DNA of 41,979 nt from the IMG/VR virus record IMGVR_UViG_3300022747_000001, positions 64,001 to 105,979 of that record. One strand, 5' to 3'. Numbering within the stretch: position 1 is the first letter of the stretch; each line of letters opens with the position of its first letter. This stretch comes from a virus. A program made the translations under genes and the position numbers. This document shows, piece after piece, positions 1 through 41,979 of the stretch. The notes beneath the pieces were generated by a model. It was not told where the DNA came from. It did no database searches and saw only the letters and a program-made list of their open reading frames with translations.

Positions 1-307
1 AGTTGGCGATGAAATTGATGAGGCCGACCGATGCGACACCCACCACGAAGCCAATGCCCAGGGCTGTGTCCATGTCTGCGAAGTCCATACCGAGGTACTT
101 CGCGACCATGCCGCCTAGCGTGAACGAGCCACCAACGGAGATGCCCCCGATGATGGCGCCCGCTGCGAGCTTGCCGTGCTGTTTGATCTTCTCGGGTTGC
201 CAGAAGACGCTCACGCTCAGACCCCCGATGAGTCCGGCGAGTGCCGACAGGATTTTGCCGATGACAAAGCCTGTGCCGGCCGTAGCTGTTGAGATTGGTT
301 CTGGCAT
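1..307 (-). CDS. Holin-like small membrane protein (3' end outside window)
   Basis: The gene starts at an ATG at 307 and runs off the left edge after 102 codons. Three hydrophobic, Gly/Ala-rich segments are visible at about residues 11-35, 43-68 and 75-102, separated by short polar loops (one contains WQPEKIKQHGK). Size, three membrane passes and position after the last virion genes fit a phage holin or a similar lysis-associated inner-membrane protein. This is inference from topology and context; there is no family signature I can name. An AGTCA-N4-TGACT palindrome lies just upstream at 327-340. An endolysin would be expected further left, outside the window. Confidence 0.5.
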   Translation of the reverse strand, partial: MPEPISTATAGTGFVIGKILSALAGLIGGLSVSVFWQPEKIKQHGKLAAGAIIGGISVGGSFTLGGMVAKYLGMDFADMDTALGIGFVVGVASVGLINFIAN

Positions 308-326
308 TGTGCCCCCGTAGTTATGC

Positions 327-340
327 GCTCACCCGTGACT
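327..340. promoter_or_regulatory. AGTCA-N4-TGACT palindrome, upstream of holin-like gene
   Basis: GCTCA-CCCG-TGACT matches 8 of 10 consensus positions of the repeated palindrome. It overlaps the TAA stop of the upstream minus-strand gene and lies 20 nt before the holin-like start codon. I do not see a convincing promoter here. Confidence 0.5.
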
Positions 341-708
341 TACATCAGGGTGCGATATTTGTAGATGGTGTGGAGGTACAGCCCGCAGATTTCGTCGATG
401 ATGTTTTGAATCGGCGTGTCTTTGACAGGGGCGATGAGATAGCGATTGGCTTCGATCCAATCGAGCTGCTCTTGCAGAAAGGTCAGTGCGTCTTGGCTAG
501 GCTTGTCAACCGTGTCCAGCGAAACGTCCTCGATCAGACCGTTGCGGCCTTGGTAGACTTCGGTGAACTTGTCAGCCAGCTCTACGATCTCGTCGTAAAA
601 AGCTTCCAGAGAGAGGTGACGCGACAGGAAGGTTGTCCGAAGGTGTTCGCGGTGCGCGAAATTACGGGCAAAGAACATCAGAGCGATGAAGTCAGCGGCT
701 TTAGACAT
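340..708 (-). CDS. Putative Dps/ferritin-like four-helix phage protein (DUF5856-like)
   Basis: This encodes 122 residues, mostly predicted helix. Residues about 14-55 (NFAHREHLRT...HLSLEAFYDEIVELADKFTEVYQG) resemble the helix pair of Dps-type proteins and a phage family annotated DUF5856. The resemblance is from memory and not tested. If it is Dps-like it could bind metal or DNA, but the ferroxidase residues cannot be confirmed from sequence alone, so no activity is assigned. It is a separate unit from the maturation cassette: a 75 nt gap with a candidate promoter and palindrome lies upstream, and the TAA stop overlaps another palindrome. Confidence 0.45.
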   Translation of the reverse strand: MSKAADFIALMFFARNFAHREHLRTTFLSRHLSLEAFYDEIVELADKFTEVYQGRNGLIEDVSLDTVDKPSQDALTFLQEQLDWIEANRYLIAPVKDTPIQNIIDEICGLYLHTIYKYRTLM

Positions 709-742
709 TAGTATTCCTTCGGGACAAACGACAACAGGCGGT

Positions 743-784
743 ATTGTCCACCGCCTTTTGCTCTATGTCAAGTCAGTGGTGACT
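743..784 (-). promoter_or_regulatory. Candidate promoter with overlapping AGTCA-N4-TGACT operator
   Basis: Reading the minus strand, the exact palindrome AGTCACCACTGACT (784-771) runs straight into TTGACA (771-766). After a 17-bp spacer comes GACAAT (748-743), a weak -10. A 7-bp inverted repeat AGGCGGT/ACCGCCT (736-756) surrounds the -10. The palindrome-into-TTGACA arrangement is the same as at 24534-24575 and 29189-29230. The likely target is the Dps-like gene starting at 708. Confidence 0.45.
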
Positions 785-1050
785 TACGCCATGCCTAGCA
801 TGGAAATGGCCACACTGCGGTGGAAATCATCTTCTGACACCGCTTCCCACTCGTCAGGGACGGCAAAATCCATTGGAATGTAGGCAAATACCAAAGTATT
901 GCTCTGCATTTTAAAGTAGCGATCTGCCACTTTTACGATTGCGACGCCATCTTTATCCACTTGCTTGAGTGGTGCGTCTTTAGCTGCCGTGTGAATGCCT
1001 CGATTCGACGTTGCGACAGGCGTTTGAGGTGCTGCGGGTTTGGTTGCCAT
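784..1050 (-). CDS. Small protein of unknown function downstream of the maturation cassette
   Basis: This encodes 88 residues from the ATG at 1050, which is preceded by a good ribosome site (AAAGGAAACAAA). A TTG 18 nt upstream is in frame but less likely. The N-terminus is Ala/Pro/Thr-rich and disordered-looking. From about residue 28 there is a compact region (KQVDKDGVAIVKVADRYFKM...) with alternating hydrophobics, probably beta. There is no cysteine, signal peptide or membrane segment. It follows the 251-residue unknown protein by 21 nt and is probably co-transcribed with the radical SAM cassette. It could be a chaperone or recognition protein, but I do not recognise it. It is a poor RiPP precursor candidate because it lacks Cys and any repeated core. 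Confidence 0.6.
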   Translation of the reverse strand: MATKPAAPQTPVATSNRGIHTAAKDAPLKQVDKDGVAIVKVADRYFKMQSNTLVFAYIPMDFAVPDEWEAVSEDDFHRSVAISMLGMA

Positions 1051-1071
1051 TTTGTTTCCTTTTGTCAAATT

Positions 1072-1827
1072 CTATTCGATTTCAATAACGGCTGTCTTGT
1101 AGTTCAGAGTCGAATCTTGGCGCTTAATGCGCTCAAGCAGCTCCAAACCCGTGCATTGCTCGACTTCTGGCACATCGGAAATTCGAACAAGCCATACTCG
1201 AGCCGCCTTAACCAGATCAAGCGTAAATGGTGGAGGATTATCATAACGATATGTGCCGCCAATACATCCGATCACGTTTGCGTAGCCTTCGGACAATCTT
1301 TCACGAAGGGCCATAGTCACTGTCTTGCGCGGCAACTTGCAGAAGTCTTCCACGCAACCATACGCAAGATCGGCCGAAGACTGTGTGTCCACAATCTCAC
1401 ACGTTTCGAAACTCTCCAATAGAGGGACGATGCTGTCGTACAGTTTCGGGCTGCCTTGAACAATGTAGGCAACATCTTTGGCTGTTGCGAGCCTTACGTG
1501 TTTCAAATATGCGAACACAATCTCAGCGGCCTGAGCCGGAGTCTTTCTCGTTCCATCATCATTTCGCCATGCGTTTACACAGACGACACATTTCTTCGGA
1601 ACGTCGCCGTGCTTTTGCAGCGTCTCAAATTCTGACGAGTGAAGGAAGGTGTAGCCCTCCGCAATCAGCCTGTCAAACCCAGCAGCGGCACAGTTGTAGT
1701 CGTTGCTTGTTTCCAGTGCTCTTGGGTTGATGTATGCCGCGCTAACGAACACGCCATCACCCCGAATAGCTTCTAGAAACTCTGAAGATATTGCCGCATT
1801 GACTAACGGCACACCAATGATTCGCAT
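1072..1827 (-). CDS. Unknown protein, last coupled gene of the radical SAM cassette
   Basis: This encodes 251 residues. The start is the ATG at 1827, which shares one base with the TAA of the radical SAM gene (TAATG), so the two are translationally coupled; longer in-frame extensions into that gene are unlikely. It looks like a soluble mixed alpha/beta protein beginning MRIIGVPLVNAAIS. It contains several cysteines, including a KKCVVCVNAW stretch near residue 80 and YGCVEDFC near 155. I do not recognise the family. Coupling to the rSAM enzyme suggests an accessory role in processing the fibre tail (partner, second enzyme or reader), but this is inferred from position only. Confidence 0.7.
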   Translation of the reverse strand: MRIIGVPLVNAAISSEFLEAIRGDGVFVSAAYINPRALETSNDYNCAAAGFDRLIAEGYTFLHSSEFETLQKHGDVPKKCVVCVNAWRNDDGTRKTPAQAAEIVFAYLKHVRLATAKDVAYIVQGSPKLYDSIVPLLESFETCEIVDTQSSADLAYGCVEDFCKLPRKTVTMALRERLSEGYANVIGCIGGTYRYDNPPPFTLDLVKAARVWLVRISDVPEVEQCTGLELLERIKRQDSTLNYKTAVIEIE

Positions 1828-3167
1828 TAGGCGGCCACTGTAATTGGAATGACTTTGCTCTTGCGCGTTGTTGCTGCAACCTTCCAAAGATTTTTGCGAT
1901 CTTCGCGTTGCGGCCCGTCAATCGTCAAGGGAGCAAACCCTGTCAGAAACTCCATACCTGCTGCGAACACCGGAACCGCGTCCGAGAACGCGTTGTCGCA
2001 GGATGTCTCCCACAGGGGGCCTTCCAGATACATGCAGGAACCGGAGCACACCTGAAGCATCGGGCACTTGGGGCACTCTTCGCGCTTTGACCAATGAGTC
2101 GAAGTGGTGAGCTTGGCGCTCTTGATGTCAGATACGTGCCCGATTTTGTGTGACTCTCCATTTGGCGCCACGCTCACCGCGCTCACGTTCTGACAAGTCA
2201 AAATATTGCCCTTCAGGTCTACCGCGATATTGTCAGAACGATCCATGCCGCACTTCTGGCCCAGCGAGGATGCTGGACGAGCAGTGCGAATCGAGTTGAT
2301 GAATGAGGCCACCTTGGACGTGACGCCACCGAAGTTGGACGCCATGCCGCTTCGGATTTCTGCGAACGCGCGATTACGGTAGTCCGCAAACTCGTCCTCA
2401 CGCAGAGAATTTTCTACCCCGCCTTGGTCGTAAGCGTCCACAAACATGCCCTCACCGATCGGAACATTCTTGTCGCCAGTCAACTCAATGAAGAATCTCT
2501 GAATGGCAGCGCGTGAGACGTTTTGGCGATTCATCATGACGTTAAAGCTGATTCGTCGCTTTGGAATCAGACGCGCATAGAGGTCGAGAATTGCAGCTCG
2601 CTTTTCAGGGTCTTGCAGTGGGTCGGGGCCGCGCACATGCTGGCCAGGCCCATCGTGAGATACGCCAACTTGAAAGCCCATGCTGTCGATCCACTCATTG
2701 ATCTCTGGGTTCAGCAGAGAGCCGTTTGTGATGACGGTGAACTCGACTTCTGGAAACTTGGCACGGATTGCTTCTGCCAGAGGGCGCATTGTTTTGATGT
2801 AGACGAAAGGCTCGCCACCCCAAAACTCCACGCGCTCGGGTGGTTGTGTAACCCAGCTATCCAGAGCCGCAAGGAATTCGTCGATGTCGCCTGGATTGGT
2901 TTCAGCGGCACGGGGCACGAAACGCTGGCTGCAATAGTCACATTCGTAGTTGCACGAAAGGCCAAGTGAGATTTTGAGTGTCCGTGGCGTGCCCTTTGAA
3001 GTCGGTGTATCTTTGCTGGTGACTGTGGCAAAACCACGTTCGGCAACATTCAGCACTTCCGTAATCGGGTTGCCCCAAGCGTCCTTGAATTCGCTTGTGA
3101 TGTTGTTGTATTCGAACGTCTTTTTCTCTCCACGCTCGTTCATTCCTACGATTTTAAATACAGGCAT
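1827..3167 (-). CDS. Radical SAM / SPASM-domain peptide (protein) maturase
   Basis: The protein has 446 residues. The radical SAM signature CX3CX2C (SCNYECDYC) places C72, C76 and C79 for the SAM-binding 4Fe-4S cluster, and GGEP follows at 117-120. The C-terminal half carries a complete SPASM motif: C306-x13-G-x4-C325, then C365-x2-C368-x5-C374-x3-C378, and a final C390, which would bind two auxiliary Fe-S clusters. This architecture is that of anaerobic sulfatase-maturating enzymes and of RiPP maturases that form thioether or C-C bonds on peptides. The first 65 residues are a small extra domain that could bind substrate. Start (TAATG with the oxygenase stop) and end (TAATG with the next gene) are both coupled. 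The likely substrate is the Cys/Asn tail of the fibre at 4534-5562; this is inferred from neighbourhood and Cys content. The rSAM/SPASM assignment itself is very secure. Confidence 0.93.
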   Translation of the reverse strand: MPVFKIVGMNERGEKKTFEYNNITSEFKDAWGNPITEVLNVAERGFATVTSKDTPTSKGTPRTLKISLGLSCNYECDYCSQRFVPRAAETNPGDIDEFLAALDSWVTQPPERVEFWGGEPFVYIKTMRPLAEAIRAKFPEVEFTVITNGSLLNPEINEWIDSMGFQVGVSHDGPGQHVRGPDPLQDPEKRAAILDLYARLIPKRRISFNVMMNRQNVSRAAIQRFFIELTGDKNVPIGEGMFVDAYDQGGVENSLREDEFADYRNRAFAEIRSGMASNFGGVTSKVASFINSIRTARPASSLGQKCGMDRSDNIAVDLKGNILTCQNVSAVSVAPNGESHKIGHVSDIKSAKLTTSTHWSKREECPKCPMLQVCSGSCMYLEGPLWETSCDNAFSDAVPVFAAGMEFLTGFAPLTIDGPQREDRKNLWKVAATTRKSKVIPITVAA

Positions 3168-3724
3168 TAAGCAATCTCCATTTCAAAGTGAATCTCTACG
3201 CTTGGACGTTTACCCAAGTACACATGGCCAAAGTGCAGAATGTGGCTGGGGAAAATGAGCAGCGCGTCAGGGCGTGGCTCAACAACGTAATTGCGTCGCT
3301 CATCTGGCAAGCATTTCGAGCCGAATGTGCCCGCTGGGTGGTTCAGAACCAAGCAGCCGTCATGCTCGTCTTTGGAGCCATCGGGGTGCGCATCACAGTC
3401 GATCCAGTAGATCGCAGAAAGGTGTGAGGACTCCACATGGGGCGGTACGAAATCATGCTCTTTTTGAACAAGCTCACGCCCAGTAACGCTCGCAATCTTA
3501 ACTCCATATTCCAGCTCTGCTCGCTGCTTTACAGCGGCGAATATTGGCTTGAAAATGGCGTCGCACTCTTCAAGCGATTGACGGGTCGAGCGCGACCAAG
3601 GCTTTCCGTTGCTGTTGTATTTTTCGTAAAGCTCCAGTGTTCGCTCTTTGAGGCGCGTTCGAGAACTTTCCGACTCTCCCAGAACTCCACGATAGATCGG
3701 AGTTGCGAAAATTTGAGTAAGCAT
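3167..3724 (-). CDS. Putative 2-oxoglutarate/Fe(II)-dependent oxygenase
   Basis: The 185-residue product starts at ATG 3724, overlapping the TGA of the upstream gene by one base (TGATG). It begins MLTQIFATPIYRG, a start typical of the TIGR02466-like group of putative 2OG-Fe(II) oxygenases. The facial triad is visible as H96-V-E98 in PPHVESSHLSAIYW and H164 in FPSHILHFGH. R173 in KRPSVEIHF lies where the 2-oxoglutarate carboxylate is bound. Members hydroxylate small molecules or protein side chains such as Asn and Asp. Lying between the fibre and the rSAM gene, it may hydroxylate Asn/Asp of the fibre tail; that substrate is inference. It ends TAATG with the rSAM start. Confidence 0.75.
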   Translation of the reverse strand: MLTQIFATPIYRGVLGESESSRTRLKERTLELYEKYNSNGKPWSRSTRQSLEECDAIFKPIFAAVKQRAELEYGVKIASVTGRELVQKEHDFVPPHVESSHLSAIYWIDCDAHPDGSKDEHDGCLVLNHPAGTFGSKCLPDERRNYVVEPRPDALLIFPSHILHFGHVYLGKRPSVEIHFEMEIA

Positions 3725-4524
3725 CACACCACCTTGATCGTCACATCTTCCGCGCCAGGGAAATACTTCCATCCAAATTTGACGCGCACATCGTCACCCG
3801 CAGTCAACCCTACCGAAGAGACTGGCAATGTTGCAATACCATTCTTAACCTTCAAACGGGTTCCTGACACGATGCCATGCACCGCTTCAATGTAGATGGT
3901 TGCGTCTCGTTCGATCAGATTTCCACGCGCGTCTTCAAGGCGCACATCAATCGTTGTCGACTGTTCTGCCACAACAGATGGGTTGGCGCTTGCGACGATG
4001 GACGGAAACTTCATCGTCCGCTCGTTGCCGCTACTGGAGTATTCACTCCAGATACGCTCGAGGTTTCCTTTGCAAATGAAGTCCGACTCGGTCGCGTCCA
4101 TGTTCAGGTTGACCGTGATGAAAATGTCCTCATCTGTCGAGTCAACGAATGGAACGTTGATGCCAACGAGAAGGTTGCGCTGAACACGTTTGGCGTATTC
4201 GGACGCAGCTTCGCGGCTTTGAAGAGTTTCGACGAAGAGTGGGAACACTGGGTCGAATGTGAATGTCACATTCTCCATAGCCAAGAAGTAGGTTTGATGC
4301 TCACACCAGTCCGCTCGATTGCGCAAGTCATTCAGCTTCACTTCTGTGGACGCATTAAATGTTGCTGGCAGAATTTCTCCAGGAGCGACACCTTCAATAT
4401 CGCCTACTGATGCCGTAATCACTGCGTCGATTCGCAGAATTGTGGTTTTCGAATCGTAAGTCAAGCTGATTGCTGGCTTGAATCGAGGAGAAATGTGATC
4501 GTTTTTGACGCCATATACTTTCAT
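3724..4524 (-). CDS. Ig-like domain protein of the tail-fibre cassette
   Basis: This encodes 266 residues with its start 9 nt after the stop of the tail-fibre gene. The N-terminal 160 residues (MKVYGVKNDHISPRFKPAIS...) are beta-rich and unfamiliar. The C-terminal about 95 residues (from KFPSIVASANPSVVAEQSTT) look like a bacterial Ig-like (Big/invasin-type) domain, with the usual IDVRLEDARGNLI and GIATLPVSSVGLTAGDDV pattern. There is no signal peptide. It could be a virion component that caps or carries the fibre, a chaperone for fibre trimerisation, or a scaffold for the modifying enzymes. The TGA overlaps the ATG of the oxygenase gene. Confidence 0.65.
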   Translation of the reverse strand: MKVYGVKNDHISPRFKPAISLTYDSKTTILRIDAVITASVGDIEGVAPGEILPATFNASTEVKLNDLRNRADWCEHQTYFLAMENVTFTFDPVFPLFVETLQSREAASEYAKRVQRNLLVGINVPFVDSTDEDIFITVNLNMDATESDFICKGNLERIWSEYSSSGNERTMKFPSIVASANPSVVAEQSTTIDVRLEDARGNLIERDATIYIEAVHGIVSGTRLKVKNGIATLPVSSVGLTAGDDVRVKFGWKYFPGAEDVTIKVV

Positions 4525-4533
4525 GAGATTTCC

Positions 4534-5562
4534 TTAGCAGCAGCAGTTGCAATCACAGTTGCAATTACAGTTGAAGTTATATTGGTAGCCGTTGACGCGC
4601 ACGTTAGAGCCGCCATCTTCGAGAACGGTGACGAATTGCGCGAGATTTCCGCAATTTGCTACCGTAGTAACGCAGTTAGCGGAATTGTTACAGTTGCCCG
4701 CGTTTCCGCTAACGGCGCCGGTGGTACGAGCGCAGTTGGAAATTGTGCTGAAGAAGTAGTCATGCAGCCAGCCGTAAGCAGCGCCATAAATTTGGCCACT
4801 CATATTCACTGCGATGCGTGATGCGCCAGCAGACCAGCCACCCAGACGCCATACGTTATCTGAGTCCAGGCCCAAGTTCACCGCATACGCTCCCGCGCGG
4901 TGGAACGACATCGTCGCTCCAGATGAATTGTCCGAATACGCCATCAATGGAGCGTATGAGCCGCCGGCGGTATCGAAGTTCGAACGGAACATTCGAATTG
5001 AGGTGTAGGTGTAGTTTGCTCCAGGGTTTGCAGGTGTGAAACCCAATGCGCCCGTCACATCAGCCGAACTGAGCGTCACCGCGCCTGTGCGCGAGTTGAA
5101 TGTGTTGACCAGTGAAGTTGTGGCCGATGCCGATGTCACGCGACCCTTGGCGTCCACTGTGATCGTTGCTGCGGCGTAGGTGCCGGCAGCTACGCCCGAG
5201 GCGGCCAAAGTACCTGTGATGGCGGCGTTAGCTGTACCGTCGAAGGTTGCTGTGCCGGTCACGTCGCCTGAAATACTGATCGTGCGAGCGGTAGCCAGTT
5301 TTGTAGCGGCGGCAATGGTATCGTCCAGGTACGCGACCGTGCGAGCGTTGTCCTGCTCCAGCGTCCAGACGGGGCCGGTCAGGTTAGTCAGGACATAAGT
5401 CTTGTTCAGGTCGGTGCGATAGCAAGGCATACCCAGCACGAGGTTGGTCGTGGGGAATGCGGTGCCAGACGACTGTGACATCGCCGTCAGAATGTTGCTC
5501 AACAGCAGACTGCGCGAGGCAGTCAGCGTGGTGGTATCGGGAATGTCTTGATAGGACTGCAT
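4534..5562 (-). CDS. Tail-fibre-like protein with Cys-rich C-terminus (NCNCNCDCNCCC)
   Basis: The protein has 342 residues. Residues 85-160 carry typical phage fibre motifs (LATARTISISGDVTG..., then FNSRTGAVTLSSADVTGALG). Residues about 185-270 form a distal domain (MSFHRAGAYAVNLGLDSDN, LGGWSAGASRIAVNM) of a type found at the ends of many tail fibres. After that, Asn-Cys pairs appear at 276-277, 290-291, 296-297 and 303-304, and the protein ends with Cys at 332, 334, 336, 338, 340, 341 and 342, separated by N, N, D and N. Only one other Cys (47) occurs. Such density is very unusual for a virion protein assembled in a reducing cytoplasm and suggests post-translational cross-linking or metal binding. 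Four co-directional genes follow, including an rSAM/SPASM enzyme and a 2OG oxygenase. Confidence 0.85.
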   Translation of the reverse strand: MQSYQDIPDTTTLTASRSLLLSNILTAMSQSSGTAFPTTNLVLGMPCYRTDLNKTYVLTNLTGPVWTLEQDNARTVAYLDDTIAAATKLATARTISISGDVTGTATFDGTANAAITGTLAASGVAAGTYAAATITVDAKGRVTSASATTSLVNTFNSRTGAVTLSSADVTGALGFTPANPGANYTYTSIRMFRSNFDTAGGSYAPLMAYSDNSSGATMSFHRAGAYAVNLGLDSDNVWRLGGWSAGASRIAVNMSGQIYGAAYGWLHDYFFSTISNCARTTGAVSGNAGNCNNSANCVTTVANCGNLAQFVTVLEDGGSNVRVNGYQYNFNCNCNCDCNCCC

Positions 5563-5575
5563 GGTTTCTCTTTCT

Positions 5576-5596
5576 ATTCAGTCGTGACTGATTATA
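5576..5596 (-). promoter_or_regulatory. Palindrome and -10-like box before the fibre/maturation cassette
   Basis: On the minus strand TATAAT (5596-5591) is followed after one base by AGTCACGACTGAAT (5589-5576), 8 of 10 to the palindrome consensus, then a GAAAGAGAAACC ribosome site and the fibre ATG at 5562. No good -35 is visible at the right distance, so this may be an activator-dependent promoter or only an operator. Confidence 0.45.
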
Positions 5597-5613
5597 GCCA
5601 CTAAGTCGAGGGA

Positions 5614-7449
5614 TTAGTAGCCTTGAGCCGTCCACGAGACGGTGCCGCCCACTCGAGTGCCGTATGGCGTCTCGAGAATCAGGGTGAAGCCGCCATCGTC
5701 AGGACTGACGATCTTGGGAATTGCCATCACGGTGCCGCCCTTCAGCGTTGCCGTGATTTCGGGAACAATGTGGAACGAGCGCTCGAATGTCACCCGCACG
5801 CCAGTGGCGGCTTGGTCGACGGTAATCGTAGTGGCGCCGCGATCGAACACGTCGGGCACATCCACCGTCACCTTCATCTGCTTGAGCTTGGCGCGATCAG
5901 AGGTGGTGGACTTGAGCACAGCGCGGAAGATCGCGTTTTGGTATTCGTAATCGCCAGGGATGAAGTCGCGAAATGGCGCGTAGCCAGGGGCGCGACCGGC
6001 ATCGACGATATTCATGAAGTTGGCCAACGTCATTGGCTCGGTGGAGATCAGCATGTCCGACACCACCGCGTTGGCATGGCGACGGTATTCATCGAACATT
6101 GCCAGCGATTCGGCTATCGACAGTGTGCTGGCCTTTTTGATCGCATCCCGTGTGCTGAAGCCTTCGTTCACATAGACGTGGTAGCCGACGGAGCGTCCGA
6201 ACAGCTCCAGAACGCCGATGACTTCATGCACCGCCAGCGTGACCACTTTTTCGAACTTCGTTTCCGCAATGCCAAAGCTCTCGGCGACCGCAACGGTTTC
6301 GGTCTTGGCCAGTTTGTCCGCCACACCGATCGACTCAGAGATCGACTTCTCCGACAGCTTGGCTACTGCGTCAGCCAGGCTCATTTGCTCAAACGACGCC
6401 TTGGTGATGCCTTTTGCCAACCCATCACCCACGCCAAAACTCTCAAACTCAGGTTTGACAACGGTCTTGGCCAGGTTTTCAGCGAAGCCCAGCGTTTCAT
6501 GGGAGGCGACAACGGTTGCTTTGCGCAAGGCGTCAGCAATCGTCAACCCTTCTGCGAAGCTCTTTTCCAGGCTTCGAGCGCCCGCGTCGGTAACGCCGAA
6601 GGTTTCCGACAGCGGTTTGGTCAGGTCATTGCCCAGCGTGTCGGTGAATCGAATGTGCTCACACACTCGAATGATAAAAGCGATGTTATCGAGGTACGAA
6701 TCACGCACCCCGAGGTCTTCAAACACCGCCAATGCGATATTGCGAAACAGAGCGTCAGCAAGACCAAAGGACTCGCTGAAGTTCTTCCCGATGCCCCGAC
6801 CCGAGGACTCGACGATGCCGAACCCTTCGCTCTTGGGTAGCGTCATCTGCTTGGCAGCCAGTTCATCGACATGCAGGGTTTCTGACAGCGCCAGCGTTGC
6901 ATCGAAGCGACGGGCATCTGTGGTGCTGAAGCTCTCACTGAAGGGTTTGGCGACGCCTTTGGCAAGGTTCTCCCCTACCCCCAGCGTCTCACTGAGCTTC
7001 ATGACCTGGCTGCGAGCCAGAGTATCCAGGACACCCAAGCCCTCGGCGGTTGCTTTCGTGAACGAAATCGCGTAGGCATCAGAGGTGCCGAAGAATTCCC
7101 AGAAGGGTTTGGAGACTTGTTTGCCAAGCACTTCACCGAAGCCGACCGTCTCGAACACCCCTTTACTGGTGTCGAACCGGATGGCGTCCGAAGTCTGGAC
7201 GCTTTCTGCGAGCGCCTTGCCGAACTGGGTGAAGTATTTGTCTACCGTACCGAAGGACTCAGCCAAAGGCTTGGTGAGCTGCTTGGCGCCGTTATCGGCC
7301 ACACCCAGCGTTTCACCCACGGCGAGCGTGTACGCCAATGTAGCAAGGCTGTTCCAAGCCTTGCCCGCATTGATCGAGTTCCACGCAAATGCGCCGCCGG
7401 CCCACGTCAGCGGCGCACCAGTGGACGTGCTGACGCTAACGCTGTCCAT
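5614..7449 (-). CDS. Tail-tip/fibre protein built of about 22 copies of an 18-residue repeat
   Basis: The protein has 611 residues. Residues 46-446 are a tandem array of 18-residue units of the form E-[ST]-[FL]-G-[VI]-x-D-x-[LA]-x-K-x-[VIL]-x-K-x-[FL]-[SA] (for example ESFGVGDGLAKGITKASF). There are 22 units, of which three have 19-20 residues, plus a partial one. Such regularity implies a solenoid or extended fibre. A 40-residue head (TWAGGAFAWNSINAGKAWNS) resembles a segment near the C-terminus of the J homologue (NWANALFAWDSSDGGKPWAP), a likely shared docking module. The last 165 residues are non-repetitive and beta-rich (VDVPDVFDRGATTITVDQ...) and probably form the globular tip. The gene lies 23 nt after its upstream neighbour. 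It is a structural virion protein by context. Confidence 0.8.
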   Translation of the reverse strand: MDSVSVSTSTGAPLTWAGGAFAWNSINAGKAWNSLATLAYTLAVGETLGVADNGAKQLTKPLAESFGTVDKYFTQFGKALAESVQTSDAIRFDTSKGVFETVGFGEVLGKQVSKPFWEFFGTSDAYAISFTKATAEGLGVLDTLARSQVMKLSETLGVGENLAKGVAKPFSESFSTTDARRFDATLALSETLHVDELAAKQMTLPKSEGFGIVESSGRGIGKNFSESFGLADALFRNIALAVFEDLGVRDSYLDNIAFIIRVCEHIRFTDTLGNDLTKPLSETFGVTDAGARSLEKSFAEGLTIADALRKATVVASHETLGFAENLAKTVVKPEFESFGVGDGLAKGITKASFEQMSLADAVAKLSEKSISESIGVADKLAKTETVAVAESFGIAETKFEKVVTLAVHEVIGVLELFGRSVGYHVYVNEGFSTRDAIKKASTLSIAESLAMFDEYRRHANAVVSDMLISTEPMTLANFMNIVDAGRAPGYAPFRDFIPGDYEYQNAIFRAVLKSTTSDRAKLKQMKVTVDVPDVFDRGATTITVDQAATGVRVTFERSFHIVPEITATLKGGTVMAIPKIVSPDDGGFTLILETPYGTRVGGTVSWTAQGY

Positions 7450-7456
7450 TGCAGTC

Positions 7457-7470
7457 CCTCAGTGGTGACT
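7457..7470. promoter_or_regulatory. AGTCA-N4-TGACT palindrome in a 23-nt intergenic gap
   Basis: CCTCA-GTGG-TGACT (8 of 10) fills the gap between the stop at 7473 and the ATG at 7449. On the minus strand it overlaps the ribosome site GAGGGA of the repeat-protein gene, so a bound protein or RNA structure here could affect translation as well as transcription. Confidence 0.5.
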
Positions 7471-7472
7471 GA

Positions 7473-7922
7473 TTAGGACATTGTGAACGTGAAGACGGTC
7501 GTCAGGGTGTCGTCAGCGCCTTTGTTCACCACGGGGAACACCACGCGGTCGATCATGATGCCAGCGGAGGCGGCGTTGAACACGCCCGACTCAGTGATGG
7601 CACCCGTCGCGACGCCAGCGGCGAAAGTCGTGGTGAAGGTGAAGGTTTTCGTACCGGCAACGTGTGCGTAGGTCGAAGCCAGGCGCGACACTTCAGTACC
7701 CAGCGAGGTCTGGCCCGAGGCGGCGGCAGTGGTGCCTGTACCGACAGCGGTGTAACCCATGCACGCGGGGCGGCTGGCAGCTTTGCCGATTGCGTCAGCA
7801 ATGAAGTCAAAGCCAACGTCAACGATGATGTTGTCCTTTTGGGTGACTTCCACTGTACCGTCTGCTTTTTGGAGCATCAGGGTCAGTGCGCCTTGCAGCT
7901 TGAATGTGTCTTGAATTTTCAT
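7473..7922 (-). CDS. Small tail structural protein
   Basis: This encodes 149 residues beginning MKIQDTFKLQGALTLMLQKADG, followed by a Gly/Ala/Thr-rich beta-type sequence (YTAVGTGTTAAASGQTSLGTE, TFTFTTTFAAG, ITESGVFNAAS). This pattern is common in small proteins encoded beside the J gene in lambda-like and related siphoviruses and is probably a tail-tip or fibre-associated component. There is no catalytic motif. A strong ribosome site (AAGGAG) precedes the ATG, and the gene has its own candidate promoter at 7954-7982, suggesting that it is made in larger amounts than the low-copy tip proteins upstream. Confidence 0.65.
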   Translation of the reverse strand: MKIQDTFKLQGALTLMLQKADGTVEVTQKDNIIVDVGFDFIADAIGKAASRPACMGYTAVGTGTTAAASGQTSLGTEVSRLASTYAHVAGTKTFTFTTTFAAGVATGAITESGVFNAASAGIMIDRVVFPVVNKGADDTLTTVFTFTMS

Positions 7923-7953
7923 TTGGAGAGGCTCCTTGTTGAAGGTTGCGGGG

Positions 7954-7982
7954 ATTCTAAGTCATTCCTGAGTGAATGACAA
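7954..7982 (-). promoter_or_regulatory. Candidate promoter with operator palindrome in the spacer
   Basis: The minus strand reads TTGTCA (7982-7977), a 17-bp spacer and TAGAAT (7959-7954), each box 5 of 6 to consensus. The spacer ends in the palindrome ACTCAGGAATGACT (7973-7960; 9 of 10). GTCATTC/GAATGAC also forms a 7-bp hairpin (7961-7980). It would drive the 7473-7922 gene. Confidence 0.5.
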
Positions 7983-7984
7983 GT

Positions 7985-10900
7985 TTAATACAAAGCCAGC
8001 GTCGTAAAGGCGCCAACCGCTGTATAAGGTTGTGTGTCCGAGTTGATCTGGCTGCCATCCATGCTGCCGACGAACAGCGCACGGTCAGTACCGGATTGGC
8101 TGATGCCGATACACACCCGCTCGTCCACGGTCAGCAGGTGCGGCACCAAGTTGCGGTGGCCGTTCTTGTCTTCAAGGTAGAACGAGGCTTCGCGCAGGCT
8201 GTACCCCACTTTCAGGGTGCCGGCACTGCCAGTCAGGGTGATGAACACGGCGTCGGTGAGCTGTTTTGGCTGAATCCAGAAGGTCTTGCTGAATGCGCTT
8301 GGCACGTTCACCGCCCACGACACCATCGTCGTGTCCTGAACGTAGACGCCCTGGCCGTAACGCCCTTCCCCATAGGTCACGCCGTGGTTCTGGGTCGGCA
8401 GCACTCCCGAGACGCTGGTCAAGCCACCATTCAGACGCCAACCGTCCACGTCGTTGGCGTACAAGCCAATGTCCGTGGCGATCTGGAACTGCGCCGAGAT
8501 CGCGGTCGCGTTGCCGGTGGGTGCCCAGGGTTTGCCGCCATCGGACGAATCCCAGGCGAACAGGGCGTTGGCCCAGTTCAAGGTAGCTTCACTCACCGCA
8601 GCAAGGTTGGCAAAGATCGTGTTCTGCGCACGCAGGCGGTACGGCAGCGCCACGTCGAACAGATATTCCGAGCGCGAGTAGCCCTCTTCCATCTGAAGCG
8701 CGTCGTCGTAGTAGAACACACCGTGCGTGACGCCAGGGAAGGCCTCGGCGTGCTTGTCCACGTCATAGACGATGTTCGAGTTCTGCGGTTTGACCACGCC
8801 CGAAATCACAAACGCCGCCTCGTCCGCGTAGATGCCTGGGGAGGCGATCGCCTTGATCCAGAACGTGCGCGAACCCGTCGTGCCCGATGGCATCGTGTAG
8901 GTGGTGGACAGCGTTTGCGTGATGAGCTGGCTGGTGGCCCATTCCGAACCCTCACGAATCTCGTAGGAAACGATATTCAGTTCGCTGTTGGGGCGCCAGC
9001 GGAATTCCAGGCGGTTGCCCGACTGGATGCAGTCAAACTGGCTCACGGCGGCCGGTGGGTCGAGCACCAGACGATAGGTGGTCACGTTGTCCGAGTATTG
9101 ACCATGCGAGTCAATCGAACGGATGTGATAGAAGAACACGCCAGCGGTTTGCTGGTCGTGCGTAATCATCGTGCCCTTGAAGTTGGTCGTCAGCAGCGTG
9201 GAGTCGTCCCACGAGTTACCGCAGCGAATCTCGTAGCCGGACACGTCGATGTCCTTCACGGCGTCCCAAGTCAGCTGCAAGTCAGTCGTACGGCGAGCCA
9301 CCACGAAATTCAGCACGTCGCCAGGCGCAGTCGTCTTGCCGAGAGGCGTATAGGAGATTGCGGCGGGATTGGACTTACGTCCAAAGTTGTTCAACGACCG
9401 GATTTCGAAGTCGTGGTTGGACTTGCGCACGTTGTCCAAGTCGATCGACATACTGCTGGTCGTGATAGTTTGCACGCCCGAGGCGTATTTGCCCGTCCGA
9501 CGCCAGCGAATCTCGAACAGCGGCATGGGTGCATACCACGAGAATGTCAGGCGCGTTCCGATCAGGCCAGGGGCGACCTCGTAGGGCGACTCCACCACCT
9601 TCAGGTTGGTGGGCACCGTCACCGCGTTCGGGTCGATCACCGAAGTCTTGGCCGCTTCCAGCGCCAGGTTCTTCTCGATGGCGTCGAACTTGGAGGCGTT
9701 GTGCTCCACGGCGGTGATGTTGAACTGATCCAGCTTGGTGCCGTCTTGCGCAACACCAATCACGCGAGCCAACATTGGCTCCAGTGACGCCTCCGACACC
9801 ATCCACATCGAGTTGTTCAGCGGCTGAACGGCTAAAGGCGCCGTCCACGTCAGCGTCGTGTAGGTGCCAGGCGCTTCCAGTACCACCCGATCCACAAAGC
9901 TGCCATCGGGCAGGCGCATGGACACCATTGCGCTGTTGTTGGCCAGATCAATCGGCGCATCCAGCGTGATCGAGGTGGCGGTGCTTGCCATGATGCGACC
10001 ACCCATGCGCTTGCCGGCGCGGTAGGTGTCCAGCACCCGAATGATCTCGCCAGGCATCAGGGTGGTCGAGTCCAGACCGACCTTGAACTGGATGACATCC
10101 GACTCCAGGCGTTCGCTGTAAAGCAGCCAGCGGCCAACGCGGTTAGCCTGGCCACGGCTGGTGCAACCAAACGCCACAATGTCCGTCTTGCGCACGCCGA
10201 ACTTGGCCACCGAATCGGCATCTTCGACGTACTCGATCTTTTGCTTGTACTTGTCCTGTGGGTCGTTCCAAGTGACGTTGACAATCGAGTGACGGTCACG
10301 GCGAGCCGAGCCGGTGTAGTTGAACATGCCGTCCACCACGTTGGCGGGTGTGAAGACCATGCCAGGTGCGGAGGGGCTGTCCTGTGTGAAGCCGACCATC
10401 GAACCGTTCCAGTAGGTCATGCCTCGGAACGTCGAGCTGAGATCGGAGATCACCTTGTAGGCGTCTGCCTGAGTCTGAATGACGGTGTTGATGACAAAGC
10501 GAGGCTCAGTGCCGCCAAAGCCGTCTGACACCATTTCGTCACAGTACCGGCCAATCTGATACAGCTTGCCCTTGTCGATCTGCGAGGCAGACAGGTAGTT
10601 CCCCAGACCGTAGCGCTTGCTGGTCAAAAGGTCGTACAACACCCAGGCAGGGTTGTTCGAAAGCGCTACCTTCATGCCGCCATTCCAGATGCCCGAATAG
10701 GTACGCGTGTCGGGGTTGTAGTTCGATGGCACCTGGATATAGAGGCCATTAACCAGATACGAGCGCTGCGGAATGTGGTTGAACTGGGACGAGTCGATGC
10801 GCACACCAACCATTGCCGAGTTCGGGTAGTTCAGCTTGGAGTCAATGATTTCCGTGTAGGAGTCAAACCACGTCTCGTTGCTCAACGAGGCATCGGGCGC

Positions 10901-11536
10901 GTCAGCGGTCAAGCGGGTCAGCTTGATGTTCCACATCAGAGCGCCAGCCGGCTTGGGCAAGTAGATCAGGTGGCCGCGCTGGTACTTGGAGTTCGTCTTG
11001 CCGCTGATCGTCAGCGTGGGGTCGCCGTCGATGAGCACATCGGTATAGTCGCCACCGTTGACTGAAATGCTGAATTTGTACTGTACGGTCGTGCCATTGA
11101 TGTCACCCGTAGTCTTGTCTTGCACGCGCAGCGCTGGCAGTGACACAACCACGCGTACCGCGTCGGTTTGCGCCCCGTTGACCGTGATGACGTGTGGTGT
11201 GTCGTACTTGACCTGCACACCCACGTTATAGGGTGTCTCAACATCGGAGAAGCCGGCAATAACCTCTTGGTTTTGCTCACCGTTGCGCGATTCCCAGGAC
11301 ACGCCTTGAAAGTTAAAGGAGCCGTCCGCGTTGCCCAGTGGCGTGTCGTCCAGAAAGATGGACTCGGCACCCTTGACCAGACCACCAATCACGCCCTCGC
11401 CCAGCAGGTCGAGCAGCGAAATCATGGCTCGCGATTGCAGACTGTCTTCGGCCTCTACCGCTTGACGCCCGCCACCACCGCCACCTTTGCCGCCACCACC
11501 GGCGCCAGCGATCATCGTTTGTTTTTGTTCTTGCAT
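7985..11536 (-). CDS. Tail tip attachment protein J (central tail fibre, host specificity)
   Basis: The protein has 1183 residues from ATG 11536; an in-frame TTG at 11542 is also possible. After a Gly-rich leader (GAGGGGKGGGGGG) it shows the conserved J start (SLQSRAMISLLDLLGEGVIGGL, IFLDDTPL) and the central core (NPAWVLYDLLTSKRYGLG, YKVISDLSSTFRGMTYWNG, RVGRWLLYSERLE). Two fibronectin type III-like domains follow at about residues 640-910, then a distal beta-rich region and a module shared with the 611-residue repeat protein. In lambda J is the tip protein that contacts the outer-membrane receptor. It follows the I homologue by a few nt, completing the L-K-I-J order of lambda. Family assignment is secure; the receptor cannot be told. 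Confidence 0.95.
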   Translation of the reverse strand: MQEQKQTMIAGAGGGGKGGGGGGRQAVEAEDSLQSRAMISLLDLLGEGVIGGLVKGAESIFLDDTPLGNADGSFNFQGVSWESRNGEQNQEVIAGFSDVETPYNVGVQVKYDTPHVITVNGAQTDAVRVVVSLPALRVQDKTTGDINGTTVQYKFSISVNGGDYTDVLIDGDPTLTISGKTNSKYQRGHLIYLPKPAGALMWNIKLTRLTADAPDASLSNETWFDSYTEIIDSKLNYPNSAMVGVRIDSSQFNHIPQRSYLVNGLYIQVPSNYNPDTRTYSGIWNGGMKVALSNNPAWVLYDLLTSKRYGLGNYLSASQIDKGKLYQIGRYCDEMVSDGFGGTEPRFVINTVIQTQADAYKVISDLSSTFRGMTYWNGSMVGFTQDSPSAPGMVFTPANVVDGMFNYTGSARRDRHSIVNVTWNDPQDKYKQKIEYVEDADSVAKFGVRKTDIVAFGCTSRGQANRVGRWLLYSERLESDVIQFKVGLDSTTLMPGEIIRVLDTYRAGKRMGGRIMASTATSITLDAPIDLANNSAMVSMRLPDGSFVDRVVLEAPGTYTTLTWTAPLAVQPLNNSMWMVSEASLEPMLARVIGVAQDGTKLDQFNITAVEHNASKFDAIEKNLALEAAKTSVIDPNAVTVPTNLKVVESPYEVAPGLIGTRLTFSWYAPMPLFEIRWRRTGKYASGVQTITTSSMSIDLDNVRKSNHDFEIRSLNNFGRKSNPAAISYTPLGKTTAPGDVLNFVVARRTTDLQLTWDAVKDIDVSGYEIRCGNSWDDSTLLTTNFKGTMITHDQQTAGVFFYHIRSIDSHGQYSDNVTTYRLVLDPPAAVSQFDCIQSGNRLEFRWRPNSELNIVSYEIREGSEWATSQLITQTLSTTYTMPSGTTGSRTFWIKAIASPGIYADEAAFVISGVVKPQNSNIVYDVDKHAEAFPGVTHGVFYYDDALQMEEGYSRSEYLFDVALPYRLRAQNTIFANLAAVSEATLNWANALFAWDSSDGGKPWAPTGNATAISAQFQIATDIGLYANDVDGWRLNGGLTSVSGVLPTQNHGVTYGEGRYGQGVYVQDTTMVSWAVNVPSAFSKTFWIQPKQLTDAVFITLTGSAGTLKVGYSLREASFYLEDKNGHRNLVPHLLTVDERVCIGISQSGTDRALFVGSMDGSQINSDTQPYTAVGAFTTLALY

Positions 11537-11542
11537 AGCCAA

Positions 11543-12127
11543 TTACATCAGTTGGTCGATTGTAAGAGATGCCGAGATCGCATGCGAGCCAGCGCGGATT
11601 TGTCCATAGATCAATGGCACGGGCACACCCTGCACAGATGTGTTCACAGGGCCATCGAAGTAGTAGGAGGTCTTGTCTTTTCGAGCCGATGGGTCACTGG
11701 CGGTGGGTTTGGGCGACAGCGCCTCAATCACTGAACCCAGCATCAAGGACACACCCAAGCTGCCGATTGCGCCACCCACGGGGCCGCTGAACCATGTCGT
11801 GCCGAAGCCGACCACCGCAAGCACGGCGCCGATGACAAAGCGCACGCCCGAGCTTGCACCCTCAATGACCGGAACCACATAGATGCTCTTGGGCTTGCGA
11901 CTGGCCCAGAAGGTGTCGTTATCCAGGTCTTCTTTGTGGCCGTCGTCGTACTCACACACGACTTGGTAGTAGGGAAAGTTGTTCAGCGAATTGCGAATCC
12001 AGTTGAACAGGCCAGGCTTGTTGGCGTCGATGATGCGCAGCGCATCCGGCACGGAATCTGCCTCGAGTTCCCACTCGCGACCAAACTCCTTACCCAGTGC
12101 GCCTTCCAGAATTACAGTGGTTGTCAT
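11543..12127 (-). CDS. Tail assembly protein I homologue
   Basis: This encodes 194 residues from ATG 12127, overlapping the TGA of the K homologue by 4 nt (ATGA). The first 85 residues (TTTVILEGALGKEFGREWELEADSVPDAL) are the ubiquitin-like beta-grasp region typical of gpI. A glycine-rich hydrophobic segment follows (VIGAVLAVVGFGTTWFSGPVGGAIGSLGVSLMLG, about 95-130). It ends with SVQGVPVPLIYGQIRAGSHAIS, the conserved gpI C-terminus. In lambda gpI is needed for tip assembly and is not found in the finished virion. The gene lies directly between K and J homologues. Confidence 0.92.
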   Translation of the reverse strand: MTTTVILEGALGKEFGREWELEADSVPDALRIIDANKPGLFNWIRNSLNNFPYYQVVCEYDDGHKEDLDNDTFWASRKPKSIYVVPVIEGASSGVRFVIGAVLAVVGFGTTWFSGPVGGAIGSLGVSLMLGSVIEALSPKPTASDPSARKDKTSYYFDGPVNTSVQGVPVPLIYGQIRAGSHAISASLTIDQLM

Positions 12128-12858
12128 TTCGTTTCGTGCCTCAAGTGATGGCTGGTGTGCTTGGCCCACATGCCACCGTAGGTGTCGATGCGAGACAGGC
12201 GCCCCTGGCAGTGGTGCAGCATCTTGTCGTCGCCGACATAGATGCCAATGTGATTGGGCAGCTTGGCGCCGACCTGCATGATGAACAGATCACCCACCTG
12301 CGGCTCCTCGTCGATCAGAAGCCTGAAGCCCTGCTCGGCATAGCCGTTGGCAAAGAAGTCCAGACCTTTTTCCCAGAAGCGTTCCACGCGCGGGTACTCA
12401 CCCAGCGTGACGCCAAATTCTTGGCGGTAGTAGTCGCGCACCAGTGTGTAGCAGTCATTCACGCCGAACAGGTAGGTGCGCCCCTCATAGGTCACTTCCG
12501 TTTCGTGAGGATGCAGTGTCGTGACGGGCGTGCATTGCAGGCCGCCTTCAGCGTTCCACACAGCCAGGATGTACCACGGCAAGCGCGATGCGTTGCAGCC
12601 GGCAACGTCGGCTTCAGACGGATTGGGCGGCACATCACAGTGGGTGTGCCACACGCCGATCACCTCGCCCAGCTTGGCGGCGTCGATGTACTCGTGCGGG
12701 TTGATGCGAAAGTTCGAGCGCGGGTCAGCGGCGATATTCTGGCAAATGATGATGCGCGGACGACCGTTGGCCGAGACGACCAGGCCGCAGGCTTCATTGG
12801 GGTAGCTGCTCACCCCTTCTTGGCGCATGATCGCCTCAAGGTCAGTTGTTCGATTCAT
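12124..12858 (-). CDS. Tail tip protein K homologue: JAMM peptidase plus NlpC/P60 domain
   Basis: The protein has 244 residues from ATG 12858, inside the end of the L homologue (17 nt overlap). The N-terminal half is an MPN/JAMM metallopeptidase-like domain: E22 (PNEACGL) and H71-T-H73...S81-x2-D84 (HTHCDVPPNPSEAD) form the zinc site. The C-terminal half is an NlpC/P60 domain with catalytic C136 (GVNDCYTLVRDYY) and H203 (LPNHIGIYVG). In lambda-like phages gpK is needed for tail tip assembly and may cleave peptidoglycan or process a tip protein. All catalytic residues appear intact. The stop overlaps the I start by ATGA. Confidence 0.93.
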   Translation of the reverse strand: MNRTTDLEAIMRQEGVSSYPNEACGLVVSANGRPRIIICQNIAADPRSNFRINPHEYIDAAKLGEVIGVWHTHCDVPPNPSEADVAGCNASRLPWYILAVWNAEGGLQCTPVTTLHPHETEVTYEGRTYLFGVNDCYTLVRDYYRQEFGVTLGEYPRVERFWEKGLDFFANGYAEQGFRLLIDEEPQVGDLFIMQVGAKLPNHIGIYVGDDKMLHHCQGRLSRIDTYGGMWAKHTSHHLRHETK

Positions 12859-13564
12859 TGCGTACCGATCCAGGAAAGCCACCGTAGGGCAGGATGTTGT
12901 TGACAATGGCAAATGCGCTATCGGGTGAGCCGAAGCGCACCTTGCAGGACGACAGTCGTTTGCCGCAAAAGTCGTTTGCTGCTTCACATGGCTGATCGTT
13001 CTTATCGAAGTTGCCACCTGTCCAACCACACTCAGCGCCCCGATAGCGCCAGCCACAGGTGTTCTGAATCACTTGGCGCGTCGGCAACATCACACCCTGA
13101 AGGTCGAACGCCGAGGCCAGCTCCCACTCCACCATGTAGCGGTTCTCGCTCATCTTGCGTTCCACGTACCACAGGTCGTCAGTCAGGTGCTGGTCGGGAT
13201 TGGCTTCGGGATTGCCGTTCGGGAAGTTCACCGCATCGAGGTAGCGCACGAAGGTGCGTTTGCGATAGACCTTGCACCCAACCAAGTCGTCGTTGTCGCG
13301 CACTTCAGCCGAGAACATGCCGTTGACGTTGGCTGCACGAATGCGCGGACGCGGCATGGCGCCCTTGGTGGACATTTCAAAGCCCTCGGCTTCGATTGGC
13401 AGCGGCATGTATTCGATGCCCTGCCAGATCACCGGCTGTTGCAGGCCGTTGGTGCCGGCGTGAAAGTACAGCGGCAGGCCACCAGGCTTGTCGCTCATGT
13501 CCAGCACAAACAGCTCGATGATTGCCGAGGGTGCCAGCGATTGCAGTTCAGCGGCGATCGTCAT
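12842..13564 (-). CDS. Tail tip protein L homologue (Fe-S cluster type)
   Basis: The protein has 240 residues. The N-terminal domain (IIELFVLDMSD, LYFHAGTNG, PVIWQGIEYMPLPIEAEGFE) and the LWYVERKMSENRYMVEWELAS block are typical of phage minor tail protein L. The C-terminal domain has C170, C179, C193, C200 and C207 (TCGWRYRGAECG, PCEAANDFCGKRLSSC). Members related to lambda gpL are known to coordinate an iron-sulfur cluster with four cysteines of this spacing. It is part of the tail tip, between M and K. The start ATG overlaps the M stop by 4 nt. Confidence 0.93.
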   Translation of the reverse strand: MTIAAELQSLAPSAIIELFVLDMSDKPGGLPLYFHAGTNGLQQPVIWQGIEYMPLPIEAEGFEMSTKGAMPRPRIRAANVNGMFSAEVRDNDDLVGCKVYRKRTFVRYLDAVNFPNGNPEANPDQHLTDDLWYVERKMSENRYMVEWELASAFDLQGVMLPTRQVIQNTCGWRYRGAECGWTGGNFDKNDQPCEAANDFCGKRLSSCKVRFGSPDSAFAIVNNILPYGGFPGSVRNESNN

Positions 13565-13896
13565 GCTTCAAACACCTGCTCAAAGGTCAGTTGCAGCACG
13601 TTCACGCCCTGCTTGCGGTTCAGCTTCCAGCTGCGACACACGTAGGTGCCGGTTTCCTGAAGCGGGTTCGTCCAAATGAACGCTTCGACTGCGTTGCGGG
13701 CGCGAATGAACGCCAGCGCGTCTTGCGTGCCGGCGTTGGAGACGCTCAGTTGCAGCGTCCACTTCTGAGGGTCGTTGTTGATGCCCTGCGCGGTACGCTG
13801 CTCGTAACCGTCCCCGAACTTCGTCACGTTGACGGTCGGGGCCTGATCCAGCGAGCTTTCGTACTCGGGCAGCCATGTGAAGGTAGGTTTACTCAT
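13561..13896 (-). CDS. Minor tail protein M homologue
   Basis: This encodes 111 residues. TFTWLPEYESSLDQAPTVNVTKFGDGYEQR and the PQKWTLQLSVSNAG block, followed by AFIRARNAVEAFIWTNPL and a C-terminal LTFEQVFE, match the phage minor tail protein M family. In lambda gpM joins the tip at the distal end of the tape measure. It lies directly after the tape measure gene and overlaps L by 4 nt (ATGA), as in lambda. Confidence 0.92.
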   Translation of the reverse strand: MSKPTFTWLPEYESSLDQAPTVNVTKFGDGYEQRTAQGINNDPQKWTLQLSVSNAGTQDALAFIRARNAVEAFIWTNPLQETGTYVCRSWKLNRKQGVNVLQLTFEQVFEA

Positions 13897-13897
13897 A

Positions 13898-13911
13898 GTT
13901 CATTCCTGACT
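13898..13911. promoter_or_regulatory. AGTCA-N4-TGACT palindrome at the tape measure stop
   Basis: GTTCA-TTCC-TGACT (8 of 10) fills the gap between the tape measure stop codon, which it overlaps by one base, and the M start codon. No promoter is apparent; it may be an operator remnant or act at the RNA level. Confidence 0.4.
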
Positions 13912-16900
13912 TATCGCGCCAGCACGCCGCCTGGACGCTGTTGTGTCACCAGCTCTTCCAACACGACGCCCTTGACGCGCTGCGCGACACGTTTCCATGT
14001 CTCGGCATCGTCGCCTTTGGAGCTGGTGTTGTCCGTACCATTGGCCACGCTGATGCTGATGTAGACACCGCCCTGGCTGTTGTTGGTCGTGGTGTTCATG
14101 CCGGTCATCGTGACGGGGATGGTGCGACCATCTGGCAGCGGCACGTAGGCTTCGGGCGTGGCGCCCTCACCGAACAGCGCCACCTGCGGGCGATTGGCGA
14201 TACCGCCGTTGGCATACATCTTCAGCGGCATGGAGCCAGCCGAAGTCATGATGCCGCCGTTGGCAAACGCGGCGCCGGCAGCCGAGGTTGTGGCCATTTC
14301 GCTCATGGCGGTCGTCACAGCGAAGGTCATTTCTTCCATCGCGGTCGTCACGCTGAACACCATTTCTTCCATCGCCAGAGACTGTTCGCCCAAGCTGCTG
14401 GTCGTAGCAAGCGACATTTCGCCCTGCGCGGTCGTCACGCTTGTTGTCATGGCGGTCATGGCTGTCTCGATCGCGGTGGTTTGCGCTGCGGAAGCCAAGC
14501 CTCCGCCCGCAGCACCCGCAGCACCGCCGGCAGCCGAACCAGTCAGACCCAGGGCGCCACCGATCGTGCTGCCCAGCGAACTGAACATACCAGTGATCGC
14601 CTCACCAAAGCTCTTCTTCATGTAGACACTGAGCAGGTCTTTGGCCATGCTCGCCACCATGTTCTTCCAGTCGACCTTCGTGCCGCTGATGACGTTCACG
14701 AGGTTGTCCATGAAGGTGGTGGCCCAGTTCGCACTGAGTTGGTTCATCGCGTTCACGGAGTCGCCCCACGTCTTGCGCAGCTCCATCAGCTGCGTGCGCA
14801 TGGCGTCATCGTGGCGCTTTTGTTCCGCCGCGCGTGCATCACCGGCAGCCTTCTGAACCACGTTCAGAGACTCCACCAGCTCTTTGCGCTTCTCAACGCT
14901 TTGGCCTTCCAGAGCGATCTGCTTCCAGATCGCCTCTTCTTGCTTGTCTTGCTCGGCCTGGATGCGAGCCAGGTTTTGCTTGTGTTCGTATTCCTTTGCC
15001 TCGGCAATGGTCTGGGTGGCCTTGACCTGCGCGGTCGTGGCGTCACGCAGCGCCTTCTTCTGGTCGGCACCGTAGACGAGCGCATCAGCCATCGCTTGAT
15101 TGGCGAATGCTGCCGCACGCTTGGCTTGGAACTCAGTGAATTCGGTGCCTGCTTTGGCGATCGACTTGGCCAGTTCTGCATAGTGCTTTTCCAGCGCCAG
15201 CATGCCTTCGGACTCTTTGACCAGACCTTCCGACGAGTAGCGCATCCGAGCGGCGTTCAAGTCCTCGAGGGTCTTGGCTTCCTGCTTGGAGGCGTCATTC
15301 ATCGCCTTTTGCTGCTCTTTCACGGCAGGCAGTTCGGCAGCGTAGTTGATCGCCTGAAGAATCATCTTCTTTTGCGCTTCGCTGACGTTTTGCAGACCGC
15401 CGACGAACTCGTCGATGTCGCCCTTACCTGCCTTGAGCTGCTTCAGAAAGTCCGCGACCGCCGTCTGGCGCTGCTTCATGCCACCCACGTAGTCGCGCTT
15501 GGTCGTGCCGTCGTCGTTCTTGCCCAACGACTCGTCAAACTTGCCCTCGGCCATGTCGCCGAGCACTTTGACCGCCGCTTCGTTGCGCAGCGCAGCCATG
15601 TCGCGCACGCCGTCGATGCTGGCTTCCAGCTTCAACTTGGCTTTGTCCAGGTCATTGGCCAGCGTAGTCACGTAGCGCAGCAGCGGGTTGATCGGACGAT
15701 CGTTGGCTTCCTTGCCGCGAACGTCCACGGTGCCCAGCGTGCTGGCTTGGACGTTCTGTTGGCGAGCCTGCTTGACCTGCTCATCCAGGAACAGCTTCTG
15801 AGCGGCCAGCTCCTTTTTCTTGGCAGCGTCCGTCTCAGTTGCGATCATCGCGTCGACTTCCTTGGCTTTGACCAAGGCGTAGTCCAGAGCAGCCTGATTG
15901 GACTGCTTGATGAGCACGTTGCGGGCGTTGATGTAGGGCTGACGGATCGCGTCTTCACGCGGGCCGGACAGCTTCTGGCCACGGGCGGCCAGCGCGTCTT
16001 TTTCATCCTTGACGGCTTTTTCCTCATCCTGAATGGACTTGGTGGTGCCCTCGCGGAAAATCTTTTGCTTTTCAGTCGATTCGCGCTCGTATTGGCGACG
16101 GTACAGGTTCACCGCTTCCTGCGAACCCTTCTCGCCCTCGAGTTTTTGCTGTTCGGTGCGGGTGTTGGTGGCGATTTCCAGCTCGCGACGTTGGTCGGCG
16201 ATCTGCTTGCGCAGCGACTCTTTGTACGCCTCGATGTCGCCAAGGCCGTCCTTGCCTACGAAACCAGCGTCTTTGGCGCGGGATGCACTTTGGCGACTAT
16301 TGACGTTGCTTTCCAGCCGCGCAAGAATCTTCTCCTTGGTGGAAATTTTGTCTTGCAAGTCTTTTTCGGCTCGCTTCGCGCCTTCAAGGTCATCTTTCGA
16401 ATAAATGCCGTTTTTGGTGCGCTCAACGATTCGAGCGAACTCTTCCCAGCGGTTCATGTACTTGTAGAGCATGTCGCCCAGCGTGAACAACACGCCGATC
16501 GCCACACCCACCCAGCCACCAAAGGCGTCAAACACCAGTTTCAGGCCGGTCATGGCGCGACCCAGCATTCCCACACCCATTGCCGCAGCCGAGGCCGCAG
16601 CCGCCTTCTCATTGAGCAGACGGGCGTTGTTGCGGAAAAAGTCAGCGGTCAGCGCAGCCGCCGCAGCGTCCGCAGTCTGAGCAGTGGTGTGTGCGCGTTG
16701 TGCTGCAATGGCACTGAGCAGCGCAGCTTCTTTCGCTTTGAGCGCGTCGATTTCAGCTTTGGTCGCAGCGACGGTGCCCGAGAGCACCGAAGCGTTGTTG
16801 GCAATGCGCATCGCTTCGGCGTTGGCAGCAGCGGCAGCAGCAGCCGAGCCAGCTTTCTTGCGGCGCAGTTGTGCTTCAGCTTCCAGTTCGGCAGCCATCT

Positions 16901-18260
16901 GCTGCATCAGGAACTCTTGCTGAAGCGTATTCAGTTGTTGGTAATGCGCAACACGGTCAGCCAGCTCCGTGGCCAGCACCGCGCGTTCCTTCTCCATCTT
17001 GGTGATGGCGATCTGCGACGCCTTGGCAGCCGCAGCGTTTTGTGCATCGGTTTCCTTGGCCAGCAGCGCCTGCTTCTTCAGGAACGCCGCTTCCGTAGCA
17101 GCGATCTCTTCGGTGATGAGGCGCAGCTTGTCGGCCTTGGCCGCGTTTTGTGCGGCGATCTCTTCGCCGTACTTGCCGATGCGCTCGTTGATCGACTTCT
17201 TGAAGGCTTCGCCGAACGCCAGAATCTTGTTGGCGGCAAAGTAGGCCAGGTACGCCTCGCCCGCCAGCTTGATGGTGTCCCACCACTTGATCGTGAAGTC
17301 CACCACGATGCGCATGGCTTTGACCACCGAGGCCAGGTCTTCACCCAGCTGGTTGGCGAACTTCTTGGCTTCGTTGGTGCCGAACAGGTCGATGATGTGC
17401 TGAAGCTCTTCTTTGGCTTCTTTGAAGAAGCTGCCCTTGCCGACTTCAACCTTCCACAGTTCGAACTTGGTAGACAGCAGCGAGAGCATGCCTGTCCAGC
17501 TGTCCATCATGGCCGCCGCCGCGCCGTCGTTCTCGTAGCGCATGACGGTGAACATATTCTGGAGCGAGGTCGTGGCACCCACGGTGCCTTGCTTGACCAT
17601 CGCGGCGAACTTTTGCAGCGACACGCCCGAACCTTGGGCCATCAGGTTGATCGCGTTGGGAACGGCTTCACCCAACTGCTGACGCAATTCCTCCATCGAG
17701 ATCACGCCCTTGCCGGCCATCTGCTGAATCGCGATGGAGGCGCGGTGCATGGTGTCGGAGGTGCCACCGAAACGGGCGACCGAATCCGACAGCGCTTGCA
17801 GGCTGCCGTTGGTGGGGTCGATGCCCGCCGATTTGAGCTTGACGAACGAGTCCGTCAGTGTCTTCACGTCAAACGGATTCTTCTGGGCCATGTCGAACAC
17901 GAACTTGGTGTTCTTGATGGCGTCCAGTTGTTTGCCGGCTTCGGTGGTTTCCTTGCTCATGCCCTTCATCAGAAGGGTCATGCGCTCCATCTCGCCGGAG
18001 GATTTCAGTACCGCAGTGGGCAGCGACAGAAAGATGTCATGAACGTCTTGAATGGCGAAGCGCATCAGCGATGCGGTGCGCACAACGTCATGGAACTTTT
18101 GACCCAGACCTGTGAAGTGCTTCTCGAGCGCCTGGCTGGAGGTGGCGGTTTGGTCGAGCGAACGCTTCAGCTCCTGGATTGTTTGTCCGGCCTTTTGCGT
18201 CTGAATCGTAAACTGACCGTTGTCCAGGGTCAGCAAGACTTTGATTTCACCACCTACCAT
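13911..18260 (-). CDS. Tail tape measure protein
   Basis: At 1449 residues this is the longest gene in the window, as expected for the protein that sets tail length. Residues about 70-290 match the tape measure N-terminal domain (MERMTLLMKGMSKETTEAGK, KNPFDVKTLTDSFVKLKSAGIDP, GKGVISMEELRQQLGEAVPNAINLMAQ). The middle is long Ala/Lys/Glu-rich coiled coil with one hydrophobic segment (GGWVGVAIGVLFTLGDMLY, near 580). The lambda gpH-like C-terminal region includes TWGDSVNAMNQLSANWATTF and VDWKNMVASMAKDLLSVYMK. Near residues 1300-1360 there is a local 11-residue repeat (VTTAMEEMTFA). The gene follows the GT chaperone by 10 nt, the classical order. Confidence 0.95.
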   Translation of the reverse strand: MVGGEIKVLLTLDNGQFTIQTQKAGQTIQELKRSLDQTATSSQALEKHFTGLGQKFHDVVRTASLMRFAIQDVHDIFLSLPTAVLKSSGEMERMTLLMKGMSKETTEAGKQLDAIKNTKFVFDMAQKNPFDVKTLTDSFVKLKSAGIDPTNGSLQALSDSVARFGGTSDTMHRASIAIQQMAGKGVISMEELRQQLGEAVPNAINLMAQGSGVSLQKFAAMVKQGTVGATTSLQNMFTVMRYENDGAAAAMMDSWTGMLSLLSTKFELWKVEVGKGSFFKEAKEELQHIIDLFGTNEAKKFANQLGEDLASVVKAMRIVVDFTIKWWDTIKLAGEAYLAYFAANKILAFGEAFKKSINERIGKYGEEIAAQNAAKADKLRLITEEIAATEAAFLKKQALLAKETDAQNAAAAKASQIAITKMEKERAVLATELADRVAHYQQLNTLQQEFLMQQMAAELEAEAQLRRKKAGSAAAAAAANAEAMRIANNASVLSGTVAATKAEIDALKAKEAALLSAIAAQRAHTTAQTADAAAAALTADFFRNNARLLNEKAAAASAAAMGVGMLGRAMTGLKLVFDAFGGWVGVAIGVLFTLGDMLYKYMNRWEEFARIVERTKNGIYSKDDLEGAKRAEKDLQDKISTKEKILARLESNVNSRQSASRAKDAGFVGKDGLGDIEAYKESLRKQIADQRRELEIATNTRTEQQKLEGEKGSQEAVNLYRRQYERESTEKQKIFREGTTKSIQDEEKAVKDEKDALAARGQKLSGPREDAIRQPYINARNVLIKQSNQAALDYALVKAKEVDAMIATETDAAKKKELAAQKLFLDEQVKQARQQNVQASTLGTVDVRGKEANDRPINPLLRYVTTLANDLDKAKLKLEASIDGVRDMAALRNEAAVKVLGDMAEGKFDESLGKNDDGTTKRDYVGGMKQRQTAVADFLKQLKAGKGDIDEFVGGLQNVSEAQKKMILQAINYAAELPAVKEQQKAMNDASKQEAKTLEDLNAARMRYSSEGLVKESEGMLALEKHYAELAKSIAKAGTEFTEFQAKRAAAFANQAMADALVYGADQKKALRDATTAQVKATQTIAEAKEYEHKQNLARIQAEQDKQEEAIWKQIALEGQSVEKRKELVESLNVVQKAAGDARAAEQKRHDDAMRTQLMELRKTWGDSVNAMNQLSANWATTFMDNLVNVISGTKVDWKNMVASMAKDLLSVYMKKSFGEAITGMFSSLGSTIGGALGLTGSAAGGAAGAAGGGLASAAQTTAIETAMTAMTTSVTTAQGEMSLATTSSLGEQSLAMEEMVFSVTTAMEEMTFAVTTAMSEMATTSAAGAAFANGGIMTSAGSMPLKMYANGGIANRPQVALFGEGATPEAYVPLPDGRTIPVTMTGMNTTTNNSQGGVYISISVANGTDNTSSKGDDAETWKRVAQRVKGVVLEELVTQQRPGGVLAR

Positions 18261-18270
18261 TGCACTTCCT

Positions 18271-18920
18271 TCACAGTTCTGCTGCCATCATCTTCAGTTC
18301 GGAGAACCCTTTCTCATCCCGATCGACATCCAACACTGGGTTGTCGGTCATCACCAAGCCAATCTCAAGCACAAGGCGCTCTTGATGGTTTTCGATGCCC
18401 TCGGCGCTTTGGGAGGCTGTCGCCACCATCAGCGCACGCATGTCGTTCTCTGCACGCACGCGGCGAATGTTGCCGCTGAACAACCAGAACGCGCGAATTG
18501 GCATTGCCAGCACGTCCTGATATGACATTCCGTAGAAGTGGCTCACCTGACAGCAGAGGAAACCGAAGTCGATTTCCCGTTCAGGCAGGCCGCTTACACG
18601 TTTCCCTGTTCACCTTCGGCGGCGGCAACGATCTTGGCGGGGTCTTCCCCACGAATGAACGAAGTCAGACCGCGCAACTGATCGAGCGATAGGCTCATCA
18701 GCACCTTGGGGTCAATCTCAGGAATGGCACGCTGGATCAGCTCCACCGTCGCCTTCAACTGCACCGCATAGCTGGTTTCCTTTTCCATCTGCTCGGCCAC
18801 ACGGGTCGTCTCGATGAAGTCGTCAACCGACATCTCCTTGATCTTGTAGACCGTCTCGCCAATCTGAACTTCGCGTGTCTCTTTGGCGCTCAGTTGGTTC
18901 AGGTTCAAAAGTTTTGTCAT
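18271..18920 (-). CDS. Tail assembly chaperone GT, made by -1 programmed frameshift
   Basis: This is the fusion of the upstream G frame and the downstream T frame. Ribosomes slipping back one base on GGGAAAC (18606-18600) would leave the G frame after Gly-Asn, six bases before its TAA, and continue RVSGLPEREIDFGFLCC into the T frame. T ends at the TGA at 18271-18273 (about 107 + 109 residues). The T part (SHFYGMSYQDVLAMPIRAFWLF...) has no good start of its own: a GTG at 18546 lacks a clear ribosome site. In lambda the rare GT form links the tape measure protein to the tube protein. Frame arithmetic, site and gene position agree; expression is inferred. Confidence 0.85.
18594..18920 (-). CDS. 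Tail assembly chaperone G
   Basis: This encodes 108 residues (MTKLLNLNQLSAKETREVQIGETVYKI...EGEQGNV). It is a small acidic-helical protein of the G-type chaperone family, directly between the tube protein and tape measure genes. It coats the tape measure during tail assembly and is absent from virions in lambda-like phages. The start at 18920 is preceded by a candidate ribosome site (AGGAGTACAC). It follows a transcription terminator at 18948-18970, so its dose would be reduced relative to the tube protein. Confidence 0.88.
   Translation of the reverse strand: MTKLLNLNQLSAKETREVQIGETVYKIKEMSVDDFIETTRVAEQMEKETSYAVQLKATVELIQRAIPEIDPKVLMSLSLDQLRGLTSFIRGEDPAKIVAAAEGEQGNV
18600..18606 (-). promoter_or_regulatory. 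Slippery heptamer GGGAAAC for -1 frameshifting (G to GT)
   Basis: On the minus strand the G frame reads CAG GGA AAC GTG TAA, so G-GGA-AAC has the X-XXY-YYZ form and phase required for tandem slippage. Lambda uses the closely related GGGAAAG. The -1 frame is open from here into T. I did not identify a clear downstream pseudoknot. Confidence 0.85.
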
Positions 18921-18947
18921 GTGTACTCCTATGTTTCACAAAAGAAA

Positions 18948-18970
18948 AAGCCTCGCACTAGGCGAGGCTT
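18948..18970 (-). terminator. Rho-independent terminator after the tail tube gene
   Basis: A 9-bp perfect stem AAGCCTCGC/GCGAGGCTT with a 5-nt loop is followed on the minus strand by a T-rich run (TTTTTCTTTT). It lies between the tube protein stop (19004) and the G start (18920). Confidence 0.85.
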
Positions 18971-18985
18971 ATTCTATAACAGATA

Positions 18986-18999
18986 AGTCAGTTGTGAAA
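18986..18999. promoter_or_regulatory. AGTCA-N4-TGACT palindrome before the tube-gene terminator
   Basis: AGTCA-GTTG-TGAAA (8 of 10) lies between the tube protein stop codon and the terminator hairpin. A stop-palindrome-terminator order is also seen after the capsid gene (23524) and near terS (29217). Confidence 0.5.
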
Positions 19000-19003
19000 G
19001 AGC

Positions 19004-19876
19004 TTATGCCCCAACAGTGAACAACTTTCCGCCGTTTGCCGAATCAGGGTAGCCCATGAATTCGACGTTGTAGATGCGCTCGTTTTCCAGCTTGTACGCG
19101 AAGTTCAACGCGCCAGCGGTAGCGGCCAGAGGAATCACGAAATCTTCAGACTTGTCCGAAGCTGGGCGACCCACTGGGTGCAGACGCAGTTCTTTGGCCA
19201 CTGTCAGCAAGTCAGTGCCGATGCCGGTTGTCACGTTCACAGACTTGGTAGTCGTGTCCGCACCGCCCGACAGCGTTGCACCCGACAGAGTGACCTTTGC
19301 GCCCGCAGTGCCAGCACCCAGGGTGAAGGCGTTGCCGTCAGCAGTCTTCACACCGTTTGCGCCGAACAGAGCCGCACCGTAAGTCACCGACACCACAGCG
19401 CCAGACGCGCTGTACTGGGCTTGAGCCACGGCCACTTCAGTCGAAGCTGTCAGCACGGCAGCCAGGGCAGCAGCCGTTGCGGTGGCAGTTGCGCCGATCG
19501 TCACTTCGTCGGCAGCGGCAGCGGCTGTCTTGAAGGTGATGGTTTTGCCGTTGACAGTGATCGTGTCATTGGTCGAAGGGTTGGTCGCGATGGTGATGCT
19601 GCCTTGAGCAACGGCGCCGCCAGTGGACAGCAGTGTCGCGCCAGGCATGATCGCAACCATGTTTTCCAGAGTCGTTTCAGCCAGGGGAACCTTGGCGTTC
19701 ACGTCACGACCCATGATGTATTCGTTCACGGTAGTTTTACCGAACTGATCGACGTTCACTTTGTGGGTGTCTGTCTTCACAGTCACTTCCACGCCGCCTT
19801 GGGTGTAACCCAGGTCAACGCCGTCAAAAATCACTTGGCAGACGCCAAGCTTCACGTTTTTGGTACTAGATGCCAT
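19004..19876 (-). CDS. Major tail tube protein with an inserted Ala/Thr-rich domain
   Basis: The protein has 290 residues. The N-terminal part (KLGVCQVIFDGVDLGYTQGGVEVTVKTDTHKVNVDQFGKT, YIMGRDVNAKVPLAETTLENM) and the C-terminal part (TDLLTVAKELRLHPVGRPAS...LENERIYNVEFMGYPD) are typical of siphovirus tube proteins. Between them, at about residues 88-215, is a low-complexity beta domain (GSITIATNPSTNDTITVNGKTITFKTAAAAAD..., ending SGGADTTTK). It looks like an insertion displayed on the outside of the tube. Strong supply signals fit its high copy number: own promoter (19936-19964), AAAGGAAAAG ribosome site and terminator. Confidence 0.9.
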   Translation of the reverse strand: MASSTKNVKLGVCQVIFDGVDLGYTQGGVEVTVKTDTHKVNVDQFGKTTVNEYIMGRDVNAKVPLAETTLENMVAIMPGATLLSTGGAVAQGSITIATNPSTNDTITVNGKTITFKTAAAAADEVTIGATATATAAALAAVLTASTEVAVAQAQYSASGAVVSVTYGAALFGANGVKTADGNAFTLGAGTAGAKVTLSGATLSGGADTTTKSVNVTTGIGTDLLTVAKELRLHPVGRPASDKSEDFVIPLAATAGALNFAYKLENERIYNVEFMGYPDSANGGKLFTVGA

Positions 19877-19906
19877 TTCTTTTCCTTTGCAAAGGGGATT
19901 TCTTTA

Positions 19907-19964
19907 AGTCACGATTGACTTAGCCGGTGCCCGCGACTCTACCACAGATTGACCATTTTGTCCA
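19907..19964 (-). promoter_or_regulatory. Candidate promoter and exact operator palindrome for the tube gene
   Basis: The minus strand reads TGGACA (19964-19959), a 17-bp spacer and TAGAGT (19941-19936). Fifteen bases further is the exact palindrome AGTCAATCGTGACT (19920-19907), which would lie around +9 to +23 of the transcript, a roadblock or repressor position. The tube protein ATG is at 19876. Confidence 0.55.
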
Positions 19965-19973
19965 GCCCCAGGC

Positions 19974-20441
19974 TTACAGGAAGTCTTGTGCCACCTGAAT
20001 CAGCCGGTTCATCATGCCGCTGGAGGCTATATCGGCGGCGGCGCGTTCCAGATACATGCCCCCGACCATTTCGTTTTGGCCTTCCTGTTTGGCCTGCGAG
20101 TTTGGCCCCAGGTTGTAGGGGCCATACGGAGTCAGATGCTCGTGCATCAGGTAGGCGTAGCGGCGAATGTCTCGCCCGTCATGACCCTTCATGTCCAAGT
20201 CCACAAACACCGAGTACGACTTCCGCGCAAAGCGGCCTGCATTGTCACGACCGCCACCCAGCGTTTCCACCTTGATGGCTTCCTCGAGGTTGCCGTGGTC
20301 GATCGGTGCGTATTTGCGAGCCAGGTCACGAATGGCGTAGGCTTCTTTTTTCATCTGAGCGGCCACCCCTTCGGTCGCCTTGTCGCCCAGCTGCGTCAGC
20401 AGAAACTGGAGTCGCTCGACCCCTTCAACTTCCATACCCAT
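19974..20441 (-). CDS. Tail completion / neck protein (HK97 gp10-like)
   Basis: This encodes 155 residues starting MGMEVEGVERLQFLLTQLGDKATEG with a strong ribosome site (AGGAG). The N-terminal helix, ARKYAPIDHGNLEEAIKVE, and the YAYLMHEHLTPYG segment are typical of HK97 gp10-type proteins, which join or complete the tail at the neck. It overlaps the preceding gene by 17 nt and is the last neck gene before the tube protein, the usual place. Confidence 0.78.
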   Translation of the reverse strand: MGMEVEGVERLQFLLTQLGDKATEGVAAQMKKEAYAIRDLARKYAPIDHGNLEEAIKVETLGGGRDNAGRFARKSYSVFVDLDMKGHDGRDIRRYAYLMHEHLTPYGPYNLGPNSQAKQEGQNEMVGGMYLERAAADIASSGMMNRLIQVAQDFL

Positions 20442-20823
20442 AGGTTGCTCCTACGAAGTTGGCGTCGAACTTCACCTGAATCTCGTAGAAGTTGCCCTCC
20501 GAGACAGGGAATGTGACGGGCAGCGACTTGGGGCGCACGTACTTGTAGTGAACGCCGTCAATCGCGGTTTCGAAAAAGCACAGCGCCGTCATCACGCTTT
20601 GCATGAGTGCGGCTGCCGCAGCGTAGTCGTGGCCACGCACGATCACATTGAACTCGGTCTTGTAGTAGCCAGGCAGCTCGTGGTCGATATGGGTGCCATT
20701 GAGCGGACTGCGCAGCAAGATGCCGTTCTTGCACTCCATCGGCATGAAGTTGATGAACAGTGTTTTGCCCTGCACACCGAGGTTGTTCCCCTGAAGCTTG
20801 TTAGCGATTGGCATCATGTCCAT
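20425..20823 (-). CDS. Putative tail terminator / minor neck protein
   Basis: This encodes 132 residues (MDMMPIANKLQGNNLGVQGKTLFINFMP...). A helix is followed by beta strands, ending FPVSEGNFYEIQVKFDANFVG. Length, predicted fold and place between the connector and gp10-like genes fit a tail terminator (gpU-like role) or minor capsid protein. No motif is decisive. The ATG at 20823 has GGAG 6 nt upstream. Confidence 0.6.
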   Translation of the reverse strand: MDMMPIANKLQGNNLGVQGKTLFINFMPMECKNGILLRSPLNGTHIDHELPGYYKTEFNVIVRGHDYAAAAALMQSVMTALCFFETAIDGVHYKYVRPKSLPVTFPVSEGNFYEIQVKFDANFVGATYGYGS

Positions 20824-20825
20824 GT

Positions 20826-21170
20826 TCAGCTCCAGACGGTCGCGGTGATTTCATAGTGATCCAGCTTGCCCGACACGCTGTGGCGCGGGAATTTGGAAGC
20901 GATGCGCAGCGTGGCGCCCGACACCTCGATGATGTCGTCGATGTTGGCCACCGTGGTGGCTGCCAGCAGAATCACTGAATCGGCCGTCAGTTCACGGGCG
21001 TTGCCGCGCGAGGCTGATGTGTCCGCGCGAACCGAAGTCTTCAGGCTCTTGATGTCCAGCTTCACGATGGCGCAGCGCTCGGTCACGCGCTTGGCAGGCA
21101 AAGGCTTGCCGTACACATCGGTTTCACCCGACGACACGGAGATGATGCAGGTCAGGTTAGGCCGGAACAT
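20826..21170 (-). CDS. Putative head closure / stopper protein
   Basis: This encodes 114 residues (MFRPNLTCIISVSSGETDVYGKPLPAKRVTERCAIVKL...). It is a small beta-barrel-like protein with a loop rich in Arg/Ser/Ala (VRADTSASRGNARELTADS). Head closure (stopper) proteins of siphoviruses have this size and lie exactly here, after the adaptor and before the tail terminator. It overlaps the upstream gene by 14 nt. The role is inferred from order. Confidence 0.6.
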   Translation of the reverse strand: MFRPNLTCIISVSSGETDVYGKPLPAKRVTERCAIVKLDIKSLKTSVRADTSASRGNARELTADSVILLAATTVANIDDIIEVSGATLRIASKFPRHSVSGKLDHYEITATVWS

Positions 21171-21828
21171 GGTGCGTGATGAAGGCTGTCGAGTTGTAGT
21201 GGAACATCAGCTTGATCTGCTCGAAGCTCTTGTAGCCAGGGGTCTGGCCAGAGATCGAAAAGACGGTGCCGTGCCCCACATGCTCGGGGTTGGGGTAATT
21301 GACTTGTGCCAGATCGCTGGTCTGGGCAATCTGCGCCAGCGTGAACTCAATCCAGCTTTGGTAGGCGTAGTTGCGGGCTTCGGCCAGCAGGTACGAGGCC
21401 GCATCGAACGAGCGACCCTTGGGAGTCTTGATGCGAAAGTCGGGATTGGACAGCTTTTGCTGGAGCAGCAGTCCGATGGCGCCGTGCGCTTCTTTGACGC
21501 CGGCCAGGGTATTCTGAGCGCCACCCTTCATGCGCTGCATGAGCGTGTAAATGTTTTGCGCAGCGATGTTCGAAAGCTCGCGCTTGAACCGCGCAGAACG
21601 CACGTCAGAGTCCGCCAGCGGGTATGACTGTGCGAAGTCGTCAACGCGTGCGGAGGCGCTGCTCAAGAAGGTTTTCGCAAGTGCGGCACCCTGCTCTTGC
21701 ATCTGTCGCACCATGTGGGGGCTGACCTCGGCGCCAGGCGCCATCAAGGTCAGGTAACGCCCCGCAAGCGCGAACAGAAACAGGTCGTAGTCCTGCTTCA
21801 GTTTGGTTGCGAAGTCATCAAAGATCAT
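21157..21828 (-). CDS. Head-neck structural protein of unknown role
   Basis: This encodes 223 residues from ATG 21828, overlapping the upstream TGA by 4 nt (ATGA). It is mostly helical (DDFATKLKQDYDLFLFALAGRYLTLM, RMKGGAQNTLAGVKEAHGAIGLLL), with a C-terminal SISGQTPGYKSFEQIKLMFHYNS. I do not recognise the family. The position between the adaptor and stopper-like genes suggests a minor head or connector protein. Confidence 0.6.
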   Translation of the reverse strand: MIFDDFATKLKQDYDLFLFALAGRYLTLMAPGAEVSPHMVRQMQEQGAALAKTFLSSASARVDDFAQSYPLADSDVRSARFKRELSNIAAQNIYTLMQRMKGGAQNTLAGVKEAHGAIGLLLQQKLSNPDFRIKTPKGRSFDAASYLLAEARNYAYQSWIEFTLAQIAQTSDLAQVNYPNPEHVGHGTVFSISGQTPGYKSFEQIKLMFHYNSTAFITHHVPA

Positions 21829-22679
21829 CCCGCGCGTCCAATCCGCTTGGCGAAGGTCACGTAGTAGCTCAGATAGCCCAAAGCACGGCGACACACGGGC
21901 AAACGCAGCGGTACGCCGGCGGTGCGGAACTTCTGAGTCGATTCACCAATCGTCTCCTCCACGATGCCACCCATGCGCTTGTCCTCGTCGGGGCTGCCAC
22001 CCAGGATGGCGTTGGCTTCGACGATTTGCGCCAGGCGAAGCTGACGCTTGAACTTTTCGGGCAGCGTGGCAAATTGCGTGGCGTTCAGGATGGCCAGGTT
22101 GCCGTTGAAGATGAACAGGCTGTTGCGAGCCACGTAGCTCGACTGAAACTGACCCTCTGGCACGTAGGCCAGTTGGTCTTGGCCAAAGTTCACGTTCGAA
22201 TTGAGCAGGTTGAAGTTCAGTTGCACCACATGCTCACGGGCATCCATCAGTGCTTGAATCTTTTGCTGGTCGCTGGCGGCGTCCCAGGCGGGGATGTTGG
22301 GGATGTCCAGTGCCGTCAGTTGCGCCTGAGCAAAGCTCTGGAACGTGTTGACCGCCATTTGCAGCGGGTCGGTGACTTCCACAGCGTAGTTGCGGCTGAA
22401 CGCGACGGTGCCCGAGGCGGTGACGCAGTACAGCTCCACCGATCGGATTTCACGGGTGTTGCCGGCGGCAACCGTATTCAGGCTGCCAGGGATGACGATG
22501 GTCGCTTGGGTGTCCTGAGCCGCAAAGTCGGGCACACCGATGGTAGCCACCAGTTCGGTGCCGTCTTGGTTGATGACGCGGTAGGTGGCCGAGGTGACTT
22601 CCAGGGCATTGCCCGAGGCGTCAACCAGATCGACCACCAAGGTCACGTCCGTGCTTTGCAGATAGACATCCAGCGCCAT
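21825..22679 (-). CDS. Head-tail adaptor with N-terminal Ig-like domain
   Basis: The protein has 284 residues. Residues 1-110 look like a beta-sandwich (LVVDLVDASGNALEVTSATYRVINQDG...). The C-terminal half is helical (FKRQLRLAQIVEANAILGG, GGIVEETIGESTQKFRTAGVPL, CRRALGYLSYYV). This layout is typical of gp6/gp15-type adaptors that bind under the portal. The extra N-terminal domain may decorate the neck or capsid surface. The start follows the preceding stop directly (TAAGTCATG). Confidence 0.65.
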   Translation of the reverse strand: MALDVYLQSTDVTLVVDLVDASGNALEVTSATYRVINQDGTELVATIGVPDFAAQDTQATIVIPGSLNTVAAGNTREIRSVELYCVTASGTVAFSRNYAVEVTDPLQMAVNTFQSFAQAQLTALDIPNIPAWDAASDQQKIQALMDAREHVVQLNFNLLNSNVNFGQDQLAYVPEGQFQSSYVARNSLFIFNGNLAILNATQFATLPEKFKRQLRLAQIVEANAILGGSPDEDKRMGGIVEETIGESTQKFRTAGVPLRLPVCRRALGYLSYYVTFAKRIGRAG

Positions 22680-22682
22680 GAC

Positions 22683-23141
22683 TTACTCCCCTGTCTTGGC
22701 GGCTTGCGCCTTCATGATGCCGGCGATCAGACCCACGATGGAGGTGCCTTTGACCGACAAGGTGTCTGCAACGGTACGCAGACCCGCAATGCCTTCCTTG
22801 TCCGCGATGGCAGCCAGGCTGTCTTCGGTGTAGGTCGGGATTTCGCTGACCACTTCGGTGCCCTCGGGCGCCTGGGTCACTTGGCCAGCCTTCTCTTCAA
22901 CGGGCATGGACATTTCGTTGATGTCGTGGCCGCCGACGTGAGCCGGTGCGTGCATGTTGTTCAGGTACATTTCGCCGACGTTGGCGGCAGAGCCGTCTTC
23001 CCACTCGGCGCCGATGGCAGCGGAGATGCGAATCGCGTCGATCGGGAGCACGTCGCCCTCGCTCAAGCCATTCTTGAACATCACCACACCCATTTGGCCG
23101 GTGTAGGTTTCAAAACCCGCCTGTGTGAGTTTCAGCTTCAT
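22683..23141 (-). CDS. Small virion-associated protein, paralogue A
   Basis: This encodes 152 residues. The first 50 (MKLKLTQAGFETYTGQMGVVMFKNGLSEG...) clearly resemble the first 50 of the next gene upstream (MKIKITQAGSESFNGWIGDVEFVNGVSV...), so the pair arose by duplication. The middle is acidic. The C-terminus (DSLAAIADKEGIAGLRTVADTLSVKGTSIVGLIAGIMKAQAA) resembles a small helical HeH/SAP-like or peptide-binding fold. Position between capsid and adaptor suggests a head decoration or completion protein. I do not recognise a named family. Confidence 0.6.
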   Translation of the reverse strand: MKLKLTQAGFETYTGQMGVVMFKNGLSEGDVLPIDAIRISAAIGAEWEDGSAANVGEMYLNNMHAPAHVGGHDINEMSMPVEEKAGQVTQAPEGTEVVSEIPTYTEDSLAAIADKEGIAGLRTVADTLSVKGTSIVGLIAGIMKAQAAKTGE

Positions 23142-23143
23142 GC

Positions 23144-23470
23144 TTACCCCTTCACGTCAGCGTCGGTCGTGGCGTTGGCGCCCTCTTCTTCAGCAGTTTC
23201 GGTTGGAGCGGCAGCTTCGGTCTTCTCGACGGTCGGCTCCGGTGTCTTGACTTCGGCGGTCTTGACCTCTTCGGTCACTTTGACTTCGACTTCAGCTTCA
23301 ACTTCAGCTTCGGCTTGAACGTCTTCTACCAGCTCGATCGAGTAGATGGCGCCGACGTGGGCGATTGCCTGCTCAGGCTGGTCAGTCACGGACACGCCGT
23401 TGACGAACTCGACATCACCGATCCAGCCGTTGAACGATTCGCTGCCAGCTTGTGTAATTTTGATTTTCAT
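23144..23470 (-). CDS. Small acidic virion-associated protein, paralogue B
   Basis: This encodes 108 residues. The N-terminal 50 are shared with its downstream neighbour. From residue 52 the sequence becomes a Glu/Val/Ala/Thr low-complexity tail (EAEVEAEVEVKVTEEVKTAE...), highly acidic and probably disordered. AGGAG lies 8 nt before the ATG. It comes after the capsid terminator at 23494-23516, so read-through or a separate promoter must supply it. A possible head accessory or decoration protein. Confidence 0.6.
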   Translation of the reverse strand: MKIKITQAGSESFNGWIGDVEFVNGVSVTDQPEQAIAHVGAIYSIELVEDVQAEAEVEAEVEVKVTEEVKTAEVKTPEPTVEKTEAAAPTETAEEEGANATTDADVKG

Positions 23471-23493
23471 GGATGACTCCTACAAATGAAAAA

Positions 23494-23516
23494 GGGCGGG
23501 TCTTTTGAACCCGCCC
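23494..23516 (-). terminator. Rho-independent terminator after the major capsid gene
   Basis: An 8-bp stem GGGCGGGT/ACCCGCCC with a 7-nt loop is followed on the minus strand by TTTTTC. It lies 35 nt after the capsid stop and would lower expression of the following neck genes. Confidence 0.85.
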
Positions 23517-23523
23517 AATTCTA

Positions 23524-23537
23524 CGTCAGTTGTGACT
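23524..23537. promoter_or_regulatory. AGTCA-N4-TGACT palindrome before the capsid terminator
   Basis: CGTCA-GTTG-TGACT (9 of 10) lies between the capsid stop (23551) and the terminator hairpin (23516). TAGAAT follows it on the minus strand, but a transcript from there would begin inside the hairpin, so I do not call a promoter. Confidence 0.55.
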
Positions 23538-23550
23538 GACTCCGCAAGCC

Positions 23551-24462
23551 TTAGATGTTTGTCACACCCTTGAGGCGAGCGATCGAACGGCTAGACTTCA
23601 AAGCCAGGCCGGTGTACCACTTCAGACGGATGCGAGTCGCGTCTTTGTTTTGCACAGTGCCGATGTTCTCGACCACGATGCCAGCGTCACCGCCGCCGTA
23701 CAGACCGTGCAGACCGTCCAGCTCGTTCAAACGCAGAGCGTAAACAGAGCAGGTGTCGCTGTTGGAACCTTGGTCTTCGCCGCCATCCAAGAACTCGTTC
23801 ATGATGACTGGGATGCCGTTGTGAGTCAGCATTGGGCGACCGAAGTTTTCCAGCTGTTGCATCACGGCGTCTGTACCGTAAGTTGCACGCAGCAGGCCAC
23901 GGAAGGCGCGGATTGTGCCACGACGCATCACGATCACGTCAGCACCGTTAGGCACTGCGTCACACAGTTGGTCGAGCATGCTCAGGGTCAGTGCGTTGCC
24001 GTTAGCGCCGGCAGACACGAGCTGAGTCGAAGGAGCGGCAGCAGCCAGGGTTGGCAGACCGTCGAAGGCTTTGCCGTTGACTGTGGAGTCGCCGGTAGCC
24101 AGAGTTTGGTGGAACGCACGAGCCACAGCCTTGGCCTTCTTAGCGATCTGGATCGCCATCTGGTCGTTGGTGTCACCCATTGTGGTTTGCAGGAACTTGT
24201 CCACGTCCACGTCGCCAGCCAGAATGCGCAGTTTGGCAACGACTTCAGTGAAGGTTGCGGCGCTTTCGTTCACTGGATCGTTAGGATCGAGGAAGTCAGC
24301 AGAACCCAGAGTGTTCTCGCGGTTGTAAACGTAAGCCTTGCCATTCACGCCCACGAAAGGCAGAACGGAGAACAAGTCATCACGCTCGATGATTTGGTCA
24401 ATGACGCCAGCGATGAGCTGGTTGTTGCTGAGTTTTTCAGCTTCGGTACGGAGCAGAGCCAT
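23551..24462 (-). CDS. Major capsid protein (HK97-fold)
   Basis: The protein has 303 residues. It starts MALLRTEAEKLSNNQLIAGVIDQIIERDDLF without the long delta domain of HK97. VYNRENTLGSADF, AVARAFHQTLATGD and the P-domain-like stretch (DQLCDAVPNGADVIVMRRGTIRAFRGLLRATYG, GIPVIMNEFL) are typical of the short HK97-type capsid proteins that use a separate scaffold. No prohead protease is seen. The gene has the strongest promoter I find in the window and its own terminator, as expected for the most abundant virion protein. Confidence 0.93.
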   Translation of the reverse strand: MALLRTEAEKLSNNQLIAGVIDQIIERDDLFSVLPFVGVNGKAYVYNRENTLGSADFLDPNDPVNESAATFTEVVAKLRILAGDVDVDKFLQTTMGDTNDQMAIQIAKKAKAVARAFHQTLATGDSTVNGKAFDGLPTLAAAAPSTQLVSAGANGNALTLSMLDQLCDAVPNGADVIVMRRGTIRAFRGLLRATYGTDAVMQQLENFGRPMLTHNGIPVIMNEFLDGGEDQGSNSDTCSVYALRLNELDGLHGLYGGGDAGIVVENIGTVQNKDATRIRLKWYTGLALKSSRSIARLKGVTNI

Positions 24463-24515
24463 TTAGGTTCCTTTCAAATTTATGAATTCAACGCTTCGGC
24501 TCTTACGTCGCTCTA

Positions 24516-24575
24516 AGTCACCGATGAGCCAAGACTATATCACTATTATGGCGAAATGTCAAGTCATCGGTGACT
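24516..24575 (-). promoter_or_regulatory. Strong promoter for the capsid gene flanked by two operator palindromes
   Basis: The minus strand reads AGTCACCGATGACT (24575-24562, exact), overlapping TTGACA (24562-24557). A 17-bp spacer and TATAGT (24539-24534) follow, then after 4 nt GCTCATCGGTGACT (24529-24516). The two palindromes bracket the promoter as operators do. The capsid ATG is at 24462 with AAAGGAAC upstream. Confidence 0.75.
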
Positions 24576-24587
24576 TATCTTTCTACA

Positions 24588-25469
24588 TCAGAACTTCAGG
24601 CCCTTCAGACCGCTGGCGATCTTGGAAATACCATCAGTATTGACTTCGGTTTTTGTCGTGCCGGCGGGCTTCTTGGATTCCGAACCCGCGCCAGGCTTGA
24701 CCTTGCTCTTGAGCAGTTCATCCTTCTCGGGGTCGGCTTCCACGATCTTCTTGAGCGCTTCTTCGAAGCTCACGGGGTTGCCGTACTGGTCAACCATCGC
24801 GGTGCGATTGGCAGCGCCCTTCGGCTTGTCGTAGCCCACCACTTTGCCGTCTTCCACGTCGAAGTGATCGCCATAGATCACACGCGCCTTGGCCGGTGTC
24901 AGGGTCATCTCTTCGATGATGAACTTGGACTGCGAGAACTGGGTGCCGACACTCAGATCGTTGATGGTGCCCACCGTGCTGGTGATCTTGCTGTTGGCTT
25001 CGGCCAGTTGTGCCTGAAGTGCCGTGATCTCGCGACTGTGCTCTTCAGCCATGCGCGTTTTCAGACGCTCCCAGTCACCGGCTGCGGCCAGCGCTTTTTC
25101 TTCGGCAGTCTTTTGGTCGTTCAGAAGTTTCTTCACGGCCACGGGGTCAATGCCCTCGAACTGCTTCAAAGCTTCCTTGGCGGCTGCCAGGTCAGCGTTG
25201 GTTTTGTCCAGCGCCTCTTTTTTCTTCATGTTCTCTTTGAGCAGACGCGCTTCTTCATCGGAAGGCTTGCGACCACCCTTGGCGGCGTCTTCGGCTGCCT
25301 TGGCTGCGGCGGCTGCGGCTGCCTCTTCAGCGGCCTTTGCTGCGGCGGCTGCTGCGGCTGCGGCTGCGCCGTCATCACCACTACCACCACCGCCACCACC
25401 ACCGCCACCACCTGCATCATCTCCAGCAGGCGCGTGATATTTCAAAAATACGTTTCGAGTAACTAACAT
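24588..25469 (-). CDS. Capsid scaffolding-like protein
   Basis: The protein has 293 residues. The N-terminus carries Gly10 and long poly-Ala/Lys/Glu runs (residues about 20-65). Residues 75-175 form a coiled coil (LLKENMKKKEALDKTNADLAAAKEALKQFEG, MAEEHSREITALQAQLAEA). The C-terminus is basic (SKVKPGAGSESKKPAG...). A soluble charged coiled-coil protein directly before the capsid gene is the normal scaffold position, and the short capsid protein needs one. No protease domain is visible. AGGAAG precedes the ATG. Confidence 0.75.
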   Translation of the reverse strand: MLVTRNVFLKYHAPAGDDAGGGGGGGGGGSGDDGAAAAAAAAAAKAAEEAAAAAAAKAAEDAAKGGRKPSDEEARLLKENMKKKEALDKTNADLAAAKEALKQFEGIDPVAVKKLLNDQKTAEEKALAAAGDWERLKTRMAEEHSREITALQAQLAEANSKITSTVGTINDLSVGTQFSQSKFIIEEMTLTPAKARVIYGDHFDVEDGKVVGYDKPKGAANRTAMVDQYGNPVSFEEALKKIVEADPEKDELLKSKVKPGAGSESKKPAGTTKTEVNTDGISKIASGLKGLKF

Positions 25470-25555
25470 AGAATTTTCTTCCTTTCGACCTGTCTCTTGG
25501 TCATTGGGGTTGTTGCAGCCGGCAAGTCGCTATGCCGGCCATCGAGGTTTGGGGT

Positions 25556-27187
25556 TTACACCCCCGCCATCACCGCTTTCGCTTGTTGGCGATTGCCAGT
25601 CTTGTCCAGCGCTTGCTGATCTGGAGAACCCTGCGAGGCAGGGTCAGCAGTCAGGTCGGCTGGGTCGACCGGCCAATCTTTCAGCTCCGCCTCCATCTTG
25701 GCTCGCAGTGCTTTGCCAAGTTGGGGGAAGAGTTTGTCGAGCACGGCACGCATCTGCTCCTGGCGCACTGTCTCTGGTGCGTCAATCAGCATCAGGCGAG
25801 CCGCAATGTCGAACTCGTCGTACAGACCACGGGTGTCGAAGTTATCTGGGTACGACACGAGGTCTTTTTCCAGCTTGTCGTCTTCGCCGTTCCACTTGGC
25901 CACGATCTTGATGATCTTGTTCTCGATCACTTCCAGGCTGTCTGCTTTGGCTGCCAACAGAGCATTCACTCGCTCGAAGTCGTAAGCCTTGGCCACACCA
26001 CTGGAATTGTCGATTCCCAACGCGTTGTCCTGTTTGGTGCGCTCACCTGCCAGGCCGACCGTGTGGTAAATCTCATTGATGATCTTGTTGATGACAGCCA
26101 GAATCATCTGTGCCTGCTTGGGGTCAGGCGACAGGTAAAACGGCTGCGTGTTGGACTCACCGTCGTAGAGGAAGATGCGCTTGGTGCCCATCTCCGTCAG
26201 CTTGGTGTAGTTGTCCTCGCCTGGCAGCACGTTTTGAGCGGGCATGGCCAGTTGAGAGAACGTCTGATCCTGGATGATGGCATCCAGGTTCGAGAGGTAG
26301 TTGCCGACCGCGCGATCCAGATACGCGATGTCGTCAATGAGCGCCGGAGCGCAGTATTCTTCGTCGGTGATGATGTTGTCGGCCAACACAACGGGGACGA
26401 TACCCAGTCCGTGATTGCCTTCCGCAACCAGCTTGACCACTTTCTTGCGGCCTTCTTTGATCTCTTGGAACAGTTTCCAGTCCTGCTTGGTCCACAGACG
26501 GAAGCGTTCGATCTCCGCGCCGCTGGACTCCATTGGGTCGGCGTCGTCACGGGTGCATTCGGAGATCAGTGCCCACTCCAGCTCGCCCTCGGTGTCAAAG
26601 GCGTAGTCCAGCAGTTGCTCGGGGCCGACGATGTAGGCGTAGGTGCGCACACCGACCTTCTTTTCGTCCGCCTTGGATACTACGGGGCCGGCGGCAGCGC
26701 CTGCGGTGTTGTCGATCACGATGCCGATGCGACCGTAGATCGAGCTTTTCTTGGACACTTGGCGCGAGAAGTCCTTGATGCCCAGACCGTTGCGGGTGGA
26801 CTTCTTCCAGAAGTCTTTGACCGACTGCGGCGCGTCCGTGTCGTTGCGCTGGATGACCTGCTTGAACAGGTACTTGTTGAGCAAGTCCACGACCTCGCGG
26901 CTGTGGTTAAAGCGGTAGGCGCGGGTCAGTCGGTCGGCAAACTCGGTGTCACCTTCCTTGATGTAGCGAAAGATGTTCTCTTTGAACCATTCGCGGCCAC
27001 CTTCGTAGGTTTCTTCCATGAACTCCCAGTGATCCACGTTCTCGACGTACTCGGGGTGGCGACGCTCGATGAGCGCTCGCAGCTTCTTTTGTTCGTCGGT
27101 TTGTGGCGCGGTCGAGCCGCCTGCCATCGGTGCGCGAGCATCGACGGAAAGGCTTTCGCCTGGTTTGAGTTGGAAGTTGGTCGCCAT
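25556..27187 (-). CDS. Portal protein
   Basis: The protein has 543 residues. Position directly after terL, length, and segments such as RHPEYVENVDHWEFMEETYEGG, VGPEQLLDYAFDTEGELEWALIS, IDDIAYLDRAVGNYLSNLDAI and QAQMILAVINKIINEIYHTVGLAG fit the portal group found in many siphoviruses (DUF4055-like). The stem/clip region would be at about residues 270-420, and the Gln/Ala-rich tail is unstructured. It forms the dodecameric DNA channel of the head. The start follows a TAGGAAC ribosome site. Confidence 0.88.
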   Translation of the reverse strand: MATNFQLKPGESLSVDARAPMAGGSTAPQTDEQKKLRALIERRHPEYVENVDHWEFMEETYEGGREWFKENIFRYIKEGDTEFADRLTRAYRFNHSREVVDLLNKYLFKQVIQRNDTDAPQSVKDFWKKSTRNGLGIKDFSRQVSKKSSIYGRIGIVIDNTAGAAAGPVVSKADEKKVGVRTYAYIVGPEQLLDYAFDTEGELEWALISECTRDDADPMESSGAEIERFRLWTKQDWKLFQEIKEGRKKVVKLVAEGNHGLGIVPVVLADNIITDEEYCAPALIDDIAYLDRAVGNYLSNLDAIIQDQTFSQLAMPAQNVLPGEDNYTKLTEMGTKRIFLYDGESNTQPFYLSPDPKQAQMILAVINKIINEIYHTVGLAGERTKQDNALGIDNSSGVAKAYDFERVNALLAAKADSLEVIENKIIKIVAKWNGEDDKLEKDLVSYPDNFDTRGLYDEFDIAARLMLIDAPETVRQEQMRAVLDKLFPQLGKALRAKMEAELKDWPVDPADLTADPASQGSPDQQALDKTGNRQQAKAVMAGV

Positions 27188-27204
27188 AATGTTCCTATCT
27201 TATA

Positions 27205-27218
27205 CGTCAGTAGTGAGT
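27205..27218. promoter_or_regulatory. AGTCA-N4-TGACT palindrome between terL and portal
   Basis: CGTCA-GTAG-TGAGT (8 of 10) lies in the 42-nt gap. On the minus strand TTGACT precedes and TATAAG follows it, but the spacing (15 bp) and a start point inside the ribosome site make a promoter doubtful. Confidence 0.45.
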
Positions 27219-27229
27219 TAGTCAATGCC

Positions 27230-28474
27230 TTATATTGACATGCCCCCAATTTCGATTTTGCGCACTGGGTATTCCAGCTCGATGCAGTAACCGCCGGCGT
27301 CAGCCGAGTGTTCGATACCCATCGACTTGTCCACCTCGCGTGTGCCCTTCTTGTAGATCGTCTGCTCCAGGGCGGCGATGAAGTGCTTGCACTTCTCATC
27401 CACGCGCAGACGAATCTTGCCGTTGGCGTCACGCAGCATCCGGTTCACGGCGTTCACGCGATCGGCCACCATCGGGTGTTTCTTGCGGTACTTGATGCGC
27501 TTGAAGCCCTTCTCGCGCAAGATGTCCATGTCGGTTTCACCACGAGCGTGCTGGCGCTGTCCGCCGGCAGGGTCGGGGTACATGACAATGCGACCCTGAT
27601 GGCGCCAGTAGCGCTTTTCCAGCTCCTCGCACACCTCTTCGGTGTTGGAGCCGAACAGCACGATTTCGTCGATCGCCCACAGCTCGCCATTGTCCTGGGG
27701 CTGGTAGATCACCGTGGACATCGGGTCGATGTTGAAGTCCATACCCACCCAGATCGGCAGCTTCGGATTGAACGGCAGCTTGCCGATGTGCGAGGCGCGG
27801 TCAAACGGGTAGTACACGCGACCGGACATGGTTTCAAAGCTGGCTTCAAACTCCTGACGGAACGACTTCTCGTCCATGTCCTTCTTGGCCGCCTCGATCT
27901 CGGAGATCGGGATAAAGGGCGACGTGATCGTGGGGAACTGCCAGCTCTCCCATTCCGACATGCGTCTGGCCTTGGGGTCTTGGCCTTTTTTGTAAAGCTC
28001 GTACAGGTAGTTGTACGCCTTGGGAGTGCCGATGAAGATGGCGTGACCGCCGGTGTCCGCCAGCGTCGGGCGCAAGACCAGCGTCCAGACCTCCTCGTGC
28101 ATGTCCTGGAACTCGTCCAGAACGAGGAAATGAATACCTACGCCACGCAGCGAATCGGGCTTGTCGGCGCCCTTCAGCTCGATACGGGTGCCGTTGATGA
28201 GAGTGATCGTCAGACTGGTTTCGTTGACCTTGCGAATCCACTTGCGCGGAATCGCATCCATCAGGTCGACCCACATAATCTGCTTGGCCATCTTGTAGGT
28301 GGGGGCCACGTACCAGATTTTTTGCTTTGCTTTTTGCGCCTTCTTGATGATGAGCACTCGCGAAAGCGCGGTCTTACCCCAGCGCCGGCCGGCCACGACC
28401 ACCCGATACCGGCACATCGACCGATACACTTCCATCTGCTTCGGGTGCAGCGACAGTCCGACCTTCGACCCCAT
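27230..28474 (-). CDS. terL: Terminase large subunit
   Basis: The protein has 414 residues. The ATPase domain has Walker A GRRWGKT (29-35) and Walker B FLVLDEF (D120-E121), with IFIGTPKAYN as coupling motif. The RNase H-like nuclease domain has acidic residues in VGMDFNID (D246), YPDPAG (D301) and EHSADAGGY (D392). It cuts and pumps DNA into the prohead through the portal. The ATG shares a base with the terS TAA (TAATG). All motifs are intact. Confidence 0.96.
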   Translation of the reverse strand: MGSKVGLSLHPKQMEVYRSMCRYRVVVAGRRWGKTALSRVLIIKKAQKAKQKIWYVAPTYKMAKQIMWVDLMDAIPRKWIRKVNETSLTITLINGTRIELKGADKPDSLRGVGIHFLVLDEFQDMHEEVWTLVLRPTLADTGGHAIFIGTPKAYNYLYELYKKGQDPKARRMSEWESWQFPTITSPFIPISEIEAAKKDMDEKSFRQEFEASFETMSGRVYYPFDRASHIGKLPFNPKLPIWVGMDFNIDPMSTVIYQPQDNGELWAIDEIVLFGSNTEEVCEELEKRYWRHQGRIVMYPDPAGGQRQHARGETDMDILREKGFKRIKYRKKHPMVADRVNAVNRMLRDANGKIRLRVDEKCKHFIAALEQTIYKKGTREVDKSMGIEHSADAGGYCIELEYPVRKIEIGGMSI

Positions 28475-29118
28475 TAAGTCTCCTCAACGACATCGCTGCC
28501 GTCCGCCTGAAGGTCGCTCACGTCCACGTCCTCGATGTCTCCGACATCCTGGAAGTTGCGTTCACGCAGTGAGGCGATCTGCTCGGCCGTCAGCTCCGAG
28601 ATCACCAATTCAGGGATGTCGTTCTCGTCGATCGCGTCGGGACGATCCAGGCCCAGCACCGAGTAGCGCTCCTCACGCGCCTTCTTGAGCACCGTCATCG
28701 CGGTGTCCAGTGCCTTCAGGTTGTTCAGTGCCGATGAGACGGGCACGCCGTCTTGTTTGGTCTTGAGCACCTCCGCCCAGGTGAGCTTGGCCAGACCGCT
28801 GGCCATCTTGTAGTGCTCTTCCTTGGTTTCCTTGATCCGCGCGGCGATGATCGCTGCATCGTTCAGAGCGGCTTTTTCGACCTCTTTTTCCACGCGCTTT
28901 TGGTGTTTGGCGCGGCTGGTGCCTTTTTTGATCTTGTGGCGAGCGAAGTATTTGGAAAACGACTGCTCGTGGCGGTCGAACTTCTTGGCCAGCTCGGGGA
29001 GCGTGACTTCCCCCGACTCCCACAGAGTCTTGGCTTCTGTCCACTCTTTTTGCGTCAGATTCGGGCGGCGAGCCTTCTTCGTAGCGGGTGGTGGGGTTGT
29101 TTTCTTTGCTTCAGGCAC
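28474..29118 (-). CDS. terS: Terminase small subunit
   Basis: The protein has 214 residues. After a basic Pro/Lys leader, residues 20-62 form a helix-turn-helix (LTQKEWTEAKTLWESGEVTLPELAKKF). A coiled oligomerisation region follows and then an acidic tail (DVGDIEDVDVSDLQADGSDVVEET) that probably contacts TerL. It recognises the packaging start. It is transcribed after a promoter/terminator pair at 29145-29230 and coupled to terL by TAATG. Confidence 0.88.
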   Translation of the reverse strand: MPEAKKTTPPPATKKARRPNLTQKEWTEAKTLWESGEVTLPELAKKFDRHEQSFSKYFARHKIKKGTSRAKHQKRVEKEVEKAALNDAAIIAARIKETKEEHYKMASGLAKLTWAEVLKTKQDGVPVSSALNNLKALDTAMTVLKKAREERYSVLGLDRPDAIDENDIPELVISELTAEQIASLRERNFQDVGDIEDVDVSDLQADGSDVVEET

Positions 29119-29144
29119 TTCAACTGCTTTCGTTCAAAAAAAAA

Positions 29145-29163
29145 GGGCGTGGAGAAGACGCCC
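29145..29163 (-). terminator. Rho-independent terminator (possible attenuator) before terS
   Basis: On the minus strand GGGCGT/ACGCCC (6-bp stem, 7-nt loop) is followed by nine T. It lies downstream of the 29189-29230 promoter and upstream of the terS ATG, so transcripts from that promoter would be about 45 nt unless they read through. Confidence 0.8.
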
Positions 29164-29188
29164 AGAGGAGATAGCCAAAGTTCGGGCG

Positions 29189-29230
29189 AATGTAGCAGAT
29201 TTGCAACACATAGTCAAGTCATTCGTGACT
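29189..29230 (-). promoter_or_regulatory. Candidate promoter and exact operator palindrome upstream of terS
   Basis: The minus strand reads AGTCACGAATGACT (29230-29217), running into TTGACT (29217-29212), a 17-bp spacer and TACATT (29194-29189). The palindrome lies inside the last codons of the 133-residue gene, encoding its K-S-R-M-T end. Confidence 0.6.
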
Positions 29231-29615
29231 TAGCACCGTGACGTTTGCCAAACAGCGCTGCGTAGGTTGCAAAAGCGGCGGCCATCTCTTTGGACTCGCA
29301 CTCGGTGGTGGTGATGCTGCCTTCGGGGAACACGACCTCGGCCCAGTGGCAGTTCGCTTCCTCAAAGAACGTGACCTCGGCTTTCAGACCCTGAAGGATG
29401 TTCATGCACTCGTCGATGTTCTGTGTAAAGCGCTCTCCGACCAGCCAGTTGGTGTCGTCGGGCACCACATCGTTGGGCCAGACCTTCACGTAGTGATCCA
29501 CGACCTCGCAGCGCAATCCGAGCAAGCGAGGAATCGCGCAATCCAGCTCAAGCGCCAGGTCTGGGAGTTTCCCGTGTGGGGTTTCGTTTCCCGTCTCTTC
29601 TTTAATTACATTCAT
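29214..29615 (-). CDS. Hypothetical phage protein
   Basis: This encodes 133 residues (MNVIKEETGNETPHGKLPDLALELDCAIPRLLGLRCEVVDHYVKVWPNDVVPDDTN... in outline). The central part looks like a small alpha/beta fold with NWLVGERFTQNIDECMNILQG and ANCHWAEVVFPEGSITTTE. It resembles the small protein-of-unknown-function type common upstream of terS. There is no membrane segment or catalytic motif. The last codons overlap an exact palindrome. A terminator and a palindrome separate it from the regulator gene upstream. Confidence 0.65.
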   Translation of the reverse strand: MNVIKEETGNETPHGKLPDLALELDCAIPRLLGLRCEVVDHYVKVWPNDVVPDDTNWLVGERFTQNIDECMNILQGLKAEVTFFEEANCHWAEVVFPEGSITTTECESKEMAAAFATYAALFGKRHGAKSRMT

Positions 29616-29619
29616 ACTA

Positions 29620-29633
29620 AGTCACTTCTTAGT
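29620..29633. promoter_or_regulatory. Degenerate palindrome before the 133-residue gene
   Basis: AGTCA-CTTC-TTAGT (9 of 10), extended as ACTAAG/CTTAGT, lies 5 nt upstream of the ATG at 29615. TATATA just upstream on the minus strand may be a -10; the -35 is poor. Confidence 0.4.
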
Positions 29634-29661
29634 TATATATAACATATACGCGGGAGCAAAA

Positions 29662-29679
29662 ATCCCCGTTGCGGGAGAT
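29662..29679 (-). terminator. Rho-independent terminator after the winged-helix regulator gene
   Basis: On the minus strand ATCTCCCG-CAA-CGGGGAT forms a 7-bp stem with one bulged T, followed by TTTTT. It ends the 34342-29691 operon 12 nt after its last stop codon. Confidence 0.7.
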
Positions 29680-29690
29680 GGATTCCCCGC

Positions 29691-30014
29691 TCATTGTTCG
29701 AACACCTCGGAAAGCTCGTCCAGCATTTCGTCATCCAGCACATCGGAGACAAAACTGACTTCCCGCTTGCCCGTCATAATCTCGCCCGCTTTGGTGAGCG
29801 AAATAATCGTGCGTGTGCGGCCCCGACGCTTCTCAGACGCGTCCTTTTGAATCAGACCATGAGCGATCAGTGCTCGGATGGAAAACTGCGCGGATTGCTT
29901 GGTGGGTTGATACGACAGCCGCTCAAGAATCTGGTCAAGGTCGGTCGCCGCTCCGTCAGGGTTGCGTTCCCCGATGATGCGAAGCAGCTCCAGTTGTTTG
30001 GTGGTCAGGTGCAT
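29691..30014 (-). CDS. Winged-helix (MarR-like) DNA-binding regulator
   Basis: This encodes 107 residues. LTTKQLELLRIIGE opens a winged-helix domain. Residues about 25-52 (LDQILERLSYQPTKQSAQFSIRALIAHGLIQ) hold the helix-turn-helix with recognition helix, and KRRGRTRTIISLTKAGEIM is the basic wing, a strongly MarR/PadR-like pattern. The C-terminal 30 residues are acidic (DVLDDEMLDELSEVFEQ) and may dimerise. It is the last gene of the operon and the best candidate in the window for a protein that binds AGTCA-N4-TGACT, since its own operon promoter carries that site (34354-34367). Binding is inference. Confidence 0.8.
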   Translation of the reverse strand: MHLTTKQLELLRIIGERNPDGAATDLDQILERLSYQPTKQSAQFSIRALIAHGLIQKDASEKRRGRTRTIISLTKAGEIMTGKREVSFVSDVLDDEMLDELSEVFEQ

Positions 30015-30016
30015 GG

Positions 30017-30949
30017 TTATCGGTACTGGGCCGGCAGCTTGGAAACATCCAGCGGCTGATCCGGTGCTTGGTTATCAAACGCCGTGACCGGCAAACGCGC
30101 CGGCAACGTCGATACGTTCTTTTCGGGGCTGCGGTCAGGGTTCAGGTACACCCCGTACAAAGGACTCGCCAGGGTGAGTTGCTGAAGCGATTTGAGCAGG
30201 TATCCCACGTCCATCGTCTCAGAGCGCTCTACCCCACGGAAACGGGCGTTACCCGTCTTCTCGAGGGCAGAACAGGCGTAGTAGAACTTGCGCATCTCGG
30301 CAACGCATTTGTCTTTGATGGCCGGCGGCATGCCGGCGATCTCGATCATGATGGCGGTGAAGTCCGAGGGGTTCGCATCGAACCAGCGACGGAAAAACTC
30401 CATCCCCTTGTTGTAGTTGGCGCTGCGCTTGGGCTTGGTGAACTTCATCCCCGCCTTGGCCGCAAAGGGGTTGAACTTGCTCATCGAGCTTTGGAACTCG
30501 ATCACCTCGCACCCCGTCATGCGCATCATCAGGTTCTGCATGCGGTAGGCAATGCCAGCGCCCCGATACATGGTGTCCAGCACCAGCCGGCTGTTGGTGC
30601 AGGCGTGGTCGTTGATCCAGTAGGCGCGGTGACGGTTAATCATGCGACTGTCCATGCCGCCCGTGTTGGGCTTGAGGTGCTGAAAGACCTCGTTGCGTCC
30701 GCTCAAGAGCATCTTGGGTACGGTCATGACGCCAACACCGATGGTCTGGCCACGCAGCACGCAGCGGAAGATTTTCGGGCCGATGCCCAGGTTCTCCGCC
30801 TTGTAGTGCAGCTCGTGCAGCAGGTTCCAATCGTCGATGTCGCCGCGCTCGACGTAAATCTCAGGCAGCAGTGACAGCATGTGGTTGTCAGGCACCTCGC
30901 GTCGCTCGACGAGCATGTCGGCGTTGTCGCAGACCGTCCACGTTCTCAT
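30017..30949 (-). CDS. GNAT-like acyltransferase domain protein (partner of ABC ATPase)
   Basis: The protein has 310 residues. FRCVLRGQTIGVGVMTVPK and LVLDTMYRGAGIAYRMQNLMM look like the central strands and the acyl-CoA pyrophosphate loop (R-G-x-G-I-A) of a GNAT fold, followed by CEVIEFQSSMSKFNPFAAKAGMKF. COG2401 proteins fuse such a domain to an ABC ATPase; here the two are separate genes in one operon (ATPase at 31695-32342). Phage copies are common but their substrate is unknown to me. The C-terminal 80 residues are extended and Pro-rich. The start is TAATG-coupled to its neighbour. Confidence 0.65.
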   Translation of the reverse strand: MRTWTVCDNADMLVERREVPDNHMLSLLPEIYVERGDIDDWNLLHELHYKAENLGIGPKIFRCVLRGQTIGVGVMTVPKMLLSGRNEVFQHLKPNTGGMDSRMINRHRAYWINDHACTNSRLVLDTMYRGAGIAYRMQNLMMRMTGCEVIEFQSSMSKFNPFAAKAGMKFTKPKRSANYNKGMEFFRRWFDANPSDFTAIMIEIAGMPPAIKDKCVAEMRKFYYACSALEKTGNARFRGVERSETMDVGYLLKSLQQLTLASPLYGVYLNPDRSPEKNVSTLPARLPVTAFDNQAPDQPLDVSKLPAQYR

Positions 30950-31089
30950 TACTTGGCTTTCTTTTTCACCACGGGTGGCAACTTCGTGCCCGAGTCGCGC
31001 ATGTCCTTCTTGGAGACATCCGTGTTGCCATTGGTCTTGGCGATTTTCTCAACCACCTCTTTGGGGGTTGGGCTTTTACTTGCTGCCAT
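30949..31089 (-). CDS. Small basic protein, 46 residues
   Basis: The ATG at 31089 has a strong ribosome site (AAAGGAAACGAC). The product (MAASKSPTPKEVVEKIAKTN...PPVVKKKAK) has one helix in its first third and a Lys-rich tail; probably disordered and possibly nucleic-acid binding. It starts 14 nt inside the upstream membrane-protein gene and ends TAATG with the GNAT gene. Function unknown. Confidence 0.55.
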   Translation of the reverse strand: MAASKSPTPKEVVEKIAKTNGNTDVSKKDMRDSGTKLPPVVKKKAK

Positions 31090-31360
31090 GTCGTTTCCTT
31101 TCGATGACGTGTTGGTAGAACCAGATTGCGAAGGCGATGCCGCAGCACCCACCCAGCGTGGAGACGCCAAGCACAGACAGGGCGCCGCCCGCTGCGAACT
31201 TGACGAAGATGAAATTGGAGACGCTGATACCGGCTGAAGTCAGTACGGCCGCCAGGTAACGGCCGGCAATCACGTTGCGCGACTGAATCCCCAGCAGGAA
31301 CACGACCGTGAAGCTGCCCAGAAAGAGCATGCCGTAGTCGGTCAGCGTCAAGGCGTTCAT
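31076..31360 (-). CDS. Small membrane protein with three predicted helices
   Basis: This encodes 94 residues. Hydrophobic segments lie at about 8-24 (YGMLFLGSFTVVFLLGI), 32-55 (GRYLAAVLTSAGISVSNFIFV) and 58-83 (AGGALSVLGVSTLGGCCGIAFAIWF). The C-terminus is basic (QHVIERKRHGSK), placing it in the cytoplasm. I do not recognise the family. Coupling with the thioredoxin gene (ATGA) suggests a shared task. Confidence 0.6.
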   Translation of the reverse strand: MNALTLTDYGMLFLGSFTVVFLLGIQSRNVIAGRYLAAVLTSAGISVSNFIFVKFAAGGALSVLGVSTLGGCCGIAFAIWFYQHVIERKRHGSK

Positions 31361-31698
31361 TGCAAGAACTCGCGGATTTTGGCTTCGGTGGTCGCACCGT
31401 TGAGGCGTCGCATGGTCGGCATGCCGTCGCGCAGCTCCATCACGGTGGGCACACCGCGCACCCCGAAGGCGGCGGCCATGCCTTTGAACTCATCCACGTT
31501 GACCATGTAAAGGTGCTTGCCTTGTTCGGCAGCCACGCGCTCGAGCACGGGCTTCATGGCCTTGCAGGGGGCACACCAAGGCGCCGTCCATGCGACGTAG
31601 ACGCTTTCTTCAGGCAGGGAGTTGGACAGGTGCGTGGCGGTCATCCACGTCTCTTCGCTCCAGTTGGTCGGTTTTGGGCTTTCAGGAACTTCAGTCAT
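31357..31698 (-). CDS. Thioredoxin-like protein
   Basis: This encodes 113 residues. VAWTAPWCAPCKAMKPVLERVA contains the active site W-C42-A-P-C45, and RGVPTVMELRDG supplies the cis-Pro loop. KHLYMVNVDEFKGMAAAFGVRG is the standard central region. The N-terminal 22 residues are an extra polar leader without signal peptide, so it acts in the cytoplasm. Both ends overlap neighbours (ATGA). A phage thioredoxin may supply reductant to a phage enzyme or keep Cys-rich proteins reduced, such as the fibre with the NCNC tail; that link is speculative. Confidence 0.92.
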   Translation of the reverse strand: MTEVPESPKPTNWSEETWMTATHLSNSLPEESVYVAWTAPWCAPCKAMKPVLERVAAEQGKHLYMVNVDEFKGMAAAFGVRGVPTVMELRDGMPTMRRLNGATTEAKIREFLQ

Positions 31699-32342
31699 TC
31701 TTCAATCTTTCGGATAATCTCGATCTTTTCGCGATAACGCTTCTCGATGTAAAGGTTCGGCGCCAGGTCATCCACCATGTCGGTGTGAGTGGTGGCCACC
31801 ATCAGGGTTGCGCCCAGCTTGCGGGCGGTTTTTTGCAGGTTGAACGCGATCACCTTGGCGGTGACACGATCCAGCACTGCGAGGAACTCGTCAGCCACCC
31901 AGACCTGCGCTCCCGACTCGATCAGCTTTGCCAGCTTGAAGCGGTAGCGCTGACCATCAGACAGCTCTTGTGGCTTGCGCACAAACAGGTATGCGTCGTT
32001 CAGACCCGCAATCGACAGCAGGTTCAGCGCGTCAGCGGTGGTCTTGCCGATCTGGTCGATGATCGGCTTGGTGGCATCCAGCGCGATCTCGTCGATGTCC
32101 GAAACTTGTATATGTTTTTCGGACATCTGAGCCTTCAGCTCGCGCAGGGCCAGCGACTTACCTGAACCGGACTGGCCCGTGATGTAGACAACATCGCCCT
32201 GCATGACTTCCAGGGGCTGATTGTCGAATATCACGAATTCCTTATCGTTCAGGCCCAGGCCGAAGGCTTCAGCCACCTCCAGCACGCGGTCGGTACGCTC
32301 CACGGTGGCCGTGAAGCGCTTATCGAGGACATAGACGCTCAT
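31695..32342 (-). CDS. Stand-alone ABC-type ATPase (COG2401-like)
   Basis: The protein has 215 residues from ATG 32342, overlapping the upstream TGA. Walker A is GQSGSGKS (56-63), the signature LSDGQ (127-131), Walker B VWVADEF (148-153) and the switch His H186 (ATTHTD), so all ABC motifs are complete. There is no membrane domain, and it is not a transporter by itself. It matches the ATPase half of COG2401, usually fused to an acetyltransferase-like domain; the GNAT-like protein is encoded four genes downstream. It probably acts on DNA or a ribonucleoprotein, but the role is not established. Confidence 0.85.
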   Translation of the reverse strand: MSVYVLDKRFTATVERTDRVLEVAEAFGLGLNDKEFVIFDNQPLEVMQGDVVYITGQSGSGKSLALRELKAQMSEKHIQVSDIDEIALDATKPIIDQIGKTTADALNLLSIAGLNDAYLFVRKPQELSDGQRYRFKLAKLIESGAQVWVADEFLAVLDRVTAKVIAFNLQKTARKLGATLMVATTHTDMVDDLAPNLYIEKRYREKIEIIRKIEE

Positions 32343-32473
32343 GGGTGGCCGTCTCCCCACAGCGAGAGCTGGATGATCTTGAAGACGACCCAGCCGGTGA
32401 AGAACGACATGAGGATGCCTGGCGTGGCCAGGATGAACAGGATGACAAATTGCCACAGTGCAAGGTGAATCAT
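32339..32473 (-). CDS. Very small membrane protein, 44 residues
   Basis: The ATG at 32473 overlaps the TGA of the upstream gene by 4 nt. The sequence MIHLALWQFVILFILATPGI continues LMSFFTGWVVFKIIQLSLWG, giving one long or two short membrane helices. There is no known family. Overlaps on both sides support it as real. Confidence 0.6.
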   Translation of the reverse strand: MIHLALWQFVILFILATPGILMSFFTGWVVFKIIQLSLWGDGHP

Positions 32474-32838
32474 TCTTCGTCCTTTTTGTTGGCGCTCTTC
32501 AGAGCGCGAAGTTGCTTGACAAACCAATTCACGACTTTCGGGTTGGACATCCACATCTCCACCAACCCGTTCGTGTGTTGCGTGGTGATGTGCTCTTCCA
32601 GAGCACCGTCATCCACTCCGTAGACCCAGTTGATTGCATGGGTCAATTCGTGCTGCACCACGTTCACGGCGCGTTGCAGCGGAAGGCTCTCGTCCAGGTA
32701 AACGCGGAACTTCTCGAAGTCCGTGATGCCGTCGCAGCCCTCCAGATCAGGCGAGTCCGTCTTGTTGGAGACGATCACGCGAAACGTGTACTGGCCGATC
32801 TTCACGCGGCGCGGCAAGCCTGTATATACATCACTCAT
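32470..32838 (-). CDS. HExxH metallopeptidase-like protein
   Basis: This encodes 122 residues. H63-E-L-T-H67 in NVVQHELTHAINWVYG is a zinc-peptidase motif, with EEHITTQHTNGLVEMW further on supplying a possible third ligand. A beta-rich N-terminal part (VKIGQYTFRVIVSN) precedes it. Small phage proteins of this kind resemble the ImmA/SprT-like zincins; the substrate is unknown. It overlaps both neighbours by 4 nt. A palindrome-like CATCA-CTCA-TGACT covers its start codon. Confidence 0.8.
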   Translation of the reverse strand: MSDVYTGLPRRVKIGQYTFRVIVSNKTDSPDLEGCDGITDFEKFRVYLDESLPLQRAVNVVQHELTHAINWVYGVDDGALEEHITTQHTNGLVEMWMSNPKVVNWFVKQLRALKSANKKDEE

Positions 32839-33500
32839 GACTTAACCTCTGGCGCAGCCATAACCGTTTTGATGAATTTCACGAAGGCATCGGCACCCGT
32901 GCAGCCCATGTCGGCCTCCACTTGCGCCATGAATCGAGCGACGTGGCGCTCGTCTTTGCCGGCGATCGCTTTAAAGCCCAGAGCCTTGTCGATCTTGACC
33001 TCGCGGTTGTCGACCTCCTCGACCTTTTTGGCGCTCTCCTCGGCCTGTTTGTTGACCTCCACCTCAATGTCTTCCACGAACGCATCGGTGTTGAAGTCGC
33101 CCAGATCGGCGGCCAGAAAGTCCAGCTCCTTGGCATCGAAGATGCCGTCCAGATCAAAGTCCAGATCGGCCAGCTCCTTTTGCAGCAACGCGCTGTCGAT
33201 GTCGGACAGGGCCACACGGTTATCCGCCAGGCGATAGGCTCGTTGCGCGTCCGCCGACAGGTTGGTGATGACCTTGACCGGCACCTCATCGGCTTTCAGA
33301 CCGAGCTTCAGGGCAGCCAGGCGGCGACCGTGGCCCGCCAGAATCACGCCGTCTTCGTTGACCACGATCGGATTGCCGACCCAGCCAAACTCTTTGATCG
33401 ACTTGGCGATCTTGTCGATCTGCTTGGCGTCGTGAATCTTGGCGTTCAGCTCATAGGGCTGAATGTTCTCGATTGTCCATGTCGTCTTACTCATTGGCAT
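32835..33500 (-). CDS. ParB/Srx-fold protein 2
   Basis: The protein has 221 residues. The ParB N-terminal domain is seen as IENIQPYELNAKIHDAKQIDKIAKSIKEFGWVGNPIVV, ILAGHGRRLAALKLGL (ParB box variant GHGRR) and VPVKVI. A long acidic helical region follows, and the C-terminus is a small helical domain (ERHVARFMAQVEADMGCTGADAF). Phage ParB-like proteins can be nucleases, CTPases or methyltransferase partners. It is paired with a second ParB-like gene 190 nt upstream. The start could also be the Met at 33494. Confidence 0.85.
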   Translation of the reverse strand: MPMSKTTWTIENIQPYELNAKIHDAKQIDKIAKSIKEFGWVGNPIVVNEDGVILAGHGRRLAALKLGLKADEVPVKVITNLSADAQRAYRLADNRVALSDIDSALLQKELADLDFDLDGIFDAKELDFLAADLGDFNTDAFVEDIEVEVNKQAEESAKKVEEVDNREVKIDKALGFKAIAGKDERHVARFMAQVEADMGCTGADAFVKFIKTVMAAPEVKS

Positions 33501-33684
33501 TACCCCAGTATTCTTTGAACTGCTCGATCGTCATGTCCTCGGTTTCCGTATCGTGCAGGCTGTCTTCGTCGAAATCGTCATACGGCTCGAAGTTATCGGC
33601 GTCCTCACAGTCTTCGCACTGCTCGGGGTCGTACTTGCGGTTCACGCAGGAGTCGCATTCGTCATAAGGGTCTTCAGCCTTCAC
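33487..33684 (-). CDS. Small acidic Cys-rich protein (possible zinc ribbon)
   Basis: I place the start at the GTG at 33684, right after the TGA of the ParB gene; ATG codons further upstream (33723, 33732) would overlap ParB more. The about 65-residue product has ECDSCVNRKYDPEQCEDCED, i.e. CxxC...CxxC, a probable zinc knuckle, and a very acidic remainder (NFEPYDDFDEDSLHDTETED). It ends inside the start of ParB 2. Function unknown; the acidic charge suggests DNA mimicry or protein contact. The start is uncertain. Confidence 0.6.
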   Translation of the reverse strand: MKAEDPYDECDSCVNRKYDPEQCEDCEDADNFEPYDDFDEDSLHDTETEDMTIEQFKEYWGNANE

Positions 33685-33685
33685 G

Positions 33686-34342
33686 TCAGCCGTCTTTCTG
33701 CGTGAGCAAATGGACAAGGGCATTACCGGCATTAGAAAGTGAATCTTCATCGGTGAAACGCTGCTCTTTCATGGTCTTTTCGATCATGTCGGTGATGGCG
33801 CCCACGTCATCGACAGGCACCTTGAATCGCATGATCTGGTGGGTTTGCGGGGGCTTGACTGCCGGCGTCACGGGGTTTTCAACATCGTCCGGTAGATCAA
33901 GGTCATCCAGCGATATATTCACTGACGAGAAGATTGATGCGAAGTCGCTCTCGGAGTACGGCATGAAGGAGGACAGCTCATCGGCCTGGACACCCAGTCC
34001 GTCGAGCAGTTGAGCCAGCTGGAGGGTGTCATCGGCGCCGTAGCGTCCGTTGTCCACCAGACCGATCTCTTTGGCCTTCTTGTCAGAAATGCGGCCCAGA
34101 TTGACCACAGGAACTTCAGGATGACCCAACGCTCGCGCAGCATCCCAACGGTGCTCACCGCCAATGATTTGCAGCTTGCCGTCGACTTCGCGCACGACGA
34201 TCGGTTTGAACATGCCAAAGCGCTTGACGCTTTCCTCGAGCTTTTGCTGGTTCTCCGGCGACACGATGTTCGTGTTCCAGGGGTTCGGTGCAAGCGTGCT
34301 CGGGTCAAGCATCTCCACTTTGATCTTGTTCGGTGTAGTCAT
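33686..34342 (-). CDS. ParB-like protein 1
   Basis: The protein has 218 residues. VEMLDPSTLAPNPWNTNIVSPENQQKLEESV and KPIVVREVDGKLQIIGGEHRWDAARALGHPEVPVV form a typical ParB N-terminal domain with box GGEHRW. A helical part follows (LVDNGRYGADDTLQLAQLLDGL), then an acidic Pro-rich linker and a C-terminal alpha/beta tail (FKVPVDDVGAITDMIEKTM). It is the first gene of the leftward operon, 60 nt from the divergent helicase gene, and likely highly expressed early. Confidence 0.88.
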   Translation of the reverse strand: MTTPNKIKVEMLDPSTLAPNPWNTNIVSPENQQKLEESVKRFGMFKPIVVREVDGKLQIIGGEHRWDAARALGHPEVPVVNLGRISDKKAKEIGLVDNGRYGADDTLQLAQLLDGLGVQADELSSFMPYSESDFASIFSSVNISLDDLDLPDDVENPVTPAVKPPQTHQIMRFKVPVDDVGAITDMIEKTMKEQRFTDEDSLSNAGNALVHLLTQKDG

Positions 34343-34404
34343 AGCGCTAGATAAGTCATCAGTGACTGGACTATAATCCTTATATAAGAACTTGGCAAGA
34401 GCCT
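34343..34404. promoter_or_regulatory. Divergent promoter region with one shared exact operator
   Basis: Leftward promoter: TTGCCA (34398-34393), a 17-bp spacer and TATAGT (34375-34370). Rightward: TATAAT (34372-34377), with no good -35. The exact palindrome AGTCATCAGTGACT (34354-34367) lies just downstream of the leftward -10 and 4 nt upstream of the rightward -10. A protein bound there could repress the leftward operon and activate the helicase promoter. Confidence 0.7.
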
Positions 34405-35964
34405 ATGACCATGAATTTGAACGAATCAGTGACAATCGCCCACAACGCGACGGTGGCCAAACTGCATGAGCCTTCTCGCGCCGTGAAGTTGAAGGTGCAA
34501 GCGCTGCTCTCCTATAAGGTTGAGGGCGCCGAGCACACCGGAGCGTTCAAAACCGGCAACTGGGACGGGCGCAGTTCGTTCTTTGACTTTCGCACCGGCA
34601 CGTTCCCCGCTGGCTTTGTGAACTACGTGACGGGCAACCTCACGCGTGCGGGTCACAAGATCAATCGCGTGCGCAAGCCGCTGCCGCTGCCGCTTGGCCC
34701 TGACCGCCCTGTCGTGGACGCGTTTCCCGAAGACCCGCGCTACGACTACCAGATGGACACGGTGGACCGCCTGGTCAAGCATGGCTCGATGATTGCGCAG
34801 GTGGCCACAGGTGGCGGTAAGTCGCGCATTGCACGCCTGGCCTTCATGCGCATCAACCGCCCCACCCTCTTTCTGACCACGCGCGGCATCCTCATGTACC
34901 AGATGAAGGAGACGTTCGAAAAAGACCTTGGCATTCCGTGCTCGGTGCTGGGCGACGGTCAGTTTGGTCACACTGACGCCAAAGGGCGCCAGTTCATCAA
35001 GAAAATGTGTGTCGGCATGGTGCAAACACTGGTGTCGCGTCTGCAAGAGGCCAATCCCGACGATTCGCCTGCCGAACAGAACCGTCAGACCGCGATCCGC
35101 AACCAGACCATCGACCTGCTGTCCAAGTTTGAGCTGGTGATCGGTGAAGAGGCGCACGAAGCGTCGGGCAACAGCTACTACGAGATTTTGCGTCACTGCA
35201 AGAACGCGCACTACCGCCTGGCCATCACCGCCACGCCGTTCATGAAGGAGGACGAAGAGTCCAACATGCGCCTGATGGCCGCGTTCGGCTCGATCGGCAT
35301 CAAGGTGTCGGAAAAGACGCTGATCGAGCGTGGCATCTTGGCCAAGCCGATCTTCAAGATCATCAAGCTCAAGGACAAGCCGGCCGGTCTGATGCGTGGC
35401 ACACCGTGGCAAGGTGCCTATCGACTGGGCATCGTGAATAATCTTGAGCGCAACACTCAGGTATGCAACGAAGCCGAGCGAGCTGCCTCCAATGGCATGT
35501 CGACCATGATCCTGATCCAGCAAAAAGCGCACGGGCACAAGCTGGTGGAGATGCTGGATGCGCGGGGCGTGCGTGCGGTGTTCATCGACGGGGACAACAA
35601 CCAGACTGAGCGCAAGGAAGCGCTGGCCAAGCTCGCCAATGGTGTCATTGACGTGCTGATCGGCTCGACCATCTTGGATGTCGGTGTGGACGTGCCGGCG
35701 GTCGGCATGGTCATCCTGGCGGGTGGGGGCAAGGCCGAGGTTGCGCTGCGTCAGCGCATCGGTCGCGGTCTTCGTGCCAAGAAGTCTGGCCCGAACATCG
35801 CCTTGATCGTGGATTTCTTCGATGAGCACAACCGCTACCTGAAAGACCACTCGATCCAGCGCCTGTCGATCATTCGGGACACCGAGGGGTTCGGCGAGAA
35901 CATCCTGCCGGACGGTCATGACTTCGACTACGACGCACTGGGGCTGAAGAAGTTGGCAGCATAA
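34405..35964 (+). CDS. UvsW-like superfamily 2 DNA helicase
   Basis: The protein has 519 residues. Motif I is ATGGGKS (134-140), motif II EEAH (248-251, Glu in place of the usual Asp), motif III AITATPF, and motif VI QRIGRGLRA (near 452), with IGSTILDVGVDVP as motif V. The N-terminal 100 residues (FKTGNWDGRSSFFDF) match the T4 UvsW N-terminal region. UvsW-type helicases remodel R-loops and stalled forks, switching replication from origin- to recombination-dependent. It is the first rightward gene. The Asp to Glu change in motif II is conservative. Confidence 0.93.
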   Translation: MTMNLNESVTIAHNATVAKLHEPSRAVKLKVQALLSYKVEGAEHTGAFKTGNWDGRSSFFDFRTGTFPAGFVNYVTGNLTRAGHKINRVRKPLPLPLGPDRPVVDAFPEDPRYDYQMDTVDRLVKHGSMIAQVATGGGKSRIARLAFMRINRPTLFLTTRGILMYQMKETFEKDLGIPCSVLGDGQFGHTDAKGRQFIKKMCVGMVQTLVSRLQEANPDDSPAEQNRQTAIRNQTIDLLSKFELVIGEEAHEASGNSYYEILRHCKNAHYRLAITATPFMKEDEESNMRLMAAFGSIGIKVSEKTLIERGILAKPIFKIIKLKDKPAGLMRGTPWQGAYRLGIVNNLERNTQVCNEAERAASNGMSTMILIQQKAHGHKLVEMLDARGVRAVFIDGDNNQTERKEALAKLANGVIDVLIGSTILDVGVDVPAVGMVILAGGGKAEVALRQRIGRGLRAKKSGPNIALIVDFFDEHNRYLKDHSIQRLSIIRDTEGFGENILPDGHDFDYDALGLKKLAA

Positions 35965-36000
35965 GTCACAGGTGACAAACTGGCAAGGTTCCGATATAGT
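35964..36000 (+). promoter_or_regulatory. Promoter for the rightward small-gene operon with overlapping operator
   Basis: AGTCA-CAGG-TGACA (35964-35977; 9 of 10) ends in GTGACA (35972-35977), a -35. After a 17-bp spacer comes TATAGT (35995-36000). The next gene starts at 36027 with an AGGGA ribosome site. Confidence 0.7.
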
Positions 36001-36026
36001 GCGAAAAAACAACAGGGAACCGCTCC

Positions 36027-36224
36027 ATGAATCACGCCACCGCGCTCAACATCGCCATCATTCTCATTGTTGCTTTTGCACTGGTCTTGACCAGTGACGC
36101 CACAGTGCTTTTGGCTCTGATGTTTTTGAAGGATATGCCGTATGGACTCTTGACGATGGAAGATGACGAGGACGACGAGTCAAAACCCATTGGATTTGTT
36201 CACCACGAAGAAAAACCGAAATAA
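36027..36224 (+). CDS. Small membrane protein with acidic tail
   Basis: This encodes 65 residues. One long hydrophobic segment (ALNIAIILIVAFALVLTS, continuing ATVLLALMFL) is followed by an acidic cytoplasmic-type tail (MEDDEDDESKP...HHEEKPK). It is monocistronic: promoter at 35972-36000 and terminator at 36263. Function unknown. Early single-gene membrane proteins in phages sometimes block superinfection or alter the host envelope, but nothing here shows that. Confidence 0.7.
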   Translation: MNHATALNIAIILIVAFALVLTSDATVLLALMFLKDMPYGLLTMEDDEDDESKPIGFVHHEEKPK

Positions 36225-36262
36225 TCGCGTATACTTCACACAACGGATTTACCTCCTGGACC

Positions 36263-36287
36263 GCCCCCTACTCGGGGGCTTTTTTTT
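36263..36287 (+). terminator. Rho-independent terminator
   Basis: GCCCCC-TACTC-GGGGGC (6-bp GC stem) is followed by eight T. It ends the 36027-36224 unit. Confidence 0.9.
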
Positions 36288-36361
36288 CGTCCCTGAGTTT
36301 TTGTATAAGTTTTCGATATACTGAAGACTCACTATCAATTTTGATCTCAACGGAGCACATC

Positions 36362-36640
36362 ATGGTTCAACACGAGAAACGTCTCGCCATTCTTCTTCAC
36401 CCGCCAGTCCAGCAGCGCGTGGCTGTCATTGCCCGCGAACACAAGCTCTCCCAGAGCGAAGTCATCGAAGTGCTGGTCGATCTGGCCAACACCACCCCCA
36501 ACATCGCCGAGTTGTTCGCCACCAAGCGCGAATCCAAGGTCAACGGGCGCACCGGCAAGACCGCGCTGCTCAAAAAGCTCTCCAAGCTGTCGGCTGAAGA
36601 CCTGGCGGCGCTGGCCATGCAGTTGGAGGCACAAAAATGA
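36362..36640 (+). CDS. Possible ribbon-helix-helix DNA-binding protein
   Basis: This encodes 92 residues. The ATG at 36362 has GGAG upstream, and I prefer it over a TTG at 36341. KRLAILLHPPVQQRVAVIAREHKLSQSEVIEVLVDLA looks like a strand followed by two helices with the SxSEVI turn of ribbon-helix-helix proteins. The C-terminal half (KLSKLSAEDLAALAMQLEAQ) is a second helical unit, after a basic linker (KRESKVNGRTGK). A small DNA-binding repressor or antirepressor role is plausible. It is the first gene of the coupled rightward chain and the second candidate for binding the AGTCA-N4-TGACT sites. Confidence 0.6.
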   Translation: MVQHEKRLAILLHPPVQQRVAVIAREHKLSQSEVIEVLVDLANTTPNIAELFATKRESKVNGRTGKTALLKKLSKLSAEDLAALAMQLEAQK

Positions 36641-36822
36641 GTGCTTTCGATCTCTTCCTTCTTGCCATCTGGGTGTGGTTCTGTCTGGTGTTCGTCCCCA
36701 ACCGCCCGATGCAAAGCGCCCTCTTTCTCATTCCCGTCATCACGATCGGACTGGTCGGCACCCTGTGCGAGTACGTCTGCAACCGGCTCACGCAGCTGAT
36801 TCACGGCACAGGAGAGTGGTGA
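36637..36822 (+). CDS. Small membrane protein, 61 residues
   Basis: The ATG overlaps the previous TGA (ATGA). Two hydrophobic segments are seen at residues 3-20 (AFDLFLLAIWVWFCLVFV) and 28-45 (ALFLIPVITIGLVGTLCE). It ends G-E-W-stop, where the bases GGAGAGTGGTGATG serve as ribosome site and start of the next gene. Function unknown. Confidence 0.65.
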   Translation: MSAFDLFLLAIWVWFCLVFVPNRPMQSALFLIPVITIGLVGTLCEYVCNRLTQLIHGTGEW

Positions 36823-37253
36823 TGGAGCAAAAGAACCCCTATCAGGCCGAGCTGGAGCTGCTCATCAAGCTGATTCGCCGCGTGCATGGCGCCAAAGGGC
36901 GCTACCACACGCAGTTGGCCATGTGCGACCTGTTCGACGCCGTAGCGCTGCCGAACCAGCGTCCTGGCCAGGAAGACCCCGTTCTTGCTGTGAAATCAGT
37001 CACGAATGACGAAGACCCCTGCCCTAACTGTCAAAAAGGCAGCGTTTGCCGCACGCCCAGCTGCGGTCGCTTGCGTCTGAACCGTGTGGAAGCGCCCTTG
37101 AGTCAACCCGTCGTCTGGACACCGGAAGCCAAGAGTCGGCTCAAGGAAAAGCTGGAGCAGCAACTCTTCTTTGGCAACCGCGTTCGAGCTGCCCTGATCG
37201 ACCCACATGAGGCACTGACCTTCTACGAACTCCCCCAGAAAGACCAAGCATGA
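36822..37253 (+). CDS. Protein with a short Cys cluster, function unknown
   Basis: The 143-residue product starts at the ATG at 36822 (TGATG overlap). The N-terminal helices (AELELLIKLIRRVHGAKGRYHTQLAM) resemble a small phage helical domain. DPCPNCQKGSVCRTPSCG near residue 70 is a likely zinc-binding cluster. The C-terminal half is helical (KSRLKEKLEQQLFFGNRVRAAL). One palindrome copy (36998-37011, 9 of 10) lies inside the gene. Not recognised. Confidence 0.65.
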   Translation: MEQKNPYQAELELLIKLIRRVHGAKGRYHTQLAMCDLFDAVALPNQRPGQEDPVLAVKSVTNDEDPCPNCQKGSVCRTPSCGRLRLNRVEAPLSQPVVWTPEAKSRLKEKLEQQLFFGNRVRAALIDPHEALTFYELPQKDQA

Positions 37254-37483
37254 CCCACATCCACAAACCCATGATTTATCTGATCGAGGCATGGTCGGCC
37301 ACCTACTTTCTGACGCACCTGTGGGAGTGCGTGCGTGACGAGAAGTTCGAAGCCGCCATGACCGCGCAGTTCCTGTACCTCGATCACCGTGACAACGCCA
37401 ATGAAGCGATGGCCACGATGACGCCCGAAGAGCACGCCACGCTCGAGGGGATGGTGTCGATCGCCGATGGAGAAACCGCATGA
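37250..37483 (+). CDS. Small hypothetical protein, 77 residues
   Basis: It overlaps both neighbours by 4 nt (ATGA). The product (MTHIHKPMIYLIEAWSATYF...) has an N-terminal amphipathic helix and a C-terminal part with MTPEEHATLEGMVSIAD. No motif is recognised; coupling supports expression. Confidence 0.6.
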   Translation: MTHIHKPMIYLIEAWSATYFLTHLWECVRDEKFEAAMTAQFLYLDHRDNANEAMATMTPEEHATLEGMVSIADGETA

Positions 37484-37674
37484 AAGACTTTGACTTCACC
37501 ACCCTGACCATCGGCACCACGCTCGTGTCGATCGTCATCGTTATCGCCGCCGCCTTTCTCTACACGAGTGCTCAGAACCGTGCCTTGTACCAAGAGTGTC
37601 TGAAGACCTACGAGCGCGTTGCGGCTCAAGCAAACGACCGCTACATCGGTTCAAACTTCTGTTCGAGGTACTGA
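37480..37674 (+). CDS. Small membrane-anchored protein, 64 residues
   Basis: One transmembrane helix lies near residues 11-28 (IGTTLVSIVIVIAAAFLY), followed by a polar helical tail (ALYQECLKTYERVAAQANDRY) that would face the periplasm or cytoplasm. Two Cys lie in the tail. The place and topology recall spanin-like or anchor peptides, but no lipobox is present and no partner is seen. Function unknown. Confidence 0.6.
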   Translation: MKDFDFTTLTIGTTLVSIVIVIAAAFLYTSAQNRALYQECLKTYERVAAQANDRYIGSNFCSRY

Positions 37675-37675
37675 C

Positions 37676-37972
37676 ATGCTGACCGTCGAACAAGCACGAG
37701 AGATGGGTAGGCGAGGCGCCACCGTCGACGACCACGAGCGACTCCTTTTCGAAGCGTGGATGGACGGTCACTGCTGGAAGTGCGGCCAGTGGGTTCAGTT
37801 CCCCAACGGGGAGTTCGCCTACGACGACATGACGACGCGAGTGCTTTGGGCCGCCTGGCGTGACCGCGCTGCACTTCAGAACAACTTCATCGAGGGTGTC
37901 CACAAAGGCAGCGACGGTCATCGCTACATGGTGGCTCGCGTCTCGGAAAAAGGCGAGGACGAATTCGCATGA
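37676..37972 (+). CDS. Small protein with CxxC, 98 residues
   Basis: The ATG at 37676 directly follows the previous TGA. The product begins MLTVEQAREMGRRGATVDDHE and contains HCWKCGQWVQFPNGEFAYDD, a CxxC knuckle with nearby His, then TTRVLWAAWRDRAALQN. Phage small proteins with this WxxWRDR helix are common but unnamed. It overlaps its downstream neighbour by 4 nt. Confidence 0.65.
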   Translation: MLTVEQAREMGRRGATVDDHERLLFEAWMDGHCWKCGQWVQFPNGEFAYDDMTTRVLWAAWRDRAALQNNFIEGVHKGSDGHRYMVARVSEKGEDEFA

Positions 37973-38193
37973 GTGAAACCTACTGCTGTCACAAGTGCCT
38001 GGCTCGAGGCTTTCTCACTCAGATGCTGCTGTGTCCGCTCTGCGGCAACAAGCGCTGCCCCAAAGCCACCGATCACACGCTGGCCTGCACCAATTCGAAT
38101 GAACCCAACCAGCCTGGCTCGATCTACGGGGGTCTGGAGGTCGAGGGGGCACCCGATGACGACACACCCACCACACAAGGGGAGTTGTGGTGA
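37969..38193 (+). CDS. Small zinc-finger-like protein, 74 residues
   Basis: The first 40 residues contain CCHKC...CPLCGNKRCPKATDHTLAC, three or four CxxC-type pairs typical of a zinc ribbon. The rest is a disordered acidic tail (GGLEVEGAPDDDTPTTQGELW). It ends G-E-L-W, with GGAG and the GTG of the next gene overlapping the final codons. Function unknown; likely nucleic-acid or protein binding. Confidence 0.65.
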   Translation: MSETYCCHKCLARGFLTQMLLCPLCGNKRCPKATDHTLACTNSNEPNQPGSIYGGLEVEGAPDDDTPTTQGELW

Positions 38194-38405
38194 GCCAATC
38201 GCAAGACCTCTACGTCCAATACTGCGAGCTGCGCCGCGCGTGTGGCTATGACGACTTCGGCGCGATCAGCCGGCCGGTCTGGGATGCCTGCGATCGGGAA
38301 TCGCAGCAGAACATGGTGGCTCAGATGCGAAAAGGCGCCAAAGAGGTGCAAGACGCGCTGCTTCGCCAGACTCAGTACAACCAACGCTACGGAGTGGCGT
38401 GGTGA
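38190..38405 (+). CDS. Small hypothetical protein, about 71 residues
   Basis: It starts with GTG at 38190, overlapping the previous TGA (GTGA). The product (VSQSQDLYVQYCELRRACGYDDFGAI...) is helical and ends YGVAW. GGAG sits in the last codons of the previous gene at the right distance. No family is recognised. Confidence 0.6.
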   Translation: MSQSQDLYVQYCELRRACGYDDFGAISRPVWDACDRESQQNMVAQMRKGAKEVQDALLRQTQYNQRYGVAW

Positions 38406-38605
38406 CTGCATACGAAGAATATCTGCACCTCCACTCGCAGTGCGAGTACCCCACGCCACCTGCGGGTCAGGTTGAATGGCAGTCTTGGTCGCTTGACCAC
38501 CAGCTCGGCTCCATTGGAGTGATGAAGTTCAGAATTGAGTGCGTTCTGGCTGCAAAAAAGCAGAAGGCTGACCTGTACCAAGCTCAGTTTGGAGAAGTGT
38601 GGTGA
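38402..38605 (+). CDS. Small hypothetical protein, about 67 residues
   Basis: It has a GTG start overlapping the previous stop (GTGA). The product (VTAYEEYLHLHSQCEYPTPPAGQ...) ends FGEVW; SWSLDHQLGSIGVMKFRIEC is the central part. Not recognised. It belongs to the series of coupled small genes that all end in Trp. Confidence 0.6.
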   Translation: MTAYEEYLHLHSQCEYPTPPAGQVEWQSWSLDHQLGSIGVMKFRIECVLAAKKQKADLYQAQFGEVW

Positions 38606-38913
38606 GCGAGGCGACAGCGATCAGAGAGTCCTGGCACGAAATCCAAGAGCGTCTGCTGCAATGGGGACTGCGTGAGATCGAGCACCGCAAAGAGGACTTG
38701 CTGGATCGCTCCCCACAGGGCTTGGAACGAGCCAAGCTGAACGCCAAGAAGCGCCGCCAGGCAGCCAATCTCGACATCAACGAGGCGAGCATCTGGATGA
38801 AGGCAGCTCGCACCCATCTGAAGGAGCACCAGCTCAACGCGCTGCACACCCTGAAGTCGCTGCGTCAGATGCCGCTCAAAGACGTTCCCACGACCGAAGG
38901 AGCGTTCTGGTGA
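38602..38913 (+). CDS. Small helical protein, about 103 residues
   Basis: It has a GTG start by GTGA overlap. The product is almost entirely helical (ESWHEIQERLLQWGLREIEHRKEDLLDRS, LNAKKRRQAANLDINEASIWMKAARTHLKEHQLNAL) and basic, possibly a coiled-coil or DNA-associated protein. It ends EGAFW. Not recognised. Confidence 0.6.
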   Translation: MSEATAIRESWHEIQERLLQWGLREIEHRKEDLLDRSPQGLERAKLNAKKRRQAANLDINEASIWMKAARTHLKEHQLNALHTLKSLRQMPLKDVPTTEGAFW

Positions 38914-39281
38914 GAGTGCTCGTCTGTGGCGGTCGCGACTTCACGGATTCTAATTTCGTGAATTTCGTTCTGGACTGCATTCACGCAAAAAAATCAATCA
39001 CCCTGCTCATTCATGGCTGCGCACGCGGGGCGGATTCCTTTGGGGAAGAATGGGCCGCCAGGCACGACGGGGTGACTTCCTACGGGGTGCCAGCGGACTG
39101 GAAAAAGCACGGGACTCGAGCGGGGCCTGTTCGGAACAGGTTGATGCTGGAACTGGGCAAGCCTGATCTCGTCATCGCATTTGAAGGCGGTGCGGGCACA
39201 AGGGACATGACTGCGGCGGCGGTAGCCGCCAAAGTTCGCGTCCTGTTTGCGGAGAAGCTTCGCCCTCACTTCGAGAAATGA
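38910..39281 (+). CDS. YspA-type SLOG superfamily protein (DUF2493)
   Basis: The protein has 123 residues from a GTG that overlaps the previous TGA. RVLVCGGRDFTD, LLIHGCARGADSFGEEWA and AGPVRNRLMLELGKPDLVIAFEGGAGTRDM are the three conserved blocks of the DUF2493/YspA family within the SLOG superfamily, a Rossmann-like fold thought to bind nucleotide-derived ligands. Phages often carry one and the role is unknown; NAD or ADP-ribose-derived signalling has been proposed for SLOG relatives. It is the last gene of the rightward operon; its TGA lies in the first of two direct repeats. Confidence 0.9.
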   Translation: MRVLVCGGRDFTDSNFVNFVLDCIHAKKSITLLIHGCARGADSFGEEWAARHDGVTSYGVPADWKKHGTRAGPVRNRLMLELGKPDLVIAFEGGAGTRDMTAAAVAAKVRVLFAEKLRPHFEK

Positions 39282-39350
39282 CCCCATCGGGACATTTCGG
39301 TCAGGATTTGCCAGTTTTCGGTCTGAAATGACCCCATCGGGGCATTTTGG
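39275..39350. repeat. Two direct repeats GAAATGACCCCATCGGG
   Basis: 17-bp copies at 39275-39291 and 39325-39341 are 50 bp apart, each followed by a similar CATTT(C/T)GG. The first covers the SLOG stop codon. With the next entry it fills the non-coding stretch 39282-39547, where I see no convincing gene. Possible regulator or replication-protein sites. Confidence 0.7.
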
Positions 39351-39359
39351 CCACACCTT

Positions 39360-39454
39360 TGTATAAGGATAGGGGGATTGGGGTCTGGGGTTTGGGTTTA
39401 GGGGCGCCGCTGTATAAGGATTGCGGTCAGGGGTCTGGGGCCTATGTATAAGGA
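39360..39454. repeat. Three direct repeats TGTATAAGGA
   Basis: Copies lie at 39360-39369, 39411-39420 and 39445-39454, separated by G/T-rich sequence (GGGGTCTGGGG occurs twice). TATAAG could act as -10 boxes, but no -35 is clear. Confidence 0.65.
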
Positions 39455-39499
39455 CGCTAAAAGTGACCGGAAAACGAGGAAGGGGTCGCCCTCGCACCG

Positions 39500-39528
39500 A
39501 CGCGAATTTCCTAAGACTTCGCGTTTTT
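39500..39528 (+). terminator. Terminator of the rightward operon
   Basis: ACGCGAA/TTCGCGT (7-bp stem, 11-nt loop) is followed by TTTTT. A second, outer inverted repeat GCACCGAC/GTCGGTGC encloses it (39494-39538). Confidence 0.6.
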
Positions 39529-39547
39529 CGGTCGGTGCTGGTGGTGG

Positions 39548-39643
39548 TCAGTCGCGCACGGTCAGCGCGTCATGTATCAAGTAAAGCACATAGAAGAAAC
39601 CTATCAAAATAACAATCTTGTCTAGTGTGTCGAGTGGTTGCAT
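39548..39643 (-). CDS. 31-residue single-pass membrane peptide
   Basis: ATG at 39643, TGA at 39548-39550, with GAAAGAGAATC as a ribosome site. The product is MQPLDTLDKIVILIGFFYVL followed by YLIHDALTVRD: one clean membrane helix with charged ends. It lies downstream of the 39720-40385 gene, beyond two palindromes. Too short for a family assignment; its reality rests on the hydrophobic helix and ribosome site. Confidence 0.45.
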   Translation of the reverse strand: MQPLDTLDKIVILIGFFYVLYLIHDALTVRD

Positions 39644-39680
39644 GGTTGATTCTCTTTCGTGTGTGTGGTGGTGTGGTGGT

Positions 39681-39712
39681 GGTCAGTGGTGACAATGTAG
39701 TCACCACTGACT
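39681..39712. promoter_or_regulatory. Tandem operator palindromes inside a perfect inverted repeat
   Basis: GGTCA-GTGG-TGACA (39681-39694) and the exact AGTCA-CCAC-TGACT (39699-39712) are themselves mirror copies: TCAGTGGTGACA and its near-complement TAGTCACCACTGA flank a 3-nt centre. They lie between the stop at 39720 and the 31-residue peptide gene. Confidence 0.65.
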
Positions 39713-39719
39713 GAAGCGT

Positions 39720-40385
39720 TTAGAGTGCGTACATTGCAACCACTGCACGCGCTGCTGGTGTGTCTGCTGGTGTGATAACGTCTTTGCTCTTGCGCTTCGT
39801 GACATTTGCAAGACCTAAAGCGCGCATCATCATGCGAGACGATGACGCTTGAGTAGAAGCGGTAGAAGGTGAACAGTTAATCAATTTGACAATGTGCGCT
39901 TCTTGCTCGTCTTGCGTGTATTCAATCGCTTTAGACAAGCTGACCAAAGCTGACTTATTCGACAATTCTTGATTCTTGCAAAGATTGTGCAAGATTGAAT
40001 TCGTGTACTTGTCGAAGTCGCTTTTTTGGTCGAGTGCGAGTGCTTCTAATGCGGTGCGAATTTTCGTGATGACTTTTACACCGATAAAGCGGTTATCTTT
40101 TTCGCTGGTCACTTGCATATCTGCTGCAAGTGCTGCAAGTGCATCAGCGGTGAAGTATTGTTTTTCAACCAGTTTGTCGAGTTGACGCGAGAATGACGAA
40201 TCGTTGAACGCGTTAATGTCAGCTATGATTGTTTTACAATCTGCACCTGCTGCGGTGCGTGCTTCTTGTCGCACCTTCGCAGCTTCTATAAACGACAGTG
40301 CGAGTGTCTGACCGTTTATCTCTGCTGCTGCTGCTGGTGGTGCTTTTTTGGTGGTTGCTTTTTTGGTGGTGGTTGCTTTAGTCAT
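39720..40385 (-). CDS. Basic helical protein of unknown function, 221 residues
   Basis: The start is the ATG at 40385 (AGAGG ribosome site); a longer form from 40421 is unlikely. After a Lys/Thr/Ala-rich basic leader (TKATTTKKATTKKAPPAAAA) the protein is helical (SFIEAAKVRQEARTAAG, TADALAALAADMQ, KYTNSILHNLCKNQEL). Codon use is visibly more AT-rich and simpler than in the structural genes. The basic tail and the position beside repeat-rich DNA suggest a DNA-binding or replication-related protein, but I recognise no domain. Confidence 0.65.
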   Translation of the reverse strand: MTKATTTKKATTKKAPPAAAAEINGQTLALSFIEAAKVRQEARTAAGADCKTIIADINAFNDSSFSRQLDKLVEKQYFTADALAALAADMQVTSEKDNRFIGVKVITKIRTALEALALDQKSDFDKYTNSILHNLCKNQELSNKSALVSLSKAIEYTQDEQEAHIVKLINCSPSTASTQASSSRMMMRALGLANVTKRKSKDVITPADTPAARAVVAMYAL

Positions 40386-40430
40386 AGTGAAAACCTCTTT
40401 TTGGTTACGTCTCAAAATCAAGACAACTAG

Positions 40431-40436
40431 ACTATA
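40431..40436 (-). promoter_or_regulatory. Extended -10 promoter for the 39720-40385 gene
   Basis: The minus strand reads TG-A-TATAGT, an extended -10, 46 nt before the ATG. A 7-bp inverted repeat CTCAAAA/TTTTGAG (40411-40417 and 40454-40460) brackets it and may be an operator. No strong -35. Confidence 0.5.
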
Positions 40437-40556
40437 TCAAAAAAAACGCTGGTTTTGAGGTTTTGCAAAAAATAAATTAAAAATATTTTTTTGCGTTGTT
40501 TTTTTGCACATATCAAAATCCACCTCTTTTTGTGGTATGCACGCGCACACACCGGA

Positions 40557-40624
40557 GTCTTATAGGAGACTTGTCTTGTGTCTTATGTCTTATAGGAGAC
40601 TGGTCTTGTGTCTTATAGGAGACT
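40557..40624. repeat. Three iteron-like repeats GTCTTATAGGAGACT
   Basis: 15-bp copies lie at 40557-40571, 40587-40601 and 40610-40624 with short spacers (15 and 8 bp). Each has GTCT/AGAC ends. They sit next to a very A/T-rich stretch (40436-40515), an arrangement typical of replication origins or partition sites. The stretch 40386-40872 holds no gene I can support. Confidence 0.75.
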
Positions 40625-40680
40625 CGACCGCGCGACCAGGCGCAGGCACCGCGACCAGGCACCGCGCTGTACCGAAAATC

Positions 40681-40820
40681 GCCTAGGCACCGCCTACCAG
40701 CAGGTCAGCCGTACCTTGCCTTTGCCCTACCCGTACCTAGTCAGCAGGTCAGCCGTACTCCTAGGCTTCACGCGACTTTGGGCCAGCCGTACCCAAGGCT
40801 ACCCCTAGGCTTGCCTAGGC
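40681..40820. repeat. Cluster of CCTAGG palindromes, left part
   Basis: GCCTAGGC or CCTAGGC occurs at 40681-40688, 40760-40766, 40804-40810 and 40813-40820, with CAGCCGTAC repeated three times between them. The stretch is non-coding. Confidence 0.6.
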
Positions 40821-40872
40821 ACCGAGTGACACCAACACAGGACACCGAAGTGCCCTGCTCATCTGTCCTGCA

Positions 40873-41049
40873 TCAGTACCGACCTTCTTCGTACAGGCGT
40901 GGTGTGCGGTGATGAGAGCTGTTCAGGCGCAGGAACTCAGTCTCTGCGGTTTCCTGAAGCTGGTCGAAGTAGTTGTCTTCTTGGTCGAAATCCTGAGCAC
41001 TCTCTGTGCGAGAGCGTGCAGGAGCGCTATGGTGTTGTTGTTGCATCAT
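40873..41049 (-). CDS. Small polar protein, 58 residues
   Basis: ATG at 41047-41049 with CAGGAG 6-11 nt upstream, TGA at 40873-40875. The product (MMQQQHHSAPARSRTESAQD...RLYEEGRY) is highly polar, with Gln/His at the start and DNYFDQLQETAETEFLRLN in the middle, probably one helix. It starts 17 nt after the 41067-41324 gene and is likely co-transcribed with it. Function unknown. Confidence 0.55.
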   Translation of the reverse strand: MMQQQHHSAPARSRTESAQDFDQEDNYFDQLQETAETEFLRLNSSHHRTPRLYEEGRY

Positions 41050-41066
41050 GGTCGCGCTCCTGTTGG

Positions 41067-41324
41067 TTAGATTTCGAAGTCGTCACCGAGCGTGATCGAC
41101 AGGCGGTCATCTTCATCACTGCCTGCGTACTCGCTTGCGGTGAACTGTGCGAGGTCAGTCATCGCGTCGGTCAGGGAGACGAGGTTCTGAGCGCGGTAGA
41201 ACTCTGCTCCTTCGTAGTCAAATGCAGCGTTTTCGAACTGGTTCTCCTGCACCTGCATTACTTTGAAGGTCACGTCACCGAGCTTGATACAGGCGACGAC
41301 TTTAGGTAGGTTGTTTGTGGTCAT
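41067..41324 (-). CDS. Small hypothetical acidic protein, 85 residues
   Basis: The product begins MTTNNLPKVVACIKLGDVTFKVMQVQENQ, a beta hairpin-like start, followed by NAAFDYEGAEFYRAQNLVSL and an acidic end (GSDEDDRLSITLGDDFEI). No known motif. GAAAGAAG lies before the ATG. A 6-bp hairpin CACTGA/TCAGTG (41338-41355) lies in the 5' leader and may regulate it. Confidence 0.65.
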   Translation of the reverse strand: MTTNNLPKVVACIKLGDVTFKVMQVQENQFENAAFDYEGAEFYRAQNLVSLTDAMTDLAQFTASEYAGSDEDDRLSITLGDDFEI

Positions 41325-41400
41325 ACACTTCTTTCTGCACTGAAAAATCTCAGTGATATAAATGTAACAGAAAAAAATGCGTTTTTGATATAGTTTGAAG

Positions 41401-41530
41401 ATAGCCTGAACGATCGCCTGAGCATCGCCTGAGCATCGCCTATGGCCTGCGCGTTCAAAAAGGCCTAGGCGTTTCCTACTCCAACGCCAAATTGCCTATG
41501 GCCTGCAAACCGCCTAGGCGTTCCTAGGCC
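41401..41530. repeat. Repeats ATCGCCTGAGC, GCCTATGGCCTGC and GCCTAGGC
   Basis: GCCTATGGCCTGC occurs twice (41439-41451 and 41484-41496) and GCCTAGGC-type palindromes lie at 41463-41470, 41512-41519 and 41523-41530, preceded by two ATCGCCTGAGC units. It occupies the gap 41325-41573, where I see no gene. Confidence 0.65.
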
Positions 41531-41546
41531 GGTCGCGCAACGAAAA

Positions 41547-41567
41547 ACCGCGCCTGGTCGACGCGGT
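41547..41567 (-). terminator. Terminator after the 67-residue gene
   Basis: On the minus strand ACCGCG/CGCGGT (6-bp stem, 9-nt loop) is followed by TTTT, directly after the stop at 41574. Confidence 0.7.
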
Positions 41568-41573
41568 GGTTAA

Positions 41574-41777
41574 TCAGAGCGTGGTTGGTAGGCTCATGGT
41601 GAAGGTCTTACCGACCAGATCGTAGGGCAAGTCTTCACACTCAGCGCATTGCTCAGGGGCGACGTAGGGCATCATCGTTGCAGGAATGAGTGAATCGAAC
41701 GTCGTGTCGTCGGTGGTGAAGTTGCAGGCGAAGGTGTCGAAGTGTGCGTCGTAGGACTGAATGAAGACGGTTAGCAT
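41574..41777 (-). CDS. Small hypothetical protein with CxxC, 67 residues
   Basis: The product is MLTVFIQSYDAHFDTFACNF followed by a Thr/Asp-rich stretch, EQCAECEDLPYDLVGKTF near the end, and TMSLPTTL. One CxxC is present. AAAGAGAAAAGT precedes the ATG. It is monocistronic, with promoter/operator 41822-41845 and terminator 41547-41567. Function unknown. Confidence 0.6.
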   Translation of the reverse strand: MLTVFIQSYDAHFDTFACNFTTDDTTFDSLIPATMMPYVAPEQCAECEDLPYDLVGKTFTMSLPTTL

Positions 41778-41821
41778 ACTTTTCTCTTTGGTTGAATCGC
41801 ATCAAAATCAATGCTGAAATC

Positions 41822-41845
41822 ATTATATATCGGTCAGCGGTGACT
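41822..41845 (-). promoter_or_regulatory. -10 box with operator palindrome for the 67-residue gene
   Basis: The minus strand reads AGTCACCGCTGACC (41845-41832; 9 of 10), 4 nt, then TATAAT (41827-41822). The 4-nt spacing equals that of the rightward helicase promoter (34354-34377), and in both the -35 region is poor and lies within or near the palindrome, hinting at activation. Confidence 0.6.
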
Positions 41846-41871
41846 GACCGACACAGGTTGCATTTGTCCTG

Positions 41872-41979
41872 TCAGAACCAGTTGGTCTGCATCAGCTCAA
41901 CCAGGCACGCGTGCATCTCTGCGCGTGTCGCGAAGTGGTGCGTGACCTTCTTTTCGTAATCATCGAAGTCGAAGTCCTG
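41872..41979 (-). CDS. C-terminal part of a small protein (start outside window)
   Basis: An open frame enters from the right edge and ends at the TGA at 41872-41874. The 35 visible residues (QDFDFDDYEKKVTHHFATRA, then EMHACLVELMQTNWF) look like an acidic-aromatic N-side and a helix. Too little to classify. Confidence 0.5.
   Translation of the reverse strand, partial: QDFDFDDYEKKVTHHFATRAEMHACLVELMQTNWF

Follow-up and report, generated by a model that had tools for sequence, protein, structure and literature searches.

A split ParB–ABC–GNAT module beside phage terminase genes as a candidate DNA-base acylation system

What might unite a pair of ParB-fold proteins, a stand-alone ABC ATPase, a GNAT-like protein, a thioredoxin, and a winged-helix protein in one coupled set of phage genes? 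The question is raised by a 41,979-nt stretch of virus record IMGVR_UViG_3300022747_000001 (positions 64,001 to 105,979; henceforth the window), which belongs to a virus of the phage-plasmid type. The first-pass annotation of this sequence had suggested a DNA-processing, modification, or anti-defense module, whose chemistry it left open.

Organization of the locus

The module lies at 29691–34342 on the minus strand, and every gene named in the first-pass annotation was recovered at its coordinates and on that strand. Consecutive ORFs form ten junctions with overlaps of 65, 14, 4, 4, 4, 4, 4, 14, 1, and −2 nt; hence, the earlier description of almost every junction as overlapping by 1 to 4 nt holds for the overlap itself (9 of 10), whereas that range applies to only 6 of 10. 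The first gene encodes ParB1, a ParB/Srx-fold protein of 218 aa (33686..34342), and is followed by a small acidic ORF of 87 aa without a family match (33487..33750), which overlaps both ParB genes and is detectable in 27 of the 34 complete homologous loci of the window type. Next are ParB2, a second ParB/Srx-fold protein of 221 aa (32835..33500), and a 122-aa putative metalloprotein (32470..32838; PHROG 1233, 8.7e-15) with an HExxH motif (HELTH), whose H63, E64, and H67 are conserved wherever the gene occurs (18/34 loci). A 44-aa single-TM-type peptide with an ATG start (32339..32473) overlaps its neighbors by 4 nt at both ends, and a longer GTG-start ORF of this region is found in 2/34 loci. 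The ABC ATPase gene (31695..32342; 215 aa) is separated from that of the 310-aa GNAT-fold acyltransferase (30017..30949) by three genes: those for a 113-aa thioredoxin (31357..31698; Pfam Thioredoxin, 2.6e-16) with a conserved CxPC motif (C42-x-P44-C45); a small holin-like membrane protein (31076..31360; PHROG 7045, 4.1e-12; 15/34 loci); and a 46-aa lysine-rich ORF (30949..31089), which overlaps the GNAT gene by 1 nt and of which a longer TTG-start version is matched in 6/34 loci. The last gene (29691..30014) encodes a 107-aa winged-helix (wHTH) protein, a probable regulator (HTH_27, 6.6e-5; PHROG 900, 1.7e-24), present in 33/34 loci.

The thioredoxin occurs in 26/34 loci and is missing from those of SSU5 and LF82; this distribution, and that of the HExxH protein, rules out both as core parts. 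The idea that the thioredoxin, the HExxH protein, and the membrane proteins belong to one machine with the remaining genes finds no support, as they are variably present among relatives, and we regard them, together with the 44-aa peptide, as optional cargo. A ribonucleotide reductase match is present in the record outside the module, and the thioredoxin may be a partner of that enzyme instead. Both flanks of the module are conserved: a divergent UvsW-like SF2 helicase gene (34405..35964, plus strand) is kept in the homologous loci that reach that far, and the genes for the small and large terminase subunits (27230..29118, minus strand; TerL, Pfam Terminase_6N/6C) lie downstream in the same order and adjoin the module in all 34 loci.

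The ABC ATPase and GNAT protein as halves of a fusion

Relatives of these proteins have the ABC domain fused to a GNAT domain in one polypeptide, a trait of the PHROG 11143-type family that is absent from the window. We take this family to be what the first-pass annotation called COG2401, a term that occurs in no paper of the literature examined. The window ABC ATPase is recognized by Pfam (ABC_tran, 3.9e-10) and PHROG (11143, 3.8e-25) and aligns with the fused family at an hhalign E of 1.8e-64. Its motifs are complete and conserved, namely, Walker A (GQSGSGKS), the signature (LSDGQ), Walker B (VWVADEF), and the H-loop. The sequence is closest to transporter ATPases rather than to DNA-repair ABC proteins; as to a permease partner, the transmembrane genes near it are tiny and optional, even the larger one being confined to 15/34 loci.

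The GNAT protein gave no match in Pfam and NCBIfam searches and is identified by PHROG 886 (4.3e-126) and by profile alignment to the GNAT half of fused proteins (hhalign E of 6e-7 and 2.7e-7, probability 92 to 93%), against which five other module proteins used as controls (wHTH, ParB, thioredoxin, and HExxH proteins) all gave an E of at least 0.35. It carries the CoA-binding motif RxxGxA as R129-G130-A131-G132-I133-A134 and an extra conserved C-terminal helical region. A profile sequence search of the PDB returned nothing significant. In Foldseek searches with its predicted structure, the best PDB and viral neighbors are GNATs, at modest E-values and TM-scores: the ABC-GNAT fusion of LE4 ranks first and a Mom protein fourth in the viral library, and the nucleobase acetyltransferases TmcA and NAT10 rank 7th and 12th in the PDB. 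The LE4 fusion as a lone query retrieved only itself in viral_contigs.

Taken by profile comparison, then, the window ABC ATPase is the counterpart of the N-terminal half of the ABC-GNAT fusions and the window GNAT that of the C-terminal half. The earlier suggestion that the halves are encoded here by separate genes is borne out both by the match of the GNAT to the fused C-terminal half and by a relative (L181) with the same gene order, in which ABC and GNAT are fused in place between ParB2 and the wHTH gene. Other split forms are found in Lactococcus P335, Oenococcus, and Streptococcus phages.

Conservation of the module in other phages

The core, ParB1–ParB2–ABC–GNAT(–wHTH), keeps its order in 34/34 complete homologous loci, and its grouping is therefore far beyond chance; it is common to SSU5, the LF82 plasmid, and Acinetobacter phage-plasmids. 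ParB2, upstream of the ABC gene, is separated from it by two small genes in the window and directly adjoins it in SSU5, LF82, and ZY21. Further, fused ABC-GNAT genes are immediately preceded by a ParB gene in 63 of 74 viral loci and 63 of 76 bacterial or prophage loci, drawn from unrelated elements that include phages of Pasteurella, Leptospira, Gordonia, Arthrobacter, Rhodococcus, and Streptococcus. In P12024S and the T4-like phages of Vibrio and Aeromonas, no adjacent gene is annotated or detected as ParB. These counts place ParB with ABC and GNAT, and the comparison of neighborhoods, named beforehand as the test on which the grouping should stand or fall, shows a clear tendency of these genes to co-occur. 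Of the loci with fused proteins, 37 viral and 33 genome loci have a detectable gene for the large terminase subunit. Recurrent clusters other than ParB in the genome loci mostly resemble spurious ORFs of GC-rich DNA. The nicked Pseudomonas phages of a published paper are a different group with smaller genomes.

Additional neighbors are found in some relatives. Genes for aspartate decarboxylase and a type III CoA-transferase lie near ABC-GNAT in Jace and six further loci, and ABC-GNAT is followed by a formyltransferase gene in phages of Gordonia, Porphyromonas, and Pseudomonas. The Mu-like phage of Porphyromonas encodes ABC-GNAT and the formyltransferase at its right end, the position of mom in Mu. 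At loci of the window's own lineage, neither the aspartate decarboxylase (PanD)/CoA-transferase pair nor a formyltransferase was seen.

A predicted role in DNA-base acylation

Given the gene identities, the equivalence of fused and split forms, their co-occurrence in unrelated phages, the intact nucleotide- and CoA-binding motifs, and the acyl-supply and formyl-transfer neighbors of some relatives, we propose, as the probable though by no means assured explanation, that the module is a split phage ParB-ABC-GNAT system for late, acyl-CoA-dependent acylation of DNA bases that protects phage DNA. The GNAT would transfer the acyl group of an acyl-CoA to a nucleobase of phage DNA, probably at an exocyclic amine. 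The ABC ATPase would dock the GNAT and use ATP in engaging or distorting the DNA, while the ParB-fold NTP-binding proteins would load or position the complex on it. Because the module genes adjoin the terminase genes, we infer that modification would occur late, ahead of packaging, with the phage DNA then shielded from restriction in the next host. Thus, among the roles first suggested, DNA modification is the best-supported prediction, and the chemistry can be narrowed to a likely acyl transfer from acyl-CoA.

Points that weigh against the proposal are the closeness of the ABC sequence to transporter ATPases, the relatives in which no ParB gene adjoins ABC-GNAT, and the lack of acyl-supply and formyltransferase genes at the loci of the window lineage. 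The observed/expected ratio of 6-bp palindromes is 0.57 in the window genome, 0.59 in unmodified T7, and 0.60 in Mom-bearing Mu. As avoidance is as strong as in T7, the window genome shows no obvious release from pressure by restriction; and as Mu is depleted like T7 despite bearing Mom, palindrome avoidance is non-discriminating and was rejected as a sign of modification. No N6/N4 methyltransferase was found in the record, and PADLOC yielded nothing beyond ParB–MTase and weak MADS ABC hits.

Several parallels are offered by known systems. Mom of phage Mu (PF25680), an enzyme different from the one considered here, modifies adenine, and small acyl groups are in this way attached to bases of Mu DNA; the window GNAT shares the GNAT fold with Mom, and ABC-GNAT takes the place of mom in the Mu-like Porphyromonas phage. 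Direct homology by sequence was rejected (hhalign E of 0.04, probability 1%, against a shallow Mom profile; no Pfam match for the GNAT), and Mom is not known to require an ABC or ParB partner. TmcA and NAT10 also combine an NTPase with a GNAT acting on a nucleobase, but their NTPase is of the helicase type, their substrate is RNA, and no ParB is known to be involved. The PHROG 11143 family is homologous in both domains by profile and commonly has a ParB neighbor; the window differs from it in its separate ABC and GNAT genes, with cargo between them, its two ParBs, and its longer GNAT (310 aa). In the biochemically verified CmoX/CmoY system of phage cytosine hypermodification, ParB-domain genes likewise recur near the base-modification enzyme, although that chemistry involves SAM-derived carboxymethyl transfer and an AMP-forming ligase rather than acyl transfer and an ABC ATPase (PMC12783734).

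The presence of ParB also admits a quite different account, in which the pair serves a phage-plasmid for plasmid partition or as a nucleoid-type system, and ABC and GNAT are uninvolved neighbors. ParB1 (Pfam ParB_N, E 1.4e-13; PHROG 723, 5e-66) has an intact box II (GGEHRWDA) and is related to the CTPase-fold Noc and ParB structures, and some relatives, B1VFA and SSU5 among them, resemble phage-plasmids. Yet, in both ParB1 and ParB2, the N-terminal ParB domain alone was detected, whereas canonical ParB adds HTH and dimerization domains, and both score below the curated cutoff of TIGR00180. ParB2 matches ParB_N weakly (0.0036) and PHROG 930 strongly (4.6e-74), has GHGRRLAA as its box II, and is also similar to the ParB portion of phage proteins that fuse ParB to a DNA methyltransferase (PHROG 498, 3e-37; PADLOC MTase_II, 3e-23). 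A search with PF13614, the one ParA family used, gave no match to a ParA-type ATPase in the 106-kb record, which is possibly incomplete; the ParA-like gene of SSU5 is far from the module, and that of RHph_N1_10 is in a separate cluster. For these reasons, we judge a partition role very unlikely, the more so as ParB-ABC-GNAT is likewise found in one phage of Pasteurella, in phages of Leptospira, and in numerous prophages. Equally improbable, in our estimate, is an aid to packaging, such as the marking or processing of concatemer ends; this would account for the terminase-side location, seen at every window-type locus and echoed by the TerL detections near the fused proteins, but the genes lie away from terminase in the Mu-like Porphyromonas phage, Pseudomonas Komp_PAO1_1, Vibrio vB_VmeM-32, and P12024S, and an acyltransferase is no obvious packaging factor.

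A more serious contender, albeit still an unlikely one, is that ABC-GNAT acylates a base in tRNA or rRNA, as TmcA does, or a host protein, in the service of translation control or host takeover. The RNA acetyltransferases TmcA and NAT10 among the structural matches favor it, the neighboring formyltransferases look like folate-dependent formyltransferases generally, and some phage GNATs modify host RNA polymerase (PMC7824862). Against it stand the association with ParB, including a ParB subfamily fused to DNA methyltransferases, the frequent location of ABC-GNAT or the module beside terminase genes, and the mom-like end position in the Mu-like phage. Hence, we prefer DNA as the substrate of the acylation.

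Acylation of a DNA nucleobase by GNAT-ABC proteins was predicted by Iyer, Zhang, Burroughs, and Aravind in 2013, and the prediction is restated, with Tenacibaculum phage pT24 as an example, in PMC7824862; the kind of system is therefore known, while the split version with two ParBs and the acyl-supply neighbors look new. As far as the literature examined shows, GNAT–ABC DNA acylation has so far been a prediction without chemistry, with no biochemical evidence found there for any family member. The occurrence of the GNAT in 905 sequenced plasmid records, chiefly of Klebsiella, Escherichia coli, and Acinetobacter, and in phage PhiR41_1 (PV340561), whose recorded host is E. coli K-12, makes the system testable in laboratory strains, and the PanD/CoA-transferase and formyltransferase neighbors hint at which acyl groups to seek. 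One tentative possibility, which we rate well below the general proposal, joins these neighbors into an ATP-driven acylation of DNA bases that has its own route to the acyl donor: aspartate decarboxylase would, in some relatives, yield beta-alanine, the CoA-transferase would convert it to beta-alanyl-CoA, and ParB-loaded ABC-GNAT would transfer the beta-alanyl group to a DNA base, with the product being formylated in relatives that have the formyltransferase. The window lineage might then be a split-subunit version drawing on host acyl-CoA. If true, this would add a class to the known hypermodified DNA bases.

Gene organization and conservation of the module

The window corresponds to positions 64001–105979 of a virus record of 105,979 bases. 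The module (window positions 34342 to 29691, minus strand) consists of eleven genes arranged head to tail. The first four, in 5' to 3' order, encode ParB1, an 87-aa ORF, ParB2, and an HExxH protein; next come genes for a 44-aa membrane peptide, the ABC ATPase, and a thioredoxin, then those for a holin-like membrane protein of 94 aa and a 46-aa ORF, and last those for the GNAT and a winged-helix protein (wHTH). Successive junction overlaps are 65, 14, 4, 4, 4, 4, 4, 14, 1, and -2 nt. The ABC ATPase has a complete motif set (Walker A GQSGSGKS, LSDGQ, VWVADEF, and the H-loop), box II is intact in both ParB1 (GGEHRWDA) and ParB2 (GHGRRLAA), and the GNAT retains the RxxGxA motif. Upstream lies a divergently oriented UvsW-like helicase gene (34405-35964), a conserved neighbor of the module, whose top NCBIfam match, far under the cut-off, is the DNA phosphorothioation restriction helicase model. 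Genes for terminase, portal, and other proteins are found downstream. Elsewhere in the window, an ARAGORN tRNA call with an undetermined two-base anticodon (25283-25373, plus strand) overlaps an 882-nt minus-strand ORF (24588-25469) and is probably a false positive.

The block is common to SSU5, Rhizobium phage RHph_N1_10, Pseudomonas ZY21, the LF82 plasmid, and an Acinetobacter plasmid, and 905 PLSDB records have a match to the GNAT. ParB1, ParB2, the ABC ATPase, and the GNAT occur in constant order in all 34 loci that cover the helicase through the small terminase gene, most of them retrieved by the GNAT, whose presence there is by construction. The other genes, with figures that vary with phmmer sensitivity, are the wHTH (33/34), the 87-aa ORF (27/34), the thioredoxin (26/34), the HExxH protein (18/34), and the 94-aa membrane protein (15/34); the SSU5 and LF82 loci lack the thioredoxin and HExxH genes. 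A DUF2829 gene replaces the thioredoxin in RHph_N1_10 (L003:6449-6751), showing that the gap between ABC and GNAT accepts differing cargo. Outside the window, the record has a ribonucleotide reductase large chain match inside an 848-aa open frame (G000:C1:28502-28675); this enzyme is a possible client of the thioredoxin. Because all 34 loci belong to one phage group, their synteny, taken alone, could reflect shared descent.

Relationship to fused ABC–GNAT proteins

Fused ABC–GNAT proteins were gathered from viral contigs and bacterial genomes, and, wherever a locus extended 400 nt or more upstream, same-strand ParB genes ending -500 to +200 nt from the ABC–GNAT start were counted. The first-pass annotation, which suggested a possible DNA-processing, modification, or anti-defense module, hinged on these genes tending to co-occur in other phages; this is borne out, because ParB adjoins the fusion in 63/74 viral and 63/76 genome loci (raw counts, without a chance baseline for random phage genes). 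The arrangement is seen in named phages of Pasteurella, Leptospira, Gordonia, Rhodococcus, Arthrobacter, and Streptococcus.

In hhalign comparisons, the window ABC ATPase matches the fused proteins with an E value of 1.8e-64, and the GNAT matches the whole fusions (E 6e-7, probability 92%) and their GNAT half (E 2.7e-7, probability 93%), the control wHTH, ParB1, ParB2, thioredoxin, and HExxH proteins all giving E values of at least 0.35. A fold search with the predicted GNAT structure, which is of moderate confidence only (pLDDT 76, pTM 0.64), ranked the LE4 ABC–GNAT first (E 6e-4) and a Mom fourth among viral neighbors; the PDB neighbors are GNATs, with TmcA 7th and NAT10 12th (E 0.003–0.03). 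One locus (L181) has the window order, namely, helicase, ParB1, ParB2, a single fused ABC–GNAT gene, wHTH, and small and large terminase subunits, with identities of 45% (ParB1), 47% (ParB2), 54% (wHTH), and 65% (large terminase). Another locus carries an extra stand-alone GNAT gene right behind an ABC–GNAT gene (L120:1597-1977).

Possible DNA modification and its chemistry

ParB2 matches the ParB portion of phage ParB–methyltransferase proteins (PHROG 498, 3e-37; PADLOC MTase_II, 3e-23), and such fusions are reported to be frequent in phages (PMC12704722). ParB-domain genes are also recurrent neighbors of the gene for CmoX, a phage enzyme for which carboxymethylation of DNA cytosine has been reported (PMC12783734). 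The whole record has no ParA of family PF13614. Between the window GNAT and Mom we found no significant sequence relation, the Mom profile being shallow (Neff 1.2). The observed/expected ratio of 6-bp palindromes is 0.57 in the window, 0.74 in SSU5, 0.59 in T7, 0.65 in lambda, and 0.60 in Mu; since Mu, a mom carrier, is depleted too, this depletion speaks neither for nor against modification, and it suggests that any protection of the DNA is incomplete.

That a GNAT working with an ABC ATPase might acylate a DNA base is not a new idea, as this was predicted in 2013 for pT24 and others (PMC7824862), and pT24 has a member of the same ABC–GNAT family. The literature searched, which did not include the 2013 prediction paper, yielded no mention of SSU5-type phage-plasmids carrying the split form together with two ParBs, of in-place fusion as in L181, of the aspartate decarboxylase (PanD)/CoA-transferase and formyltransferase neighbors, or of the mom-position case; some of these features may already be in that paper.

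Several phages have ASCH/DUF3850 (PUA-like) genes immediately 3' of ABC–GNAT (L094:5117-5485, L110:4940-5239, and L150:4562-5284, with L164 and L165), whose products could read or handle a modified base. In Rhodococcus phage Jace, ABC–GNAT is followed by aspartate decarboxylase (2e-33) and CoA-transferase III (2e-8), which are also found in loci L137, L139, L169, L180 (probably the same phage as Jace), L195 (decarboxylase-like ORF upstream, not downstream), and L240. A Formyl_trans_N gene lies 3' of ABC–GNAT in Gordonia BiggityBass, Pseudomonas Komp_PAO1_1, and a Porphyromonas phage. The last is Mu-like, with transposase, MuB-like, and Gam-like genes, and carries ABC–GNAT and the formyltransferase at its right end, past the tail genes, the position that com and mom occupy in Mu. 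These decarboxylase/CoA-transferase and formyltransferase neighbors would be consistent with the provision of acyl-CoA and with the processing of an aminoacyl group once it has been transferred.
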